The notes beneath the pieces are model-generated. The model was given only the letters and a program-made list of their open reading frames with translations. It was not told the origin of the DNA and ran no database searches. 64,000 nt of DNA from Stagnihabitans lacustris (GTDB taxonomy: Bacteria; Pseudomonadota; Alphaproteobacteria; Rhodobacterales; Rhodobacteraceae): the NCBI RefSeq assembly GCF_025950525.1, contig NZ_JAPDGS010000002.1, positions 496,001 through 560,000 on the forward strand, in the 5' to 3' direction. The position numbers and the translations under genes are program-made. How positions within the stretch are numbered: position 1 is the first letter of the stretch; each line of letters opens with the position of its first letter. Positions 1 to 64,000 of the stretch are shown here, piece by piece.

Positions 1-674
1 AGCGCCTGCCATCCGCCTTTGACCACCACAAAGCTCAGCGCAAAGCCCACGGCAAAACCCGCGGCGTCGGCGACCCAGATCCAGCCCTCGGACTGGTCCA
101 ATCCGCCTGCGACCAGGGCCACGACGCCAAAGGCCACCCGCACGCCCAGCAAAAAGCCGATCAGCCGGAAGGCATGGGTCTGCGTCCCGGTCAGCCGCCC
201 GCGCATCCATTGCACCCAGGTGAAGGCGCCGATCAGCCCGTAATTCGCAGGCCATCCCCCGGTCAGCGCGGCTTGCGTCCAGGGCACCGCGGTATAGGCC
301 ACGGCCCCCAGCGCGGCCGAGGCGAGGAAGATCACCGCCACCGCCCACCACCGAAAGACCTCGCCGGTGAACTTGGCCAAGGCCAGCAGGATCACCACGG
401 AAAACAGCGCCCCCGTCAGGTCGCTGTTGACGAAGACATGGGTAAAGGGCCGCCACAGCCCATCGGCCGGAAACTGCCCCAGCACCAGCATTTGCCGCAG
501 ATACTCTGGCGAAAAGGCAAGCATCTGGATCGCCTCGGACCGCCAGCCGATGGCGCCGGGCCCGCCCACCAGCCCGTTTTCGCCCGCCGAAATCACGATC
601 TCTAGTGCGATCATCGGCAGGGCCAGGACCCAGGCAATCGCGGGCAAAGGGTTAAGCGGCGTATTCTGATCCAT
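1..674 (-). CDS. rhomboid-like membrane protein lacking catalytic residues (partial, runs off left edge)
   Basis: 224 codons are visible; the C-terminus lies beyond the left edge. The reading frame is clean from an ATG at 674 (MDQNTPLNPL). Several hydrophobic segments alternate with short loops, and a rhomboid-like LWRPFTHVFVN loop/TM2 motif sits at residues 73-83. The place of the rhomboid GxSG serine reads GLIG (146-149). The TM6 segment reads WVADAAGFAVGF (200-211), with Asp where the catalytic His normally sits. Both members of the Ser-His dyad therefore appear to be missing. The fold assignment is inferred from motif order and TM pattern. The protein may bind or chaperone membrane clients rather than cleave them. 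It is divergent from trpS. Confidence 0.7.
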   Translation of the reverse strand, partial: MDQNTPLNPLPAIAWVLALPMIALEIVISAGENGLVGGPGAIGWRSEAIQMLAFSPEYLRQMLVLGQFPADGLWRPFTHVFVNSDLTGALFSVVILLALAKFTGEVFRWWAVAVIFLASAALGAVAYTAVPWTQAALTGGWPANYGLIGAFTWVQWMRGRLTGTQTHAFRLIGFLLGVRVAFGVVALVAGGLDQSEGWIWVADAAGFAVGFALSFVVVKGGWQA

Positions 675-748
675 CTGGGGCTTTCGTTTGACCTATTGCG
701 TCCCCTTGGATAAGCCCTTGGACCTGAACTTTCCAGATGGAGCCTAAA

Positions 749-1789
749 ATGACCGAGCCGGTCCAAACGCCTCAGTCCCGTTTCAAACCCCGGATCTTCT
801 CGGGCATCCAGCCTTCGGGCGGGTTGACCCTTGGGAATTATCTCGGCGCGCTGAAGCGGTTCGTCGAAAAGCAGGATGAGGGGATCGAGACGATCTATTG
901 CCTTGTCGACATGCACGCAATCACCGTCTGGCAAGACCCGGAAAAGCTGCGCCAGCAGACCCGTGAGGGGGCCGCGGCCTTTATCGCGGCGGGCATTGAT
1001 CCGGCGCGGTCGATCCTGTTCAACCAAAGCCAAGTGACGGCCCATGCCGAATTGGGCTGGATTTTCAACTGCATCGCCCGGATGGGCTGGATGAGCCGGA
1101 TGACCCAGTTCAAGGACAAGGCGGGCAAGAACAGCGAAAACGTGTCGCTGGGGCTGTTCGCCTATCCCTCGCTGATGGCCGCCGATATCCTGGCCTATCA
1201 CGCGACCATGGTGCCGGTGGGCGACGACCAAAAGCAGCATCTGGAACTGGCCCGCGACATCGCGATCAAGTTCAACAACGACTACAAGGTGGATTTCTTC
1301 CCGGTGGTTGACCCCTTGATCGAGGGCGCGGCCACCCGTGTCATGAGCTTGCGGGATGGGACGAAAAAGATGTCGAAGTCCGATCCTTCGGACCAGTCGC
1401 GCATCAACCTGACCGATGATGCCGATGCGATTTCGGCCAAGATCCGCAAGGCCAAGACCGATGCCGAGCCCCTTCCCGACACGCTGGAGGGTCTGAAAGA
1501 CCGCCCCGAGGCGCGCAACCTGGTCAATATCTATGCCGCTTTGGCCGATATGACCCCACAGGCGGTGGTGGCGGAATATGCCGGCGCCCAATTCGGCACC
1601 TTCAAGCCGCGTTTGGCCGAGCTTTCGGTGGCCAAGCTGGCGCCGATCACGACCGAGATGAACCGGCTGATGAAGGACCCCGCCGAGATCGACCGCATCC
1701 TGGGTGCGGGCGCCGACCGCGCCGACGCCATCGCGCGGCCGATCCTGAACCAGGTCAAGGACATCGTCGGCATGATCCGCTCACGGTGA
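749..1789 (+). CDS. trpS: tryptophan--tRNA ligase
   Basis: Cytoplasmic class I aminoacyl-tRNA synthetase charging tRNA-Trp. The class I signature region reads [14 protein letters not shown] near the N-terminus (a HIGH variant), and KKMSKSDPS gives the KMSKS loop near residue 210. The length (346 aa) is close to the usual 330-350. The frame also has an ATG at 737, but GGAG at 739-742 sits 6 nt before the ATG at 749, so 749 is chosen. It stands alone, divergent from the rhomboid-like gene, with a hairpin terminator about 110 nt downstream. Confidence 0.97.
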
Positions 1790-1901
1790 CTTATCCCCAG
1801 AAAAGGGCTGCGGCGTCACGGAATCGATTCAACGGGCGGGCAGGTTGAAGGCACCCTGACCCTTCCGCCGTCCCCTCGGCCGGGTCCTTGTCGGGCTCTC
1901 G

Positions 1902-1931
1902 CCCCCGGTCGCTTGGCCGGGGGTCTTTTTT
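1902..1931 (+). terminator. intrinsic terminator downstream of trpS
   Basis: CCCCCGG (1902-1908) pairs with CCGGGGG (1917-1923) across an 8-nt loop, followed by a run of T from 1926 to 1931. This is a classic Rho-independent layout. The 112 nt between the trpS stop and the hairpin hold no convincing ORF. Confidence 0.75.
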
Positions 1932-2010
1932 GGCGCGGTATCTGGACCAAATTGAAAGCCGCTTGCCGCTTGGACGCCCATCGGCGATAACAGCCCCGAA
2001 GGAGAGTCCG

Positions 2011-2466
2011 ATGCGGAAGTTCTTGGTTGTCCTTGACGACACGCGGGAATGTCTGAACGCCATGCGCTTTGCAGCCCTGCGTGCAGCGCATACCGGGGGC
2101 GGCGTGCAGATCCTGTCCATCATCCCGCCCGAAGAGTTCCAGCACTGGATGGGCGTCGCCGATCTGATGCGGGCCGAAGCGCGCGAGCGGATCGAGGCCC
2201 ATTTCGAGGTCTTTGCCAAGTGGATGCGCGACAAGCAGGGGGTGAACCCCGAACTGGTCATCCGTGAGGGCGATCCGGTCGCCGAGATCCTGGCTCAGGT
2301 GCGTGAGGACCCGCAAGTCGGTGTCCTGGTGCTGGGCGCGAACCACGAAAAGCACGGGCCGGGGCCCCTGGTGACGGCCCTGACGCGGTCGGCGGGGACG
2401 CTGCCGGTGCCCATCACCATCGTGCCCGGCGACATGAGCAAGGAACGGCTGGAGAGCATCTCGTGA
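2011..2466 (+). CDS. universal stress protein family
   Basis: Single UspA domain, 151 aa. The N-terminus MRKFLVVLDDTRE has the typical first strand and acidic tip. The C-terminal part has V-L-V-L-G-A-N followed by the SAGTLPVPITIVPG segment, close to the nucleotide-binding G-x2-G-x9-G(S/T) region but with a less canonical first half. The start at 2011 is preceded by GGAG at 2001; the frame is open further upstream but without a ribosome-binding site. The stop overlaps the next start (GTGA), so the two genes are probably co-translated. Ligand and trigger are unknown. Confidence 0.85.
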   Translation: MRKFLVVLDDTRECLNAMRFAALRAAHTGGGVQILSIIPPEEFQHWMGVADLMRAEARERIEAHFEVFAKWMRDKQGVNPELVIREGDPVAEILAQVREDPQVGVLVLGANHEKHGPGPLVTALTRSAGTLPVPITIVPGDMSKERLESIS

Positions 2467-2921
2467 CCGCGCTTTTGGTGGCGCCAAGGCAAAGGCTTGA
2501 TTTCTTTCACGAAGGTGCGGTCGACTTGCCGCGGCCCCTGACGCCGGCTATGGCCTGGGGGCGGATCATGGCCGACCCCTTGCCCGGGATGCGCCTGGCC
2601 TTCCGGGTCCGCGATGCGATCTCGGCGCGGTTTGGTGTGGCGCGGATCGGTGGGTTTTCGGGGGCCACGATCGGGACGCCAAAGGTCGGCGACCACCTGG
2701 ACTTCTTTTTGGTCGAGGCGGCGGAACCGGGTCGCCTGACCCTGACGGCGCGGGATCGCCACCTGGATGTGATGATCTGCGTGGAGGGCGGGGCGCGGCT
2801 GGTGATCACCGCTTCGGTCGTCACGCATAACCTTTTTGGCCGCGCTTATATGTGGGTCGTGGGTCCGGCTCATCGGCTGATCGTCCGCTCCATGCTGCGG
2901 CGGCTGGTGCGCGGCCTTTAG
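2463..2921 (+). CDS. DUF2867-family protein
   Basis: 152 aa, GTG start overlapping the preceding stop by 4 nt. The C-terminal pattern with HNLFGRAYMWVVGPAHRLIV resembles the DUF2867 signature (H-x-x-F/W-G-R-x-Y-x-x-P/V-x-x-x-H-R). The function of the family is not known; some relatives are fused to NAD-binding epimerase-type domains. No signal peptide or TM segment is seen. A short perfect hairpin (GCCATGC / GCATGGC, 2921-2941) starts at the last base of the stop codon but has no T-tract. Confidence 0.75.
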   Translation: MTALLVAPRQRLDFFHEGAVDLPRPLTPAMAWGRIMADPLPGMRLAFRVRDAISARFGVARIGGFSGATIGTPKVGDHLDFFLVEAAEPGRLTLTARDRHLDVMICVEGGARLVITASVVTHNLFGRAYMWVVGPAHRLIVRSMLRRLVRGL

Positions 2922-3015
2922 CCATGCGTTTTCTGCATGGCGGAGGGGCGGCCTTGGCGCTGGTGTTGCGGGGGGCAAAGGCGCATCAAACCGGGGGGGG
3001 AAGAAAGGGTCTGTC

Positions 3016-3144
3016 ATGTCCAAGCTGCAATCCGCCCCCCGTCCCGAGGTTCCGGGCCTGTCCTATTACACGCCCCAACCGACCAAGCCCGCGCCGCAAC
3101 CCCCGCTGACCGCGCTAGAGCAGATGTTCGGCTATTACGGCTGA
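3016..3144 (+). CDS. small conserved-type protein, 42 aa
   Basis: Short ORF MSKLQSAPRPEVPGLSYYTP, then a proline-rich linker and the C-terminal LTALEQMFGYYG. The start has a purine-rich GGGAAGAAAGGG stretch a few bases upstream. The product has no TM segment and is rich in Pro, Tyr and Gln. I recall proteins of this shape (SYYTPQP... LTALEQMFGYY) as unnamed small proteins in Rhodobacteraceae, but that memory cannot be checked here. It sits upstream of the Nfu-type Fe-S carrier with its own possible promoter between them. Function unknown. Confidence 0.65.
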   Translation: MSKLQSAPRPEVPGLSYYTPQPTKPAPQPPLTALEQMFGYYG

Positions 3145-3162
3145 TCTGGAACCATTCCAATC

Positions 3163-3191
3163 TTGACTTCGGCCCCCATGGGGCGCATATC
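3163..3191 (+). promoter_or_regulatory. possible sigma70-type promoter and short hairpin before the Nfu gene
   Basis: TTGACT (3163-3168) and CATATC (3186-3191) are separated by 17 nt, close to the -35/-10 consensus. Immediately downstream GACAG-gaa-CTGTC (3193-3205) can fold just before the AGGAG ribosome-binding site (3206-3210). This is a weak -10 element, so only moderate support. Confidence 0.4.
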
Positions 3192-3217
3192 CGACAGGAA
3201 CTGTCAGGAGATACCGG

Positions 3218-3775
3218 ATGTTCATCCAGACCGAATCCACGCCGAACCCCGCCACGCTGAAATTCCTTCCGGGGATGGAGGTTCTGGCCATGGGCACCGC
3301 CGATTTCCCGAACGCCGAAGTCGCCGCGAAATCGCCCCTGGCCACCCGCATCTTTGCGGTGGCCGGTGTGACCGGGGTCTTCCTCGGCACCGATTTCGTC
3401 ACCGTGACCAAGGCCGAGGGCGTCGAGTGGCAGCATGTCAAGCCCGCGATCCTGGGCGCCATCATGGAGCATTACCAGTCGGGCGCCGCGGTCATCGTCG
3501 GCGAACAGGCTGCGGCCCATGCCGTGCATGAAGGCCCGGATGGCGATATCGTCAAGCAAATTCAAGAGCTTCTGGACACCCGCGTCCGTCCGGCCGTGGC
3601 GCAGGATGGCGGCGACATCACCTTCCACGGCTTTGACCGCGGCGTGGTTTACCTGCATATGAAGGGCGCCTGCGCGGGCTGCCCCTCGTCGACCCTGACG
3701 CTGAAGATGGGGATCGAAAACCTGTTGCGCCACTATATCCCCGAAGTGACCGAGGTCCGCCCCGTTGCGGCCTGA
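3218..3775 (+). CDS. NifU family Fe-S cluster carrier (Nfu type)
   Basis: 185 aa with the two-domain layout of mitochondrial NFU1 and alphaproteobacterial Nfu. An N-terminal Nfu_N domain begins MFIQTESTPNPATLKFLPG. A C-terminal NifU domain holds ACAGCPSS, whose CxxC binds the cluster (near residue 155). It delivers 4Fe-4S clusters to target enzymes in the cytoplasm. The start at 3218 is preceded by AGGAG. Its end overlaps tsaB by 11 nt. Confidence 0.93.
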   Translation: MFIQTESTPNPATLKFLPGMEVLAMGTADFPNAEVAAKSPLATRIFAVAGVTGVFLGTDFVTVTKAEGVEWQHVKPAILGAIMEHYQSGAAVIVGEQAAAHAVHEGPDGDIVKQIQELLDTRVRPAVAQDGGDITFHGFDRGVVYLHMKGACAGCPSSTLTLKMGIENLLRHYIPEVTEVRPVAA

Positions 3776-4373
3776 CATCACGCTGTCCTTCGACACATCG
3801 GCGGCGCATTGCGCCGCCGCTTTGCTTTTCCCCGGCGGCCAGGCCGAGGTGTTCGAGGACATGGCCACCGGCCAGGCCGAAAAGCTGCTTCCGATGGTCG
3901 AGGGGCTGTTGGCCGGGCAGGGCTTTGGCTGGGGCGACGTGACGCTTTTGGCGGTGGGCACTGGGCCGGGCAATTTCACCGGGGTGCGGATCGCGGTGGC
4001 CGCGGCGCGGGGGCTGGCGCTGGGACTGGGCGTGCCCTTGGTCGGCGTGACCTCTTTGCAGGCCCTGCGCCATGGGGTCTCGGGGGCCTTGGCTTGTCTG
4101 GATGCGCGGCGTGGTGCGGTTTATGTGCAGGCCGAGGGGCCGGCGGCTTTGGCGGAATGGGAAGAGCTTTCAGGCTTTTCCCCGGCCTTTACCGTGGGTT
4201 ATCGGGCCGAAGAGCTTGCTGCCCGCTTTGGTGGTGTGGCGCTGCCGACCCCGCCGCTGGCACTGTCCATCGCCCGCGTGGCGGCGGCTGGGCAGGGCGG
4301 CAAGCCCGCGCCCTTCTACTTGCGCGGCGCCGACGCCGCCCCGCCCTCTGACCCGCCGCCGGTGATTCTGTGA
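3765..4373 (+). CDS. tsaB: tRNA threonylcarbamoyladenosine biosynthesis protein TsaB
   Basis: 202 aa, the non-catalytic partner of TsaD in t6A37 formation on ANN-decoding tRNAs. ITLSFDTSAAHCAAAL is the ASKHA-fold phosphate-1-like strand, and VGTGPGNFTGVRIAVAAARGLALGL is the family signature. A TTG start at 3765 inside the end of the nfu gene is chosen because no ATG or GTG fits and the conserved N-terminus begins right there. GAGGTCC lies about 8 nt upstream. It is coupled to rimI. Confidence 0.92.
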   Translation: MRPDITLSFDTSAAHCAAALLFPGGQAEVFEDMATGQAEKLLPMVEGLLAGQGFGWGDVTLLAVGTGPGNFTGVRIAVAAARGLALGLGVPLVGVTSLQALRHGVSGALACLDARRGAVYVQAEGPAALAEWEELSGFSPAFTVGYRAEELAARFGGVALPTPPLALSIARVAAAGQGGKPAPFYLRGADAAPPSDPPPVIL

Positions 4374-4777
4374 CGCCTGCCGCGATGGCGCGGCTTCATG
4401 CCGCTTGCTTTACCCTGCCGCCGCCCTGGTCCGAGGCCGAGTTCGCGGCCACCCTGGCCGGCCGCTTTGCCTTTGTGCTGACGCGGCCCGACGGCTTTCT
4501 TTTGGGTCAGGTCGTGGCGGGCGAGGCCGAGCTTTTGACCATCGCCGTCGACCCGCTTGCGCGTCGACAGGGGATTGGCCGCGACCTTGTGCAAGGATTC
4601 TTGATCGAAGCGCGGGCGCGGGGCGCCGAAACGGCATTTCTGGAGGTCTCCGAGGCCAATCCGGGCGCACAGGCGCTGTATGCGGCCTGTGGTTTCGCGC
4701 CGACCGGGCGGCGGCGGGGCTATTACCGCGGTCAGGGGCAGGTCGAGGATGCGATTTTGATGGGACGAGCGCTTTAA
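4370..4777 (+). CDS. rimI: GNAT acetyltransferase, RimI-like
   Basis: 135 aa, single GNAT domain. The acetyl-CoA loop reads IAVDPLARRQGIGRDLV (the R/Q-x-x-G-x-G/A motif), followed by AQALYAACGF and RRRGYYRG. It is predicted to N-terminally acetylate ribosomal protein S18 or related substrates. GTG start overlapping the tsaB stop by 4 nt. The tsaB-rimI pair is a widespread arrangement, which supports the name over a generic GNAT. Confidence 0.85.
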   Translation: MTPAAMARLHAACFTLPPPWSEAEFAATLAGRFAFVLTRPDGFLLGQVVAGEAELLTIAVDPLARRQGIGRDLVQGFLIEARARGAETAFLEVSEANPGAQALYAACGFAPTGRRRGYYRGQGQVEDAILMGRAL

Positions 4778-4819
4778 GCCCGAAATATTGCGACGAAATT
4801 TCTGGCCCAAGGGCGCGCG

Positions 4820-4835
4820 TTAACTTTTCCTAAAC
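4820..4835 (+). promoter_or_regulatory. CtrA-box-like site upstream of comM
   Basis: TTAA-N7-TAAAC differs by one base from the CtrA consensus TTAA-N7-TTAAC. It lies about 38 nt before the comM start. A further GTTAACC half-site is at 4851-4857. Known background: in Rhodobacter capsulatus, CtrA controls competence-type genes including comM in gene transfer agent recipients. CtrA control here is inference from the motif. Confidence 0.45.
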
Positions 4836-4872
4836 CATCCCAAGTGATCTGTTAACCATTCTGGAGGTCCCT

Positions 4873-6378
4873 ATGGGTGCAGTTGCTTTCACCGTGGCAT
4901 TTGAAGGCGTCGAAGCGCGCCTGGTCGAGGCGCAATGCGCCATCGCCTCTGGCATGGCGACCTTTGGCGTCGTGGGCCTTGCCGACAAAGCGGTCTCCGA
5001 GGCGCGCGAAAGGGTCCGCGCCGCCCTCACCGTCCTGTCGTTCGCCCTGCCCTCCAAGCGGATCACGGTCAATCTCTCGCCTGCGGATCTGCCGAAAGAG
5101 GGGTCGCATTTCGATCTTCCCATCGCCATGGCCGTGCTGGCCGCGCTGGAAATCGTGCCGGCCGATCAGGTTGAAGCCTTTGTCTTCATGGGGGAATTGT
5201 CCTTGGACGGCCGCATCCTGCCTGTCGCCGGCGCCCTGCCCGCGGCGGTGGCAGCCGCGGCCGAAGGCAAGGCGCTGATGGTGCCGCGGGCCTCCGCCGC
5301 CGAGGCCGCCTGGGTCGGCATGACCGAGGTTTACGGCGTCACCACCCTGTCCGAGATCGTAGCGCATTTCACCGGGCGTCAGACATTGACCCGGGCCGAG
5401 GCCGCAGAGATGGCCGAGACCACGCAATTTCCGGACCTGCGCGACGTCAAGGGGCAAGAGCGGGCGAAACGCGCGCTGGAGATTGCCGCCGCGGGCCGCC
5501 ACCACATGCTGATGATCGGCCCTCCCGGTTCGGGAAAATCCATGCTGGCCAAGCGTTTGCCCGGTATCCTGCCGCCGCTGTCGGCCGAAGAGGCGCTGGA
5601 GACCTCGATGGTTCATTCCGTCGCGGGCCTTTTGACGGGCGGCATCACCCGGGCCCGCCCCTTTTGCGATCCGCATCACACGGCCAGCCAAGCCGCCATT
5701 GTCGGCGGCGGGCGGGGGGCGAAACCGGGGCAAATCAGCCTGGCCCACAACGGCGTCCTTTTCATGGACGAGCTGCCGGAATTCCCCCGCATGGTGCTGG
5801 ACACTTTGCGCCAGCCGATGGAATCGGGCGAGGTTATGGTGGCCCGCGCCTCGGCTCATGTCCGCTATCCCTGCCGGTTCCTGCTGGTCGCCGCCGCCAA
5901 TCCCTGCCGCTGTGGCCATATGGCGGATGCCGAAAAGGCCTGCTCCAAGGCGCCGATCTGCGGGCAGGATTACATGGGGCGGATTTCGGGCCCGCTGATG
6001 GACCGCTTCGATCTGCGCGTCGATGTGCCACCGGTGTCCTGGCAAGACCTTGATTTGCCTGCAGACGGAGAGCGGTCCGCCACCATCGCCGCCCGGGTTC
6101 AGGCCGCCCGCGAGATCCAGGCCGAACGCTATCACGGGCTGGATCTGCGGGTGAATTCCGAGGTCGAGGGCGAATTGCTGGATGAGATCGCCCGCCCCGA
6201 TGCCGAGGGTCGGGCCCTGTTGCAACGCGTGGCAGAGCGTTTTGGCCTGACCGCGCGCGGCTATCACCGGGTCTTGCGGGTGGCGCGGACCATTGCCGAT
6301 CTGGAGGCCGCGCCGGATGTGACGCGCGGCCATATCGCCGAGGCGGTCAGCTATCGGACGGTTCTGTCGGCCAAATGA
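4873..6378 (+). CDS. comM: ComM/YifB-family AAA+ ATPase
   Basis: 501 aa, full length for the family. An N-terminal ChlI/Lon-like domain (from MGAVAFTVAFEGVEARLVE) is followed by a Mg-chelatase-type AAA module with Walker A GPPGSGKSMLAKRL (about residue 217) and Walker B NGVLFMDELPEF. The zinc-finger-like insert AANPCRCGHM...C and a C-terminal ChlI domain follow. ComM is a branch-migration helicase helping integrate incoming single-stranded DNA. ATG at 4873 with GGAGG upstream. It is convergent with the hydrolase, overlapping it by 28 nt. Confidence 0.93.
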   Translation: MGAVAFTVAFEGVEARLVEAQCAIASGMATFGVVGLADKAVSEARERVRAALTVLSFALPSKRITVNLSPADLPKEGSHFDLPIAMAVLAALEIVPADQVEAFVFMGELSLDGRILPVAGALPAAVAAAAEGKALMVPRASAAEAAWVGMTEVYGVTTLSEIVAHFTGRQTLTRAEAAEMAETTQFPDLRDVKGQERAKRALEIAAAGRHHMLMIGPPGSGKSMLAKRLPGILPPLSAEEALETSMVHSVAGLLTGGITRARPFCDPHHTASQAAIVGGGRGAKPGQISLAHNGVLFMDELPEFPRMVLDTLRQPMESGEVMVARASAHVRYPCRFLLVAAANPCRCGHMADAEKACSKAPICGQDYMGRISGPLMDRFDLRVDVPPVSWQDLDLPADGERSATIAARVQAAREIQAERYHGLDLRVNSEVEGELLDEIARPDAEGRALLQRVAERFGLTARGYHRVLRVARTIADLEAAPDVTRGHIAEAVSYRTVLSAK

Positions 6379-7223
6379 GCGACAAACGCCGCCACTTCGC
6401 GCAGCGCCGCGCGGGCTTCGGGCAAATAACCGTCGAACATCTGCCAGACATGCGGGCAATCCGGCCATTCCGAAAGCCGCGCACCCAGCACTTTGGTCAT
6501 CCGGCGGGCATCGTCGCGCAGAACCTCGGTCGTGCCGGTCTGGATCAGGACGGGGGGCGGATCGGGAAAGGCGGCGAACAGCGGCGAGATGCGGGGGTCC
6601 GTGGGCGCGAGGGTGCCGCGGACAAGCGTTGCGGCCTCTGCGACCCGATGCGCGGGCAAAAGCACGTCCGAATCGGCGTTCGTAAGCAGGCTTTCTCCGC
6701 CAAGGGTCAGATCGGTCCAGGGTGAAAAGGCAAAGAGCCCGGCCGGCGGGCGGCCCGTCTGGCAGAGGTGCGACATCAAGGCCAGCGCCAAGCCTCCCCC
6801 CGCGCTGTCACCGCCCAAGATGATGTTCTGCCACGGATAAATCCGCGAAAGCCGCTCATGCGCGGCAAGGGCAGCGTCAAAAGCGGCGGGCGCCGGATGT
6901 TCGGGAGCAAGCGGATAGCGCGGGGCAAAAACCGGTAGGCCGGTCAGCCGGGCCAGGCGCCCGGTGATGGTCAGGTGGGTCTCGGGGCTGCCGGTGATAT
7001 AGGCGCCGCCGTGGAAATAAAGCACGGCATGGGTGTCATTGGTCAGGTGACAGGTGACGCGGGGCAGGGGGCCGTCCAGAAAACACAGATGCGCCGGGCG
7101 ATGCAAAAAGCGCGCGGCGCTGGCGAAGCGGCGCCTCTCGACCCCGGGGTTGCGAGCACGGGCGACCGAGGGTCGCGCCGTCCAGCGCAGAAGCAGGTTC
7201 AAGAGGCGCAGCGACAGGCTCAT
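6351..7223 (-). CDS. alpha/beta hydrolase (HSL/GDXG carboxylesterase family)
   Basis: 290 aa. Contains YFHGGAY (the HGG oxyanion motif), [11 protein letters not shown] (GDSAGG nucleophile elbow), an acid region near [13 protein letters not shown] and a C-terminal HVW... histidine, as in bacterial hormone-sensitive-lipase-type esterases. No signal peptide, so cytoplasmic. The start at 7223 makes an ATGA overlap with the gshB stop; the frame is open upstream inside gshB but that part is out of family. Substrate unknown, probably short acyl esters. Confidence 0.85.
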
Positions 7224-8167
7224 CTGGCGGCGATCTTGGCCTCGATCACCTGCCAGATCCGCGCGGCGGTGTTGGTGCCGTCGAAACGCTCCAACTCCTG
7301 GATACCGGTCGGAGAGGTCACGTTGATCTCGGTCAGGTAGTCGCCGATGACGTCGATGCCGACAAAGACCTGACCCTTCTCGCGCAAGGTCGGACCGATG
7401 GCGGCGCAAATCTCCAGGTCGCGCGGCGTAAGGCCCACCTTCTCGGGGCGGCCGCCGGCGTGCATGTTGGACCGGGTTTCGCCGGCCTGGGGCACGCGGT
7501 TGATGGCGCCGACAGGCTCGCCGTCCACCAGGATTATGCGCTTGTCGCCATGGACCACGTCGGGAAGGAACTTCTGGACGATCAGCGGCTCGCGGCTCAT
7601 CGACGTGAAAAGCTCATGTAGCGAAGACAGGTTGCGGTCGTTGGGGTCAAGCCGGAAGACCCCGGCCCCGCCGTTGCCGTAAAGCGGCTTGAGGATGACA
7701 TCGCCATGCTTGGCCTTGAAAGCGCGGATGGTGGCAAGGTCACGGGCGATGGCGGTGGGCGGATGCAGGTCGGGGAATTGCAGGACCAGCAGCTTTTCAG
7801 GGCAGTTGCGCACCCAGAAAGGATCATTGACGACAAGCGTCTTGGGATGGATCAGATCCAGAAGATGTGTCGTGGTGATATAGCCCATGTCGAAGGGGGG
7901 GTCCTGGCGCAGCCAGACGACATCGCAGGTCGCAAGATCCACCTCGGTCTCGGGCCCATAGGTGACATGGTTGCCCTCTTCGCGGCGCAGGGTGATCGGA
8001 AACCCGCGCGCCACCACACGCCCCTCGACGAAGGCCAGCTTGTCAGGCGTATAAAAGAACAGGGAATGACCCCGATCCTGCGCCTCCAGCGCGATGCGGA
8101 AGGTGCTGTCCCCGTTGATATTGACCGACCCGATCGGGTCCATCTGCAAAGCGACGTTCAAGCCCAT
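7220..8167 (-). CDS. gshB: glutathione synthase
   Basis: 315 aa, ATP-grasp enzyme joining gamma-glutamylcysteine and glycine. The N-terminus [16 protein letters not shown] is diagnostic, [17 protein letters not shown] is the ATP-grasp glycine-rich loop, and [22 protein letters not shown] carries the metal/substrate residues. The gene lies downstream of rsmI-yraN on the same strand and is translationally coupled to the hydrolase. Confidence 0.97.
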
Positions 8168-8224
8168 GGCGCTCTCCTTGATACAGAGCCCTTGATGACC
8201 CAGCGCGCAAAGAGATGCAATTGA

Positions 8225-8599
8225 TCAGGCCGCCAGCGCGTTTTCGACGATTTCGATTCGCCCCATACTGTCGACCAGGGCCAGGTCGACCTGAAGTTCC
8301 TCGACCCCCTCGAAACTGCCGGTGAAGAAGAACTCTTCGGCAGTGACACGCACGCGTTGTTGCTGGGACCAGGTAAAGTGTTCGGAGGCGATGAGGTGGG
8401 TCGAGCTTTTCTTGACCTCGATGAAGATCAGCTTGTCGCCATCCCTTGCGATGATGTCGATTTCACCTGCGGTGCCGCGCCAACGCCGCGCGATCACCGT
8501 GCGCCCGGTGTCGTCGTAAAGCCGGCTGACCTGATCTTCGGCCGCAAGGCCTGCAAGGTAGTTGGTCTTGCCGCGCAACTGTCTGGACCGCATCGTCAT
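8225..8599 (-). CDS. yraN: UPF0102 (YraN) nuclease-fold protein
   Basis: 124 aa. GLAAEDQVSRLY followed by ARRWRGTAGEIDIIARDGDKLIFIEVKK is the YraN signature, with the D-x(n)-E-V-K core of a restriction-endonuclease-like fold. The cellular role is unsettled. The ATG at 8599 overlaps the rsmI stop (ATGA), which decides the start against the ATG two codons later (8593). The rsmI-yraN-gshB order is common in alphaproteobacteria. Confidence 0.93.
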   Translation of the reverse strand: MTMRSRQLRGKTNYLAGLAAEDQVSRLYDDTGRTVIARRWRGTAGEIDIIARDGDKLIFIEVKKSSTHLIASEHFTWSQQQRVRVTAEEFFFTGSFEGVEELQVDLALVDSMGRIEIVENALAA

Positions 8600-9465
8600 T
8601 CCGCATCCCCCAAGGCAAGCGCCATTTGATAGACTTCGCGACGCGGCAGGCCGAAGGCATTGGCCACCGCCGTTGCTGCATCTTTGCTGGAAAGGGTTAG
8701 CAAAGCGTTTCGAAGGGCGGCTTCGATCTCGGCTTGCGTGGCCTGGCGTTCTGCACCGCGATCCACGATCAGCACGATTTCGCCTTTCACATCAGTCTCT
8801 TTCAAGGCCAGCGCCAGATCGGCAAGGCGCCCGCGTCGCACTTCTTCGAACTTTTTCGTCAGCTCTCGGCACAGGGCCGCCTGGCGATCTGCTCCCAGGA
8901 CCTCGGCCATATCGGCCAGGGTTGCCGCCACGCGGTTGGGTGATTCGTAAAAGATCAGGCTGGCAGGAACGCCCGCCAACTCGCGCAGCGTGGTCTTGCG
9001 GGCCTGGGACTTGGGCGGCAAGAATCCCGCGAACAGGAACCGGTCCGAGGGCAGGCCCGACACCGTCAGCGCGCACAGCACCGCCGAGGCCCCCGGCGCT
9101 GCCAGCACCGTGTGCCCTGCCGCAATCGCCTCGCGCGCCAGTTGGAAGCCCGGGTCCGCCACCAGCGGCGTTCCGGCCTCTGACGCATAGGCGACCGACT
9201 TCCCCTCGGCCAACAGCCCCAGGATCTTGGGCCGCATCTCGGCGCCGTTGTGGTCGTGATAGGGCAGCATCATGCGCCCGTTGATCGCCACGCCATGGAT
9301 CTCCATCAGATGTCGCAGCGTCCGCGTATCCTCGGCCGCCAGCACATCCGCCCCCGCCAGCACATCCAGCGCCTTCAGCGTGATATCCCGTGCGGCCCCG
9401 ATCGGCGTCGACACCAGATGCAGCCCCGGCACCACCCGCCCCGGCATCGCCGTCCAACCCGACAT
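8596..9465 (-). CDS. rsmI: 16S rRNA (cytidine-1402-2'-O)-methyltransferase
   Basis: 289 aa, SAM-dependent tetrapyrrole-methylase fold. Motifs LHLVSTPIGAARDITLKAL, AAEDTRTLRHLM, YASEAGTPLVADPG and FAGFLPPKSQARK are typical RsmI blocks. It modifies C1402 in the decoding centre. The start at 9465 has AAGGG upstream; a later ATG at 9447 is possible but has no visible ribosome-binding site. It is divergent from the LpoA-like gene across 115 nt. Confidence 0.96.
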   Translation of the reverse strand: MSGWTAMPGRVVPGLHLVSTPIGAARDITLKALDVLAGADVLAAEDTRTLRHLMEIHGVAINGRMMLPYHDHNGAEMRPKILGLLAEGKSVAYASEAGTPLVADPGFQLAREAIAAGHTVLAAPGASAVLCALTVSGLPSDRFLFAGFLPPKSQARKTTLRELAGVPASLIFYESPNRVAATLADMAEVLGADRQAALCRELTKKFEEVRRGRLADLALALKETDVKGEIVLIVDRGAERQATQAEIEAALRNALLTLSSKDAATAVANAFGLPRREVYQMALALGDAE

Positions 9466-9580
9466 CTGGCACCCTTTCCGCCGACCCAGGGTCAGCCCAA
9501 GTTTACTTCACCGCAGCTTCCCTTTAGACTCCCGTTCAGGTCAAGGTCGGCCAGCGCCGCACCCGAATGAGGAGATTTCC

Positions 9581-10816
9581 ATGGTCGCCATTCTGTCAGC
9601 CCTGGCAAGGACCGCCGGTCCTGCCCTGTCGCATCTTGCCGCCCGGGTGACAAGCTCCGTCACGGCGACCATCAGGGGCACCACGCTGGGCGCCCTTGCC
9701 GCGCTGACGGTCCTTTCGGCCTGCGAGACCACGACCGGCCCCGCCCCCACCGGCGCCTATAACGGCGAGCCGGTCCCCGTGGCCCTGCTGGTCCCCTCGG
9801 GCTCGGGCGAGGCCACCGATGACCTGATCGCACAGGGGCTGGAGAACGCCGCCCGCATGGCCATCGCCGATCTGGGCGACGTCAAGATCGACCTGCGCGT
9901 CTATCCGACCGCCGCCAATCCCGACCAGGCGGCCTCGCAGGCTTCCAAGGCCGTGACCGACGGGGCCAAGGTCATCCTCGGTCCCTTCTACGCGCTGGAG
10001 GCCGCCAAGGTCGGCGCCACGGTCGCCCCGGCTGGCGTGCCGGTCCTGTCCTTTTCCAACAACCCCTCGGTCGCCGGCGGCAATGTCTTTATCCTGGGCC
10101 AGACCTTCGAGTCGACGGCCGGGCGCCTTGCCTCTTTTGCCGTGTCGCGCGGGCTGACCCGGATCATGGTCGTCTCGGACGAGACCCCGGCCGGCGAGGC
10201 CGGCAAAGCCGCCATCCAGACCGCCATCGGCGCTTCGGGCGGGCAGATCGCGGCGGCGGGGTCCTATCCCTTCAGCCAGAACGGCATCGTCCAGGCGGTC
10301 ACGGCCATCGCGGCCTCGGCCAAGTCCTCGAACGCGCAGGCGGTGTTCCTGACCGCCGACACCGGTGGGGCGCTGCCCCTGCTGACCCAGCTGCTGATGG
10401 AGAACGGCATCAACCCGGCCGCCACCCAGTATATCGGCCTGACGCGCTGGGATATCCCCACCGCCAACCTGACCCAGCCCGGCGTCCAGAACGGCTGGTT
10501 TGCCATGCCCGATCCGAACCTGGCCCAGGCCTTCCTGACCCGGTATCAATCCACCTATGGCGCCGCGCCCCATGCCACCGCGGGCCTGGCCTATGACGGG
10601 ATTGCCGCGGTCGGCGCCCTGGTCAAACAGGGCGGCCTGGCCCAGGTCTCGGCCCAGGGCCTGACCCAACCCCAGGGCTTTGTCGGCGTCGGCGGCATCT
10701 TCCGCCTGAACGGCAATGGCACCAGCCAGCGCGGCTTGGCCGTGGCCCAGATCGTCAACCAACAGGTCCAGATTATCGACCCCGCCCCGCAAAGCTTTGG
10801 CGGCGCCGGGTTCTGA
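9581..10816 (+). CDS. LpoA-like penicillin-binding-protein activator lipoprotein
   Basis: 411 aa. A lipobox LSAC puts the lipidated cysteine at residue 48, an unusually long leader; the strong GAGGAG site at 9570-9575 supports the ATG at 9581 all the same. The rest is a type I periplasmic binding fold (Peripla_BP_6): PVALLVPSGSGEATDDLIAQGLENAARMA, VTDGAKVILGPFYALEAAKV, VLSFSNNPSVAG. In alphaproteobacteria such proteins are annotated as PBP activators, outer-membrane anchored. The stop shares its A with the glnD start (TGATG). Confidence 0.8.
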   Translation: MVAILSALARTAGPALSHLAARVTSSVTATIRGTTLGALAALTVLSACETTTGPAPTGAYNGEPVPVALLVPSGSGEATDDLIAQGLENAARMAIADLGDVKIDLRVYPTAANPDQAASQASKAVTDGAKVILGPFYALEAAKVGATVAPAGVPVLSFSNNPSVAGGNVFILGQTFESTAGRLASFAVSRGLTRIMVVSDETPAGEAGKAAIQTAIGASGGQIAAAGSYPFSQNGIVQAVTAIAASAKSSNAQAVFLTADTGGALPLLTQLLMENGINPAATQYIGLTRWDIPTANLTQPGVQNGWFAMPDPNLAQAFLTRYQSTYGAAPHATAGLAYDGIAAVGALVKQGGLAQVSAQGLTQPQGFVGVGGIFRLNGNGTSQRGLAVAQIVNQQVQIIDPAPQSFGGAGF

Positions 10817-13599
10817 TGACCACACCCCCCAAGGCGCCGGCGCCAAATCCTCTGGCGCCCCGTGGTGTCGGTCTTATCCTGCCGGAAGCCGAGGTCCTGG
10901 ACCTCGGCCTTCTGCGTCCGCGGGTGCTGGCGGCTGTGCGGGACACCGATGCCAAGTCGGCCCGTGCCGCGGTGGGGGCGATCCTGGCCGAGGCCAAGGC
11001 CACCGCCAACACCCGCCTGGCCGCGGCCTTTGCCGTCGATCCGCGCAATGCCCTGCCGCTGACCCGGTCTCAGGCGCTGATGACCGATGGCCTGGTCCAG
11101 CTGGCCTTTGCCGCCGCCGAAGCGATGCAAAGCCCCGCCATCACCCTGGATGCCGAGCGTCTGTCTGTCCTGGCCGTTGGCGGCTTTGGCCGGGCCGAGA
11201 TGGCGCCCCATTCCGATGTCGACCTGCTTTTCCTTTACCCGCTGAAGATCACCGCCCGCGCCGAAAGCATCATTGAAACGATGCTTTACATCCTGTGGGA
11301 CCTGAAGCTGAAGGTCGGCCATGCCTCACGCACGGTCAAAGACTGCCTGCGCCTGGGCCGTGAGGATATCACGATCCGCACGGCGCTTCTGGAACACCGG
11401 GCCATCTGTGGCGACCGCGCCTTGGCGGCAGAGCTGGACGACCGGCTGTGGTCCGAGCTTTTCCGCACCACGGGCCGCGACTTCATCGAGGCCAAGTTGG
11501 CCGAACGCGGTGAACGCCACAAACGCCAGGGCGGCCAGCGCTATGTCCTGGAGCCCAATGTCAAAGAGGCCAAGGGCGGCCTGCGTGACCTGCAGACGCT
11601 GTATTGGATCGGCAAATACCTGCACCGGGTGGACTCATCCGAAGGCCTTGTGGCCGCGGGCCTGCTGACCGCCGAAGAATATGCCCTGTTCAGCCGGGCC
11701 GAAAATTTCCTTTGGGCCGCGCGCTGCCATCTGCATTACATCACCGGGCGCGCCACCGATCAGCTGACCTTCGACCTGCAGGTCGAGGTGGCCGAGCGGA
11801 TGAACTACCGCGACACCCAAGGCCGCCGCGCGGTCGAATACTTCATGCAGGACTACTTCCGCCACGCCACCCGCGTCGGCGAATTGACCCGCGTCTTTCT
11901 GACAGAGCTGGAGGCCCGCCATGTCAAACCCGAGGCGCGGCTTCTGGGCTTTCTGAACCGCCGCAAGGTCGGCGCGGGGTATAAACTGGTCCAGGGGCGG
12001 CTGGATGTCACCGATCCGGCCAAATTCCTGAAAGACCCGGTCAACATGCTGCGCGTCTTCGAAGAGGCGGTGCGGTCGGGATATCTGCTTCACCCCAATA
12101 TCATGCGGCTGATCGCGGCCAACCTGTCGCTGATCGACGACCATGTCCGCGACGATCCGCAAGCCGTGCGTATCTTTCTGCAGACGCTGCTGGATCATGG
12201 CAACCCGGAACGCGCCCTGCGGCGGATGAACGAACTTGGCGTCCTGTCGGCCTTCATCCCCGAATTCGAAGCCATCGTCGCGATGATGCAATTCAACGTC
12301 TATCACCACTACACGGTGGACGAGCATATCATCCAATGCGTCAGCGTCCTGGCGCAGATCGAACGCGGCGAGCTGGTCGAAGAGCTGCCCGTGGCGACCG
12401 GTATCCTGAAAACCGGCGTGAACCGGCGGGTGATCTATGTGGCGCTGTTGTTGCATGACATCGGCAAGGGGCGGCCCGAGGATCACTCGATCCTCGGGGC
12501 GCAGATGGTGCGCCGCATCGCCCCGCGTCTGGGTCTGACGGCCGAGGAATCCGAAACCGTCGAATGGCTGGTCCGTCATCACCTTCTGATGTCGGACGTG
12601 GCGCAAAAGCGCGACATCGGCGACCCGCGCACCGTGCGCGACTTCGCCAAGGCGGTCGAAACCCGCAAGCGGCTGGACCTGCTGACCGTCCTGACCGTCT
12701 GCGACATCCGTGGCGTCGGGCCCGGCACCTGGAACAACTGGAAGGCCATGCTGCTGCGCCAGCTTTACTCTCACACCGCCGAGGCGCTGGAGGGCGGGCT
12801 TGAAACCTTCAACCGCGGTCGCGCGGTCGAGGAAAGCCGCGCGGCGCTGCGGGCGCGGCTGACCGATTTCACCGCCGACGAGGCCGCCAAAGAAACCGCC
12901 CGCCACTATGACCCCTATTGGTCCGGCCTGACCACCGACACGCAAGAGGCCTTTGCCCGCCTGCTGCGGGGCCTGCAGGACGATGAAATCCGCATCGACC
13001 TGCATCCCGAACCGCAGCGCGACGCCACCCGCGCCTGTTTCGCCCTGGTCGACCACCCCGGCATCTTCTCGCGGCTGTCCGGCGCCCTGGCCTTGGTCGG
13101 CGCCAATGTGGTCGACGCCCGGACCTATACGTCGAAAGACGGCTATGCGACCGCGGTCTTCTGGATTCAGGATTCCGAAGCCCATCCCTACGAGGTCTCT
13201 CGTCTGCCCCGTCTGCGCGGCATGATCGACAAGACCCTGAAGGGCGAGGTCCGCCCCCGCACCGCCCTCGCGGATCGCGACAAGGTGAAGAAGCGCGAGC
13301 GCGAATTCCGCTTTCCGACCCATATCGCCTTCGACAACGAGGGCTCTGAGATCTACACCATCGTCGAGGTCGACACCCGCGACCGGCCGGGGCTGCTGTA
13401 TGACCTGACCAGGACGCTTGCGGCCAACAACATCTACATCGCATCCGCAGTGATCGCGACCTATGGGGCCCAGGTGGTGGATACGTTTTACGTCAAGGAC
13501 ATGTTCGGGCTAAAGCTGCATGCCAAGCACCGACAAGAGGCGCTGGAGGCGAAGCTTCGCCAGGCCATCGCCGAGGGCACCGAAAGGGCGCAAGCGTGA
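10816..13599 (+). CDS. glnD: bifunctional [protein-PII] uridylyltransferase/uridylyl-removing enzyme
   Basis: 927 aa, full length. Domain order: nucleotidyltransferase with GGFGRAEMAPHSDVDLLFLY (about residues 118-137), GlnD linker, HD phosphohydrolase with LLLHDIGKGRPEDHS, and two C-terminal ACT domains (CFALVDHPGIFSRLSGALAL and EVDTRDRPGLLYDLTRTLA) that sense glutamine. It controls PII uridylylation and so nitrogen assimilation, which fits the nearby urease and pxp genes. It overlaps murJ by a GTGA. Confidence 0.98.
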   Translation: MTTPPKAPAPNPLAPRGVGLILPEAEVLDLGLLRPRVLAAVRDTDAKSARAAVGAILAEAKATANTRLAAAFAVDPRNALPLTRSQALMTDGLVQLAFAAAEAMQSPAITLDAERLSVLAVGGFGRAEMAPHSDVDLLFLYPLKITARAESIIETMLYILWDLKLKVGHASRTVKDCLRLGREDITIRTALLEHRAICGDRALAAELDDRLWSELFRTTGRDFIEAKLAERGERHKRQGGQRYVLEPNVKEAKGGLRDLQTLYWIGKYLHRVDSSEGLVAAGLLTAEEYALFSRAENFLWAARCHLHYITGRATDQLTFDLQVEVAERMNYRDTQGRRAVEYFMQDYFRHATRVGELTRVFLTELEARHVKPEARLLGFLNRRKVGAGYKLVQGRLDVTDPAKFLKDPVNMLRVFEEAVRSGYLLHPNIMRLIAANLSLIDDHVRDDPQAVRIFLQTLLDHGNPERALRRMNELGVLSAFIPEFEAIVAMMQFNVYHHYTVDEHIIQCVSVLAQIERGELVEELPVATGILKTGVNRRVIYVALLLHDIGKGRPEDHSILGAQMVRRIAPRLGLTAEESETVEWLVRHHLLMSDVAQKRDIGDPRTVRDFAKAVETRKRLDLLTVLTVCDIRGVGPGTWNNWKAMLLRQLYSHTAEALEGGLETFNRGRAVEESRAALRARLTDFTADEAAKETARHYDPYWSGLTTDTQEAFARLLRGLQDDEIRIDLHPEPQRDATRACFALVDHPGIFSRLSGALALVGANVVDARTYTSKDGYATAVFWIQDSEAHPYEVSRLPRLRGMIDKTLKGEVRPRTALADRDKVKKREREFRFPTHIAFDNEGSEIYTIVEVDTRDRPGLLYDLTRTLAANNIYIASAVIATYGAQVVDTFYVKDMFGLKLHAKHRQEALEAKLRQAIAEGTERAQA

Positions 13600-15116
13600 T
13601 CCGCTCCATCCTGACGGTCGGCGGCTGGACGCTGGTGTCTCGCGGCACGGGGTTCGCCCGCGACGTGCTGATGGCGGCTTACCTCGGCACCGGGCCGGTG
13701 GCCGAGGCCTTCCTCGTGGCCTTTTCCCTGCCCAACATGTTCCGAAGGTTCTTTGCCGAGGGCGCCTTCAACATGGCCTTCGTGCCGATGTTCGCCAAAA
13801 AGCTTGAGGGCGGCGAGGATGCCACGGGCTTTGCCCGCGACGCCTGGAACGGCATGGTCTGGATCTTGCTGGCCTTTACCGTGCTGGGCACGCTGGCGAT
13901 GCCCTGGCTGGTCTGGGCCATGGCCTCGGGCTTTGCCGGAGAGCGGTTCGACCTGGCCGTCACCTTCGGGCGGATCAGCTTTTCCTATATCCTGTTCATC
14001 TCGCTGGTGGCTTTGCTCTCGGGCATCTTGACCTCGCACAAAAGGTTCTCCGAGGCCTCCTTCGTCCCCGTGCTGATGAACCTGGTCTTTATCGCGGCCA
14101 TGGGGCTTGCGGCCTGGGCCGGGTGGGACATGGGGTTGACCCTGGCCTGGACCGTGCCTGTGACCGGGGTGGCGCAACTGGCCTTCACCTGGGTCTCGGC
14201 GCGGTCCCTGGGCTATGGTTTCACCCTGGGCTGGCCACGCCTGACGCCCGAGCTGAAGCATCTGGCGGTGATCGCCGGGCCCGCGGTGCTTGCGGGCGGG
14301 GTGGTGCAGATCAACATGCTGGTGGGCCGCCAGGTGGCCTCGTTTACCGAAGGCGCGGTGGCCTGGCTGTCCTATGCCGACCGCTTGTATCAGTTGCCCC
14401 TGGGGGTGGTGGGCATCGCCATCGGGACGGTCCTGCTGCCGGAACTCTCCCGCCGCCTGAGGGCAGGCGACGCCGAGGGCGGACGCGATGCCTTCAACCG
14501 CGGCGCCGAATTCGCCCTGATGCTGACGCTGCCCGCCGCCGTGGCGCTGATGGTCATCGCGGTGCCTTTGTGCCAGGTCCTGTATCAGCGCGGCGCCTTT
14601 GGCCCGGCGGACACCCAGGCCACGGCGCTGGTGCTGGCCATCTATGGCGCGGGCCTGCCGGCCTTCGTGCTGCACAAGGTCTTGCAACCGCTCTTCTATG
14701 CGCGTGAGGACAGCCGCAGCCCCTTTGTCTATGCGCTGGTATCCATGGTGGTGAATGTGGGGCTGGCGGTGGGCCTTCTGCCGCTTTTGGGGTTTTCGGC
14801 CGCCGCCTGGGCCACGACGCTTTCGGGCTGGGCCATGGTGGGCCAGCTCTGGTGGGGCTCGCGCAAGATGGCCGCCGAGGCGCAGTTCGACGCCCGCTTC
14901 CGCAAACGCCTGCCGCGGATCATGTTGGCCTCTGCCGTCATGGGCGGAGTCCTCTGGGGCGCGGCGCAGGTCCTGGATGGCCCGCTGAACGCCCGCTTCT
15001 GGCACTTCCCGGCCTTGGGCCTGCTGTGCGCCATCGGCATCCTGGCCTATTTCGCGGTCGGAGCCCTGATCGGCGCCTTTCGCCTGTCCGACCTGCGGGC
15101 TTTGCGCCGCCGCTGA
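13596..15116 (+). CDS. murJ: lipid II flippase MurJ
   Basis: 506 aa polytopic MOP-family transporter of the inner membrane, flipping lipid II for peptidoglycan synthesis. The N-terminus GWTLVSRGTGFARDVLMAAYLGTGPVAEAF and RRFFAEGAFNMAFVPMFAK are conserved MurJ (MviN) blocks with the functional Arg residues. About 14 hydrophobic segments. GTG start overlapping the glnD stop by 4 nt. The glnD-murJ pairing is typical of alphaproteobacteria. Confidence 0.97.
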   Translation: MIRSILTVGGWTLVSRGTGFARDVLMAAYLGTGPVAEAFLVAFSLPNMFRRFFAEGAFNMAFVPMFAKKLEGGEDATGFARDAWNGMVWILLAFTVLGTLAMPWLVWAMASGFAGERFDLAVTFGRISFSYILFISLVALLSGILTSHKRFSEASFVPVLMNLVFIAAMGLAAWAGWDMGLTLAWTVPVTGVAQLAFTWVSARSLGYGFTLGWPRLTPELKHLAVIAGPAVLAGGVVQINMLVGRQVASFTEGAVAWLSYADRLYQLPLGVVGIAIGTVLLPELSRRLRAGDAEGGRDAFNRGAEFALMLTLPAAVALMVIAVPLCQVLYQRGAFGPADTQATALVLAIYGAGLPAFVLHKVLQPLFYAREDSRSPFVYALVSMVVNVGLAVGLLPLLGFSAAAWATTLSGWAMVGQLWWGSRKMAAEAQFDARFRKRLPRIMLASAVMGGVLWGAAQVLDGPLNARFWHFPALGLLCAIGILAYFAVGALIGAFRLSDLRALRRR

Positions 15117-15199
15117 TCCTTTCATACTGACCCAAATACTCCCTTCACCCTTGCCTCCCGCGTCCCGCCTGTCATTCTGGCCCAAAGATGGAGGTGGCG

Positions 15200-16189
15200 A
15201 TGTTCAAGGCCCTGGTGATGGAAAAACCCGGCGAGACCGCAATCCCGGTCCTGCGTGACGTCGACGAGGCCGACCTTCCCCCCGGCGATGTGACCGTGGC
15301 GGTGGAGTTTTCGACGCTGAACTACAAGGACGGGCTTTGCATGGGTCCGACCGGCGGCGGCCTGGTCAAGGCCTGGCCGCATATCCCCGGGGTGGATATG
15401 GCGGGCACCGTGCTGGACAGCCAGGACCCGCGCTATGCCCCGGGTGACAAGGTGCTTCTGGGCGGCTGGCGTGTGGGCGAAATCTGGTGGGGCGGGTTTG
15501 CGCAAAAGGCCCGGGTCAAGGCCGATTGGCTGGTGCCCCTGCCTGCAGGTCTGACCACGCGTCAGGCCATGGCGGTGGGGACGGCGGGGCTGACCTCGAT
15601 GCTGGCCGTCTTGGCGCTGGAGGATCACGGGCTGACCCCTGCAAAGGGCGAGGTCCTGGTGACGGGCGCGGCCGGCGGCGTTGGTTCGACCGCGGTCGCG
15701 ATCCTGGCCCATCTGGGCTATCAGGTGGCCGCCGTCACGGGCCGCCCCGAGACGGAAGGCTATCTGCGCGACCTCGGCGCCACCCGCATCATCCCCCGGG
15801 CGGATCTGGCCGAAACCGTCAAGCGCCCGCTGGAGGCCGAGACCTGGGCCGGTTGCATCGACGCCGTCGGCGGGCCGATGCTGGCGCGGGTGTTGGGCCA
15901 GATGAAATACGGCGGCTCGGTCGCGGCGGTGGGGCTTGCGGGCGGGGCAGGGCTGCCCACCAGCGTCATCCCCTTCCTTCTGCGCGGCGTGAACCTTCTG
16001 GGCATTGATTCCGTGATGCGCCCCTATCCCGACCGGGTGAAGGCCTGGGCGCGCATCGTCACCGACCTGCCGCATGACAAGCTGGACGCCATGGTCCAAA
16101 ACGTGACGCTGGCCGACCTGCCCGCTCTTGGTCCGGCGATCCTGAAGGGAGAGGTCAAGGGCCGCGTCGTCATCGACGTCAACGCCTGA
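15200..16189 (+). CDS. acuI: acrylyl-CoA reductase-like NADPH:quinone oxidoreductase (YhdH/AcuI family)
   Basis: 329 aa zinc-free medium-chain dehydrogenase/reductase. Motifs: STLNYKDGLCM, HIPGVDMAGTV, GTAGLTSMLAVLALE, and the NADPH loop VTGAAGGVGSTAVAILAHLGY. In Rhodobacteraceae the AcuI branch reduces acryloyl-CoA, detoxifying acrylate from DMSP or propionate metabolism. The assignment to AcuI rather than generic YhdH is by lineage. The ATG at 15200 follows GGAGG (15190-15194). A possible GC-rich hairpin (16190-16217) separates it from the convergent lldD-like gene. Confidence 0.8.
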   Translation: MFKALVMEKPGETAIPVLRDVDEADLPPGDVTVAVEFSTLNYKDGLCMGPTGGGLVKAWPHIPGVDMAGTVLDSQDPRYAPGDKVLLGGWRVGEIWWGGFAQKARVKADWLVPLPAGLTTRQAMAVGTAGLTSMLAVLALEDHGLTPAKGEVLVTGAAGGVGSTAVAILAHLGYQVAAVTGRPETEGYLRDLGATRIIPRADLAETVKRPLEAETWAGCIDAVGGPMLARVLGQMKYGGSVAAVGLAGGAGLPTSVIPFLLRGVNLLGIDSVMRPYPDRVKAWARIVTDLPHDKLDAMVQNVTLADLPALGPAILKGEVKGRVVIDVNA

Positions 16190-16228
16190 GGCGGGGCGCC
16201 CCCCCCGGACCCCCGCCCTGCCAAGCCC

Positions 16229-17410
16229 TCACGCCTTCCAGTCGCCCTCGAAATCGGCGGGGATCATCAGGTTATGCGCGCCGAACTGCGCGATGTCGCG
16301 CTCACCGCACAAAGCCATCGTCGTGTCGATCTCGCGGCTGATGACCTCCAGCGCCTTGGTCACGCCGCGTTCCCCCATCGCCCCCAGCCCATGGATATAG
16401 GCCCGCCCGATCATCACGCCATGCGCGCCCATGCCCCGCGCCCGCAGCACGTCTTGGCCAGACCTGATGCCGCTGTCCATCCAGACCTCGACCTTGTCGC
16501 CCACCGCCCGGGCGATCCCCGGCAGCCTGCGGATCGACGACAGGGCCCCATCCAATTGCCGCCCGCCATGGTTCGACACCACAATCGCCTCACAGCCGAA
16601 ATCGGCGGCCCGGCGCGCGTCGTCCTCGTCCAAAATCCCCTTCAGGATCAGCTTGCCGCCCCACATGTCGCGGATGCGCGCGATCTTGCCCCAATCCAGC
16701 TGCGGATCGAACTGTTCCGCCGTCCAGGACGACAGCGAGGACAGGTTCGACACCCCCTTGGCGTGCCCCACGATATTGCCGAAGGAATGGCGCCGCGTCC
16801 CCGCCATTCCCAACGCCCAATGCCAGCGCAAGCCAATGTCCAGGATGTTGCGCAAGGTCGGCTTGGGCGGCGTCGACAGCCCGTTCTTCAGGTCCTTGTG
16901 ACGTTGCCCCAACAGCTGCAGGTCCAAGGTCAAGACCAGGGCCGAGACGCCCGCCTTCTTGGCCCGCTCCAGCGTTGCCGCCACGAAATCCCAATCCTTC
17001 ATCACATAAAGCTGGAACCAGAAGGGCTTGCCGGTGGCCGCCGCCACATCCTCGATCGAACAGACCGACATGGTCGACAGCGTATAGGGCACACCGAAAG
17101 CCTGGGCCGCGCGGGCCGCCTTGATCTCGCCATCCGCCGATTGCATCCCCGTCAGACCGACCGGAGCCAGCGCCACGGGCATCGCCACCTTTTCCCCTGC
17201 CATCGTGCTGGCAATCGTCCGGTTGGTCATGTCCACCGCGACCTTTTGGCGGAACCGCAGCCGGGAAAAGTCGCTGACATTGTCGCGGAAGGTCTGTTCG
17301 GTATAGCTGCCGCTTTCGCAGTAATCCCAGAACATCTTGGGCACGCGGCGCTTGTGCAGCCGTTTCAGGTCTTCGATGCAGGTGATGACGGGGTCAGAAA
17401 ACAAGGGCAT
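16229..17410 (-). CDS. FMN-dependent alpha-hydroxy-acid dehydrogenase (L-lactate dehydrogenase LldD-like)
   Basis: 393 aa TIM-barrel flavoenzyme. PVALAPVGLTGMQSADGEIKAARAA and FQLYVMKD are FMN-site blocks, and VVSNHGGRQLDGA carries the catalytic His and substrate Arg. WMDSGIRSGQDVLRARGMGAHGVMIGRAYIHGLGA completes the phosphate site. Substrate L-lactate is most likely, but other 2-hydroxy acids cannot be excluded. It is divergent from the urease operon. Confidence 0.85.
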   Translation of the reverse strand: MPLFSDPVITCIEDLKRLHKRRVPKMFWDYCESGSYTEQTFRDNVSDFSRLRFRQKVAVDMTNRTIASTMAGEKVAMPVALAPVGLTGMQSADGEIKAARAAQAFGVPYTLSTMSVCSIEDVAAATGKPFWFQLYVMKDWDFVAATLERAKKAGVSALVLTLDLQLLGQRHKDLKNGLSTPPKPTLRNILDIGLRWHWALGMAGTRRHSFGNIVGHAKGVSNLSSLSSWTAEQFDPQLDWGKIARIRDMWGGKLILKGILDEDDARRAADFGCEAIVVSNHGGRQLDGALSSIRRLPGIARAVGDKVEVWMDSGIRSGQDVLRARGMGAHGVMIGRAYIHGLGAMGERGVTKALEVISREIDTTMALCGERDIAQFGAHNLMIPADFEGDWKA

Positions 17411-17473
17411 GGGGCCTCCGAAGCGCGGGTGACTGGCATGTTAGCGGGACCTGCGGCCAAGGGCCAGAGGCTC

Positions 17474-17491
17474 TGTGGAACGGTTTCCACA
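17474..17491. promoter_or_regulatory. inverted repeat in the lldD-ureD divergent region
   Basis: TGTGGAA-cggt-TTCCACA is a perfect 7-bp inverted repeat inside the 233-nt region (17411-17643) between lldD and ureD. It is a candidate operator for either gene. I did not find a convincing NtrC site (TGCACC-N5-GGTGCA) or sigma54 promoter here. Confidence 0.4.
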
Positions 17492-17643
17492 CCACAGCAC
17501 TTTGCGCACCGCCTGTTTTTCGGGCGACATGCCGCATTTGCGGGCAAACGACCGGCGCAGCCCGGTGAACCCCATCCGGCACAGGCGCCACCACTGGCCC
17601 TGATCCCATCCCGGCGCAATCCTGTCCGCAAACCGGAGGACAG

Positions 17644-18447
17644 ATGCTCGACGCCGCCCCCATCCAGATGCAACGCGCCAAAGGCCGGGCCCATGTGGCC
17701 TTTGGCCTGCGCGGCACCACGCGGCTGGTCGATCTGGCGCAACAGGGCTCGGCCAAGGTGCTGTTGCCGCGTGTCACCGACCGGCCCGAGGTCGTGTTTC
17801 TGAACACCTCCGGCGGGTTGACCGGGGGCGACCGTCTGGACCTGTCCTTGACCCTGACCCCGGGCGCCCAGGTCAGCGCCACGACCCAGACGGCCGAGCG
17901 CGCCTATCAGTCCCAAGGCCCCGCCGCCCATGTCACCTTCCGCGCCCATGTCGACCGCGCCAGCCTCCATTGGCTGCCGCAGGAAACCATCCTTTTCGAG
18001 GCCAGCCACCTGAACCGAACGACGGAAATCGACCTGCTGGGCGAGGCCGAGGTTCTGGTGTGCGAAAGCCTGGTGCTGGGCCGTCACGCCATGGGCGAAC
18101 ATCTGACCCGCGCCCGCCTGTCCGACACCCGCATGGTGCGCCGCGACGGTGTGCCGGTCTGGGCCGAGGGCCAGATGCTGTCGCCCGAGACGCTTTCTCG
18201 CCCCGTGCTTCTGGGCGGCGCCACGGCCTTTGGCGTCGTGGCCCTGGTCGCAAGGGCGGCCCAGGACATGCCCCGCCCGGTGCAAATCGACGGCGCGCGG
18301 CTGGAATTCTCGGCCTGGGATGGGCGCGCCCTGGTCCGCATTGCCGCCACCAGCGGCCTGACCCTGCGGCGCCAGATGGCCGCCGTCATCACTCAATTCT
18401 CCGGACGCCCCCTGCCGCGCGTCTGGTCCAGCGGAGGCACGATATGA
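17644..18447 (+). CDS. ureD: urease accessory protein UreD
   Basis: 267 aa. [30 protein letters not shown], then [34 protein letters not shown] and the Tyr-rich following region are diagnostic UreD blocks. It scaffolds UreF-UreG on apo-urease for nickel insertion. The ATG at 17644 follows GGAGGA (17635-17640). First gene of a seven-gene urease operon; overlaps ureA by 4 nt. Confidence 0.96.
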
Positions 18448-18746
18448 ACCTGACCCCCCGCGAGCGCGAAAAGCTGCTCGTTTCCGTCGCCGCCATGGTG
18501 GCCCGTGGTCGCCTGGCCCGCGGCGTCAAGCTGAACCACCCCGAGGCCGTGGCGCTGATCACCGATTTCGTCGTCGAAGGCGCCCGCGATGGCCGTTCCG
18601 TGTCCGACCTGATGCAGGCCGGCGCCCATGTGATCACGGCGGATCAATGCATGGCGGGCATCCCCGAAATGATCCACTCCGTCCAGGTCGAAGCGACTTT
18701 CCCCGACGGCACCAAGCTTGTCACCGTCCATCACCCGATCCGTTGA
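18444..18746 (+). CDS. ureA: urease gamma subunit
   Basis: 100 aa, the standard length. [39 protein letters not shown] is the conserved start, with [26 protein letters not shown] at the end. Structural subunit of the Ni urease that hydrolyses urea to ammonia and carbamate. ATGA overlap with ureD. Confidence 0.98.
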
Positions 18747-18754
18747 GGCCCCAT

Positions 18755-18922
18755 ATGAAGCGTCTTGCCCTCCTTGCCTTGATCCCCGCTCCGGCCTTTG
18801 CCCATCAGGGCGACCACAGCCACGCGGGTCTCTTGCACCTCTTGACCGAGCCCGACCACCTGCTTCTCATGGGCATCGCCGTGGCCGCCGTGGTCTATGT
18901 CGTCGTCAAGGTGCGGCGATGA
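18755..18922 (+). CDS. 55-aa HupE/UreJ-like mini-protein
   Basis: Signal peptide-like start ([16 protein letters not shown]), then the His-rich [21 protein letters not shown], one TM helix and a short basic tail (VKVRR). The [12 protein letters not shown] segment resembles the HP-x-x-G-x-DH-x-x-x-M motif of HupE/UreJ nickel-related membrane proteins, which normally have six or more TM helices. Here only the first part exists. It sits 8 nt after ureA, and its stop overlaps ureB (ATGA), so it is part of the operon. A role in Ni delivery is inferred only. Confidence 0.75.
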
Positions 18923-19224
18923 TACCGGGAGAAGTCCTGACCGCCCCCGGCGAGATCGAGTTGAACACCGGCGCCCCCGTCACCACGCTGATCGTGGCCA
19001 ACACCGGCGACCGTCCGATCCAGGTCGGCAGCCATTACCACTTTGCCGAAACCAACCCGGGGCTCAGTTTCGACCGCGAGGCCGCGCGGGGCCAAAGGTT
19101 GGATATCCCGGCCGGCACCGCAGTGCGTTTTGAACCGGGCCAGTCGCGCGAAGTGCATCTGGTGCCCTATGGCGGGCTGCGTCAGGTCTGGGGTTTCAAC
19201 GGCAAAGTGATGGGAGCGCTGTGA
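18919..19224 (+). CDS. ureB: urease beta subunit
   Basis: 101 aa. [18 protein letters not shown] and [42 protein letters not shown] are family hallmarks. Its ATG overlaps the mini-protein stop by 4 nt and its TGA is directly followed by the ureC ATG. Confidence 0.98.
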
Positions 19225-20931
19225 ATGTCCTATAAAATCCCGCGCGCCGATTATGCGGCGATGTATGGGCCGACCACGGGCGACCGGGTGCGCCTTGGCG
19301 ATACGGATATCATCATCCAGGTCGAACGCGACCTGACGACCTATGGCGAAGAGGTCAAGTTCGGCGGCGGCAAGGTGATCCGTGACGGGATGGGCCAGTC
19401 CCAGATCCCCCGCGCGGGGGGGGCGGCGGATACCGTCATCACCAATGCGCTGATCCTGGACCACTCGGGCATCTACAAGGCCGATGTGGGCCTGCGCGAC
19501 GGGCGCATCGCGGGCATCGGCAAGGCGGGCAACCCCGACACGCAAACCGGCGTCACCATCATCATCGGCCCGTCCACCGAGATCATCGCCGGAGAGGGCA
19601 AGATCCTGACCCCCGGCGGCTTTGACGCCCATATCCACTTCATCGCTCCGGGTCAGGTCGAGGACGCGCTCCATTCCGGCATCACCACGATGCTGGGCGG
19701 CGGCACCGGCCCCGCGCATGGGACTTTGGCCACGACCTGCACGCCGGGCCCCTGGCACATCGGGCGGATGCTGCAGGCCTTGGACGGCTTGCCCATGAAC
19801 TTCGGCCTGTCCGCCAAGGGCAATGCCAGCCGCCCCGAGGCCTTGGTGGAAATGGTGCGCGCCGGCGCCTGCGCCATGAAACTGCATGAGGATTGGGGCA
19901 CGACGCCCGCCGCCATCGACTGCTGTCTTTCGGTGGCCGACGATATGGATGTGCAGGTGATGATCCACACCGACACGCTGAATGAATCCGGCTTCGTGGA
20001 AAACACCATGGCCGCGATCCGGGGCCGCACGATCCATGCCTTTCACACCGAGGGCGCGGGCGGCGGCCATGCGCCCGACATCATCAAGGTCGTGGCTGCG
20101 GAAAACGTCATCCCCTCGTCGACCAACCCGACGATGCCCTATACCGTCAACACGCTGGAAGAGCATCTGGACATGCTGATGGTCTGCCATCACCTTGACC
20201 AGTCGATCCCCGAGGACGTGGCCTTCGCGGAATCCCGCATCCGCCGCGAGACCATCGCGGCGGAGGATATCCTGCATGACATGGGCGCATTTTCCATCAT
20301 GTCGTCTGACAGTCAGGCCATGGGGCGTGTGGGCGAGGTCATCACCCGCACCTGGCAGACCGCCCATAAGATGAAACTCCAACGCGGCCGCCTGTTCGAT
20401 GAAAAGGGCGACAACGACAACATCCGCGCCAAGCGCTATATCGCGAAATACACGATCAACCCCGCCATCGCCCAGGGGATGAGCCGCCACATCGGCTCCA
20501 TCGAGGTCGGCAAACGCGCCGACCTCGTCCTGTGGTTCCCGGCGTTTTTCGCAGCCAAACCCGAGATGGTCTTGATCGGCGGCATGATCGTTTGTGCGCA
20601 GATGGGCGATACGAACGCCTCTATCCCGACGCCGCAGCCGACCTATTCCCGTCCGATGTTCGGCGCCATGGGCCGCGCGGTCGAACGCAACGCGGTGATC
20701 TTTGTCAGCCAGGCCGCACAGGCCGACGGTCTGGCGCATCTGGGTCTGGCCAAATCGCTGGTCGCGGTGGAAAACACCCGCAAGATCGGCAAGTCCAGCA
20801 TGATCCACAACAGCGCCAAGCCCCATATCGAGGTGAACCCGGAAACCTATGAGGTCCGCGCCGATGGCGAACTTTTGACCTGTGAACCCGCAAGCGAGCT
20901 TCCCCTCGCCCAACGCTATTTCCTGTATTGA
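19225..20931 (+). CDS. ureC: urease alpha (catalytic) subunit
   Basis: 568 aa amidohydrolase with a bi-nickel centre. Visible active-site parts: DAHIHF (two Ni-binding His), AMKLHEDWG (the Lys to be carbamylated and a Ni His), [25 protein letters not shown], the mobile-flap CHHL, and [10 protein letters not shown] (Ni-binding Asp). All residues appear intact, so an active enzyme is expected once metallated. Confidence 0.99.
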
Positions 20932-20933
20932 CC

Positions 20934-21512
20934 ATGAGCCTTCTGACCACAGCCCGCCAAGTGATCCGCAGCCCCAAGGGCGTCACGGCGCATGACCATG
21001 TGACCCTGACCTATGACGAACGCTTCTTGCGCCGGAAGCGCCTTGTGACGGCGCATGACCTTAGCTTCATGGTCAACCTGGCCGAGACCCTGTCGCTGAA
21101 CCACGGCGACTGTTTTGGGCTGGACGATGGCCGCCTGATCCAGGTCATTGCCGCCGAAGAGCCCGTCGTGGTGATCCAGGGCGACCTGGCGCGGCTGGCT
21201 TGGCATATCGGCAACCGCCACACGCCTTGCCAGATCGAGGCCGCGCGCCTGCTCATCCGTCAGGACCACGTGATCGAGGCGATGTTGGCGCAGCTTGGCG
21301 CGACGTTGTCCCGCGCGATCGAGCCCTTCACCCCCGAAGGCGGCGCCTATGGCCATGGCAGAACCATGGGCCACAGCCATGGGGAAAATAGCCATGGGGA
21401 AAATAGTCACGGGGAACATGGTCACGGGGGGCACAGTCACGGGGGGCACAGCCACGCCCCCGCCTTTGACCCTGCCGCCCCGGTCCCGCTTTTCCCCTTT
21501 GCGATGAAATGA
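20934..21512 (+). CDS. ureE: urease accessory nickel chaperone UreE with His-rich tail
   Basis: 192 aa. N-terminal UreE domain with YDERFLRRKRLVT, then the C-terminal domain (WHIGNRHTPCQIE) and a long His/Gly tail (about residues 140-175) made of HGENS/HGGHS-type pentads. The last part is [17 protein letters not shown]. The tail should bind several Ni ions. ATG at 20934, 2 nt after the ureC stop. It overlaps ureF by 4 nt. Confidence 0.96.
   Translation: MSLLTTARQVIRSPKGVTAHDHVTLTYDERFLRRKRLVTAHDLSFMVNLAETLSLNHGDCFGLDDGRLIQVIAAEEPVVVIQGDLARLAWHIGNRHTPCQIEAARLLIRQDHVIEAMLAQLGATLSRAIEPFTPEGGAYGHGRTMGHSHGENSHGENSHGEHGHGGHSHGGHSHAPAFDPAAPVPLFPFAMK
21378..21452 (+). repeat. 15-bp coding tandem repeat (5 units) in ureE
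   Basis: Five 15-bp units, each beginning CA(T/C)GGGG, encode HGENS, HGENS, HGEHG, HGGHS, HGGHS. The first two units differ by one base and the last two by one base, so the tail grew by recent slippage or duplication. Unit number is likely to vary between strains. Confidence 0.85.
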
Positions 21513-22288
21513 CGGACGCGATGGCGGACGAGATGGCAGGGGAGATAGCCGGGGAGATAACGGGGGCGGGCAGTCCTTCCTTGCGCCCCCCGGATGACGC
21601 GCCCTCGGCCGCTGTCTTGGCGCATAGTGTCAACCCATCCCCGGCGATCCCGCAGCCTCAGGCGCGGCTGATCCTGACACAGCTGCTGTCGCCGGCCTTT
21701 CCGGTTGGCAGCTACGCCTATTCCCAGGGGCTAGAGGTCGCCATGGTTCAGGCCACAGGCTTGGCCACGGTCCATGACGCGGCCTCGCTTGAGGCTTGGG
21801 TCGAGGGTGTCATCCTGTATGGCTCTGGCCGGATCGACGCCGCCTTTGTCGCCGAGGCCCGCGCGCCCGGAGCCGACTTGCCCGCGCTGGCCGCCCTGGC
21901 CCTGGCCTATGCCACCTCGGGCGAACGCGCGGCCGAATTGCGCGACCAGGGCGCGGCCTTCGCCGTCTGTGCCCGGGCGCTGGGGCTGGACTGCCCGGAC
22001 CTGCCCTATCCCGTGGCGCTGGGGGCCGCCACCGCCGCCCTGCCACTGGAAACCGCCGAGGTCGTGGCGCTGTATCTTCAGGCCCTTGCGGCGCAGCTGA
22101 TCTCGGCCGCCGTGCGCTTTTTGCCGCTGGCTGCGACCCAGGGCCAGCAGGTCCTGGCCCGGCTGGCTCCCAGTTTTGTGGCCCCCAGTTTCGCCCCAAA
22201 CCCGCAAGGCCTCACCTCGGCCCATCTGACGGCCGACCTCGCCGCCATGGCGCATGAAACCCTGCAACCAAGGATTTTCCGCACATGA
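21509..22288 (+). CDS. ureF: urease accessory protein UreF
   Basis: 259 aa. [22 protein letters not shown] is the UreF hallmark, starting at about residue 53. It is a helical GTPase-regulating partner of UreG in the UreDFG complex. The first ~50 residues are a low-complexity extension ([19 protein letters not shown]...) built from a repeated GAGAT-rich DNA segment. Internal ATGs at 21521 and 21530 are alternative starts. The 4-nt overlap with ureE favours 21509. Confidence 0.93.
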
Positions 22289-22929
22289 CCCACACCGGTC
22301 CCCAATCCACCGGTCCCCTCAAAGTCGGCATCGGCGGCCCGGTCGGCGCTGGCAAGACCTCGCTGACCGAACAGCTGTGCCGGGCGCTGGCGCATCGCTG
22401 TTCCATGGCGGTGATCACGAATGACATCTACACGCGTGAGGATGCCGATTACCTGACCCGCGCCCAGGTCCTGCCCTCTGACCGCATCCGCGGCGTGGAA
22501 ACCGGCGGCTGCCCCCATACGGCGATCCGCGAGGACGCCAGCATCAACCTTTCGGCCGTGGCCGACCTGCGGCGCCAGTTCCCCGACCTGGACCTGATCC
22601 TGATCGAAAGCGGCGGCGACAACCTCTCGGCCACCTTCTCGCCGGAACTGGCCGACCTTAGCATCTACATCATCGACACCGCCGCCGGTCAGGACATCCC
22701 GCGCAAAAAGGGCCCGGGCGTGACGAAATCCGACCTGTTGGTGGTCAACAAGACCGACCTTGCCCCCCATGTCGGCGTCGATCCCGTGCTGCTGGAGGAA
22801 GACACCAAGCGCGCCCGCGGCACCAAGCCCTATGTCATGGCCCGCATCCGCCATGGCCTCGGCATTGACCAGGTCGTGGCCTTCCTGGAACACGAAGGCG
22901 GCCTGGAGCTTTCGCCCAAAGCCGCCTGA
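22285..22929 (+). CDS. ureG: urease accessory GTPase UreG
   Basis: 214 aa SIMIBI-class GTPase. P-loop [15 protein letters not shown], the nickel CPH motif in [26 protein letters not shown] and the NKTDLAP base-recognition motif are all present. It couples GTP hydrolysis to Ni delivery into UreC. Last gene of the operon, overlapping ureF by 4 nt. Confidence 0.98.
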
Positions 22930-22960
22930 TTTCATCTTTTCAGAAATATCCCACGGGGTT

Positions 22961-23064
22961 CTCAGGGGCTGTGAAAGCCCCTGAGGCAGGGGGTGCGGGG
23001 GGCGGCAGCCCCCCGCGTCCTCCGGTTGGGATCAAAGGCATTTCATGCCTTTGATCCCAACCGG
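22961..23064. repeat. three consecutive perfect hairpins between convergent ureG and ilvD
   Basis: Hairpin 1: CTCAGGGGCT (22961-22970) with its exact complement at 22976-22985. Hairpin 2: GCGGGGGGC (22995-23003) with its complement at 23008-23016. Hairpin 3: a 20-bp perfect arm (23022-23041) and a 3-nt loop, with its complement at 23045-23064. They fill the 141-nt gap between the two stop codons. There is no T-tract, so a bidirectional terminator or a REP-like mosaic element are both possible. Confidence 0.85.
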
Positions 23065-23070
23065 ACCCGC

Positions 23071-24912
23071 TCACACCTCGTCCGGCAAGATCCGCACCGC
23101 GCCCCGATCCGCCGAGGACGCAAACATCCCATAGGCCTTCAGCGCCTGAGACACTTTCCGCGGCCGCGCCTTTGCAGGCTTCCACCCCGCCAAGTCCTGT
23201 TCCGCCCGCCGCGCCGCCAAGACCTCATCCGACACCCGCAACGAGATCTTGCGGTTCGGGATGTCGATGTCGATCATGTCGCCCTCGCGGACCAGTCCGA
23301 TGACCCCGCCGCCCGCCGCTTCGGGGCTGACATGCCCAATCGACAGGCCCGAGGTCCCGCCCGAAAACCGCCCATCGGTCAACAGCGCGCAGGCCTTCCC
23401 CAGGCCCCGTGACTTCAGATAGCTCGTCGGATACAGCATCTCTTGCATGCCCGGGCCGCCCTTTGGCCCCTCATAGCGGATCACCACGACATCGCCGGCC
23501 ACGATCTTGTTCGACAAGATCGCCTCGACCGATGCGTTCTGGCTGTCGAAGACCCGCGCCGGGCCCGAGAAGACCAGGATTGAATCATCCACCCCGGCGG
23601 TCTTCACGATACAGCCATCGACCGCGATATTCCCCGTCAGCACGGCCAACCCGCCATCCTTGGAAAACGGCGTCTTGGCCGAGCGGATCACGCCATGTTC
23701 GCGGTCCAGGTCCAGTTCGGCAAAGCGCCCGGTGGCGGTAAAGGCCGTGGCAGACCTGACCCCACCCGGCGCCGCCATGAAGAACTGGCGCACGTCCTCT
23801 TGGTTGGTCCGGCTGATGTCCCATTTGTCGATGGCCGCGCCCAAAGACCGCGCATGAACCGTGGGCACCTCGCGGTGCAACAGGCCGGCATTGTCCAGCT
23901 GACCCAGGATCGCCATGATGCCACCGGCGCGGTGGACGTCCTCCATATGGACATCCTGCTTGGCGGGCGCGACCTTGCACAGGCAGGGCACCTTGCGCGA
24001 CATGCGGTCGATATCGGCCATGGTGAAATCGACGCTGCCTTCATGGGCCGCGGCCAGGATATGCAGCACCGTGTTGGTCGATCCGCCCATGGCGATGTCC
24101 AGGGCGATGGCGTTTTCAAACGCCTCTTTGGTCGCGATGTTGCGCGGCAGGACCGAAGCGTCCTCGCCCTCGTAATAGCGCTTGGTGATGTCCACGATCA
24201 CATGGCCGGCCTCTTCGAACAGGCGCTTGCGGTCGGCATGGGTCGCAAGGGTGGACCCGTTGCCCGGCAGCGACAGGCCCAAAGCCTCGGTCAGGCAGTT
24301 CATCGAATTGGCGGTGAACATGCCGCTGCACGACCCGCAGGTCGGGCAGGCGGCCTTTTCGATCGCCTCGACCTCTTCATCCGAATAGCTTTCATCGGCG
24401 GCCGAGACCATGGCGTCGACCAGGTCCAAAGCCACTTCCTTGCCCTTGATGACGACCTTGCCGGCCTCCATCGGGCCACCGGACACAAACACGACGGGGA
24501 TGTTCAACCGCATGGCGGCCATCAGCATGCCGGGGGTGATCTTGTCGCAGTTGCTGATGCAGACCATGGCATCGGCGCAATGCGCGTTGACCATGTATTC
24601 GACGCTGTCGGCGATCAGCTCGCGGCTCGGAAGGCTGTAAAGCATCCCATCATGGCCCATGGCGATGCCGTCATCGACGGCGATGGTGTTGAATTCCTTG
24701 GCCACGCCGCCGGCCTTTTCGATTTCGCGCGCGACCAGCTGGCCCATGTCCTTCAGATGCACATGGCCCGGGACAAACTGGGTAAAGCTGTTCACCACCG
24801 CGATGATCGGCTTGCCGAAATCGCCATCCTTCATCCCCGTCGCGCGCCAAAGGCCACGGGCTCCGGCCATGTTGCGGCCATGGGTCGTCGTGCGGGAACG
24901 GTAGTGCGGCAT
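23071..24912 (-). CDS. ilvD: dihydroxy-acid dehydratase
   Basis: 613 aa, standard length. Fe-S enzyme of valine/isoleucine/leucine synthesis. Motifs: [51 protein letters not shown], and [21 protein letters not shown]. Three cluster Cys candidates are in place (NCDK, PTCGSC, and GTC-equivalents). The start at 24912 has GGAGG 6 nt upstream; the frame is open further upstream without homology. Confidence 0.98.
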
Positions 24913-25014
24913 GGGAAACCTCCTGATCAGCCGCCCTGACATCGCCCTTTCCGGCCAAGGTTTCAAGGGCTGATGCGCAAATGCCCCCCCCAGATGTCGC
25001 CCGCCACGGACGGC

Positions 25015-25248
25015 CTAGGGCGCCTGGTCCTGAATGTCGCGGGCGCCGATGCGGTCCATGACCTCGATCATCCAGCCCAAAGTGTCCGCCTCATCGGCCG
25101 TCAGCATCGGATTGCGCAGCGCCCCCAGCGCCACGGGCCGGAATTCGGTCCATCTGTTTTGAAAATCCGCCACGTCTCGCGCGCGGGCCAAGGTCGTCCT
25201 GGCCTCGCGGGCAATACCGGAACCGTCTCGCATCTCAAATCCTGTCAT
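25015..25248 (-). CDS. small hypothetical protein, 77 aa
   Basis: Not recognised. A soluble, mostly helical-looking product (MTGFEMRDGSGIAREARTTL..., ending DIQDQAP) with no TM or signal peptide. The AREARTTLARARDVADFQNRW segment is rich in Arg/Ala. No strong ribosome-binding site precedes 25248, and a start at MRD five codons later is possible. It lies upstream of ilvD and is divergent from the regulator at 25380. Confidence 0.6.
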   Translation of the reverse strand: MTGFEMRDGSGIAREARTTLARARDVADFQNRWTEFRPVALGALRNPMLTADEADTLGWMIEVMDRIGARDIQDQAP

Positions 25249-25379
25249 TCGTTCGTCCGCCCTGCAATGGGGCGATCATGGCGCCTGCGATGCGACATGC
25301 GATGTTAAAAAAGCGTCAAAGGTCTTGCCCGGTGGCGGGGCGGGGTTCACAGTCCGGTGTGGGTGGACCTGGGCCTGTA

Positions 25380-27029
25380 ATGACCAAAATCTTGCATATC
25401 AACCTTTTTGGCGCCTGCAGCGTGACCGGAACCGCCCCAAGCGGCGCCTTCGAGGTCAAGCCAGCCAAGCACCGCGCGCTTTTCGCGCTGTTGGCCACGG
25501 CCAATGGCGGGCGGCGGACGCGGGTCTGGTTGCTGAACATGCTTTGGGGCGCCTCGGCCCATGACGGCGGGCGCCAGTCGCTGCGCACCGCCCTGTCCAA
25601 GCTGCGCACCGAGATGGGCGGCGCCTTTGACCTGCTGCTAAAGGTCGACAACACCGAAATCACGCTGGACCTGTCGAAGGTCGAATTCACCGGGGCCCCC
25701 AGCGCCGGAGAGTTCCTGGAGGGCATCGACATCCGCGACGACGACTTCAACCACTGGCTGCAGGGCATCCGCCAGGCGCCGGACCAGTATTTCGCCCTGT
25801 TGCGCGGCGGGGCGGCGCCTGCGCCCGCGGCCCGCGCCATCCTGCCCGCCATCGCGATCCTGCCCTTTCGCCTGGTGGCCGGAGAGGCGATCCACACGGT
25901 CCTGGGCGACTGGCTGGCCGAGGAAATCTGCCGCGCCCTGTCGCGCAGCCCGCTGCTGACGGTGATTTCCCACCTGTCCTCGCGTGAGATCAGCGCGCAG
26001 CGGCCCGACACCCAGCGTCTGCGCCGGGCCCTGGGGGTGGATTACGCCGTCTTGGGCAGCCTAAGGGTCCTGGGCGAAAAGGTCGTGCTGGATGCCGATT
26101 GCATCGACGTGGCCACCGGGCGCATCCTGTGGACCCGTCAGGCCCAGGGTCGCATGGCCGATTTCCTGGCCCCCGATGCCGATTCCGTGGCCGAGATCGT
26201 CCGCGCCATCGGCCGCACCGTCGCAACCGAGGCGCTGACCCATGCCCGCGGCCGCAGCCTGAAGGCGCTGGCCGATCACCACCCGCTGATTGCCGGGGTG
26301 GGGATGATGCATGAACTGCGGCTGTCGTCATTCTCGAAATCGCGTGAGCTGATCGAAGAGGCGATCCGCCGCGCCCCCGCCGTGCCCGAAGCCCATGCCT
26401 GGCTGGCGGAGTGGTATGTGATGGCGATCTTCAACGGCTGGTCGGATGACACCTTGCGCGACGCGGGCCGCGCCATGGCCGCCACCGAAGAGGCGCTGAC
26501 CATCGACCCCGATAACACATTTGCCCTGACCATCGACGGGGTGGTGATGAACAACCTGTTTCAGCGGCTGGATACGGCGGGGGCGCGGTTCGACACGGCG
26601 CTGGACCTCAATCCGAATGAAAGCCTGGCCTGGCTTTTGTCCTCGGTGCTTGCGGCTTACCGCGATGACGGGGCGGGGGCGGTGATGCGGGCGGAACAGG
26701 CGATCCGGCTCTCTCCGGTCGATCCCTTTGGCTATTTCTACGACGCCATGGCCTCGACCGCCTATGCCGCGGCCGAGGATTGGACCCGCACACTAGAGCT
26801 GGCGGACCGGTCCCTGGCGCGCAACGACCGGCATATCTCGACGCTGCGGGCGAAGATTTGCGCGCTGCATCACCTGGGACGGGGCGGCGAGGCGCGCCAG
26901 GTGGCGAACGAGTTGAAACGCAGGCAGCCGGGGTTTTCGGTGGCGCAATATCGCCGCACCCATCCGGCCGCCGAGGCGAAGATTGGACAAAGGGTCGTCT
27001 CTGCCCTGCTGGAGGCCGGCCTGACCTGA
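25380..27029 (+). CDS. winged-helix / TolB-like / TPR regulator (SARP/CadC-like architecture)
   Basis: 549 aa. Residues ~1-100 resemble a BTAD/SARP-type DNA-binding domain (INLFGACSVTG, KHRALFALLA, GGRQSLRTALSKLR). Residues ~160-290 look like the TolB-like domain found in adenylate-cyclase-type regulators: AIAILPFRLV, DWLAEEICRALSRSPLLTVISHLSSREIS, ALGVDYAVLGSLRVLGEKVVLDADCIDVATGRILW. The C-terminal half is TPR-like (PEAHAWLAEWYVMA, RFDTALDLNPNESLAWLLSSVLAAY). No TM segment, receiver or kinase domain. The ATG at 25380 is chosen because homology starts there, although its ribosome-binding site is weak. First gene of the trio with the PAP2-like and subtilase genes. Confidence 0.75.
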   Translation: MTKILHINLFGACSVTGTAPSGAFEVKPAKHRALFALLATANGGRRTRVWLLNMLWGASAHDGGRQSLRTALSKLRTEMGGAFDLLLKVDNTEITLDLSKVEFTGAPSAGEFLEGIDIRDDDFNHWLQGIRQAPDQYFALLRGGAAPAPAARAILPAIAILPFRLVAGEAIHTVLGDWLAEEICRALSRSPLLTVISHLSSREISAQRPDTQRLRRALGVDYAVLGSLRVLGEKVVLDADCIDVATGRILWTRQAQGRMADFLAPDADSVAEIVRAIGRTVATEALTHARGRSLKALADHHPLIAGVGMMHELRLSSFSKSRELIEEAIRRAPAVPEAHAWLAEWYVMAIFNGWSDDTLRDAGRAMAATEEALTIDPDNTFALTIDGVVMNNLFQRLDTAGARFDTALDLNPNESLAWLLSSVLAAYRDDGAGAVMRAEQAIRLSPVDPFGYFYDAMASTAYAAAEDWTRTLELADRSLARNDRHISTLRAKICALHHLGRGGEARQVANELKRRQPGFSVAQYRRTHPAAEAKIGQRVVSALLEAGLT

Positions 27030-27054
27030 TTTCCTGAAACCCAAGGGGGATTTG

Positions 27055-28146
27055 ATGTCGACGTTTAACACTCAACACGGATTGCACGGTTTGCATGGTC
27101 TTCACGGCCTGCATGGTTTGCACGGGCTGCATGGCCTTCATGGTCTGCACGGGCTGCACGGATTGCACGGCTTGGGCGCGGCGGGGCCGGGGGCCGAGTC
27201 GGGCCAGCAATCCGCCGCCGAGGCCATGATGCACGCGGCGGGCCTTGCGCCCTTGCCCGAGGCGGGGATTGCGCCCCTGGCCCGGAACAGCGCCACCCAC
27301 ATGCGGCGCTGGGCGCCCGAAGTGCGGGGGATGCTGCTGCAAGGGGCGGTGGCGGCCAAGGCGGGCCATGCGGTCGATCCGGCGGGCGATTTCGTCTCGC
27401 TGACCTGGGGCGGCAACACGGTGGCCACGCTTTTGCCGCCCGATGCGGCCACCTTGGCCCGGCAATGCGACCTCGTGCGCTATTACGCCGATCAGCGCAG
27501 CGACCGCAGCGCCGAGGTCTTCAGCCAGATGGACGCCTTTACCGCCTATTTCGGGCATCTGATGGGCCTGACCGCGGCGCGCAATCCCAAAACGCTAGAG
27601 CTTTTGTCCCTGGTGCCGGCCATCGCCGGGCCGCTGACTATGGTGGCGAAACATGTCTTTGCCGTCCGCCGCCCGGCTGAACTGGATGTGCGGGTGGCCC
27701 CCCTGATCGGCACGCCGGGCCATGGCGCCTATCCTTCCGGCCATGCGGCTCAGGCCATGGCCATGGCCGTGGTGGCCGAGGCGCTGATCCTGTCGACCCC
27801 CGCCCATTTCGGCGATGCGGCGGCGCGGGTCGACCTGGTTTACCGCGCGGCGCAGCGCATCGCCTGCAACCGCACGGTGGCGGGCGTGCATTACCCGATG
27901 GATTCCGCGGCGGGCGCTCGGTTGGGGCTGCAGATCGGCCGCATCCTGGTGGCCATGGCGACGGGGGGCGGTTCGGTGCGCGATCTTGCCCCCTTTGACC
28001 CCAACACCGACCCGGCCCGCGACTATCTTTACGACGACACCAAGGCGCTGTGGACGGCTGCGGGCCAAGGCAACCCCGTCCCGGTCGCGGGCGATCCGCT
28101 TTGGGCCTGGGCCTGGGGCGAGGCCGCCCGCGAATTCACTCTGTGA
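27055..28146 (+). CDS. PAP2/vanadium-haloperoxidase-fold protein with N-terminal (His-Gly-Leu)11
   Basis: 363 aa. After MSTFNTQ come eleven uninterrupted HGL triplets (residues 8-40), then a soluble helical domain. The PAP2/haloperoxidase triad motifs are intact: K199-x6-R206-P207, YPSGH (P227-H230) and R273-x5-H279-x3-D283. It has no signal peptide and no TM helices, unlike lipid phosphatases of this superfamily, so a soluble phosphatase or vanadate-dependent haloperoxidase is more likely. The ATG at 27055 follows AAGGGGGA. It starts 25 nt after the regulator and ends 9 nt before the subtilase gene. Function unknown. Confidence 0.8.
   Translation: MSTFNTQHGLHGLHGLHGLHGLHGLHGLHGLHGLHGLHGLGAAGPGAESGQQSAAEAMMHAAGLAPLPEAGIAPLARNSATHMRRWAPEVRGMLLQGAVAAKAGHAVDPAGDFVSLTWGGNTVATLLPPDAATLARQCDLVRYYADQRSDRSAEVFSQMDAFTAYFGHLMGLTAARNPKTLELLSLVPAIAGPLTMVAKHVFAVRRPAELDVRVAPLIGTPGHGAYPSGHAAQAMAMAVVAEALILSTPAHFGDAAARVDLVYRAAQRIACNRTVAGVHYPMDSAAGARLGLQIGRILVAMATGGGSVRDLAPFDPNTDPARDYLYDDTKALWTAAGQGNPVPVAGDPLWAWAWGEAAREFTL
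27076..27174 (+). repeat. 11 x 9-bp coding repeat (His-Gly-Leu)
   Basis: Eleven CA(C/T)-GG(N)-(T/C)T(N) units without interruption. His uses both codons, Gly all four, and Leu TTG, CTT and CTG, so the DNA units differ while the peptide is invariant. Slippage alone would leave identical units; selection on the peptide is the simplest explanation. Confidence 0.95.
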
Positions 28147-28155
28147 GGCCGCGCC

Positions 28156-30024
28156 ATGACCCAATTGTCCGATCTTGGCCCGCATGAGCGTTGGCTTTAC
28201 GGCCCCGGCCAGGCCTATGACCTGCCGGGGCTTTGGCTGGACGCCTCGCCCAGCCTGTCTTGCCTGGCCGAGTTCCCGACCCCGGTCCGCAATCCCCTGA
28301 CCGCGCTGGGCAGCCTGTTGCGGGCCGATGGCGTGACCATGAAACCGCGCCTGCCGCCGCTGTGGCGTCCGGACAGCTTTCACCCGACCTTCTTGCCCTT
28401 CTTCCTGGAGCCGGGGCAGGTCACGCCGCTGTCGGCCCATGATCCGGCCAGCCTGGCCACGATGCTGGGTCTTCTGCCGCCCAGGCCGCGGCATCTGCGG
28501 CTGAACTTCCCGCTGCGCTCCGAGACGATCAACCAAGGCACCGCGCCCGCCATGCCGCAAGCGCCCGCCTTGGCCGCGGGAACGCCGCTGGTGGTGGTGG
28601 GCGTGATCGACCACGGCATCGGCTTTGCCCACCAGGCCTTGCGCGACCGGATGGACTATTGCTGGTCGCAATCGGCCTTGGCGGGGCCGGGCCAGCCCGT
28701 GCCCTTTGGCCGCGAGTTCACGCGGGATCAGATCGCGGGGGCGGATGAAGACAGCCTTTACCGCGCGGCGGGCCTTCTGGGCGGGGCCAACCGTCCGCCG
28801 ATGCCCCTGGCGCGGCGCGTGACCCATGGCACCCATGTGCTTGGCACCGCAGCCCAAGGCCCGGATCAGGTGCGGCTTGTGGCGGTCGATCTGCCCGCGA
28901 CCGCGCTGTGGGACACCTCTGGCTTTGGCACCGACATGTTCCTTCTGTCGGCGCTGCATTACATCTTTGACCGCGCCGACCGCATCGCCGCGGCCCATGG
29001 CCTGCCCGCCGTGCCGGTTGTGGTCAATATCTCTTTGGGTTGGTCGGGTGGGCCGCATGACGGGTCCTCGCCCATCGAGGCCGCCCTGGCCGAGATCATC
29101 ACCCACCGCCGAACCCTTGCGCCAACGCTTTTGGTGCTGCCCTCGGGCAACATGCTGAACCATCAGCTTTCGGCGCGGCTGGAGGATGGGCATTTCGTGG
29201 CGGGTCAGGCTGCGATCGGCTGGTTCGCGCCGCCCTGCGACATGACCTCGTCCTTTGCCGAGGTCTGGTTGCCGGGCGGTCCAGAGGGGTATCAGGTCTC
29301 GCTGACCGCGCCGAATGGTCAGGCCGTGACGCTAAGCGCGCCCGGTTGGCAGGATGTGACGGTCGAGGGGCGGACGGTCGGCCTTGCGATGCTGGACCAG
29401 CAGCGCGGGCGCTGGCGGGCGACGTTTTGCCTGGCGCCGACCGAGCCCAAGGCGCGGCCTCCGCTGCCGCATGGGCCTGCCCCGGCTGGGGAATGGCGGA
29501 TCGCGGTGCGCAGGCCTGCGACGGCCCGGGGCGTGGTGCAGGTCCGCATCCAGCGCGACGAGGACATGGGCCATACCGGCGCCCGCCAGTCGCGGCTGAT
29601 CGACCCGGCCCATGCGCCCTTTGACGTCTGGGGCGCCCCGGGCCAAGAGGACAACGGCGCCATGATCTCGCGCCGCGACGGGCTGAACGGGCTGGCGACG
29701 CAAGTTGTGTCGTTGAACGTCGGCGGAAGCGTCGATGCGACGGGGCGACCGGCGCGCTATTCCTCGGCGGGGATGGGGCGCGGCGTCGATGTCTCGGCGC
29801 CTGCGGACCGCGGGAATGTCCGCAAGGGGGTCCTGTCGCTGGCCACAAGCAGCGGCGGAGTTGCGGTGCGGTCGGGCACGTCCTCGGCGGCGCCCTGTGT
29901 GGCTTCGGCGCTGGCGCTGGCGCTGTTGACCGGCGCGCAGCCCCTGGGCAATGGCGCCAACCTTCTGACGGGCACGCCTGTGCCGCCTGACCTGACCCAT
30001 CGTCTGGGCGCGCTGCGACTTTAG
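28156..30024 (+). CDS. S8 family (subtilisin-like) serine protease, apparently cytoplasmic
   Basis: 622 aa. Catalytic triad motifs are intact: VGVIDHGIGF (D152), THGTHVLGTAA (H224) and SGTSSAAP (S576), with VLPSGN supplying the oxyanion Asn. There is an insert of about 330 residues between the Asn region and the Ser, including a beta-rich part (WLPGGPEGYQVSLTAPNGQ). The N-terminus MTQLSDLGPHERWLYG has no signal peptide and no obvious inhibitor propeptide. It is 9 nt downstream of the PAP2-like gene, hence co-transcribed. Substrate unknown. Confidence 0.88.
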   Translation: MTQLSDLGPHERWLYGPGQAYDLPGLWLDASPSLSCLAEFPTPVRNPLTALGSLLRADGVTMKPRLPPLWRPDSFHPTFLPFFLEPGQVTPLSAHDPASLATMLGLLPPRPRHLRLNFPLRSETINQGTAPAMPQAPALAAGTPLVVVGVIDHGIGFAHQALRDRMDYCWSQSALAGPGQPVPFGREFTRDQIAGADEDSLYRAAGLLGGANRPPMPLARRVTHGTHVLGTAAQGPDQVRLVAVDLPATALWDTSGFGTDMFLLSALHYIFDRADRIAAAHGLPAVPVVVNISLGWSGGPHDGSSPIEAALAEIITHRRTLAPTLLVLPSGNMLNHQLSARLEDGHFVAGQAAIGWFAPPCDMTSSFAEVWLPGGPEGYQVSLTAPNGQAVTLSAPGWQDVTVEGRTVGLAMLDQQRGRWRATFCLAPTEPKARPPLPHGPAPAGEWRIAVRRPATARGVVQVRIQRDEDMGHTGARQSRLIDPAHAPFDVWGAPGQEDNGAMISRRDGLNGLATQVVSLNVGGSVDATGRPARYSSAGMGRGVDVSAPADRGNVRKGVLSLATSSGGVAVRSGTSSAAPCVASALALALLTGAQPLGNGANLLTGTPVPPDLTHRLGALRL

Positions 30025-30065
30025 CTGGCCGCGCGGGGGCAACCCTGCGCGATCCGCTTTCGTTC

Positions 30066-30081
30066 TAAACCCCACGTTAAC
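30066..30081 (+). promoter_or_regulatory. CtrA-box-like site upstream of the chemoreceptor-like gene
   Basis: TAAA-N7-TTAAC, one mismatch from TTAA-N7-TTAAC, ending 40 nt before the start at 30122. CtrA controls motility and chemotaxis genes in several alphaproteobacteria, so the context fits. Single-site evidence only. Confidence 0.35.
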
Positions 30082-30121
30082 CCTGACGCGGCCATACTGC
30101 CTGACAAGACAGGAGGCCGTC

Positions 30122-31657
30122 ATGAACATTTCCTTGCGTTTCAAACTCTTCGCCGCTTTCGCCCTGATGGCCGGGGTGATGGGGGCCGTGACGGTCCTGT
30201 CGATCTCGGCTCTGGATCGGCAGGTCCAGGCCTCGGTTGCGGCCCTGACGCGGCAGGATCGCGCGGTCGAGGCGATGGCGACGCTGGGCGCCTTGCCGTT
30301 CCAGACCCAGGGTCTGATCCTGGCCCATCTGCAGGCCCGGACCCAGGCGGACAAGGCCGGGCTGGCCGTCGAACTCCTGGCCGCCGACACGAAAGAGGCG
30401 CTGGCGATCTCGACCCTGGCCGGGCTGGCGCAAGGGGCCGAGGGGGCCCTTGTCGCCGACCTGCAGCTTCAGGCGAAACAGGCGGCGGACCTGCGCGCGC
30501 GGCTGGTGTCGATCTCCTCCCGCAACACCTTGGGCGAGGCTGTGGTTCTGGCGACCCAGCAGATGCCTTCCCTGCGCGCCGAAATCATCGCGACGCTGGA
30601 TGATGTGGCGGCGCAGACCGGCAATGCCCTGGCGGTGGCCCGGGCAAAGGCCGCCTTGAATGGGGTTGCGGCCGCACAGAAGAACGCTCTGCTGGACCCC
30701 GCGCCGGGTTATGTGACGGGTCAACTGGCCGCGGCCGCCCTCGCCCGGGCCGAGATGGCGGACGCGCTGTCGCGGCTACCCGCCGATCCCGTGCCCGCGA
30801 TGGTCCCGCTGCGTGATCTGATGGCCGAGTTGCAGGCGCTGGACGACCAGATGGAGGTTTTGGTGCGTGATGGCGGGCAGGACACGGCCGAAACGATCTT
30901 TCAGACGCAGTTGCGCCCGCTGGACCGCCAGCGCCAAGAGGGTCTGTCGGGCCTTGCGCGGCTGATGCAGACCGGCCGCCGCGCGGTCGAGGCCGCAGCC
31001 CAAGAGGCGGCGGCGGATTGGCGGATGACGCTGGTGCTGATGGTCGATGGGGCGCTTGTCCTTGGCTTTGGCCTGGTGATGCTGGGCCTGTCGCGGCTTG
31101 GCCGCGGGCTGGAGGCGGCGGTGCGGCTTGCCGAACAGATCGCCGAAGCGACGGGGGCGCCGCCGACCTGGGTCAAGGGCAATCTCTCGGGCCGGTTGAC
31201 GGCGGCGCTGGTGCGGATCTCGGCGGGGCAATCGGCGGTGCTGGCCTCGCTGGAGGCGGCGGCGGCGGGGCGTCCCCCGCGTCAGGACATGAACGAAGCG
31301 CTGCGGCAGAAGTTTGGGGCGATCTTGTCACAATGGGCGCCGCAGGGGGGCGGGGCCCGGGGCCGGGAAGCGGCCGGTCTGCAAGAAACGCTGCGCGATG
31401 CGGTGGCGGATGCGCGGACCCTGCAAGAGGGGGCGGGCGGGCTGGCTGCGGCGCTGAGCCTGCAAGGGGCGGGCGCAGGTCTTGTGCCCGAGGCAGAGCG
31501 TCACGCCCTGATCGCCGAACGTCACCTGGCGACGCTGGTGCTGGCCGACCGGCAGGCTCTGGACCTGGCCCAGGCGCTAGCGCCCCACCAATCGCCGCTT
31601 GCGCCCCATCACGCCCCTCTTGCGCCCAACCCCTCCCCGCTGCGCCGCATCGCCTAG
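30122..31657 (+). CDS. degenerate chemoreceptor-like membrane protein without signalling hairpin
   Basis: 511 aa. TM1 at about residues 8-30 (LFAAFALMAGVMGAVTVLSI), a long helical periplasmic region rich in Ala/Leu/Gln as in four-helix-bundle ligand domains, and TM2 near residue 305-325 (LVLMVDGALVLGFGLVML). The cytoplasmic part is Ala-rich and helical but lacks the conserved MCP tip (the F-Q-T-N-x-L-A-L-N-A-x-x-E-A-A-R-A-G-E motif). The C-terminus is His/Pro-rich with LAPHQSPLAPHHAPLAPNPSPL repeats. ATG at 30122 after GGAGG. It may be a sensor that partners other proteins. Confidence 0.65.
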   Translation: MNISLRFKLFAAFALMAGVMGAVTVLSISALDRQVQASVAALTRQDRAVEAMATLGALPFQTQGLILAHLQARTQADKAGLAVELLAADTKEALAISTLAGLAQGAEGALVADLQLQAKQAADLRARLVSISSRNTLGEAVVLATQQMPSLRAEIIATLDDVAAQTGNALAVARAKAALNGVAAAQKNALLDPAPGYVTGQLAAAALARAEMADALSRLPADPVPAMVPLRDLMAELQALDDQMEVLVRDGGQDTAETIFQTQLRPLDRQRQEGLSGLARLMQTGRRAVEAAAQEAAADWRMTLVLMVDGALVLGFGLVMLGLSRLGRGLEAAVRLAEQIAEATGAPPTWVKGNLSGRLTAALVRISAGQSAVLASLEAAAAGRPPRQDMNEALRQKFGAILSQWAPQGGGARGREAAGLQETLRDAVADARTLQEGAGGLAAALSLQGAGAGLVPEAERHALIAERHLATLVLADRQALDLAQALAPHQSPLAPHHAPLAPNPSPLRRIA

Positions 31658-31723
31658 GGCGGCTTTCGTGCAAGCGCGCGGTTCCCCCTTGCCCCGCGCC
31701 GCGGCTTCCGCTTCCATGGCGCC

Positions 31724-32464
31724 ATGAACATCGACCTGAACTCCGATCTTGGCGAGGCTTTCGGCCCCTGGTCCATGGGCCCCGATGCCGCGCTGTTGCA
31801 GCTTGTCACCTCGGCCAATGTCGCCTGTGGTGGCCATGCCGGCGACCCCGAGACCATGTATCGCACCCTGGTTCTGGCGCGGGAGCGGGGCGTGACCGTC
31901 GGCGCCCATCCCGGCTATGCCGATCCGATGGGCTTTGGCCGTCGCGTCATCCCCATGACCCCGGCCGAGATCACGCGGATGGTTGCCGCCCAGATCGGCG
32001 CCCTGCAGGGCATCGCGCGGCTGGCGGGGACAAGGGTGGCCTATGTCAAGGCGCATGGCGCCCTGGCCAATCTTGCCGCCGAAAGCCCCGAGGTCGCCCG
32101 CGCCCTGGTGGCCGCCCTGCCGCCCGACCTGCCGCTTCTGGCGATTTCGGGCACCGCGCAACAGCTTGCGGCGCAAGAGGCCCGCCACCCGGTCTTTGCC
32201 GAGATTTTCGCCGACCGCGCCTATCTGCCCGATGGCAGGCTTGTGCCGCGCAGCCGGCCCGATGCGATGCTTCATGGTCCAGCCGCGGTCGACCGCATCC
32301 TGGGCTTTTTGCGCAGCGGGGTCATGCCCACGACCGGCGCGCCGCTGGCCTTGAAGGCGCAGTCGATCTGCATCCATGGCGACAGCGCCGAGGCCCTGAG
32401 CCTGGCCCAAGACCTGCGCGCGCGCCTCTTGGCCGAGGGCGTCACCCTGGCGCCCTTCGCATGA
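31724..32464 (+). CDS. pxpA: 5-oxoprolinase subunit A (LamB/YcsF family)
   Basis: 246 aa. MNIDLNSDLGEAFGPWSMGPDAALLQLVTSANVACGGHAGDP is the family signature, with VGAHPGYADPMGFGRR and YVKAHGALAN following. With PxpB and PxpC it forms the ATP-dependent 5-oxoproline (pyroglutamate) hydrolase, a metabolite repair enzyme. It starts the pxpABC operon and overlaps pxpB by 4 nt. Confidence 0.95.
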   Translation: MNIDLNSDLGEAFGPWSMGPDAALLQLVTSANVACGGHAGDPETMYRTLVLARERGVTVGAHPGYADPMGFGRRVIPMTPAEITRMVAAQIGALQGIARLAGTRVAYVKAHGALANLAAESPEVARALVAALPPDLPLLAISGTAQQLAAQEARHPVFAEIFADRAYLPDGRLVPRSRPDAMLHGPAAVDRILGFLRSGVMPTTGAPLALKAQSICIHGDSAEALSLAQDLRARLLAEGVTLAPFA

Positions 32465-33087
32465 CGCCCCATCTGCGTCCGGTTGCCGGTCACGCCCTTC
32501 TGGTCGAATATGCCGAGGCGATCTCGGACCTCGCCCATGCGGCGGTGCTGGACCTGGATGCCGCCCTGCGCGCCCATCCCTTCGACGGATTGGTCGAAAC
32601 CGTGCCGGCCTTTGTCAACCTGTTGATCACCTTTGACCCGCTGCGGACCGATCCCGAGGCCATCGCCCGGCACCTGTCGACCTTGCCGATCCAGGCGCAA
32701 AGCCGGGCCGGTCAGGCCCATGAGGTCGCGATCACCTATGACGGTCCGGACTTGGCCGAGGTCGCCGCGCGGACCGGGCTGACGCCGCCAAAGGTCGCGG
32801 CCCTTCATGCGGCGGCGACCTATAAGGTCTGTCTTTACGGCTTTGCGCCCGGCTATGCCTATCTGGGTGGCCTGCCGCCCGCGCTGCGGCTGGACCGCAA
32901 GACCGCGCCGCTGCGCGATGTGCCGGCGGGGTCGGTCATCATCGCGGGCGGGCAATGCCTGATCACCACGCTGACCATGCCCACCGGCTGGTGGATCATC
33001 GGCCACAGCCCGGTCAAGGTCCTGACCGGCGACGCCCGCCGCCCCTTTCTGTTCGCGGTCGGCGACACGGTCCGGTTCGCGCCATGA
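32461..33087 (+). CDS. pxpB: 5-oxoprolinase subunit B
   Basis: 208 aa. VCLYGFAPGYAYLGGLPPALRLDRKTAPLRDVPAGSVIIAGGQ and WWIIGHSPVKVL are allophanate-hydrolase subunit 1/PxpB blocks. ATG at 32461 in an ATGA overlap with pxpA. The frame is open far upstream inside pxpA and the preceding gene without homology. Confidence 0.95.
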   Translation: MTPHLRPVAGHALLVEYAEAISDLAHAAVLDLDAALRAHPFDGLVETVPAFVNLLITFDPLRTDPEAIARHLSTLPIQAQSRAGQAHEVAITYDGPDLAEVAARTGLTPPKVAALHAAATYKVCLYGFAPGYAYLGGLPPALRLDRKTAPLRDVPAGSVIIAGGQCLITTLTMPTGWWIIGHSPVKVLTGDARRPFLFAVGDTVRFAP

Positions 33088-33983
33088 CCCGGTTGAAGGT
33101 GGTTTTCGCCGGCCCGCATGTGACGCTGCAGGACCGCGGGCGCCCGGGGATGCTGCGCTTTGGCGTGCCCGCCTCGGGGCCGATGGACCGCGCGGCCTTT
33201 GCCATCGCGACGCGGGCGGCAGAGAGCGCCTCGGCCATCGAGGTGTCACTTGGCGGCCTTGCGCTGCAGGCGCTGGATGGCGCGGTCAGCCTGGCGCTGG
33301 CCGGTGGCGGCTTCATCGCCGAGCATGGCGGCAAGGGCGGCTCCTGGCAGGTTCTGACGCTGCAGGAGGGCGAGACTTTGCGGCTGCGGCCCGGGTTTTG
33401 GGGCGCCTGGACCTATGTTGCGGTTGCGGGGCGGGTTCTGGCGCCGGACTGGCTGGGCGCGCAGGCGACGCATGGGCCCTCGGGTCTGGGCGGCGGGCGG
33501 CTGACGACGGGCCAGGTGCTGGAGGTGCAGGCCCCGCGGCTTTTGCCCGATGCGATCCTGCCCTGTCCGGTTTTTGCACGGCCGCGCCGGGTGTTCCGGG
33601 CGGTGGCGGGGCCGCAGGACCGGTTCTTTGCCGCCGCGGACCTGAAGACCTTTTTTTCCGCGCGTTTCGTGGTTTCGACGGCCATCGACCGGATGGGGCT
33701 TCGGCTGCAGGGGCCGGCGCTGGTGCCGGTGGGCGCGCTGTCGATCCCCTCCGAGCCTTTGTTGCGCGGCTCGGTGCAGGTGAATGGCGAGGGGGGGACC
33801 ACGGTCTTGATGGCCGACCACCAGACCACCGGCGGCTATCCTAAAATTGCAACGATTCTGGATGCCGATCTGGATGCGCTGGCGCGCGTCAGGCCGGGGG
33901 ATGGGGTTCATTTTCAAAGGGTTGATGCGGCGCAGGCGTTGCAGATTGAACGGGCGGAAAGAATCCGGGCGGATCGGGGCTGA
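33084..33983 (+). CDS. pxpC: 5-oxoprolinase subunit C (biotin-dependent carboxyltransferase-like)
   Basis: 299 aa. TLQDRGRPGMLRFGVPASGPMDRAAFAIA near the N-terminus and MADHQTTGGYPKIATI near the C-terminus are PxpC/allophanate-hydrolase subunit 2 signatures. It pairs with PxpB to phosphorylate and open 5-oxoproline. Overlaps pxpB by 4 nt. Confidence 0.95.
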   Translation: MTRLKVVFAGPHVTLQDRGRPGMLRFGVPASGPMDRAAFAIATRAAESASAIEVSLGGLALQALDGAVSLALAGGGFIAEHGGKGGSWQVLTLQEGETLRLRPGFWGAWTYVAVAGRVLAPDWLGAQATHGPSGLGGGRLTTGQVLEVQAPRLLPDAILPCPVFARPRRVFRAVAGPQDRFFAAADLKTFFSARFVVSTAIDRMGLRLQGPALVPVGALSIPSEPLLRGSVQVNGEGGTTVLMADHQTTGGYPKIATILDADLDALARVRPGDGVHFQRVDAAQALQIERAERIRADRG

Positions 33984-34067
33984 ATTAATCGGTTGGCAAG
34001 TTTCTCATGCGATTTTTGCTGCTAATCGCGGCAAAGACGCGATGTTTCGCTCAACCAAGAGGCTCCC

Positions 34068-34640
34068 ATGGTCCGTCGTTTTTCCTTGTTGCTCCCCTTT
34101 GCGCTGATGGCCTCTATGGCCAATGCCGCCGATTTCCAGGCCGCGGAAGAGGCGTATTTGAACGCCTCGATCCGCCCCTGGGCCAGTGATCCCGCCCTGG
34201 TCGAGGCGATCAAGGCCGCCAATGCGGAACGTGCGGCCTATGATCAGGCCAAGATCGACGAACTTGACGCCGCCTGGAAGGCAGAGGTCGGGGCCGCCGC
34301 CCAACCCACGATCTCGCCCGTCCTGACCAATGCCGCGTCGGACTTCCTGCGCGCGCAAGTCGAGGCCTCGGCCGGCGCTGTGACCGAGGCTTTCGTGACC
34401 GATGCCAAGGGTCTGAACGTCGCCGCATCCGAGCCGACCTCTGACTTCTGGCAGGGCGACGAGCCCAAGTTCTCCGAGGTTTTCACCAAGGGCAAGGACG
34501 GCGTCCTGTTCTCGGATGTCGAACTGGACGAGTCGACCCAGATCTATTCGGGTCAGATTTCGGTGACGATCACCGATCCGGCGACGGGCGAAGCCATCGG
34601 CACCTTGACCGTCGGGGTGAATGCCGAGTCCTTGATGTAA
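34068..34640 (+). CDS. secreted sensory-type protein (Cache-like), 190 aa
   Basis: Signal peptide MVRRFSLLLPFALMASMANA, cleavage after ANA-A. The mature part is acidic and ends GQISVTITDPATGEAIGTLTVGVNAESL, which matches the last strands of Cache-type ligand-binding domains. It starts 84 nt after pxpC and ends 21 nt before a chemoreceptor, so it is plausibly a periplasmic ligand-binding partner of that receptor. This role is inferred. Confidence 0.7.
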   Translation: MVRRFSLLLPFALMASMANAADFQAAEEAYLNASIRPWASDPALVEAIKAANAERAAYDQAKIDELDAAWKAEVGAAAQPTISPVLTNAASDFLRAQVEASAGAVTEAFVTDAKGLNVAASEPTSDFWQGDEPKFSEVFTKGKDGVLFSDVELDESTQIYSGQISVTITDPATGEAIGTLTVGVNAESLM

Positions 34641-34661
34641 TCCGCAAAGGGGGAGTGTCGC

Positions 34662-36380
34662 ATGGCCAAACCAGGCAAAACGCCCTTCAAGGGGCTAACG
34701 ATCTTTCAGAAATGCCTGACGGCGATGGCCGTGACGACCGCTTTGGTCGCCGGGATGGTCACGTTCAACGCGGCCACTCTCCTTCAGGATGTCGCCAGGA
34801 ACGGGCTGCGTGACTTGGCCGCTGCCGCGACCATGGGGGTCGCCAGCGACCTTTCGGGGGCGCTGAAATTCGGCAAGACGGCGATCATCCAGACCGCTTT
34901 CACCGACTTCAAGGCGCAAATCGGCGACAAGCTGGAGGCCGCGCAGGCCTTCAGCGCCGAGGGTGCGCCGGGCGCCGTCCTGGGCAGCCCGGACCCTGCG
35001 ACGACGGCGATCTTTGCCGACCTTGCCAAGAAAGCCATGGCCTCCGGCCAGCTGGAGCGGGATGCAACGGGCCTTTTCCTCGCCTCGCCGGCGGTTTTTG
35101 GCGAAAAGGGCGCTTTGGCCGGGGCTGTGGCCATGCAGTGGACATCGGCGGGGCTTGAGGCTTCCTATGGGGCGCAGCAGACCCGGGCGATCATCCTTGC
35201 CGGCGTGGTCTTTCTGACCTTGATGGGCGCTGTCGGTTGGTATCTGAACCGCAGCCTGAAAAAGCCGCTGGAGTCGCTGGCCACCGCGATGGATGGCGTC
35301 GCCAATGCCGATTTCGTGACCGAGATTCCGGGCCGGACCCGGTCGGACGAGGCCGGCCGCATTGCGCAATCGCTGGATGTCATGCGGCACAACCTGAGCA
35401 TGGCCGAAAAAGAACGCCAGCAGCGCGAGATGGATCAGGCGGATCAGGCCATCGTGGTCGAGGATCTGTCGGCCAGCTTGCGGCAACTGGCGCAGGGCGA
35501 TCTGACGGTGCGCCTGCCCGCCAGCATCCCCGCCGGCTATGAAGAGCTGCGCGACAACTACAATTCCGCGCTGGAGCGGTTGGGGGCGGTGTTGAAGTCG
35601 GTGGTCGATACCGCGCGCCGGATCGAGACCTCGGCCAATGACATCAGCCAGCAGACGACCCATCTGTCGCAGCGCACCGAAAACCAGGCCGCGACCCTGG
35701 AAGAGACGGCCGCCGCCATGGAAGAGCTTCATTCCAACGTGCGCTCGGCCGCCAATTCCACGCAAGAGGTCGAAGGCATCGTCCATTCCGCCGAGGCGGA
35801 GGCCTCGCAAAGCGGCGCCGTGGTCGAAAATGCCGTGGCCGCGATGCAGGATATCAAACGCTTCTCGGGTCAGATTTCCACGATCATCGGGGTGATCGAC
35901 GACATCGCCTTCCAGACCAACCTTCTGGCCCTGAATGCGGGCGTCGAGGCGGCACGGGCGGGCGAGGCGGGCCGCGGCTTTGCCGTCGTGGCCTCGGAAG
36001 TGCGAGCGCTGGCGCAAAGGTCCTCCGAGGCCGCGCGCGAAATCAAGTCGCTGATCAACGGGTCGGCCCAGCAGGTCGAACGCGGTGTGGGTCTGGTGTC
36101 GAACGCCGGTGAGGCCCTGTCCAAGATCGCCAACCGGGTGCAGAACATCACCCAGCTGATTTCCGGCATCGCAAAGGGCGCCGGGGCACAATCCGCCGCG
36201 GTGGGCGAAATCAACATCGGCGTCGGTCAGCTGGACCAGGTGACGCAGAAAAATGCCGCCATGGCCCAGCAGACGACCGAATCCTGCCTGGCGCTGCGGG
36301 CCCAATCGCGCGACCTGGCCGAGATGGTGGCCGTCTTCCGCATCGACAACAACTCTGGCCGCAAACGTCAGGCGGCCTGA
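34662..36380 (+). CDS. methyl-accepting chemotaxis protein
   Basis: 572 aa. TM1 near residues 18-42, a ~130-residue periplasmic region, TM2 near 173-193 ([20 protein letters not shown]), HAMP ([24 protein letters not shown]), a second HAMP-like unit and the MCP signalling domain, with [38 protein letters not shown] at its tip. Full length and apparently functional. No obvious NWETF-type CheR tether at the C-terminus (it ends RKRQAA). The 3' end overlaps the convergent ABC ATPase gene by 13 nt. Confidence 0.95.
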
Positions 36381-37336
36381 AAGTGAAAGGCCCGGCCCGG
36401 CTGTGGCGTCGCGAAAGCACGCGCACCAAGGGCCGGGCAATCTTGTCCCTGAATGCGGATGGTCAACTCGCCCATCTCTTGCGTGGCCAGGTAAAGGATG
36501 CTCTCGGCGCCCAGCCTTTCGACATGGCGCACCGTGCCCTCCCAAAGGCCCGCACTGGTTGACAGGTCCAGGTGTTCGGGCCTGATGCCAAAGGTGCCCC
36601 CGTCGCGCGGGACCAGGTTCATCTTGGGACTGCCGATAAAGCCCGCAACAAAGGGCGAGACCGGCGCGTTATACAGCTCCATCGGTGAGCCGACCTGTTC
36701 GATCCGCCCCCCGTTCAACACGACGATCTTGTCGGCCATGGTCATCGCCTCGACCTGATCATGGGTTACATAGATCATCGTGGCGCCCAATTTGCGGTGC
36801 AGGTCGGTCAGCTCCATCCGCATCTGGGCGCGCAGGGCGGCATCCAGATTGGACAGGGGCTCGTCCAGCAAAAACACTTTGGGGTCGCGCACCATGGCCC
36901 GCCCGATGGCGACGCGCTGGCGTTGCCCCCCCGACAGGGCCTTGGGTTTGCGGTCCAAAAGCGGCCCCAGCTGCAAGATTTCTGCCGCAGCCTGGACCTT
37001 GGCCGCAATCTCGGCCTTGGGCAGACGCGCCAGCGACAGGCCAAAACCGATGTTCTCGCGCACCGTCAGATGGGGATACAAAGCATAGCTTTGGAACACC
37101 ATGGCGATCCCGCGCTCGGAGGGTTCGGCATCGGTGACTTCCCGCCCCGCGATTTCGATGACGCCCGAACTCGCCTCTTCCAGCCCGGCAATCAGACGCA
37201 AAAGCGTCGACTTTCCGCAGCCCGAGGGGCCGACAAAGACGCAGAATTCACCTGGTTCGATGAGCAGGTCGATGCCCTTGATCACGCCCACGGCGCCAAA
37301 GGATTTCTTCAGGTTTTTCAAGATAACAGAGGACAT
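36368..37336 (-). CDS. sugar ABC transporter ATP-binding protein (UgpC/MalK type)
   Basis: 322 aa. Walker [14 protein letters not shown], signature [16 protein letters not shown], Walker [22 protein letters not shown]-loop [15 protein letters not shown], and a C-terminal TOBE/MalK regulatory domain (GIRPEHLDL). It powers the two permeases upstream. Last gene of the rhamnoside-type cassette on this strand, 3 nt after the preceding permease. Confidence 0.95.
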
Positions 37337-37339
37337 GTG

Positions 37340-38164
37340 TCAGCCTTTCACCCCGCCCGCGGTCATGCCCGCGACGATCTGGCGATTGAAGAAGATGAAG
37401 ACCAGCAAAGGCGGGATCGTCACCAGGAGGATATTCATGAACAACAGGTTGAACTGGCTTTGAAACTGGGTCTGAAAGTTGAACAAGGTCAGCTGCACGG
37501 TCACATTCTCTTTGCCCGGCAGGTAATACAGCGGATTGGTGAAGTCGTTGAAAATCGCGATGGATTGCACGACGATCAGGGTGACAGTCACCGGTTTCAG
37601 CAGCGGCAGGATGACGCGGAAAAAGATCTCCCAGGGGCGGGCGCCGTCGATGCGGGCAGCCTCGTCCAGGTCGCGGGGGATCGTGCCGATGAACGACCGA
37701 TACAGCAGGATCGAGAAGGACAGCCCATAGGCGATCTGGATCAGGACCATGCCGTGAATCGTCTTGAACAGCCCCAAGCCCTGCAGGACCCAGATGGTCG
37801 GGACGACCGCGGGCGGCACCATCAGCCCCATCAGGACCCCCGCATAGATCAGCCGGTTCCAGCCCGACGCCCTGCGTTGCAGCACATAGCCGACCATGGC
37901 GCCCATCACCACAAGCCCCGACACCGCCGCCAAAGTGATCAGCGTAGAGTTGAAATAGGCCAGCAAAAGCATGTAGTTGCGCGCCTTGACCACCTCTGTC
38001 AGATTGGCCCAGAACTGCCATTCCGACGGCCATGAAAACAGGAAAAGCGCGGCCTCTTTCTTGGTTTTCACCGCCATCAGAAAGGTAAAGAGAAAGGGCA
38101 GGATAAAGACCACAAAGGCCACGGCCAGGGCGGCCAGGCCCGCGTTGCGTTGGTGCGGTTTCAA
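37340..38164 (-). CDS. carbohydrate ABC transporter permease (MalG/UgpE-like)
   Basis: 274 aa from a TTG at 38164. About six TM segments, and the EAA loop EAARIDGARPWEIFFRVILPLLKP that docks on the ATPase. The TTG is chosen because GGGAGG lies 6 nt upstream and the codon overlaps the previous stop (TTGA), as in the coupled pairs elsewhere here. A longer GTG start at 38191 would bury that site inside the gene. Confidence 0.92.
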   Translation of the reverse strand: MKPHQRNAGLAALAVAFVVFILPFLFTFLMAVKTKKEAALFLFSWPSEWQFWANLTEVVKARNYMLLLAYFNSTLITLAAVSGLVVMGAMVGYVLQRRASGWNRLIYAGVLMGLMVPPAVVPTIWVLQGLGLFKTIHGMVLIQIAYGLSFSILLYRSFIGTIPRDLDEAARIDGARPWEIFFRVILPLLKPVTVTLIVVQSIAIFNDFTNPLYYLPGKENVTVQLTLFNFQTQFQSQFNLLFMNILLVTIPPLLVFIFFNRQIVAGMTAGGVKG

Positions 38165-39024
38165 AGGTCGACCTCCCGCTTGTTCAGCCACCAGGTCAGC
38201 GGCAGGATGATAAGGGCGATCAGCGCGAAAAGGATCACGTTGCCCGCCGTCGCCAGCCCGTAAAACCCGGCCTGATATTGCTTGTAGATGACCGAGGCCA
38301 GGACGTCAGAGGCAAAGCCCGGCCCCCCCTTGGTCGTGGCCCAGATGATGTCGAAACTGCGCAGGCCGCCGATCAGGGACAGCGTCACCACGGTCACGGT
38401 CGCGGGGCGCACCAGCGGCACGGTCACGCGCCAGAACTGCTGCAGGCGGGTTGCGCCGTCGATGCGCGCGGCCTCGTAGTAATCGGGCGAAATCGCGGCG
38501 AGGCCCGCAATATAGATCAGCGTCGCCAGGCCCACGCCCTTCCACAGGTCGATGAAAGCCACGGAATACAGCGCCAGCGCCGGGTCCGACAGCCAGGCCG
38601 GCCCGTCGATGCCGACCCAGGCCAACGCCACATTGATCGCCCCCTTGGTCGGATGCATCAGCGCGGCAAAGGTGATGCCGATCCCGATGGTCGACACCAG
38701 CACCGGAAAAAACACCACGGCGCGCAGGAAGCCTTGCCACAGGATGCCGCTTGTCAGCAGCACCGCCAACAAAAGCCCCAGCACCGATTTCGACACTGAT
38801 GTCAGCACGGCATAGACCAGCGTATTGCCAAGGCCCTGGATCAGGAAGGGTTCCTTGAAGAACTGCCGGTAGTTGTCCAAGCCTATGAAATGGGCGGTAA
38901 AAAGGTCCCAGCGGGTCAGCGAAAACCACAGGCTTGCCAGCGTCGGCACCAGGAAAAGGGTCACAAAGACCACCGCGGCCGGAAGCACGAACCAATAGGG
39001 ATAGGGGGATTTTTGGCGGATCAT
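38161..39024 (-). CDS. sugar ABC transporter permease (MalF/UgpA-like)
   Basis: 287 aa with six TM segments, and the EAA loop YYEAARIDGATRLQQFWRVTVPLVRP. Partner of the MalG-like permease in a heterodimeric importer. It follows the solute-binding protein gene with a strong hairpin in between. Confidence 0.94.
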   Translation of the reverse strand: MIRQKSPYPYWFVLPAAVVFVTLFLVPTLASLWFSLTRWDLFTAHFIGLDNYRQFFKEPFLIQGLGNTLVYAVLTSVSKSVLGLLLAVLLTSGILWQGFLRAVVFFPVLVSTIGIGITFAALMHPTKGAINVALAWVGIDGPAWLSDPALALYSVAFIDLWKGVGLATLIYIAGLAAISPDYYEAARIDGATRLQQFWRVTVPLVRPATVTVVTLSLIGGLRSFDIIWATTKGGPGFASDVLASVIYKQYQAGFYGLATAGNVILFALIALIILPLTWWLNKREVDL

Positions 39025-39067
39025 GGGGTCTCGCTGGGGGGCCGCATCGCGCGGCGGGGCGGGGAGG

Positions 39068-39094
39068 GAGGGCCCCCGACATGCGGGGGCCCTC
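39068..39094 (-). promoter_or_regulatory. perfect hairpin between binding-protein and permease genes
   Basis: GAGGGCCCCCG (39068-39078) and its complement (39084-39094) enclose a 5-nt loop. On the transcribed strand it lies after the binding-protein stop and no T-run follows. In other binding-protein transporter operons such hairpins protect the upstream mRNA, so the binding protein is made in excess. That role is inferred here. Confidence 0.7.
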
Positions 39095-39113
39095 TTTGGG
39101 CCAAAGGCGGGCC

Positions 39114-40379
39114 TTACCAGTTGGGCAAGCCCAGCTGCTTGGCCTGCTTTTCGACGTCTTGGTCATAAAGCGCGGCGGCCTCGGCGGTCGGACGGATGCC
39201 CGAGCCCACTTCGACCGTGATCTGTTCCAGCGCCGGGCCCTTGATCGGCGACAGGAATTCCAGCGCAGGGGCCGTGGCGCCGGCCTGGAAATAGGGCAGC
39301 ATGTCGGCCACGGCGGCCGGAACCTCGGCGGGCAGGGCGCAATCCTTGATCAGATAGGGCCCGGTCGCCCCGATGGCGCCGATCATCGTGTTGCAGCCCT
39401 CGACCGAAGCCACGAAGGACAGGAAGTCTTTGGCCTCGGCCTGATGTTCGGAAGCCGCGGGAATATAAAGCGCCGAAGGCATCCAGACGGTCAGGCCATT
39501 TTTGTCAGCCGAAGGCCCGGGCTGGGCGAAAAATCCAACGTCTTCAAGGTTTTCCGGGAAGTTCTGCTTGATGTTGCCCAAGGCGAAGGTCAGCATCGGG
39601 TAATGCGCGGCCTCACCCGTGGCCACCATGCGCACGCCGTCATCGAACTTGGCGGCGCCGAAGTCCTCGTTCATGTAGCCGCCCTTGAAGACGTCCTCCA
39701 GATACTGAAAGCCGCGCATCGCCGCCGGGGTCGAGGCATATTTCGCCTTGTTGGCCGTGTAGTTCGCGGCGAAATCGGGGACTTCTGCCTGGACGTTGAA
39801 GTAATCGCCCAGAACGAAGAGCTGCGAAGTCCAGGTGTCGCCAAAGGTCGTGGCGACGGCGACCTTGCCGGCCTCTTTGATCTTGGCGTTGTTGGCCATG
39901 AACTCGTCCCAGGATTTGGGAACCGACAGGCCAAGGTCGGCATAGATCTTCTTGTTGTAATAGATCCCGCCGCCCATCGCCGCGCCAAAGGGCACGCCGC
40001 GGACCGTGCCATCGGGGGCCGTCACCACGGTCTTGAAGCTGTCCAGCACATGGGTCTGGATGTCGGACAGGTCGGCCAGGTTGCGGGCGGGGTCCAGCGC
40101 CTGAAACAGCGAGCCGGAGTTGTATTGCAGGATGTCGCCCGCCTCACCGGTCGCAAGCCGGGTTTTCACCAGGTTGTCGCCCTCGGCGCCGCCGGGGCGG
40201 TTTTCGATTTCAAAGGTCACGTCGGGATGGGCGGCGGTATAGGCCTTGGTCAGGGCCTCGATCGCCGTGACGGTTTCGGCATTGCCGTCCGTGGTGACGG
40301 ACAGGACGGTGTCGGCCTGGGCCAACCCCGCCATCAGCGAGAAGGCGGCCAAAAAGGCTGCGCTTGGGGTGAAGTTCAT
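39114..40379 (-). CDS. sugar ABC transporter substrate-binding protein
   Basis: 421 aa. Signal peptide MNFTPSAAFLAAFSLMAGLAQA, cleaved before DTVLSV. Then a family 1 (MalE-like) fold: FEIENRPGGAEGDNLVKTRLATGEAGDILQYNSGSLF and GVPFGAAMGGGIYYNKKIYADLGL. Periplasmic. Between a GH78 gene and the permeases, so the ligand is probably a rhamnose-containing glycoside or oligosaccharide. Confidence 0.93.
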   Translation of the reverse strand: MNFTPSAAFLAAFSLMAGLAQADTVLSVTTDGNAETVTAIEALTKAYTAAHPDVTFEIENRPGGAEGDNLVKTRLATGEAGDILQYNSGSLFQALDPARNLADLSDIQTHVLDSFKTVVTAPDGTVRGVPFGAAMGGGIYYNKKIYADLGLSVPKSWDEFMANNAKIKEAGKVAVATTFGDTWTSQLFVLGDYFNVQAEVPDFAANYTANKAKYASTPAAMRGFQYLEDVFKGGYMNEDFGAAKFDDGVRMVATGEAAHYPMLTFALGNIKQNFPENLEDVGFFAQPGPSADKNGLTVWMPSALYIPAASEHQAEAKDFLSFVASVEGCNTMIGAIGATGPYLIKDCALPAEVPAAVADMLPYFQAGATAPALEFLSPIKGPALEQITVEVGSGIRPTAEAAALYDQDVEKQAKQLGLPNW

Positions 40380-40440
40380 GGGTCTCTCCTCCTATGGACC
40401 GGTGATGGGGCCGGGCTTGGTGCCCGGTTCTTCATCCGCT

Positions 40441-42717
40441 TCAGATGCGGAATGTGATGACGTGCTGGCCGGGGGGCAGGTCGCCTTGGGGGGCCGCGCC
40501 GTCGACGGTCAGGGCCTGGAAGCCCAGGCGGCCGATGGTGCCCGGCGGCAGGGTGACGGTATAGGTGACAAGGTCGCCCTCCAGCACCCAGCCCGCCTCG
40601 ATCCGTCCGTGGCGGCAGTCGTGCCAAGCGGCCACGGGGGAAAGCGCGGGCAAGATCAGGGGGTTAAGGGTGACGACATCGAAGCCGGGTTCCGGCTGGA
40701 TGCCCGCCACGCCTTCGAACAGCCACTGACAGACGGCGCCATAAGCATAGTGGTTATAGCTGTTCATGTCGGGGTCATAGATCGTGCCGTCCTCGCCCAG
40801 GGCGTCCCACCGCTCCCAGATCGAGGTGGCGCCGCGGTCGACCTGATAAAGCCAGCCCGGCACCTTGCGGTTCAGGAAGATCTTTTCGGCCAGGTCCGTC
40901 ATGCCATGCAGCGTCAGCGCGGGCAGCAGGGCAGGGGTGCCGATAAAGCCGGTGCCGATCAGCCCATCGGCATCCTCGACCACCTTGCGGAAATAGGCTT
41001 TGCCCTGGTCGTAATATTCATCAGGAACAAGGCCATACAGAAACGCCAGGCTCCACGAGGTCTGGTCGTTATGCGCGATGCGACCCGTGGGGGAGAAGTA
41101 TTCGCGGGCAAAGGCGGTCTTGATGGCCTCGGCCCGGGCGCGCAGGGGCGCGGGGTCCTGTCCGATCAGACCCGCGATTTTCGCCGCCAGATCGGTGGAG
41201 ATATAGTGATACAGCGTCGCCGCGCAGTCATCGGCCACGGTCGGCCGCGGCTTGCGGTTGTCGCCCACCGGCTGCAGCCAATCGCCAAAGGTAAAGCCAT
41301 GCGCCCCCCACAGCGAGGGCGGGCGGATGATCGGGCCATCCGAGATGCCCCAAAGGTAATCCAGCCATTTCACCATGGCCGGGAAGTTTTCCGCCAGCAC
41401 GGATTTGTCGCCGTAATGCAGATACAGCTGCCAGGGGATGATGACGATGGCATCGCCCCAACCCGTGCTTCCCGCCCAATCGCCGCGCGCGTCGATGGGG
41501 AAAAGCCGCGTCGGGTCGGGCGAGAAATGCGGCACCGCGCCATTCGGGCGTTGGTCATGGCGCACATCGCGCAGGTATTTGGTCAGGAAGGACTGGCTGT
41601 CGGCCAGCCAGCAGGCGGTGCCCGCAAAGACCTGCGCGTCGCCGGTCCAACCCAAGCGCTCGTCTCGTTGCGGGCAGTCGGTCGGGATCTCGATGAAATT
41701 CGACCGCTGCGACCAGATCGTGTTCTGCACCAGCCGGTTGACCGCGGGCACGCCGCAGGTGAAGCCGCCCGCCACATCGGGAACCGAGGTCAGCGGCACT
41801 TGTTCGATTTTCACAAGTTCACAACCCTCGGTGGTCACGCGAGCATAGCGAAAGCCGAAAAAGGTGAACATGGGGGCCCAGGTCGCCTCGCCGCCCGCCA
41901 GGATGTAACGCTGTTCGGCGCGGGCCGAGCGGAAGTTGCGGTTGTCAAAGGCGCGGTTGGGGCCCAGCACCTCAGAGAACTCGACCCGGACAGAAGACCC
42001 CGCCGGGCCGCGCACGGTGATCCGCGCATAGGCGCCGCAGTTCTGGCCGAAGTCGAAGATGTCACCCTGGTCCTGCCAGTGATCGACCGGGGCATGGGGC
42101 GGCAGTTCGACGACCGGATGGGTCTCATGCGGAACGATGCGGGTGGCAAAGGGCAGGATCTCGACCCCAGCGGTGTCTTTGACCGCGATCCGGGCGTCGT
42201 GATCCTCGCCGTAATAGATGCCGTTGGCCGTCACCGGGGTCAGGCCCGAAACCCAGCTTTCATCCGTCCGCAGGATCGTCGTGCCGGCCACCAGTTCGGC
42301 CATCGCCGCGGTCCGCGTGCCCCAGGTGTTCGGGATCGGGTTCGACGCCCACATCAACCGCGAGCGATACCAGCCGTCGCCAAGCCAGATCTCCAGCCGG
42401 TTCGCCCCGGGCTTCAGCAGGGCGCTGACGTCATGGCTTTGATAGGCCAGGCGGTCGTCATAGCAGGTCCAGCCGGGGGTCAGAAGGTCGTGGCCCACCC
42501 GCACCCCGTTCAGAAACGCGCGGTAAAGCCCCAAGGCCGTCACGTGCAGCATGGCTTGCCCGGGCACCTGATCCAGGTCGAAGTCACGGGCCACAAAGCA
42601 CCCCGGCCCGCCCTCGCCGCCATCACAGGCCGGCGCGATCATCGCCGCCGAAAAGCTGAACGCTGACAAGTCTTTACCATCCGCAGAAAAGCTCTGCGAC
42701 TGCCCCTGAAGGCCCAT
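40441..42717 (-). CDS. alpha-L-rhamnosidase (GH78)
   Basis: 758 aa, the usual size for bacterial GH78. An N-terminal carbohydrate-binding-like domain (FRVGHDLL... GWTCYDDRLAYQSHDVSALLKPGANRLEIWLGDGWYRSR) precedes the (alpha/alpha)6 barrel with the hallmark DCPQRDERLGWTGDAQVF, whose Asp/Glu include the catalytic acid. A C-terminal beta domain follows. It lacks a signal peptide, so imported rhamnosides are cut in the cytoplasm. First gene of the leftward operon, divergent from the LacI regulator. Confidence 0.95.
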   Translation of the reverse strand: MGLQGQSQSFSADGKDLSAFSFSAAMIAPACDGGEGGPGCFVARDFDLDQVPGQAMLHVTALGLYRAFLNGVRVGHDLLTPGWTCYDDRLAYQSHDVSALLKPGANRLEIWLGDGWYRSRLMWASNPIPNTWGTRTAAMAELVAGTTILRTDESWVSGLTPVTANGIYYGEDHDARIAVKDTAGVEILPFATRIVPHETHPVVELPPHAPVDHWQDQGDIFDFGQNCGAYARITVRGPAGSSVRVEFSEVLGPNRAFDNRNFRSARAEQRYILAGGEATWAPMFTFFGFRYARVTTEGCELVKIEQVPLTSVPDVAGGFTCGVPAVNRLVQNTIWSQRSNFIEIPTDCPQRDERLGWTGDAQVFAGTACWLADSQSFLTKYLRDVRHDQRPNGAVPHFSPDPTRLFPIDARGDWAGSTGWGDAIVIIPWQLYLHYGDKSVLAENFPAMVKWLDYLWGISDGPIIRPPSLWGAHGFTFGDWLQPVGDNRKPRPTVADDCAATLYHYISTDLAAKIAGLIGQDPAPLRARAEAIKTAFAREYFSPTGRIAHNDQTSWSLAFLYGLVPDEYYDQGKAYFRKVVEDADGLIGTGFIGTPALLPALTLHGMTDLAEKIFLNRKVPGWLYQVDRGATSIWERWDALGEDGTIYDPDMNSYNHYAYGAVCQWLFEGVAGIQPEPGFDVVTLNPLILPALSPVAAWHDCRHGRIEAGWVLEGDLVTYTVTLPPGTIGRLGFQALTVDGAAPQGDLPPGQHVITFRI

Positions 42718-42761
42718 TCTGACATCCTCCCTTGGGTAAGCGAATCGCCCTCCCGGCGTTT

Positions 42762-42777
42762 CGTATACCGTTATACG
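42762..42777. promoter_or_regulatory. palindromic operator candidate for the LacI regulator
   Basis: CGTATA-ccgt-TATACG, a perfect 6-bp inverted repeat with a 4-nt centre. It lies in the 128-nt region between the rhamnosidase start (42717) and the lacI-type start (42846). Its size and A/T steps suit a LacI-family dimer. No second copy was noticed nearby. Confidence 0.6.
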
Positions 42778-42845
42778 TCAATCATTCTACAGCCCGGTTT
42801 CCAAGGCAAGACATTTTTGCTAGGGTGGCCGCAAAGGGGACCAGA

Positions 42846-43865
42846 ATGGCAGATGGCAGGGAAGAGGCTCGGGTGACGATCCGCACGGTGGCGGCGGATG
42901 CGGGGGTCTCGGTGGCCGCGGTCTCCAAGGTTTTGCGCAATGCTTATGGCGTGTCGGACGGGCTGCGGGCCAAGGTCGAGGCCTCGATCGAAAAGCTGGG
43001 CTATCGGCCTTCGGTGGCGGCGCGGGGGATGCGGGGGCAGACCTTTACGCTGGGGGTTCTGCTGGTGGAAATCGCCAACCCGTTTTTGCCGTCGGTCTAT
43101 CACGGCATCGAAAGCGTGACGGACGAGGCGGGTTACAAGATCATGGTGGGGGTGGGCGCCGCGCGGGCCGGGCGCGAGGCGCAGTTGATCGAGCAGATGA
43201 TCGACAACCGGATGGATGGGCTGATCCTGGTGGCCAGCCAGATTTCCGGCGACACGCTGGACCGCTATGCGCGGCAGATCCCGACGGTCGTGGTGGGCCA
43301 TCACGAGCCCACGGCGTCAAGTTTCGACACGATCAACTCGGATGACTTCGAGGGCGCGCGGATGGTGGTGCGGGCGCTATACGAGGCGGGGCACCGCGAC
43401 ATCGCCATGTTGGCCATGGACGACAAACACGACCACGCCGCCGATGTCTCGCCACAGCGCGAGAAGGGCTATGTGGCGGCGATGGCTGCGGCGGGTTTGA
43501 CGCCGCGGGTCATCCGGGTGCCGCCCTCGAACCAGCCGCGCGAAGCGGAGTTGCGCGCCTTGTTGGCGGCGCCGGACCGGCCGCGGGCGGTGTTCTGCTG
43601 GTCGGATCTGGACGCGGTGCCCCTGTTGAACCTGGCGCATCAGATGGGGATCAGGGTGCCCGAGGACCTGGCCATCGTGGGCTATGACGACAGTCCGGTG
43701 GCGGCTTTGCCCTTGATCTCATTGGCTTCTGTCGATCAGGACGGGCGGCGGATGGGGCGGATGGCGGCGCAGGCGCTGTTGTCGCGGATCGGTGGGCGGG
43801 CGGTGGCGGAACACCGGTTGATCACGCCGCGGCTTGTGGTGCGCGGCTCGCTTCAGGGCGGTTAA
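42846..43865 (+). CDS. LacI-family transcriptional regulator
   Basis: 339 aa. HTH TIRTVAADAGVSVAAVSKVLRNAYGVSDGLRAKVEASIEKLGYRPSVAA with the hinge helix, then a sugar-binding periplasmic-like domain (LGVLLVEIANPFLPSVYHGIE, PEDLAIVGYDDSP). The ATG at 42846 follows GGGGA; the open frame upstream has no homology. Divergent from the rhamnosidase operon, so it most likely represses it until a rhamnose-derived inducer binds. Confidence 0.93.
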   Translation: MADGREEARVTIRTVAADAGVSVAAVSKVLRNAYGVSDGLRAKVEASIEKLGYRPSVAARGMRGQTFTLGVLLVEIANPFLPSVYHGIESVTDEAGYKIMVGVGAARAGREAQLIEQMIDNRMDGLILVASQISGDTLDRYARQIPTVVVGHHEPTASSFDTINSDDFEGARMVVRALYEAGHRDIAMLAMDDKHDHAADVSPQREKGYVAAMAAAGLTPRVIRVPPSNQPREAELRALLAAPDRPRAVFCWSDLDAVPLLNLAHQMGIRVPEDLAIVGYDDSPVAALPLISLASVDQDGRRMGRMAAQALLSRIGGRAVAEHRLITPRLVVRGSLQGG

Positions 43866-43877
43866 CGGTGTGTTAAC
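43862..43877 (+). promoter_or_regulatory. perfect CtrA-type box overlapping the lacI stop
   Basis: TTAA-CGGTGTG-TTAAC is an exact match to TTAA-N7-TTAAC, and it also lies in the palindrome GGTTAAC-ggtgt-GTTAACC (43860-43878). It includes the LacI TAA stop and ends 22 nt before the small lipoprotein gene. No experimental support is visible from sequence. Confidence 0.6.
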
Positions 43878-43899
43878 CAAGTCCTGCGAGGGTGGCGGG

Positions 43900-44190
43900 A
43901 TGAGATACCTGTTGATCCTTGGCCTGTTGGCCGCTTGTGATGCCTCGCCCGCCTGGCAGATGCGGGGGGCCGAAAGCACCCGCGTGACCGTGGGGGCGCA
44001 TGACTATGACGTCTACCGCCAGGACAAGAAGTTCGAGGTCATCCGCCACGGCTGGGCGTCCCGCGCCGAACAGCCCCTGGTGCGCGAGACGATGCTTCTG
44101 GTGGTCAGCCAAGTCACCGGCTGCACCCCCGTGGTCGAAACCGGCGACAGCGGAGAGATGCGGGGGCGGCTTACTTCCTGTTCCAGATAA
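43900..44190 (+). CDS. small lipoprotein, 96 aa
   Basis: Short leader MRYLLILGLLAAC with lipobox LAAC at residues 10-13. The mature part (DASPAWQMRGAESTRVTVGAHDYDVYRQDKKFEVIRHGWA...) has no recognised domain. Two later Cys could form a disulfide (TGC, TSC). ATG at 43900 with GAGGGTGG a few bases upstream. Just downstream of a perfect CtrA-type box. Function unknown. Confidence 0.7.
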   Translation: MRYLLILGLLAACDASPAWQMRGAESTRVTVGAHDYDVYRQDKKFEVIRHGWASRAEQPLVRETMLLVVSQVTGCTPVVETGDSGEMRGRLTSCSR

Positions 44191-44359
44191 GCGTCCAAAA
44201 GGCGTAACCGCCGCAGGCCGCAAAGATCATGCCCCACATGGGCTGGTTCTGCCAAAATTCAAAGCCCGCCCAAAGCATCGGACCGACCGACACAAGCCAG
44301 CGGACCCAGGCACGCGCGAACATCGGATGGTCGGGGTCGAGGAAGGGGCGTTTCTGCAT
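44171..44359 (-). CDS. small two-TM membrane protein, 62 aa
   Basis: MQKRPFLDPDHPMFARAWVRWLVSVGPMLWAGFEFW followed by a second TM (MWGMIFAACGGYAFWTLI) and a short NRK end. I recall small proteins of this kind (PFLDPxHPMFA-WVRW) in Rhodobacteraceae; they are unnamed. It overlaps the lipoprotein 3' end by 20 nt (convergent). Downstream of uvrB on the same strand. Confidence 0.7.
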   Translation of the reverse strand: MQKRPFLDPDHPMFARAWVRWLVSVGPMLWAGFEFWQNQPMWGMIFAACGGYAFWTLIWNRK

Positions 44360-44416
44360 CGCGGACTCTCATTTGGTTCGGTCCGACATGGCGATCGTCG
44401 GCGCGTTTGGCAAGGG

Positions 44417-44434
44417 GTCCCGGGGCATGCCCCG
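44417..44434 (-). terminator. 18-bp perfect palindrome downstream of uvrB
   Basis: CCCGGGGCATGCCCCGGG lies 35 nt after the uvrB stop on the minus strand. It has no T-run, so a Rho-assisted end, an mRNA-stabilising hairpin, or a repeated element are all possible. The 109 nt gap (44360-44468) shows no gene. Confidence 0.45.
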
Positions 44435-44468
44435 GGCTACGCTAGCGGAGACAGAGCGCTTTGCGCCC

Positions 44469-46646
44469 CTACCGCCGCCGCTTGTTGCCGCCCCTTTGCC
44501 CCGCACGCCCGGCGGTTGATCGGCCGGATTTCGACACGGCCTCTTCGACCGCGTCGTCGATCACACTTTGCCGGGCCATCGGGTCGTCTGACACCGCCAG
44601 TTCGACCGCCTCCAGCCGCTTGACCTCGTCGCGCAGACGGGCGGCCTCTTCGAACTCCAGGTTCTCGGCCGCCTTGCGCATCGTGGTGCGCAAAGCATCC
44701 AGATGAGCGGCAAGGTTCTGACCAACCTGGGCTTTTTCCACCTTGGTCGTGATGCGCGATTGGTCGGTGTCGCCCTGCCACAGGCCCGACAGCACGTCGT
44801 CGACATTCTTGCGCACCGTCGTCGGCGTGATGCCATGTTCGACGTTATAGGCCTCTTGCTTGGCCCGGCGGCGGTTGGTTTCGGCCAGCGCGCGTTCCAT
44901 CGACCCGGTGATCCGGTCGGCATACATGATCACGCGGCCATCCGCATTGCGTGCCGCCCGCCCGATGGTCTGGATCAACGAGGTTTCCGACCGCAGAAAG
45001 CCTTCCTTGTCAGCGTCCAGAATCGCCACCAGCCCACATTCGGGGATATCCAGTCCCTCGCGCAGAAGGTTGATGCCCACCAGCACGTCAAAGGCGCCAA
45101 GCCGCAAATCCCGCAGGATTTCAATACGTTCGATTGTGTCGATGTCGCTGTGCATATAGCGGATGCGGATGCCCTGTTCGTGGAAATAGTCGGTCAGATC
45201 CTCGGCCATGCGCTTGGTCAGGGTCGTCACCAGCACGCGCAGACCCAGCAAAGCCACCTTGCGGATCTCGTCCAGCAGGTCATCGACCTGCATTTCCACG
45301 GGGCGAATCTCGACGACCGGGTCCAGAAGGCCCGTGGGCCGGATCACCTGTTCGACAAAGACGCCGCCGGATTGCTCGATCTCCCAGGCCGCCGGGGTGG
45401 CGCTGACGAAGACCGATTGCGGGCGCATCGCGTCCCATTCCTCGAACTTCAGCGGGCGGTTGTCCATGCAAGACGGCAGGCGGAAGCCATGTTCGGCCAA
45501 AGTGAATTTCCGCCGATAGTCGCCCCGATACATGCCGCCGATTTGCGGCACCGACACATGGGATTCGTCTGCGAAAACAATGGCATTGTCGGGGATGAAT
45601 TCGAAAAGCGTCGGCGGAGGCTCTCCGGGCGCCCGCCCTGTCAGATAGCGCGAATAGTTCTCGATCCCGGCGCAAACCCCGGTGGCCTCCAGCATTTCGA
45701 CGTCGAAATTGGTGCGCTGTTCCAGGCGCTGCGCCTCCAGCAACTTGCCCTCTTTGATCATGCGATCCAAAGTGGCCAAAAGCTCGGCTTTGATGCCCTT
45801 GACCGCCTGTTGCATCGTCGGGCGCGGGGTCACATAGTGAGAATTCGCATAAACCCTGATCTGTTTGATCACATCGGTCTTCGCCCCGGTCAGAGGGTCG
45901 AATTCCGTGATCGCCTCCAGCTCGTCGCCAAAGAAAGAGAATCGCCAGGCGCGGTCCTCCAGGTGGGCGGGCCACAGCTCGATCACGTCGCCGCGCACCC
46001 GGAAACAGCCGCGCTGAAAGGCCGCATCGTTGCGCCGATAGGCCTGGGCGATCAGTTCGGCCATCACTTTTCGGGCATCATAGCTTTGGCCGACGATCAG
46101 ATCCTGGGTCATCGCCGAATAGGTCTCGACTGACCCGATACCGTAAATGCACGAGACCGAGGCCACGATGATCACATCGTCACGCTCCAGCAAAGCCCGG
46201 GTGGCCGAGTGGCGCATCCGGTCGATCTGTTCGTTGATCTGGGATTCCTTCTCGATATAGGTATCGGTCCGGGCGACATAGGCTTCGGGCTGGTAATAGT
46301 CATAGTAGCTGACGAAATATTCCACCGCGTTCTCGGGGAAAAACCCTTTGAATTCAGCGTAGAGCTGGGCGGCCAGCGTCTTGTTCGGGGCCAGGATGAT
46401 GGCGGGGCGCTGGGTTTCCTCGATCACCTTGGCCATGGTAAAGGTCTTGCCCGTGCCCGTGGCGCCCAAAAGCACCTGATCGCGGTCGCCCGCCCGGACG
46501 CCTGCCGAAAGCTCGCGGATCGCGGTCGGCTGATCCCCCGCCGGCTGAAAGGGCGAGTGCATGACGAAACGCCGCCCGCCCTCCAGCTTGGGTTTGGTCA
46601 GGACATCGGGACGTTCGGTCAAGGCGTTGGAATTGTTGTGCGGCAT
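44469..46646 (-). CDS. uvrB: excinuclease ABC subunit B
   Basis: 725 aa. Q-motif and Walker [39 protein letters not shown], beta-hairpin [33 protein letters not shown]-like VFADESH, and helicase motifs [16 protein letters not shown] and [19 protein letters not shown]. The UVR domain ([15 protein letters not shown]) sits near residue 670. A C-terminal extension after it is rich in Arg/Lys/Gly ([13 protein letters not shown]). Nucleotide excision repair damage verification. Confidence 0.98.
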
Positions 46647-46674
46647 GGGTGATTCCCTATCTGACCCCCAATCT

Positions 46675-46689
46675 ATTCCGTTTTTGTTC
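46675..46689 (-). promoter_or_regulatory. LexA-box-like direct repeat upstream of uvrB
   Basis: ATTC-N7-GTTC, one mismatch from the alphaproteobacterial LexA consensus GTTC-N7-GTTC, 29-43 nt upstream of the uvrB start. Single mismatch makes chance occurrence possible. Genes of excision repair are plausible SOS targets, which fits. Confidence 0.35.
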
Positions 46690-46840
46690 CGAAAAAAGGC
46701 CTGCGTTAACCGGATATCAGCAGAAGTTGCGGCAGGGTTGCCATGGACCTTGCAATTTTAAGGAAAAGACGGATCAAAGAATACATCTTTTGGTTGCGCG
46801 GCAAAAAGTCCCAAGGCATATTGGCGTTGCAAGCAGCAAA

Positions 46841-46894
46841 CTGTCGGCTGGGATGCACACACACCCCAACCCACTCCCAGCTACCAGCCGACAG
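46841..46894 (+). other. structured non-coding segment in the uvrB-ETC gene gap
   Basis: CTGTCGGCTGG (46841-46851) and CCAGCCGACAG (46884-46894) form an 11-bp perfect stem around a 32-nt loop rich in C and A. GCTGGGA (46847-46853) can alternatively pair with TCCCAGC (46875-46881), and the two folds exclude each other. The 311-nt gap (46647-46957) has no convincing ORF. It also contains the LexA-like site and a GTTAACC half site (46704-46710). Confidence 0.4.
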
Positions 46895-46957
46895 ACCTTG
46901 CCTTTTTCCCCCTTTCCGGTCAAATAGCCCGCGTGTTCCGAACGTGAGGTTCTGCCT

Positions 46958-47269
46958 ATGCGCGCCCGCATCTACCAACCTGCCAAGACCGCGATGCAGT
47001 CGGGCACGGCCAAGACCCATTCCTGGGTGCTGGAATTCGCCCCCGCCTCGGCGCGGGAGGTCGATCCGCTGATGGGCTGGACCTCGTCCAGCGATACCGA
47101 AACCCAGGTCAAGTTGCGCTTTGAAACCCGCGAGGCGGCCGAGGCCTATGCCACGGCCCGCGGCATCGAATTCGACGTGGTGCTTCCCCAGGCCCGCCAG
47201 CCGAACATCCGCGCCCGTGGTTATGGCGAAAATTTCGCCACCGACCGCAAGGGCGCCTGGACCCATTGA
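46958..47269 (+). CDS. ETC complex I subunit (NDUFS4-like)
   Basis: 103 aa. [45 protein letters not shown] and [10 protein letters not shown] match the NDUFS4/18-kDa accessory-subunit family, which in alphaproteobacteria is a soluble protein bound to NADH dehydrogenase. It is encoded outside the nuo operon, as is usual. Followed by a hairpin terminator. Confidence 0.93.
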
Positions 47270-47288
47270 CGCCGACCTGACGCCGTGC

Positions 47289-47309
47289 GGCCCCGCGCGG
47301 GGCCCTTTT
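47289..47309 (+). terminator. terminator after the ETC subunit gene
   Basis: GGCCCC (47289-47294) and GGGGCC (47299-47304) form a stem with a GCGC loop, followed by CTTTT. Compact Rho-independent layout 20 nt after the stop. Confidence 0.65.
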
Positions 47310-47345
47310 GCTTCCCCCCCCTTTTGTCTTTTTCGGGAGTTTCCC

Positions 47346-48785
47346 ATGACCAAGTATACCCTTGCCCTGATCCCCCTGCTGATGGCGTCCACCGCCATTG
47401 CCGGTCCCGCCACCGAAGAGGGCGCGGCCCATCTGACCGAGGTCTTCCAAACCTATCTCGGCACGACCGAGGGCGTGGTTTCGGTCGAGATCGACGGCGA
47501 AGACTATGCCGTGACCCTGGACGGTTCGGCCCTGTTTGCCACCCTGGCCCAGACCGGCGCACAGGTCACTGTCTCGCCGGTCGAGCTGACCTTGACCGAC
47601 AACGGCGACGGCACCTGGGGCGTCTTGCAGGACCAGGCCTTTTCGATCACCACCAATGACGGAATGGGCGCCGAGGGCAAGCAGGACATCGCCAAGCTGA
47701 CGATGGACGGCGTGTTCGACGAAAGCCTGATGGTCCTGACCTCCTCGACCGGCACGATGGAGGGCTGGAAGTCGGTCAACACCCAGACCATGCCCGACGG
47801 CACCAAGATCTCGTCGGAAACGACGGTCGAGATGACCACCTCGACCTCGACCGCCGTGGCCGGGGCCTCGGGTGGGGCAGATGCCGATATCGCCTATGAG
47901 TCGACCGGTATCGCCATGACCGCCGCGTTCCCGCAAGGCGAAGGCGCCCCCGAGATGCCGATCGCCATCAAGGCGGCCTCGGCGACCTATTCGGGCAAGC
48001 TGACCGGCCTGCGCGCCGAAGGCATCCTGGGCGTCGTGGCGTTCTTTGTCGCCCATGCCGACGAAACTGCGATCAAGTCCGCCAAGGACGAGGCCAAGGC
48101 CGCGATCACCGCTGCCCTGCCGGTCTGGGATAACGTCCTTGTCGATGGCAAGGTCTCTGGCATTTCTGCCGACACCCCGGTTGGCCCCGTCGCCCTGGAA
48201 GAGATGACCTTTACCGTCGACATGAACGGCGCCGTTTCCGAGGGCAAGTTCCGCGAGGCCTTTTCGGTCTCGGGCCTGACCCTGCCGGCGGGCCTGGTTC
48301 CCGAATGGGCCGCGCCGATCTTGCCGCAAAAGGTCTCGCTGGACTTCCAGGCTTCGGGCTTTGACGCCGCCGCCGGGATTCAGGCTGCCTTGGGCGCTTT
48401 CGACCTGCCCGAAGGCATGGCCGACACGACCGAATTCGACGCCGCCGTCCAGAAGGCCTTCTTCCCCAACGGCACGATCACCGTGTCGATCAACCCCTCG
48501 GCCGTCACCGGTGAGGGCTATGAGCTGGCCTATCAGGGCGACATGATCGTCGACATGGCCTCCGAGATGCCTTCGGGCAAAGCGCTGATCACCCTGACCG
48601 GGGCGGATGTGCTGCAAGCCGCCATCGACAAGGCGCCCGACGACATGAAGATGCAGGCCATGATGGGCTTTGGCATGGCAGAGGGCATGGCCAAGCAGGA
48701 CGGCGACAAGCTGGTCTGGGAAATCGACGCGACCGACCCGAGCAACCCGCTGATCAACGGCGTGTCGATGATGGGCGGTCAATGA
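47346..48785 (+). CDS. secreted protein of unknown function, 479 aa (possibly DUF2125-like)
   Basis: Signal peptide MTKYTLALIPLLMASTAIA, cleaved before GPATEE. The mature part is low in Cys, mostly beta-type with repeated Val/Thr strands, rich in Ala/Gly/Thr, acidic. LPAGLVPEWAAPILPQKVSLDFQASGFD recalls the C-terminal part of DUF2125 proteins, but the match is from memory and loose. The ATG at 47346 follows CGGGAG. It overlaps the downstream acetyltransferase by ATGA. Presumably periplasmic. Confidence 0.7.
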   Translation: MTKYTLALIPLLMASTAIAGPATEEGAAHLTEVFQTYLGTTEGVVSVEIDGEDYAVTLDGSALFATLAQTGAQVTVSPVELTLTDNGDGTWGVLQDQAFSITTNDGMGAEGKQDIAKLTMDGVFDESLMVLTSSTGTMEGWKSVNTQTMPDGTKISSETTVEMTTSTSTAVAGASGGADADIAYESTGIAMTAAFPQGEGAPEMPIAIKAASATYSGKLTGLRAEGILGVVAFFVAHADETAIKSAKDEAKAAITAALPVWDNVLVDGKVSGISADTPVGPVALEEMTFTVDMNGAVSEGKFREAFSVSGLTLPAGLVPEWAAPILPQKVSLDFQASGFDAAAGIQAALGAFDLPEGMADTTEFDAAVQKAFFPNGTITVSINPSAVTGEGYELAYQGDMIVDMASEMPSGKALITLTGADVLQAAIDKAPDDMKMQAMMGFGMAEGMAKQDGDKLVWEIDATDPSNPLINGVSMMGGQ

Positions 48786-49243
48786 CCCTGGAGATTTCCA
48801 GGATAAACCCGCAGTCGGCGGAGCTGGCGTTGCTTTTTGCGCGCCACACCGCCGACATGCATGCCGACACCCCGCCGGAAAGCATCCACATGATGCCCGC
48901 CTCGGCGCTGGACATTCCCGAAGTGCATTTCTTCGTGATGCGTGATGCGGGCCGGGCGGTTGCGATGGGCGCCTTCAAGGTCTTCGAACCGGGCCATGCC
49001 GAGGTCAAGTCGATGCATGTCCTGGCCGAAGACCGCGGCCGCGGCCTGTCGCGCCTGATGCTGGACCACCTTCTGACCGAGGCCCTGGCCCTGGGTCTGT
49101 CGCGCCTCAGCCTGGAAACCGGCTCGCAGCCGATGTTCCTGCCCGCACGGCGGCTGTATGAAAAGGCGGGTTTCACCGAAGTTGGCCCCTTTGCCGACTA
49201 CCGGCTGGACCCGAATTCCGTCTATATGACCCGCGCCCTGTAA
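48782..49243 (+). CDS. GNAT family N-acetyltransferase
   Basis: 153 aa. AVAMGAFKVFEPGHAEVKSMHVLAEDRGRGLSRLMLDHLL holds the acetyl-CoA loop (R-G-R-G), followed by LSLETGSQPMFLPARRLYEKAGFTEVGPF, typical of small-molecule or peptide GNATs (YsnE/PhnO-like). Substrate unknown. Coupled to the preceding secreted protein by a 4-nt overlap. Confidence 0.88.
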   Translation: MTLEISRINPQSAELALLFARHTADMHADTPPESIHMMPASALDIPEVHFFVMRDAGRAVAMGAFKVFEPGHAEVKSMHVLAEDRGRGLSRLMLDHLLTEALALGLSRLSLETGSQPMFLPARRLYEKAGFTEVGPFADYRLDPNSVYMTRAL

Positions 49244-49299
49244 GGCCCCTTGCGAAGGCGGTGGCCTTTGGGCAAAAGACCGCCATGGCAGACCAACTT

Positions 49300-49376
49300 G
49301 GCCCCGTAGCTCAACTGGATAGAGCAAGGACCTTCTAAGTCCGAGGTTGAGGGTTCGATTCCTTCCGGGGTCGCCA
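49300..49376 (+). tRNA. tRNA-Arg (anticodon TCT)
   Basis: 77 nt cloverleaf. Acceptor GGCCCCG pairs with CGGGGTC (49366-49372 region, one G-T), the D-stem is GCTC/GAGC, the T-stem GAGGG/CCTTC encloses TTCGATT, discriminator G and an encoded CCA end it at 49376. The anticodon loop CTTCTAA puts TCT at 49334-49336, reading AGA. The first anticodon-stem pair is A-G, a mismatch. Confidence 0.95.
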
Positions 49377-49516
49377 CATTCCCCATTGGCCATCTGCCTT
49401 GACCTGTTGCGGCGCTTCGGTGCATGCAGGGCGCTGTTGCGCATTCGTCGGGAGCGAGATTTCATGACCCTTCAAACCAAGGCCCCCCCTTGCCTCAAGG
49501 GACAGGAGCCCCGCTC

Positions 49517-50491
49517 ATGACCGCCCCCCCGCTCATGACCGCCCACCTGTCGCGCAAGATCTCTGTTGTTGTGGCGGTCTATCAGAACCAGGGCTCGCTG
49601 ACCGGGACCCATGACCAGATCGCGGCGCTGTTCGAAGGGCCGCTGAAGGGTCATCAGCTGGAGATGGTCTTCGTCAACGACGGCTCTACCGATGGCTCGC
49701 TGGAGGAGCTGCGCGCCATTCACCGCGCCGATCCCCGGGTCAAGGTCCTGTCCTTTACCCGCAACTTCGGCCAGATGGCGGCGATGCTGGCGGGATTTGC
49801 CGAGGCGACGGGGGATGCGGTCATCAACATCTCGGCCGATCTGCAAGACCCGGTCGATCTGATCCCGCAGATGGTCAGCCAATGGCAGGGCGGGGCGGAA
49901 ATCGTCGTCTGCTACCGGACCAACCGGTCGGACCCCGCGGCGGCCAAGGCCTTCTCGTGGCTGGCCTATAGCCTGTTGCGGATCGGCGTGCCGCAGATCC
50001 CCAAGGGGGGCTTCGACTATGTGCTGATGGACCGGATCGCGATGGACCAGTTCAACGCCATGGACACCCGCCACCGGTTCTTTCAGGGCGACCTTCTGTG
50101 GCCGGGCTACCGCACCAGCTTTATCCCCTATGAGCGGCAAAAGCGCACGATCGGGCGGTCGCAATACAACTTCGCCAAAAAGCTGAAGAACTTCATCGAC
50201 GCGATCCTGGACTCGTCTTACCTGCCGATCCGGGCCATGTCGCTGATCGGGGTCTTCACCAGCTTTCTGGGGCTTTTGTGGGCCATCACGATCCTTGTGG
50301 CCTGGATCTTCGGCTCGACCCCTTTTGAGGGTTGGGCGCCCTTGATGATGGTCACGCTGATCATCGGCGGAATGATCATGGTCATGTTGGGCATCATCGG
50401 CGAATATGTCTGGCGCATCAACGAAGAGGTGCGCAAGCGGCCGAACTACATCATACGGGACAGGCTCCATGATCAGAACTCTGACCGCTAG
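49517..50491 (+). CDS. GtrB/DPM1-like family 2 glycosyltransferase
   Basis: 324 aa. GT2 core KISVVVAVYQNQG, MVFVNDGSTDGSLEEL, INISADLQDP (DxD-type motif) and QGDLLWPGY..., then two C-terminal TM helices (about residues 237-300). The architecture fits transferring a sugar to undecaprenyl or dolichyl phosphate. The ATG at 49517 follows GGAG (49505-49508). A 16-bp direct duplication around the start creates a second possible ATG at 49535. First gene of a four-gene coupled operon. Confidence 0.9.
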   Translation: MTAPPLMTAHLSRKISVVVAVYQNQGSLTGTHDQIAALFEGPLKGHQLEMVFVNDGSTDGSLEELRAIHRADPRVKVLSFTRNFGQMAAMLAGFAEATGDAVINISADLQDPVDLIPQMVSQWQGGAEIVVCYRTNRSDPAAAKAFSWLAYSLLRIGVPQIPKGGFDYVLMDRIAMDQFNAMDTRHRFFQGDLLWPGYRTSFIPYERQKRTIGRSQYNFAKKLKNFIDAILDSSYLPIRAMSLIGVFTSFLGLLWAITILVAWIFGSTPFEGWAPLMMVTLIIGGMIMVMLGIIGEYVWRINEEVRKRPNYIIRDRLHDQNSDR

Positions 50492-51317
50492 GGATGTCGC
50501 GGGCATCCAATGCTATAGCCCGGATGTCGCGCAGGATTACACCGATTACCCGGATGCGGGCTTTGATGTCACCGATGACACGGCGGCGACCAGCTTTTGG
50601 GTCGGCACCCGCAACCGGCTGTTTTCCTGGCTTGTCCACCGCGAGCTGCGGCGGCTGGGGCGCGCGCGGCTCTTGGATGTCGGCTGCGGCACGGGGGATT
50701 TCGCGCAACATCTGGTCAAGGATGGCACGCTGACCGTCACCGGGTCGGAGATTTACCTCAAGGGCCTGCATTTCGCCAAAAAGCGCCAGCCTGGGGTCGA
50801 GTTCATCCAGTATGACGTGACCGAAGGCGTGCTGGACCGCGGGTTCGACATCATCACCGCCTTTGACGTCTTCGAACATATCGACCGCGATGTGGACGGG
50901 ATGCGCCATGTCCACCAGATGCTGTCGCCCGAGGGGGTCTTTGTCATCTCGGTGCCGCAGCACATGTTCCTCTGGAGCCGCCTGGACGAGATCGTCTGCC
51001 ACAAGCGCCGCTATTCCCGGGCCGAGATGGTGGCCAAGCTGCGCGCCACGGGCTTTGCCCCGGTGCGCGTGACGTCCCATGTCTTTGCGCTGTTCCCGTT
51101 GATGGCGCTGTCGCGGCTGTTGGACCGGGCGCGGGGGGCGGCGCCGCAGGCCGGCGGCGACGAGCTGTCGGACCGCGTCACTTTCTCGCCGCTGGTGAAC
51201 TGGGTCTTTGACAAGGTCATGTATCTGGACGAGGCGCTGATCAAACTGGGCCTGTCCCTGCCCTTTGGCGGGACCCTGGTCGTGGTGGCGCGCAAATCCG
51301 GGTCCAAGCCGGGATGA
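50469..51317 (+). CDS. SAM-dependent methyltransferase (class I)
   Basis: 282 aa. LLDVGCGTGDFAQHL is motif I, FDIITAFDVFEHI motif III/IV, and GVFVISVPQH a post motif. A C-terminal hydrophobic amphipathic region (ALFPLMALSRLL) follows. Sits between GtrB-like and GtrA-like genes, so a glycan or lipid-linked sugar is a likely substrate (inferred). The ATG at 50469 overlaps the previous gene by 23 nt. Confidence 0.85.
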   Translation: MIRTLTARDVAGIQCYSPDVAQDYTDYPDAGFDVTDDTAATSFWVGTRNRLFSWLVHRELRRLGRARLLDVGCGTGDFAQHLVKDGTLTVTGSEIYLKGLHFAKKRQPGVEFIQYDVTEGVLDRGFDIITAFDVFEHIDRDVDGMRHVHQMLSPEGVFVISVPQHMFLWSRLDEIVCHKRRYSRAEMVAKLRATGFAPVRVTSHVFALFPLMALSRLLDRARGAAPQAGGDELSDRVTFSPLVNWVFDKVMYLDEALIKLGLSLPFGGTLVVVARKSGSKPG

Positions 51318-51715
51318 GCCGCGCGCGGGCCGAGGTTTCGGGCTTTCTGTTGGTCGGGGCGGTGAACTTCGTCTTTACCTTTGCGATCTTCACCTTCGCG
51401 CTCAAGGGCCTGCACCTCGATCACCACCTGGCGCTGTTGCTGGCCTGGGTGGCGGGCAATATGCTGACCTATGTGCTGAATTTCTTGTGGGTCTTTCGCC
51501 CTGAACCGCGGCTGACCTTTGGCTGGCGCTTTGTGACCTATCTGGCCACCGGGGGCGTTTCGGTGGCGATCAACCTTGGCCTTTTGTTCCTTTTGGTCGA
51601 TCTGGGCGGCCATGACGCCTTTTGGTCGCAGGTCGCCGCCATGCCCGTCGTCATCGTGCTGAACTTCGTTTCGGCCAAGTTCGTGTCGCTGCGCAAAACC
51701 GAAGAGGGCTCATGA
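51314..51715 (+). CDS. GtrA family membrane protein (lipid-linked sugar flippase-like)
   Basis: 133 aa with four TM segments, GtrA fold: SGFLLVGAVNFVFTFAIFTFAL, MLTYVLNFLWVFRPE, YLATGGVSVAINLGLLFLLV and VVIVLNFVSAKFVSL. It is thought to flip polyprenyl-phosphate sugars. 4-nt overlap with both neighbours. Confidence 0.92.
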   Translation: MSRARAEVSGFLLVGAVNFVFTFAIFTFALKGLHLDHHLALLLAWVAGNMLTYVLNFLWVFRPEPRLTFGWRFVTYLATGGVSVAINLGLLFLLVDLGGHDAFWSQVAAMPVVIVLNFVSAKFVSLRKTEEGS

Positions 51716-53361
51716 TCCGTCTTTTGTCGCTTGTGGCCTGGACGTGCTGGGTCTTTCTGGTTCTGGGGGTCATTTGGGCCGCGGGGCGCGGGATCGAGCT
51801 GACGGATGAGGCCTATTACATCCTGTCGGCCCTGCATCCGGATCAGGTCACGCTGTATGTCTCGGCGCAGCATTGGACGCTGGCGCCCCTCTGGGCGGTG
51901 ACGCAAAGCCTGCTGGCGTTTCGGCTGCTCGGGGCGGCGATCCTGCTGGGGTCGGCGGGGGTGCTGGCGCTGGGTCTGGGGCGGGCCTTGGGCGCGCTGG
52001 GCAGGCCTTTGGGGGCTGGCCAGGGTGCGATGGTGGCCGCCGCCGGGGTTGGCGCGCTGCTATATGTCGCGACCATTGCGCCCTCGCCAAGCTATAACCT
52101 TCTGGCCTCGGCTGGGGCTTACGGCGCGGTGGGGCTGGCCTTGATGGCGCTGGCGGGGCGCGGGGGCTGGTCTCTGCTGGCGGGGCTGGCGCTGGCGGTC
52201 TGCCTGGTGAACAAGCCCTCGGCCGGGGTGTCGGTCGCCCTGGTGATCCTGGGGCTGGTGCTGGTCTTGCAGCCCAACCGGCGCGGGGCGCTGGTGCTGG
52301 CGGGCGGCATCGCGGGGACGCTGGCCCTGTTGGTGCTGATGGTGGCGCTGCAGCCCGCGACGCCGGGGGTCTGGGCCAGCCTGCAAGGCGGACTAGAGCT
52401 GTTCCGACAGGTGCAGACAGAGCCGGTGGGCGCGCGGCTTTGGCGCTATGGCGAGACGTTGGCCTGGTCCTTTGGCGGCGGGCTTTACGCCTTTGCGCCC
52501 GCGTTGGCGGCCCTGGCGCTGTGGTGGGTCATTCCTCGGCGCTGGATGCTGTTGCCCGCGCTGGCGGCTGGCCTATGGACGCTGTCGGCCTATGGCAACC
52601 ACCTGGGCGGGATGCAGTCCTATCAGGCCATGGCCGAGGCGATTTATGTCGCGGTCGCCGCCGTCGCGGTCATGGGGCTGGGCGGCGGGGCCTTGCCGGG
52701 GCGGGTGCGGCTGGTGATCCTGGCGCTGCTGGTCTTGCCCTTTGCCATCACGGTCGGCACCGGCAATTCGCTGTTCACCCAAGTGGTCGTGGCGCTGGCG
52801 CCCTGGACGCTGGCCGTGACTGCGCTGGCCTGCCTGGCCCCGCCGGACAAGCCGCGCAGCCTGGGCCCCGTGGCGGTCAGCGCGGCCCTGCTGATCCTGC
52901 TGACGGTGCAGATCACGACCTCTTATCTGCGCGACCCCTATCACCTGGCCGCCCCCCTGACCGGCCAGACCCGCAAGATCACCATGCCCGAGCTTGGCGC
53001 CCTGCAGGTCGATCCGCAGACCGAAACGATGCTGACCCAGGCCCGGGCCGCCATCCAGGCCTGCGACCTGAAACCCGGCGCGGCCTTTTTCGGCCTGTAT
53101 AACGTGCCGGGCCTGGCCCTTGCCCTGCAGGCCGTGCCCCCGGTGTCGCCCTGGCTGAACAATGCAGCCCAGGCCCATAGCGTCATGGCGCATTGGACTG
53201 AAGCCCCGGGGCAACGCCGCGTCTTGGCCCTGTCGCCCGAGGCCCTGGCCGCGCTGTCCGACCTGCCGCCCGCCCTGCGCCCCGCGGCGGGCTATCGGTT
53301 CTGCGGGCCGCTGACCTTTCCCTACAACGGGCAGCCCATCCAGATCTGGGCCTCGCCCTAA
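51712..53361 (+). CDS. polytopic membrane protein, GT-C-like glycosyltransferase candidate
   Basis: 549 aa, about 11-12 TM segments. An ELTDEAYY motif at the start of the first loop (residues ~29-36) recalls the acidic catalytic loop of GT-C enzymes (PMT/ArnT type). A ~130-residue C-terminal periplasmic part (AIQACDLKPGAAFFGLYNVPG...) has no recognised domain. In gtr cassettes the third gene is the serotype-specific transferase, and this protein occupies that place. It ends in 4-nt overlap with the convergent PPK2 gene. Confidence 0.75.
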   Translation: MIRLLSLVAWTCWVFLVLGVIWAAGRGIELTDEAYYILSALHPDQVTLYVSAQHWTLAPLWAVTQSLLAFRLLGAAILLGSAGVLALGLGRALGALGRPLGAGQGAMVAAAGVGALLYVATIAPSPSYNLLASAGAYGAVGLALMALAGRGGWSLLAGLALAVCLVNKPSAGVSVALVILGLVLVLQPNRRGALVLAGGIAGTLALLVLMVALQPATPGVWASLQGGLELFRQVQTEPVGARLWRYGETLAWSFGGGLYAFAPALAALALWWVIPRRWMLLPALAAGLWTLSAYGNHLGGMQSYQAMAEAIYVAVAAVAVMGLGGGALPGRVRLVILALLVLPFAITVGTGNSLFTQVVVALAPWTLAVTALACLAPPDKPRSLGPVAVSAALLILLTVQITTSYLRDPYHLAAPLTGQTRKITMPELGALQVDPQTETMLTQARAAIQACDLKPGAAFFGLYNVPGLALALQAVPPVSPWLNNAAQAHSVMAHWTEAPGQRRVLALSPEALAALSDLPPALRPAAGYRFCGPLTFPYNGQPIQIWASP

Positions 53362-54272
53362 CCGCGCCGCGCGGCCGGGTGGCGGGCGCGGTCCAGGATA
53401 TGACCTGCCTTGTCCATCACCTGCGCCGCGTGCTGCACGATCCGCGGGTCGATCTCGCCGATCGCGTCGGCGTCCTTGCCCGGATACTCCACCGTCGACA
53501 GGAAGTGCCGCATCACGTTCAGCCTGGCGCGCTTTTTGTCATCCGACTTGACGATCACCCAGGGCGCATCGGCGGTGTCGGTGTAAAAGAACATCGCCTC
53601 CTTGGCCTCGGTGTAATCCTCCCACTTGTCCAGACTGGCCTTGTCGATGGGCGACAGCTTCCACCGCTTTAGCGGATCGGTCTCGCGGGCGGTAAAGCGG
53701 GCGCGCTGTTCGTCGCGCGTGACCGAGAACCAGTATTTGTGCAGCCGCACCCCCGAGCGTGTCAGCATCCGTTCCAGCTCGGGCGCCTCGCGCATGAACT
53801 CCAGGTATTCGACGGGCGAGCAAAAGCCCATGACCCGCTCTACCCCGGCACGATTATACCAGGACCGGTCATAGAACACCATTTCCCCCGAGGTCGGCAG
53901 ATGCGCCAGATAGCGCTGAAAGAACCACTGGCCCTTTTCGACATCCGACGGTTTGGTCAGAGCGCAAACCCTTGCGTAACGCGGGTTCAGATGTTCCATG
54001 AACCGCTTGATCGTGCCGCCCTTGCCGGCGGCGTCGCGGCCCTCCATCAAGATGACGAACTTCTGGCCGGTCTCTTGGGTCCAGATCTGCACCTTCAGCA
54101 ATTCGGCCTGCAGCTTGACCAACTCTGCCTCATAGGTGGCGCGGCCAAGGGCGCGGGCATAGGGGTAATGGCCCGTCTCGAAGGCATGGCGCAGCCGGTC
54201 GGCCTCTGTGACCGGAAACTGGCGCGGGCCTTGAAGCGTGGCCTCGTCAAGCGGCGGGATCGTGGCGTCCAT
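53358..54272 (-). CDS. ppk2: polyphosphate kinase 2
   Basis: 304 aa. Walker A MEGRDAAGKGGTIKRFMEHLNPR, lid and Walker B MVFYDRSWYNRAGVERVMGF, and RHFLSTVEYPGKD near the C-terminus. Uses polyphosphate to phosphorylate nucleotides (class I, GDP/ADP as acceptor). The ATG at 54272 follows AGGAG; the ORF can start two codons earlier at a GTG. Paralogue of the gene at 58386. Confidence 0.94.
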   Translation of the reverse strand: MDATIPPLDEATLQGPRQFPVTEADRLRHAFETGHYPYARALGRATYEAELVKLQAELLKVQIWTQETGQKFVILMEGRDAAGKGGTIKRFMEHLNPRYARVCALTKPSDVEKGQWFFQRYLAHLPTSGEMVFYDRSWYNRAGVERVMGFCSPVEYLEFMREAPELERMLTRSGVRLHKYWFSVTRDEQRARFTARETDPLKRWKLSPIDKASLDKWEDYTEAKEAMFFYTDTADAPWVIVKSDDKKRARLNVMRHFLSTVEYPGKDADAIGEIDPRIVQHAAQVMDKAGHILDRARHPAARRG

Positions 54273-54393
54273 GGTCACTCCTTTGCGGTTTGGCCTTTGC
54301 GGTTTGGGGACAGTTTCGCGCCCGCCGTGGCGGCCTGTCCTTGACCCGCATCAAAGCCTGTCATCAAATCGTCATCTGTCCAAAGGAGGCGCC

Positions 54394-55380
54394 ATGCGGC
54401 CCGGACCCCGAAATACGATCACCGATGTGGCGGGGCTGTGGGTGGGCCAGGCGCAGGATGCACGGCTGCGCTCGGGGGTCAGCCTGGTCGTGGGCGAGGC
54501 GCCCTTTACCGCCGCCGTCCATGTCATGGGCGGCGCCCCCGGCACCCGTGAGACCGACCTTCTGGCGCCCGACCGGCTGGTGCAGCAGGTCGATGCGCTG
54601 GTCCTGTCGGGCGGGTCCGCCTTTGGGCTGGACGCCTGTTCGGGCGTGGCGGATGGGCTGCGGGCGATGGGGCGCGGCTTTGCCGTCGGGCCCGCGCGCG
54701 TGCCGATCGTGCCGGGGGCGATCCTGTTCGACCTGCTGAACGGCGGCGACAAGGACTGGACGCGCAACCCCTATCACGCCCTTGGGCTTGCGGCTTTGCG
54801 CGCGGCGGGTCCCGAGGTCGCTTTGGGTTCGGTCGGGGCGGGGTATGGCGCTTTGACCGGGACATGGAAGGGCGGCACGGGCACGGCCTCGGTCGTTTTG
54901 GACAGCGGGTTCACGGTGGGGGCTTTGGTCGCGGTCAATGCGCTGGGGTCGGTCACGGTGGGCCAGGGCCGCCATTTCTGGGCCGCGCCCTTCGAGATGG
55001 GGGCAGAGTTCGGCGGCCTGGGTCCGGGCGGCATGGCCGAGGCCACCGCGCCCGAGCCCGCCAAGCGGATGGGAGAGGCCACGACCATCGCCATCATCGC
55101 CACCGATGCCGCGCTGACGCAGGCCCAGGCGACGCGGCTGGCTGTGGCGGCGCAAGACGGCATGGCGCGGGCGATCGTCCCCTCGCATACGCTGCTGGAC
55201 GGCGACCTGGTCTTTGCGGCCGCCACTGGCGCCCGCGCTCTGGCCGACCCTGTGCGCGATCCGTTCCAGCTGGGCCATGCCGCAGCCTGTTGCCTGGCGC
55301 GCGCGATTGCCAGGGCGGTCTTTCACGCGACGCCGATGGCGGGGGATCGACAGAGGTGCTGGACGCAAGGTCTCGGTTAG
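54394..55380 (+). CDS. P1 family peptidase (DmpA/NylC-like)
   Basis: 328 aa. NTITDVAGLWVGQAQDARLRSGVSLVV, GGAPGTRETDLLAPDRLVQQVDALVLSGGSAFGLDACSGVADGL, and FTVGALVAVNALGSVTVG match the P1/DmpA family of N-terminal-nucleophile hydrolases, which self-cleave. Substrates in the family range from D-amino-acid peptides to nylon oligomers, and cannot be told from here. The ATG at 54394 follows AAAGGAGG. Divergent from ppk2 across 121 nt. Confidence 0.88.
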   Translation: MRPGPRNTITDVAGLWVGQAQDARLRSGVSLVVGEAPFTAAVHVMGGAPGTRETDLLAPDRLVQQVDALVLSGGSAFGLDACSGVADGLRAMGRGFAVGPARVPIVPGAILFDLLNGGDKDWTRNPYHALGLAALRAAGPEVALGSVGAGYGALTGTWKGGTGTASVVLDSGFTVGALVAVNALGSVTVGQGRHFWAAPFEMGAEFGGLGPGGMAEATAPEPAKRMGEATTIAIIATDAALTQAQATRLAVAAQDGMARAIVPSHTLLDGDLVFAAATGARALADPVRDPFQLGHAAACCLARAIARAVFHATPMAGDRQRCWTQGLG

Positions 55381-55422
55381 CCGATGATCCAGGGATTGAA
55401 CGTGCAAATTTGGGAGAGTGGA

Positions 55423-55914
55423 ATGGCGATGCGCCCCGCAGACGGCAGAAACCCCGCCAAGACCCAGGCCAATGCGCAGACCTCGAAAGAGAAGGTGGCG
55501 CAGGCGAAGGTGGCCGAAGCCGATGCCTTTCGGCGGCTGATCGCAAAGCACGGGAAGGCCATTGACCAGAATCTTGCGAAAGCCGAGGCAATAGAGAGGT
55601 TCATTAAAACCTTGATCGCTCGAAACAAGGCAGTGGCTGAAGCCCTGCAAGACTATCTGGAGATTCTGTTGGCGGCGCTGCAAGACATGACCAACCTTGA
55701 CGTCAAGAATGTCGCAAAGCCGCTTCCCAAGATGTCAGAACTCAAGTGCATCAAAATCAAGCCAGAGCCGGTAATCGCAAAGGCCACGACCGTTACGTCG
55801 CCTGCCGTGAAGGCCCCTGTTAAAACCGATAACATCACGGCCTTCAATTCGATGACCGTGGTTATGGTCGCAGCTATAGCTTGGTGGAAACTGGTGAAGT
55901 CGAAAGGCAAATAA
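55423..55914 (+). CDS. orphan coiled-coil, tail-anchored protein, 163 aa
   Basis: Not recognised. Start at 55423 with GGGAG 6 nt upstream. N-terminal half is helical and Lys/Ala/Glu-rich (KEKVAQAKVAEADAFRRLIAKHGKAIDQNL, coiled-coil like), then a KP-rich linker (EPVIAKATTVTSPAVKAPVKT) and one TM at the extreme C-terminus (FNSMTVVMVAAIAWWKLVK). Codon use has more AAA, ATT, GAA than neighbours, suggesting transfer. Its stop abuts the moaE stop with no gap. Confidence 0.65.
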   Translation: MAMRPADGRNPAKTQANAQTSKEKVAQAKVAEADAFRRLIAKHGKAIDQNLAKAEAIERFIKTLIARNKAVAEALQDYLEILLAALQDMTNLDVKNVAKPLPKMSELKCIKIKPEPVIAKATTVTSPAVKAPVKTDNITAFNSMTVVMVAAIAWWKLVKSKGK

Positions 55915-56340
55915 CTACCACCGATCCAGCGCGTCTTCGTCCTCGGCCTTGGCTTTCACCCAATCGCCGCCGACCTCTTTCTTCCAGAAGGGGGCGCGGG
56001 ATTTCAGGTAGTCCATCAGGAACTCGGCCGCCTGAAAGGCCGCGACGCGGTGGCGCGCGGCGGTGGCGACCATCATGATCGGCGCGCCCAGTTCCAACAG
56101 CCCATACCGGTGGATCACCAGCACATCGGTCAGCTCCCAGCGGGCGCGGGCCTCTGCGATGATGGCGGCAATCGCGCTTTCGGTCATGCCGGGGTAATGC
56201 TCGATCTCCAGCGCCCGAAGCCCGCCATCGCCCCGAACGATCCCGGTAAAGGACACCACGGCCCCCGCGCCTGTCGCGCCCGCGGTAAAGGCGTTGACCT
56301 CGGCGCCGGCGTCAAAGGGCTCTGCCTGAACGCGCAGCAT
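55915..56340 (-). CDS. moaE: molybdopterin synthase catalytic subunit
   Basis: 141 aa. GAVVSFTGIVRGDGGLRALEIEHYPGM, VLVIHRYGLLELGAPIMMVATAARHR and LKSRAPFWKKE (active-site Lys) are MoaE signatures. With MoaD it converts precursor Z to molybdopterin. 2 nt after moaD on the minus strand. Confidence 0.97.
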   Translation of the reverse strand: MLRVQAEPFDAGAEVNAFTAGATGAGAVVSFTGIVRGDGGLRALEIEHYPGMTESAIAAIIAEARARWELTDVLVIHRYGLLELGAPIMMVATAARHRVAAFQAAEFLMDYLKSRAPFWKKEVGGDWVKAKAEDEDALDRW

Positions 56341-56342
56341 CC

Positions 56343-56591
56343 CTAGCCCCCCGTCATCGGCGGAAAGAACGCCACTTCGCGCGCCCCCGCCAAAGGCGCA
56401 TCAAACGAGGTCAGCTTTTGATCGACCGCCACCCGCAAAGAGGTCAGGTCGGCAAAGGCCAGAGCATAGGCCTCGTCGCGGGCGATCAGCTCGGCGATCA
56501 GATCGGCCACGGTCGCGGCCCCGGTTTCCACCTTTTCGCGGGGAAGGCCGATCCGCTCCCGCACCCAGGCGAAATACAGCAGCGTCAGCAT
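56343..56591 (-). CDS. moaD: molybdopterin synthase sulfur-carrier subunit
   Basis: 82 aa ubiquitin-like protein starting MLTLLYFAWVRERIGLPREKVETG and ending PPMTGG, the C-terminal GG that becomes thiocarboxylated. Tight between pgsA and moaE. Confidence 0.95.
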   Translation of the reverse strand: MLTLLYFAWVRERIGLPREKVETGAATVADLIAELIARDEAYALAFADLTSLRVAVDQKLTSFDAPLAGAREVAFFPPMTGG

Positions 56592-56592
56592 G

Positions 56593-57252
56593 TCAGTCCC
56601 TCAGATGCGGCAGGGATTTGGCGAAGTAATCCCAGCCCGTCACAGCCGTCAAAGCCGCCGCCAGCCAGATCAGCATCAACCCCGCCCAGGTCGCATAGGA
56701 CGAACAATCCCGCGTCCCGCAAAACGGGATCGGCGCGGCCAGACCCTTGGAGACCAGCTCGGCATATTGTTCGACCGTCTTGCCCTGCAGGCGGATCGCC
56801 TCGATATGTTCAAGCCCGGTGCCAAGGAACAGGATGGCAATCGCCACCATCTGCGCCGTGGTTTTCCATTTCGCCAGCTTGGTGACCTTCAAAAGCCCGG
56901 CCTTGGCGCCAAGGTATTCGCGCAAGCCCCCCACGAAGACCTCGCGGAACAGGATCACGGTGGCGGGCAGGATCAGCCAGGGGTTCATGCCGGAATAGCC
57001 GGTCAGGATCAGCAGGGCGATCACCACCATGGCCTTGTCGGCAATTGGGTCCAGCATGGTGCCGAACTTGCTTTCCTGCTTCCACAGGCGGGCCAGATAG
57101 CCGTCAAAGTAATCGGTGATCGCAGCCGAGACGAAAAGCGTCAGGGCGAACCAGTCGGCCAGGGGGCGATTGAAATACAGGAACATCACCGGCACGGCCG
57201 GCGCCGCCAAAAGGCGCAGCGTGGTCAACGTGTTCGGGATCGTCCATTTCAT
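56593..57252 (-). CDS. pgsA: CDP-diacylglycerol--glycerol-3-phosphate 3-phosphatidyltransferase
   Basis: 219 aa membrane enzyme making phosphatidylglycerolphosphate. The CDP-alcohol phosphotransferase motif D-x2-D-G-x2-A-R-x8-G-x3-D-x3-D is intact in DYFDGYLARLWKQESKFGTMLDPIADK. Five to six TM segments. An insert ending RDCSSYATWAG is longer than in E. coli. 1 nt gap before moaD; this trio is typical of Rhodobacteraceae. Confidence 0.95.
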   Translation of the reverse strand: MKWTIPNTLTTLRLLAAPAVPVMFLYFNRPLADWFALTLFVSAAITDYFDGYLARLWKQESKFGTMLDPIADKAMVVIALLILTGYSGMNPWLILPATVILFREVFVGGLREYLGAKAGLLKVTKLAKWKTTAQMVAIAILFLGTGLEHIEAIRLQGKTVEQYAELVSKGLAAPIPFCGTRDCSSYATWAGLMLIWLAAALTAVTGWDYFAKSLPHLRD

Positions 57253-57418
57253 GGTTACTTCCTAGCCCATGGTTTTGTCACGGGAAAGGGCCTCTGCGCG
57301 CTTGCGCGGAACTTCGTGGCCATCCTGCCGCAGCGCGCGAAAACACACCAGAGTTCACTGGACGTTAAGGGGGCGACTGCTTTACCTGCGCTATCCCCAA
57401 ACCTTGGAAAGGGTCTTC

Positions 57419-58177
57419 ATGTCCAGACTTCTGCGTCTTGCCCCGCTTGGCCTTGTTTTGGCCGCCCTGCCGGCCCTGGCGGCCGATCTGCCCGCCCCCT
57501 ATGTCAGCCGCGCGCTGGATGCCGTGTTGATCCCCGTCGATGACGCGGTCCGCAGCGCCTTCGGCCTTGGCGCCGATGAGGCCGGCGTTCTGGTTCTGGC
57601 TGTCGCCCCCGATGGCGTGGCCGATGCCGCCGGCGTCGCGCCGGGCGACGTCATCAGCCTGGCCCATGGCCATGCGATCACCGATCCGATCACCCTGGAC
57701 GAGGTGGTCTATTACTGGATCCAGAAAGGCACCTTTGACTTCGGTTTCGACGGCTGGCGCGCGGGCAAGGCTGCGACCTATGCGACCACGATCACGCTGG
57801 AAAGCTATGCGACCGTGATCGACGTGACCACCGTGTCGACCTGGTCAAGCTATTCCTACGAAAGCTTCTCTTACAGCGAATATACCGCGGAATATGCCTC
57901 CGAGATCTCGGACTCCTACGAAAGCTCTGAGACGCTGATCGAAGAGGCTGCGGCCTCGGAGGACTTCGCCGAAGAGGAGATGACCGGCGCGGATTCCGCC
58001 AGCGACGACGAGGCTGCGGCTGCGGGCGAAGAGGCCGTCGACGATGGCACCACCACCGAGTCCGGTGACGATGCATCGGCCGAAGAGGGCGCTGACGAGG
58101 GCGCCACCGATGACGGTTCCTCCGACGAAGGTGGGGACGAGGGCGGCGACGAGGGCGGCGACGTCGTCGAAGAATGA
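57419..58177 (+). CDS. secreted PDZ-like protein with long acidic tail
   Basis: 252 aa. Signal peptide MSRLLRLAPLGLVLAALPALA. Residues ~55-100 (GVLVLAVAPDGVADAAGVAPGDVISLAHGHAITDPITLDEVV) look like a PDZ-type peptide-binding loop. The middle part is Tyr/Ser-rich (TWSSYSYESFSYSEYTAEY) and the last ~90 residues are almost only E/D/G/S/A/T (SDEGGDEGGDEGGDVVEE). Probable periplasmic or surface protein binding cations. ATG at 57419. It interrupts the minus-strand run of uvrC-pgsA genes. Confidence 0.75.
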   Translation: MSRLLRLAPLGLVLAALPALAADLPAPYVSRALDAVLIPVDDAVRSAFGLGADEAGVLVLAVAPDGVADAAGVAPGDVISLAHGHAITDPITLDEVVYYWIQKGTFDFGFDGWRAGKAATYATTITLESYATVIDVTTVSTWSSYSYESFSYSEYTAEYASEISDSYESSETLIEEAAASEDFAEEEMTGADSASDDEAAAAGEEAVDDGTTTESGDDASAEEGADEGATDDGSSDEGGDEGGDEGGDVVEE

Positions 58178-58212
58178 CCCGCTGATCTGGCGCCACGACC
58201 GCCCCAAGACCA

Positions 58213-58250
58213 AAGCGGCCCCGGACGTGATCCGGGGCCGCTTTATTTCA
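58213..58250 (+). terminator. terminator after the acidic secreted-protein gene
   Basis: 13-bp perfect stem (58213-58225 with 58231-58243) around the 5-nt loop CGTGA, followed by TATTTCATTT. Strong Rho-independent structure 35 nt after the stop. Confidence 0.8.
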
Positions 58251-58272
58251 TTTGGCCGGTTTCTTCACAGGG

Positions 58273-58332
58273 CCCGTCTTTTCCACCTAGCCTGTCTTTT
58301 CCGCCTGGCCCGTCTTTTCCACCTAGCCTGTC
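58273..58332. repeat. 18-bp tandem repeat, about 3.3 units
   Basis: Units start CC(C/T)GTCTTTTCC(A/G)CCT(A/G)G at 58273, 58291 and 58309, with a partial fourth to 58332. Units 1 and 3 are identical and unit 2 differs at a few positions, a higher-order 36-bp period. It lies in the 208-nt gap between the acidic-protein gene and the second ppk2. No frame gives a credible gene. Confidence 0.85.
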
Positions 58333-58385
58333 GTCACAGGTCTATGGCCCCTGGCCGTCCGCGTCTGCGCGCCATCTGAGCGGGT

Positions 58386-59288
58386 TCAATATTTCTCGGG
58401 CACATACAATTCGCGCGGCAGGGTGGCGCGTTCGTAATCCGGGTTGAAGACCCGTTCCGGCAGGGTGATTTCCTCATGCGGGACCGGATGGCAGGGGTTC
58501 AGCGACAGGAAATGGTCGATGCAGTTCAACCGCGCCTTCTTTTTGTCATTGCCCTCGACGATATACCATGGCGCCTCGGGGATGTTCGTGCGGGCGAACA
58601 TGTCTTCCTTGGCCTTGGTGTAATCCTCCCAGCGGACCCGGCTTTGCAGGTCCATGGGCGACAGCTTCCACTGTTTGAACGGGTCATGGATGCGCATCAT
58701 GAAGCGCATCTGCTGTTCCTCGTCGGTGATCGAGAACCAGTATTTGATGACCTTGATGCCCGACCGCACCAGCATGCGTTCAAACTCCGGGACCGAGCGG
58801 AAGAATTCCTCCACTTGGTCCTCACTGGCAAAGCCCATCACCCGCTCGACGCCGGCGCGGTTATACCACGACCGGTCGAACAGCACGATTTCACCGGCGG
58901 CAGGCAGGTGGGGGATATAGCGCTGGAAATACCACTGGGTTTTTTCGCGGTCGGACGGCGCGGGCAGGGCCACGGTGCGCACCACACGCGGGTTCAGCCG
59001 CTGGGTGATGCGCTTGATCACGCCACCCTTGCCGGCGCTGTCGCGGCCCTCGAACAGGACGACGACCTTTTGCTTGGAGTGCACGACCCAATCCTGCAGC
59101 TTGATCAGCTCGGCTTGCAGATGGATCAGCGCCTGCAGATAGGTCCGGCTGTCCAGCGCATCGGGGTGACGCTCGCGATAAAGCCGCGCGACCTCGCGCG
59201 AGATCGTGGCGTCTTCGAGTTCAAGCTCCAGGTCTTCATCCAGGATATCGGCCAGCTCTTCGGCCATCCAGTCGTTTGCTTCACCCAT
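58386..59288 (-). CDS. ppk2: polyphosphate kinase 2, second paralogue
   Basis: 300 aa. Walker A FEGRDSAGKGGVIKRITQRLNPR, Walker B/lid VLFDRSWYNRAGVERVMGF, and FLSLNPCHPVPHEEITLPERVF at the C-terminus. It has a longer acidic N-terminus (MGEANDWMAEELADILDEDLELELED) than the copy at 53358. Both catalytic cores look intact. 84 nt from uvrC. Confidence 0.94.
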   Translation of the reverse strand: MGEANDWMAEELADILDEDLELELEDATISREVARLYRERHPDALDSRTYLQALIHLQAELIKLQDWVVHSKQKVVVLFEGRDSAGKGGVIKRITQRLNPRVVRTVALPAPSDREKTQWYFQRYIPHLPAAGEIVLFDRSWYNRAGVERVMGFASEDQVEEFFRSVPEFERMLVRSGIKVIKYWFSITDEEQQMRFMMRIHDPFKQWKLSPMDLQSRVRWEDYTKAKEDMFARTNIPEAPWYIVEGNDKKKARLNCIDHFLSLNPCHPVPHEEITLPERVFNPDYERATLPRELYVPEKY

Positions 59289-59371
59289 CGCGCCCTCCGT
59301 TTTGGGTCCGGGGTAGAAGGCGCGCGTAACGGTTTGATGATGGATTTGTGACGGTTTTTTGGGGCCACAGC

Positions 59372-61219
59372 TCAGGGGTTAAAGAAGTTGTAGATCGTCT
59401 CGGCCATGGCCGCCGAAATCCCGTCCACGGCCATCAGATCGGGAATGGCCGCGCCCCTGACCGCCTTGGCCGATCCGAAATGCGCCAAAAGCGCGCGTTT
59501 GCGGGTCGCCCCCACGCCGGGGATGTCGTCCAAAGGCGTGATCGAGACCTTGGCCGCGCGTTTCGCCCGATGCGCGCCATTGGCCCAGCGGTGGGCCTCG
59601 TCGCGCATCCTTTGGATGAAATACAGGACCGGGTCGTTGCGGGGCAGCGCCATGGCGGGCACCCCGGGGCGGTGGAATTCCTCTTTGCCCGCGTCGCGGT
59701 CGATGCCCTTGGCCACGCCGATAAAGGCGACGTCATCCACCCCCATTTCCGCCAAAGCCTCGGCCACCGCCGAAACCTGCCCCGCGCCGCCGTCGATCAG
59801 CAGCAGGTCGGGCCAGGCGTCCGATTTGCGCTCGGGGTCTTCCTTGATCAGGCGTTCAAAGCGGCGGGTCAGGACCTCGTGCATCATGCCGAAGTCGTCG
59901 GAATTCTTGCCCGCATCCGACTTGATGTTGAACTTGCGGTATTGGGATTTAAGGAACCCTTCCGCCCCCGCCACGATCATCCCGCCCACCGCATCCGAAC
60001 CCTGGATATGGGCGTTGTCATAGACCTCGATCCGCTTGGGGGGCGCATCCAGGTCAAAGGCCTCGGCCAGACCCTGCAGCAGCTTGTTCTGGGTGCTGCT
60101 TTCGGACATCCGCCGGGCCAGGCTTTCCTTGGCGTTGCGGGCGGCGTTTTCCACCAGCTCGGCCTTTTCGCCGCGTTGGGGGATCGCCACCTCGACGCGC
60201 CGCCCCGCGCGGTCGGACAGCAAAGCGCCCACCAGGTCGGGGTTCTCCACGCCATGCGACAAAAGGATCAGCGGCGGCGGTTCCTTGTCGTCATAGAACT
60301 GGGCGAGGAAGGCCTCCATAATCTCGGGTTCCTCGGCCCCCGCGCCGGTCTTGGGATAGAAGTCGCGGTTGCCCCAGCTTTGGTTGGCGCGGATGAAGAA
60401 GACCTGAACGCAGGCCTGGCCATGTTCCAGATATAGGGCGACCACATCGGCCTCGGCCACGCCATGCGGGTTGATGGCCTGGGCCGACTGGATATGGGTC
60501 AGCGCGCGGATGCGGTCGCGCAAAGCCGCCGCCCGTTCGAACTCCATCGCCTGTGACGCCGTGGCCATCTCGGTCGCAAGGTTCGACTGCACGGTCGTCG
60601 TCTTGCCCTGCAGGAAACGTTCCGCATCGGCCACAAGGCTGGCGTAACCCGCCTCGTCGATCTTGCCGACACAGGGGCCAGAGCAACGCTTGATCTGGTA
60701 TTGCAGACAGGGCCGCGTCCGCCCCGCGAACATGCTGTCCGTGCAGTTGCGCAGCAGGAAAACCTTCTGCAGCTGGTTCAGCGTCCGCGTCACGGCGCCC
60801 GCGCTGGCAAAGGGGCCGAAATAGCTGCCCTTCTCGGTCTTTTTCCCCCGGTGCTTCTTGATCTGCGGAAAGCCATGCTCCTTGCCGATCAGGATATTCG
60901 GAAAGCTTTTGTCGTCGCGCAGCAGCACGTTGTAGCGCGGCTTCAGCTGTTTGATCAGGTTCTGCTCCAGCAGCAGAGCCTCTGTCTCGGTCTTGACCGT
61001 CAGGAACATCATCGACGCGGTTTCAAAGATCATCCGCGCGATCCGGGCGCTGTGCCCGTTGCCGCGCGCATAATTCGACACCCGCGCCTTCAGGTTGCGC
61101 GCCTTGCCGACATACAGGACCTCTCCGGCGGCGTTCAGCATCCGGTAGACCCCGGGCGAGCCATCCAGCGTTTTCAGGTAGTCCTGGATCAGCTCTTGGC
61201 CGGTCTTGGGTTCCGTCAT
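59372..61219 (-). CDS. uvrC: excinuclease ABC subunit C
   Basis: 615 aa. GIY-YIG domain ([35 protein letters not shown]), Cys motif [20 protein letters not shown] domain ([26 protein letters not shown]), the RNase H-like nuclease domain ([26 protein letters not shown] and [18 protein letters not shown]) and C-terminal HhH repeats ([40 protein letters not shown]). It makes the 3' and 5' incisions in nucleotide excision repair; UvrB is 13 kb away in this window. Confidence 0.98.
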
Positions 61220-61283
61220 CTTTGGCCTCCGATTCCCTGTCGGTGCTGCAATGATATGGCACTGGGGGCAAGGGGGAAGAGGT

Positions 61284-61302
61284 CCACAGCTTCTGTGGAT
61301 AA
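61284..61302. promoter_or_regulatory. DnaA-box in an inverted repeat upstream of uvrC
   Basis: TGTGGATAA (61294-61302) is the exact reverse complement of the DnaA box TTATCCACA. It forms part of CCACAG-ctt-CTGTGG (61284-61298). It lies 65-83 nt upstream of the uvrC start. The following ~160 nt are visibly A/T-rich for this genome. Confidence 0.5.
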
Positions 61303-61363
61303 GTCTGCGGAGAAGTTTTCGGGAGACCGGATTTTGCCTTGGATTCTTGGGCCCTGATTGGTT

Positions 61364-61380
61364 TGCCTAAAATTTAGGCA
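61364..61380. promoter_or_regulatory. 17-bp perfect palindrome upstream of uvrC
   Basis: TGCCTAAA-A-TTTAGGCA. Odd-length perfect dyad typical of a dimeric regulator operator. The protein that binds is not identifiable. It is in the 283-nt gap between uvrC and the SDR, which holds no ORF. Confidence 0.55.
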
Positions 61381-61502
61381 CAATGTTAACCAATTGATTT
61401 TATTGAAGAGAATCTTTAGCCAAAGGCAAGGCCCTGATAAACCTAAATATTTCGTGAACGTTTTTTGACGGTGGTAGCGAAAGTGGACAAGTCGTCGCAG
61501 GG

Positions 61503-62279
61503 TCATTCCAGACCAAGCACATCAGGGGTCTGCCAGCCCAAGTGCTGGCCTCCGTCGGTGGCGATCATCTGGCCGGTGACACCGGGGGAATCGAGGAAAA
61601 ATCCAAGCGCCGCCGTGATATCCGAAGGGTTGGAGCCGCGCCCCAAAACCGTGGCCGCGCGCTGTTTGGCGAAGTGCGCATCGGACTGCCGCGCGCCTTG
61701 CAGGGTCGGGCCGGGGCCAATGGCGTTCACGCGCACATCGGGCGCCAGGCCCATGGCGGCGGTGCGGGTCAGGGTCCACAGGCCCATCTTGGCGATGGTA
61801 TAGCTCATGAATTCCGGCGTCAGCTTCCAGACGCGCTGGTCGATCAGGTTGACGATCAGGGCTTGCGACAGAGGCTCATTGGCCGCGTCCAGCACGGGTT
61901 TGGGCGCCTGGGCGGCAAAGGACTGGGTCAGGACAAAAGGCGCGCGCAGGTTGCTTTCCAAAGCGCGGTCCCAGGACCGGCGGGTCCCGGACTTCACATT
62001 GTCATATTCAAAGATGGAGGCGTTGTTGACCAAAAGCGTCAGCGGCCCGCCAAGCGCTTCGGCCGCACGGGCAACCAGGGGGACCACCTGCGACTCGTCC
62101 AAGAGATCGGCCCGCAGCGCCACGGCCTGACGACCCAGCGCGCGGATTTCGGCCACCAGGGCCTCGGCCTCGGGGGCGGAGGCCGAATAGTGGACCGCCA
62201 CGTCAAAGCCGCGCCGGGCCAGATACAAAGAAATCTCGCGGCCAACCCGTTTGGCCGCTCCTGTCACCAAGGCACGCAT
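61503..62279 (-). CDS. SDR family oxidoreductase, pteridine-reductase-like
   Basis: 258 aa. TGAAKRVGREISLYLARRGFDVAVHY is the NADP-binding loop (TGxxxRxG, as in FolM/PTR1-type reductases), LVNNASIFEYD the NNAS motif, and SYTIAKMGLW the catalytic Tyr-x3-Lys. The Ser, Tyr and Lys are in place. Start at 62279, 1 nt after the preceding gene. The FolM-like substrate is a family inference. Confidence 0.85.
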   Translation of the reverse strand: MRALVTGAAKRVGREISLYLARRGFDVAVHYSASAPEAEALVAEIRALGRQAVALRADLLDESQVVPLVARAAEALGGPLTLLVNNASIFEYDNVKSGTRRSWDRALESNLRAPFVLTQSFAAQAPKPVLDAANEPLSQALIVNLIDQRVWKLTPEFMSYTIAKMGLWTLTRTAAMGLAPDVRVNAIGPGPTLQGARQSDAHFAKQRAATVLGRGSNPSDITAALGFFLDSPGVTGQMIATDGGQHLGWQTPDVLGLE

Positions 62280-62280
62280 G

Positions 62281-62469
62281 TCATCCCTTCCCGCAAACGC
62301 AAGGGGCGGTGCCCAGAACGGCCCGCCCACAATGGCCGCATTTGGCGCGGGTTTGGCCTTTGTCCACCCGGGGCGGCGGGGCCGCGCCACGCAAGAACCG
62401 CGTGACGGCCGAAGCCGCCATGGAGATGATCAGCATGACCATCAGAAAGACGATGACGATCTTGAACAT
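62281..62469 (-). CDS. small membrane protein with C-terminal zinc ribbon, 62 aa
   Basis: One TM segment (MFKIVIVFLMVMLIISMAASAV), a basic-proline linker, then KCGHCGRAVLGTAPCVCGKG, a CxxC...CxCG zinc-ribbon pattern on the cytoplasmic side. Function unknown. 1 nt before the SDR start and 16 nt after sppA, so an operon of three genes. Confidence 0.8.
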   Translation of the reverse strand: MFKIVIVFLMVMLIISMAASAVTRFLRGAAPPPRVDKGQTRAKCGHCGRAVLGTAPCVCGKG

Positions 62470-62485
62470 TCAGTCCCTCAGCGAT

Positions 62486-63265
62486 CTAGGCCCCGAAGCC
62501 TGCGCGCATCAGGCGCTCTTCGACGGTTTGCAGCATGTCTTCAGCCAGGTTCAAGCCAAAGCGCGACAACAGGCCCTTTTTCGGGCCAAAGACCTGAAAG
62601 CGGACCTTGTCACCGTAAAGCGCCTTCATCTTGGGCACCAGATGGGCCACGCCATCGGCAAGGCCCATTTGCACGGCCTGGCTCCCCACCCAGACATCGG
62701 CGTTGAACAGGTCGGCATCCGCAAGGCGGTTGCCGCGCCGCGCCTTGACATGGTCGATGAAGGCCTGATGGATCGGGGCCTGGATCGCCTTCAGCCGGTC
62801 AATATCTTGGGCGCGCTGGGGCAGGAAGGGATCGGCGAGGCTCTTGGATGTGCCCGCCGTCACGACTCGGCGTTCGATGCCTTGGCGCGCCATCAGCTCG
62901 GGGAAGCCGAAGGAGGCGAAGATCACCCCGATCGACCCCAGGATCGACGAGGGATCGACCCAGATGTCATCCCCCGCGCAGGCCAGCCAATAGCCGCCCG
63001 AGGCCGCCATATCCTCGACAAAGGCATGGACGGGGATTTGCTTTTCCTCGGCCAGACGGCGGATGCGGGCGGCGATCAGCGAGCTTTGCACCGGGGACCC
63101 GCCCGGCGAGTTGATGAGAAGCGCCACCGCCTTGGGCTTTTTGGCAAACGCGCGTTCAATCAGGGGGGCGGTCGCGGCATCCGACAGGCCACGGCCCGAG
63201 GTGATGGCGCCTTGCAGCCGGATCACGGCGACGGTGGGCTTGCGGGGGAAGATGGGAAATTGCAT
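62486..63265 (-). CDS. sppA: S49 family signal peptide peptidase (SppA C-terminal type)
   Basis: 259 aa. AVALLINSPGGSPVQSSLIAARIR, HAFVEDMAASGGYWLACAGDDIWVDPSSILGSIGVI (Ser nucleophile in ASGGY) and AGTSKSLADPF (Lys general base) are intact. Without a clear N-terminal TM segment; the family works as ring-shaped membrane-associated oligomers. The lysR gene is divergent. Confidence 0.93.
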   Translation of the reverse strand: MQFPIFPRKPTVAVIRLQGAITSGRGLSDAATAPLIERAFAKKPKAVALLINSPGGSPVQSSLIAARIRRLAEEKQIPVHAFVEDMAASGGYWLACAGDDIWVDPSSILGSIGVIFASFGFPELMARQGIERRVVTAGTSKSLADPFLPQRAQDIDRLKAIQAPIHQAFIDHVKARRGNRLADADLFNADVWVGSQAVQMGLADGVAHLVPKMKALYGDKVRFQVFGPKKGLLSRFGLNLAEDMLQTVEERLMRAGFGA

Positions 63266-63308
63266 GGGTTGAAGCTATGGTGGTGCGGGCGTCAGAACAA
63301 GGTGAGGC

Positions 63309-64000
63309 ATGATCGACCGGCTGGAAATGTTCGTGGCTTTGGCGGCGGAACGGCACTTTGGCCGAGCTGCCGAGGTTTGCGGCGTGACGCAGCCGTCCTT
63401 GTCCGCGGGGATCAGGGCGCTGGAGGATCAGTTGGGCGTCCAGCTGGTCTATCGCGGCAGCCGGTTTCAGGGTCTGACGCCCGAAGGCGCGCGCGTGCTG
63501 GACTGGGCGCGGCGCATCTTGGGCGATGTGCGGTCGATGCGCGACGAGATGCGGTCGGTCCACAAGGGCCTGTCGGGGGTGGTGCGGCTGGGGGTGATCC
63601 CGACCGCTTTGCCCATGGTGGCCGACCTGACCGCGCCCTTTACCGCGGCGCATCCGAATGTGCGGGTGACGGTACTGTCGCGGACCTCTGCCGAGATCCT
63701 CGCGGGGATCGAGACTTTGGAGCTGGACGCCGGCATCACCTATCTGGACAACGAGCCGCTGGGGCGGGTGTCCCAGGTCAGCCTTTATGTCGAATACTAC
63801 CGGTTCCTGTGCGCGCCGGGGTCGGCGCTTGCGGGGCGGGATCAGGTGACTTGGGCCGAGGTCGCCGGGGAGAACCTCTGCCTTTTGACCGGCGATATGC
63901 AGAACCGGCGCATCGTCAATGCCTTGTTGGCCGAAGCCGGGGTGAAGGCCGCGCCGGGGGTAGAGAGCAATTCCTCGATGGCCTTGATCGGGCATGTGAT
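63309..64000 (+). CDS. LysR-type transcriptional regulator (partial, runs off right edge)
   Basis: 230 codons visible. HTH MIDRLEMFVALAAERHFGRAAEVCGVTQPSLSAGIRALEDQLGVQLVYRGSRFQGLTPEGARVL, then a substrate domain with RLGVIPTALPMVADLTAPF. The ATG at 63309 follows AGGTGAGG. The N-terminus recalls LysR regulators next to formate dehydrogenase (fds) genes in this family, but no neighbour is visible beyond the edge to test it. Confidence 0.93.
   Translation, partial: MIDRLEMFVALAAERHFGRAAEVCGVTQPSLSAGIRALEDQLGVQLVYRGSRFQGLTPEGARVLDWARRILGDVRSMRDEMRSVHKGLSGVVRLGVIPTALPMVADLTAPFTAAHPNVRVTVLSRTSAEILAGIETLELDAGITYLDNEPLGRVSQVSLYVEYYRFLCAPGSALAGRDQVTWAEVAGENLCLLTGDMQNRRIVNALLAEAGVKAAPGVESNSSMALIGHV

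Follow-up and report, generated by a model that had tools for sequence, protein, structure and literature searches.

The genome of Stagnihabitans lacustris contains three adjacent genes that combine a regulator with a PAP2-fold enzyme and a subtilase, and the PAP2-fold enzyme begins with an array of identical tripeptides. The question raised by this locus is what such a repeat could be doing on an enzyme that is encoded beside a regulator and a protease. The locus lies in a window of 64,000 nucleotides (the whole stretch of DNA that was analysed). An earlier note on the window described an uncharacterised three-gene unit and knew of no described system with this gene set; our search of the literature for the trio and its array likewise found nothing. 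In four plasmid records such loci are annotated only as "phosphatase PAP2", as "S8 peptidase" or hypothetical, and as "winged helix-turn-helix" or hypothetical.

Organization and conservation of the locus

The features of the window copy are the following.

25380..27029 (+): REG, the regulator, 549 aa, with a wHTH head, a TolB/FlgO-like middle and a C-terminal TPR domain
25380..25829 (+): REG head, residues 1-150; wHTH in the window copy, class III nucleotidyl cyclase at other loci
25845..26279 (+): REG middle domain, TolB-like, residues 156-300; TolB/FlgO matches are weak in both the window copy and homologues
26280..27026 (+): REG TPR domain, residues 301-549; the REG segment whose divergence tracks the array unit
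27055..28146 (+): PAP2-fold enzyme, 363 aa from ATG; core resembling class A acid phosphatases, catalytic residues conserved
27076..27174 (+): (HGL)11 array, PAP2 residues 8-40; exactly 11 HGL units, predicted disordered
28156..30024 (+): subtilase (S8), 622 aa; predicted structure most similar to clostridial Csp germination proteases

Each of the three frames is intact, and they follow each other on the same strand with gaps of 25 nt and 9 nt, as first described. The earlier note staked its unit mainly on the neighbourhood being conserved, and the neighbourhood does recur across genomes of Alpha- and Betaproteobacteria: among the named loci (the best 80 of 372), S8 is present beside the PAP2 gene in 80 of 80 and REG in 78 of 80. 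None of the three window proteins has a hydrophobic N-terminal segment by crude hydropathy, which agrees with the earlier note's reading of no export signal on either enzyme.

The wHTH-TolB-TPR architecture read from the sequence was also borne out, with window matches that are weak (PF00486 at E 0.012 and the TPR matches are below cut-off) and a wHTH that is clear in the homologue at L124 (2.2e-12). The head type varies between loci, being either a wHTH or a class III nucleotidyl cyclase, and a CRP gene is found in the flanks of 22 of 26 cyclase-head loci, compared to 2 of 55 comparison loci.

The PAP2 enzyme of the window matches PF01569 above the Pfam cut-off (36.8 bits vs 27.2, E 3.8e-9), and its catalytic motifs, noted before as intact, are conserved among 212 distinct relatives (the set after collapsing identical PAP2 cores): K199 in 211, R206 in 212, S228 in 207, H230 in 212, and R273, H279 and D283 in 212 each. 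Position 229 of the PSGH motif is variable (G 145, A 53, N 13, H 1). Of the earlier alternatives "phosphatase or haloperoxidase", the predicted fold favours the former, its nearest structures being soluble class A acid phosphatases (E 7e-6) and the first vanadium peroxidase following at E 2e-3; membership among the vanadium haloperoxidases is therefore not indicated by the predicted fold.

The subtilase matches PF00082 (Peptidase_S8) at 43.4 bits vs a cut-off of 21.8 (E 3.4e-11, window copy), and the triad reported for it holds among 186 relatives, with D152 in 185, H224 in 186 and S576 in 180 (5 gaps, 1 R). The best structural matches of its model are the clostridial Csp proteases CspB (4i0w), CspA and CspC (E 1.7e-21). 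The protease slot is variable in fold, as it holds either a subtilase or, in part of a sister group, a papain-like protease (the frame at L198 has a papain-like motif). Judged by frames and motifs behind PAP2, no protease was recognised in 7 of 20 sister-group loci, all 7 of which retain the array. A second subtilase of a single family occurs in the flanks of four loci; the one scanned, at L072, has PatG domains.

The tandem array is a feature of the family

The 11 HGL units counted in the earlier note are confirmed, and the array proves to be a near-universal, lineage-private feature of the family, which that note had overlooked. A homogeneous tandem array of 2-6-residue units stands at the PAP2 N-terminus in 208 of the 212 distinct relatives, and 114 different units are found among them (e.g., HGL, GGF, NSQ, SGGV, NRD). 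Among 685 genes of the window or of locus neighbourhoods, only 7 have a comparable array, all of them copies of one AAPAKK-tailed gene, and the 14 PAP2 relatives found on viral contigs have none. The genome has no further HGL-HGL-HGL, so there are no cognate HGL repeats elsewhere in it.

The array is constrained at the protein level: 4 of 1223 units depart from uniformity, while the DNA is synonymously saturated (pS 0.756, pN 0.022). Recent slippage as the source of uniformity is rejected for most arrays because pS is saturated, the exceptions being L080, whose array is DNA-identical from unit to unit, and L135, where this holds for the unmasked part. (L135, which has masked bases, was excluded from the pS/pN, codon-pattern, pairwise-segment, 144-pair and divergent-locus analyses; L183, a duplicate of L107, was kept in the pS/pN and pairwise-segment comparisons and excluded from the 144-pair and divergent-locus tests.) Turnover is evident at the DNA level. 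Eight near-identical copies on Phaeobacter plasmids differ in repeat number (5 to 7), the arrays of L082/L083 have scrambled codons although the cores still have a synonymous-codon identity of 0.83, and position-by-position codon homology between orthologous arrays is absent in most pairs tested, with exceptions such as L072/L076.

In array copies that nearly all accompany S8, the units have a high content of Gly, Ser, Asn and His, and 7 of 252 unit residues are charged vs 51 expected. Charge depletion as a general rule is contradicted by the sister group (NR, SR, NRD, DAR) and by some later-added copies; charged units are found at some S8 loci as well (GKE, GRS, AGR). None of 25 pairs of within-genome paralogues shares a unit, which is uninformative and gives no sign of avoidance because the paralogues are too diverged (23-45%).

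Several other assignments fail. A role in metal handling, proposed in the earlier note, is rejected as a general one because, of the 114 units, HGL is only one and the majority contain no His. The match of the HGL stretch to the His-Xaa-Ser (Hxs) repeat protein (NF038313, 24.8 bits vs 55) and a match to collagen (PF01391, 15.2 bits vs 27.2) are below the cut-offs, and units such as NSQ, STQ, EAV and LQS contain no Gly. The suggested link to defence is not supported so far either: the three window proteins have no PADLOC match at E<=0.01 (the best being IetS at 0.034 for S8) and no match in the phage collection. Matches among seven proteins of other loci, namely RT-Protease_XI (1.4e-8, trypsin part of L082), "subtilase" (4.3e-21, L072) and PycC (1e-4, L075 cyclase head), are read as shared domain types. 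Phage origin is rejected on the same lack of phage-collection matches and on the 14 viral-contig PAP2 relatives, which are distant and array-less. Thus the conserved unit of a regulator and two enzymes stands from the earlier interpretation, and the defence and metal-handling links are not supported so far.

The array unit covaries with the TPR domain

TPR identity is higher between loci with matching units, with an effect of +0.070, partial r 0.64 and permutation p 0.0005 after control for PAP2, head, TolB and S8 identity (144 pairs at PAP2 >=0.7), under a permutation null that is rough (e.g., p 0.004 or 0.999 where r is close to 0) and with phylogeny corrected in part. No such effect is seen in TolB, head or S8 in the same 144 pairs (p 0.48-1.0; S8 if anything reverse, r -0.24). 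The TPR domain diverges with unit change, whereas the REG head and TolB segment as wholes do not. In extreme cases, L094/L077 (SGGY/SAGV) have identities of 0.98 in PAP2, 0.89 in the head and 0.90 in TolB but 0.69 in the TPR domain, and L113/L107 (TGL/SGV) have 0.73 in the TPR domain vs 0.92 in the head; conversely, the unlinked pair L271/L261, with the common unit GQ, has 0.64 in PAP2, 0.57 in the head and 0.87 in the TPR domain. Counterexamples exist, as the TPR domain is as conserved as the rest in L068/L070 (GGI/GGV; 0.93 and 0.93) and more conserved in L160/L143 (GAY/YGGQGA; 0.82 vs 0.56). A disjoint-pair test with the first-chosen statistic, the plain difference, gave p 0.11 overall, 0.28 for tandem and 0.0034 for divergent loci; with the log-ratio, chosen afterwards, it gave 5e-5 overall and 1.9e-4 for divergent loci.

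The arrangement of the genes is informative about physical linkage. At divergent or downstream loci, REG residues 301-450 covary with the unit (r 0.48, p 0.001; 140 pairs, 52 loci), and sliding windows place the signal at 321-430 with a peak r of 0.60; 14 of the 212 relatives were omitted here (no array, no near REG, REG frame <=380 aa, L135, L183). Divergent loci have a smaller secondary peak within the TolB segment, at 201-250 (p 0.01-0.02), and no signal in the head, although the head is nearer the array. The main signal at these loci is thus in the TPRs where linkage would favour the head, and the TPR covariation extends to loci where that domain is far from the array. At tandem loci the covarying stretch is instead 401-549, and because it adjoins the array there, some of the tandem signal may be due to recombination of the two in one tract.

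Proposed model and alternative explanations

From these sequence comparisons we propose, at about even probability, that the three genes make up a single signalling circuit, insulated by a private docking code that the array spells out and the TPR domain reads. The PAP2 enzyme would present its predicted disordered N-terminal array of identical short units to the C-terminal TPR superhelix of REG, and would thereby bind its own regulator to the exclusion of others. This interaction would hold the output head of REG in one state, whether a DNA-binding wHTH or a cyclase feeding the nearby CRP, and the adjacent protease may end or alter the docked state by cutting one of the partners. In this circuit the physical binding, the direction of control, the trigger and the substrates of protease and PAP2 enzyme are parts that we infer. 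A given unit would be as good as any other with a matching TPR groove, which would leave it free to change between lineages, and the units within one array would be kept identical because the TPR must bind in any register. We also suggest, with slightly less than even confidence, that this is a natural peptide code, in which the partner enzyme is tagged with a homogeneous tandem oligopeptide and the regulator reads this tag through a TPR superhelix, and that code and reader have co-diversified into many lineage-private pairs (114 units) across Alpha- and Betaproteobacteria, as insulated copies of a circuit whose head type and protease fold vary.

Linkage alone is an unlikely explanation but one to be taken seriously: the array would be a neutral flexible linker in fast-turnover DNA, and the 3' end of REG would change with it in one recombination tract. 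Among switched pairs, the two with the greatest divergence indeed have a divergent DNA tract that takes in the last 450 nt (L077/L094) or 750 nt (L107/L113) of REG and continues through the array; in other pairs the tract is shorter. The variable copy number of the Phaeobacter plasmids and the scrambled codons of L082/L083 would fit such turnover. However, a neutral linker does not need the near-perfect uniformity seen at saturated synonymous sites, the tract is asymmetric (delta up to 0.32 on the REG side vs 0.12 and then <=0.09 on the PAP2 side), and divergent loci covary in the TPR domain without a signal in the nearer head. We regard homotypic assembly as improbable. Identical units would cluster PAP2 in any register (as a gel, filament or amyloid-like state) and private units would keep paralogous systems apart, which suits a predicted disordered monomer and the Gly/Ser/Asn/His-rich, charge-poor units of the S8-rich copies, but not the charged units of the sister group and of some S8 loci; nor does it predict TPR covariation, and the paralogue comparison is silent on it.

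The remaining two readings give the protease the leading part. A multi-copy precursor, from which the protease frees di- to hexapeptides that bind the REG TPR domain like RRNPP pheromones, with units as pherotypes, would account for identical copies, a protease partner, a TPR receptor and the covariation of unit and TPR domain, and the flanking second subtilase with its PatG domains at L072 is consistent with it. We consider it a shade less probable again than assembly, because S8 does not covary with the unit, the seven sister-group loci without a recognised protease keep the array, and no export signal is visible on the window proteins by crude hydropathy. Very improbable, in our judgement, is a zymogen tail that inhibits or tethers PAP2 until its removal yields active phosphatase; CspB activates a zymogen and the Csp proteases are the nearest structural relatives of S8, but the same array retention and the same lack of S8 covariation argue against it.

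Should the array indeed be read by the TPR domain, many tags made of tandem peptides would already exist in nature together with their repeat-protein readers, as pairs that may be orthogonal, and loci annotated only as PAP2, S8, winged helix-turn-helix or hypothetical would gain a function. An evolutionary question also arises, namely by what route a new unit comes to replace every copy in an array whose synonymous codons remain scrambled.

Comparison with known systems

In RRNPP regulators a TPR domain reads a small secreted peptide. REG would share with them a DNA-binding head and a TPR domain thought to read peptide, but its heads are wHTH/TolB or cyclase and what it would read is a long array that forms part of an enzyme. 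Class A acid phosphatases carry the signature KX6RP, PSGH, RX5HX3D. The PAP2 enzyme resembles them (PhoN, PhoC, 7f17) in these residues and in predicted fold (TM-score on target ~0.6-0.7); it differs in having an N-terminal array and a linked regulator and protease, in the absence of a visible export signal (crude hydropathy, window copy) and in NR rather than SR in the third motif. S8 resembles the clostridial Csp germination subtilases in predicted structure, with 14-18% identity in structural alignments and, as far as seen, without a shared germination role or partners. The weak resemblance of the HGL stretch to HxsA4 is unit-specific because relatives carry many other units. A further parallel comes from protein design, where the work described in PMC10115654 makes one-to-one binding of tandem tripeptides by designed repeat proteins physically feasible. 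As in our model, a repeat-protein superhelix is meant to read identical tandem units; those binders are artificial and their targets adopt the polyproline II conformation, whereas the pairs proposed here are natural, with putative binding and units of 2-6 residues, and would be the natural counterpart of a specificity code that, by that account, protein design built from scratch.

Conservation of the three-gene unit

The earlier note described three tight same-strand genes with gaps of 25 nt (REG/PAP2) and 9 nt (PAP2/S8), and the reading frames bear this out:

25380-27029, + strand: REG, the regulator (head, residues 1-150; TolB-like middle, 156-300; TPR domain, 301-549), intact frame
27055-28146, + strand: PAP2, the PAP2-fold enzyme, PAP2 domain above the Pfam cut-off
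27076-27174, + strand: (HGL)11 array of PAP2
28156-30024, + strand: S8, the subtilase, Peptidase_S8 above the Pfam cut-off

The wHTH and TPR domains that had been read in the regulator exceed the Pfam cut-off in several homologues, while both matches in the window copy stay under it. In the AlphaFold2 model of PAP2, residues 1-42 have pLDDT <50 and 282 of the 363 residues reach at least 90; this model is closest to class A acid phosphatases and the S8 model to clostridial Csp proteases. The trio is preceded by ilvD and, before that, by urease genes identified by eye (window 19225-22929); ilvD still adjoins the trio in those genus members whose fetched region includes that flank.

Sampling of 61 genomes turned up the subtilase in 11 (7/16 in the genus, 4/21 in other genera of the family, 0/24 outside the family). 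At 12 loci fetched around subtilase matches, gene calls include a PAP2 homologue every time and a REG homologue in 11 (all but L018, whose contig ends); outside the genus the surroundings of these loci vary. Counts that also take in a PAP2 sister group are 125 of 394 family genomes (alignment of the PAP2 core; E<=1e-15), 7 of 289 class genomes (same alignment, 1e-30) and 19 of 398 phylum genomes (larger PAP2 alignment, 1e-30). The best 80 of 372 relatives in a scan of named genomes belong to Rhodobacterales, Roseibium, Kiloniella, Bradyrhizobium, Hydrogenophaga, Paraburkholderia and others. Among these best 80, profiles (E<=1e-5) placed S8 by PAP2 in all 80 and REG in 78, with the exact tandem order REG, PAP2, S8 in 69, which confirms the conserved gene order that the earlier note had proposed to look for.

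PAP2 relatives also occur on 34 plasmid records, where the labels, if present, read PAP2 or hypothetical and one match also touches an S8 gene; a phage collection contained no PAP2 relatives. On Paracoccus zhejiangensis plasmid pPZ01 (L141), genes annotated as caspase-family, TssH and filamentous haemagglutinin are found in the vicinity of the trio.

A tandem array with variable units

The repeated peptide unit is HGL, HGM or HGI in the genus and GGA, WTG, NVG, NSQ, KSG or NAG at the next loci. A run was found in 79 of the best 80 of 372 named loci, the run of L135 overlapping and adjoining masked bases. L098, whose frame is broken at that point, has none. Altogether, 208 of 212 distinct PAP2 copies carry an array (all except L098, L203, L257 and L277), with 114 distinct units and periods of 3 residues in 154 copies, 4 in 40, 2 in 10, 5 in two and 6 in two. 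A strict array test was positive for 135/139 PAP2, 1/137 S8, 0/140 REG and 7/685 neighbouring or window genes, all seven being one homologous AAPAKK-tailed gene from Hydrogenophaga and similar-type loci. This histone-like gene, with its variable tail, lies upstream of the trio (e.g., L115 4129-4569) and is the sole other tandem-array gene in the baseline. None of 14 PAP2 relatives on viral contigs has an array.

Arrays are uniform at the protein level (4 of 1223 units off consensus in the copies analysed for this) and scrambled at the DNA level, with within-array pS 0.756 and pN 0.022, the latter biased low because arrays were located as perfect runs and then extended tolerantly. Of the 36 arrays that contain Ser, 11 mix TCN and AGY codons (a count that includes both L107 and its duplicate, L183), and more than one DNA unit is present in 129 of the 131 arrays of five copies or more. 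Unit turnover across lineages is fast: the unit is common to 19/31 pairs at 90-100% core identity, 15/70 at 80-90% and 27/62 at 70-80%, and to 1.8% of pairs at 40-50% and 0.7% at 30-40%. The extreme switch is that of L094 and L077, with SGGY and SAGV at 98% core identity. In the same-unit pair L082/L083 the core synonymous codon identity is 0.83 and the array match 0.54, which is the shuffled level; other same-unit pairs, e.g., L072/L076, retain codon correspondence. There are 21 near-identical Phaeobacter plasmid copies; the eight that were examined all carry NSF, in 5, 6 or 7 units. PAP2 of a Parasedimentitalea marina plasmid (L221) has an NSF array and a frame broken farther along.

Covariation of the array unit with REG

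Among pairs with PAP2 cores at least 80% identical (one duplicate record included), the TPR domain is the best conserved REG segment when the unit is the same (n=35; TPR 0.92, head 0.88, TolB 0.89), and the values for different units are 0.80, 0.79 and 0.83 (n=69). After adjustment for identity in PAP2, S8 and the head and TolB segments, unit sharing adds 0.036, 0.070 and 0.081 to TPR identity at PAP2 thresholds of 0.6, 0.7 and 0.8 (446, 144 and 93 pairs; 127 loci; permutation p 0.0005 each, the permutation nulls for the covariation tests being rough). For TolB, head and S8 in the 127 loci, unit sharing gives no positive effect above chance (p 0.48-1.0); S8 is related to unit sharing with r -0.24 at thresholds 0.6 and 0.7.

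The covariation in tandem loci could reflect linkage between REG and the adjoining array. The significant REG windows there are residues 401-549. In each of the two switched pairs that have diverged most, a single divergent tract takes in the array and the final 450 or 750 nt of REG, divergence being much less on the PAP2 side. Because linkage was possible in tandem loci, 60 further regions were fetched (contributing 54 new distinct PAP2 copies, of which 52 have arrays) and the loci were split by REG orientation relative to PAP2 into 131 tandem, 68 divergent, 5 downstream and 8 that lack a REG nearby. In divergent loci the array adjoins the start of REG, away from the TPRs, but the TPRs still carry the main signal, which argues against linkage. 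For REG 301-450 in divergent and downstream loci, r is 0.48 (p 0.001; 140 pairs, 52 loci), or 0.43 at PAP2 >=0.6 (p 0.039; 53 pairs), and REG 451-549 gave no covariation signal in these loci. Windows in divergent loci place the signal at 321-430, with a peak at 341-370 (r 0.60) and a weaker bump at 201-250. With greedily chosen disjoint pairs (27 same, 50 different), the plain difference gave p 0.11 (tandem 0.28, divergent 0.0034); the log-ratio of distances, picked after the plain difference to allow for the ceiling that high identity imposes, gave 5e-5 (tandem 0.0027, divergent 1.9e-4).

Exchangeable heads and proteases

REG consists of a single TolB-TPR body with alternative heads, wHTH or class III cyclase, and falls into two alignment groups; the cyclase domain (PF00211) is above cut-off in L118 and L122 and below it in L075. 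A CRP/FNR gene, in one of three arrangements, lies in the fetched flanks of 22/26 cyclase-headed loci, mostly Comamonadaceae and non-independent, versus 2/55 others, namely L095 (short REG frame) and L142 (non-cyclase by profile); the calls rest on PF00027 in L122 and on similarity to the L122 gene elsewhere.

The PAP2 sister group comprises 20 loci, 19 with arrays, charged units among them. The gene in third position encodes a papain-like protease at some loci (L176 scores above the PF00112 cut-off, L178 and L207 below it; L204 and L198 show the motif alone) and a subtilase at others (PF00082; L202, L206, L208), and no protease was recognised behind PAP2 in L194, L196, L197, L199, L200, L212 and L213. 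The papain motif also occurs in L149, L178 and L180 of the earlier set. Behind the protease-less PAP2 lie a histone-deacetylase-family gene (PF00850) in L197 (3943-5028) and a SAM-cyclase-AAA-TPR protein in L196 (4103-7462).

Comparison of flanks in 83 named or plasmid loci and the window found three further families, each with one member scanned: a subtilase family other than S8 in four loci (L072, 10369-12462, with PatG_D/PatG_C domains; L066, L069, L076), and, in six loci each, an animal haem peroxidase (PF03098; e.g., L085 9920-11713) and a trypsin plus alpha/beta-hydrolase family (e.g., L082 11780-14320), at L081, L082, L083, L085 and L102 with L106 or L111.

Proposed mechanism and relation to known systems

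The simplest reading of these sequence comparisons is that the array would dock in the TPR groove of its cognate REG, because the units are uniform, the choice of unit is free, the TPRs covary with it and S8 does not, and the head and protease vary. Designed repeat proteins bind four to six tandem tripeptides, according to PMC10115654, and such docking would therefore be geometrically feasible. A literature search short of preprints and most subscription journals returned nothing on a REG-PAP2-S8 system. The domain families are known; for array-coded pairing we know of no precedent.
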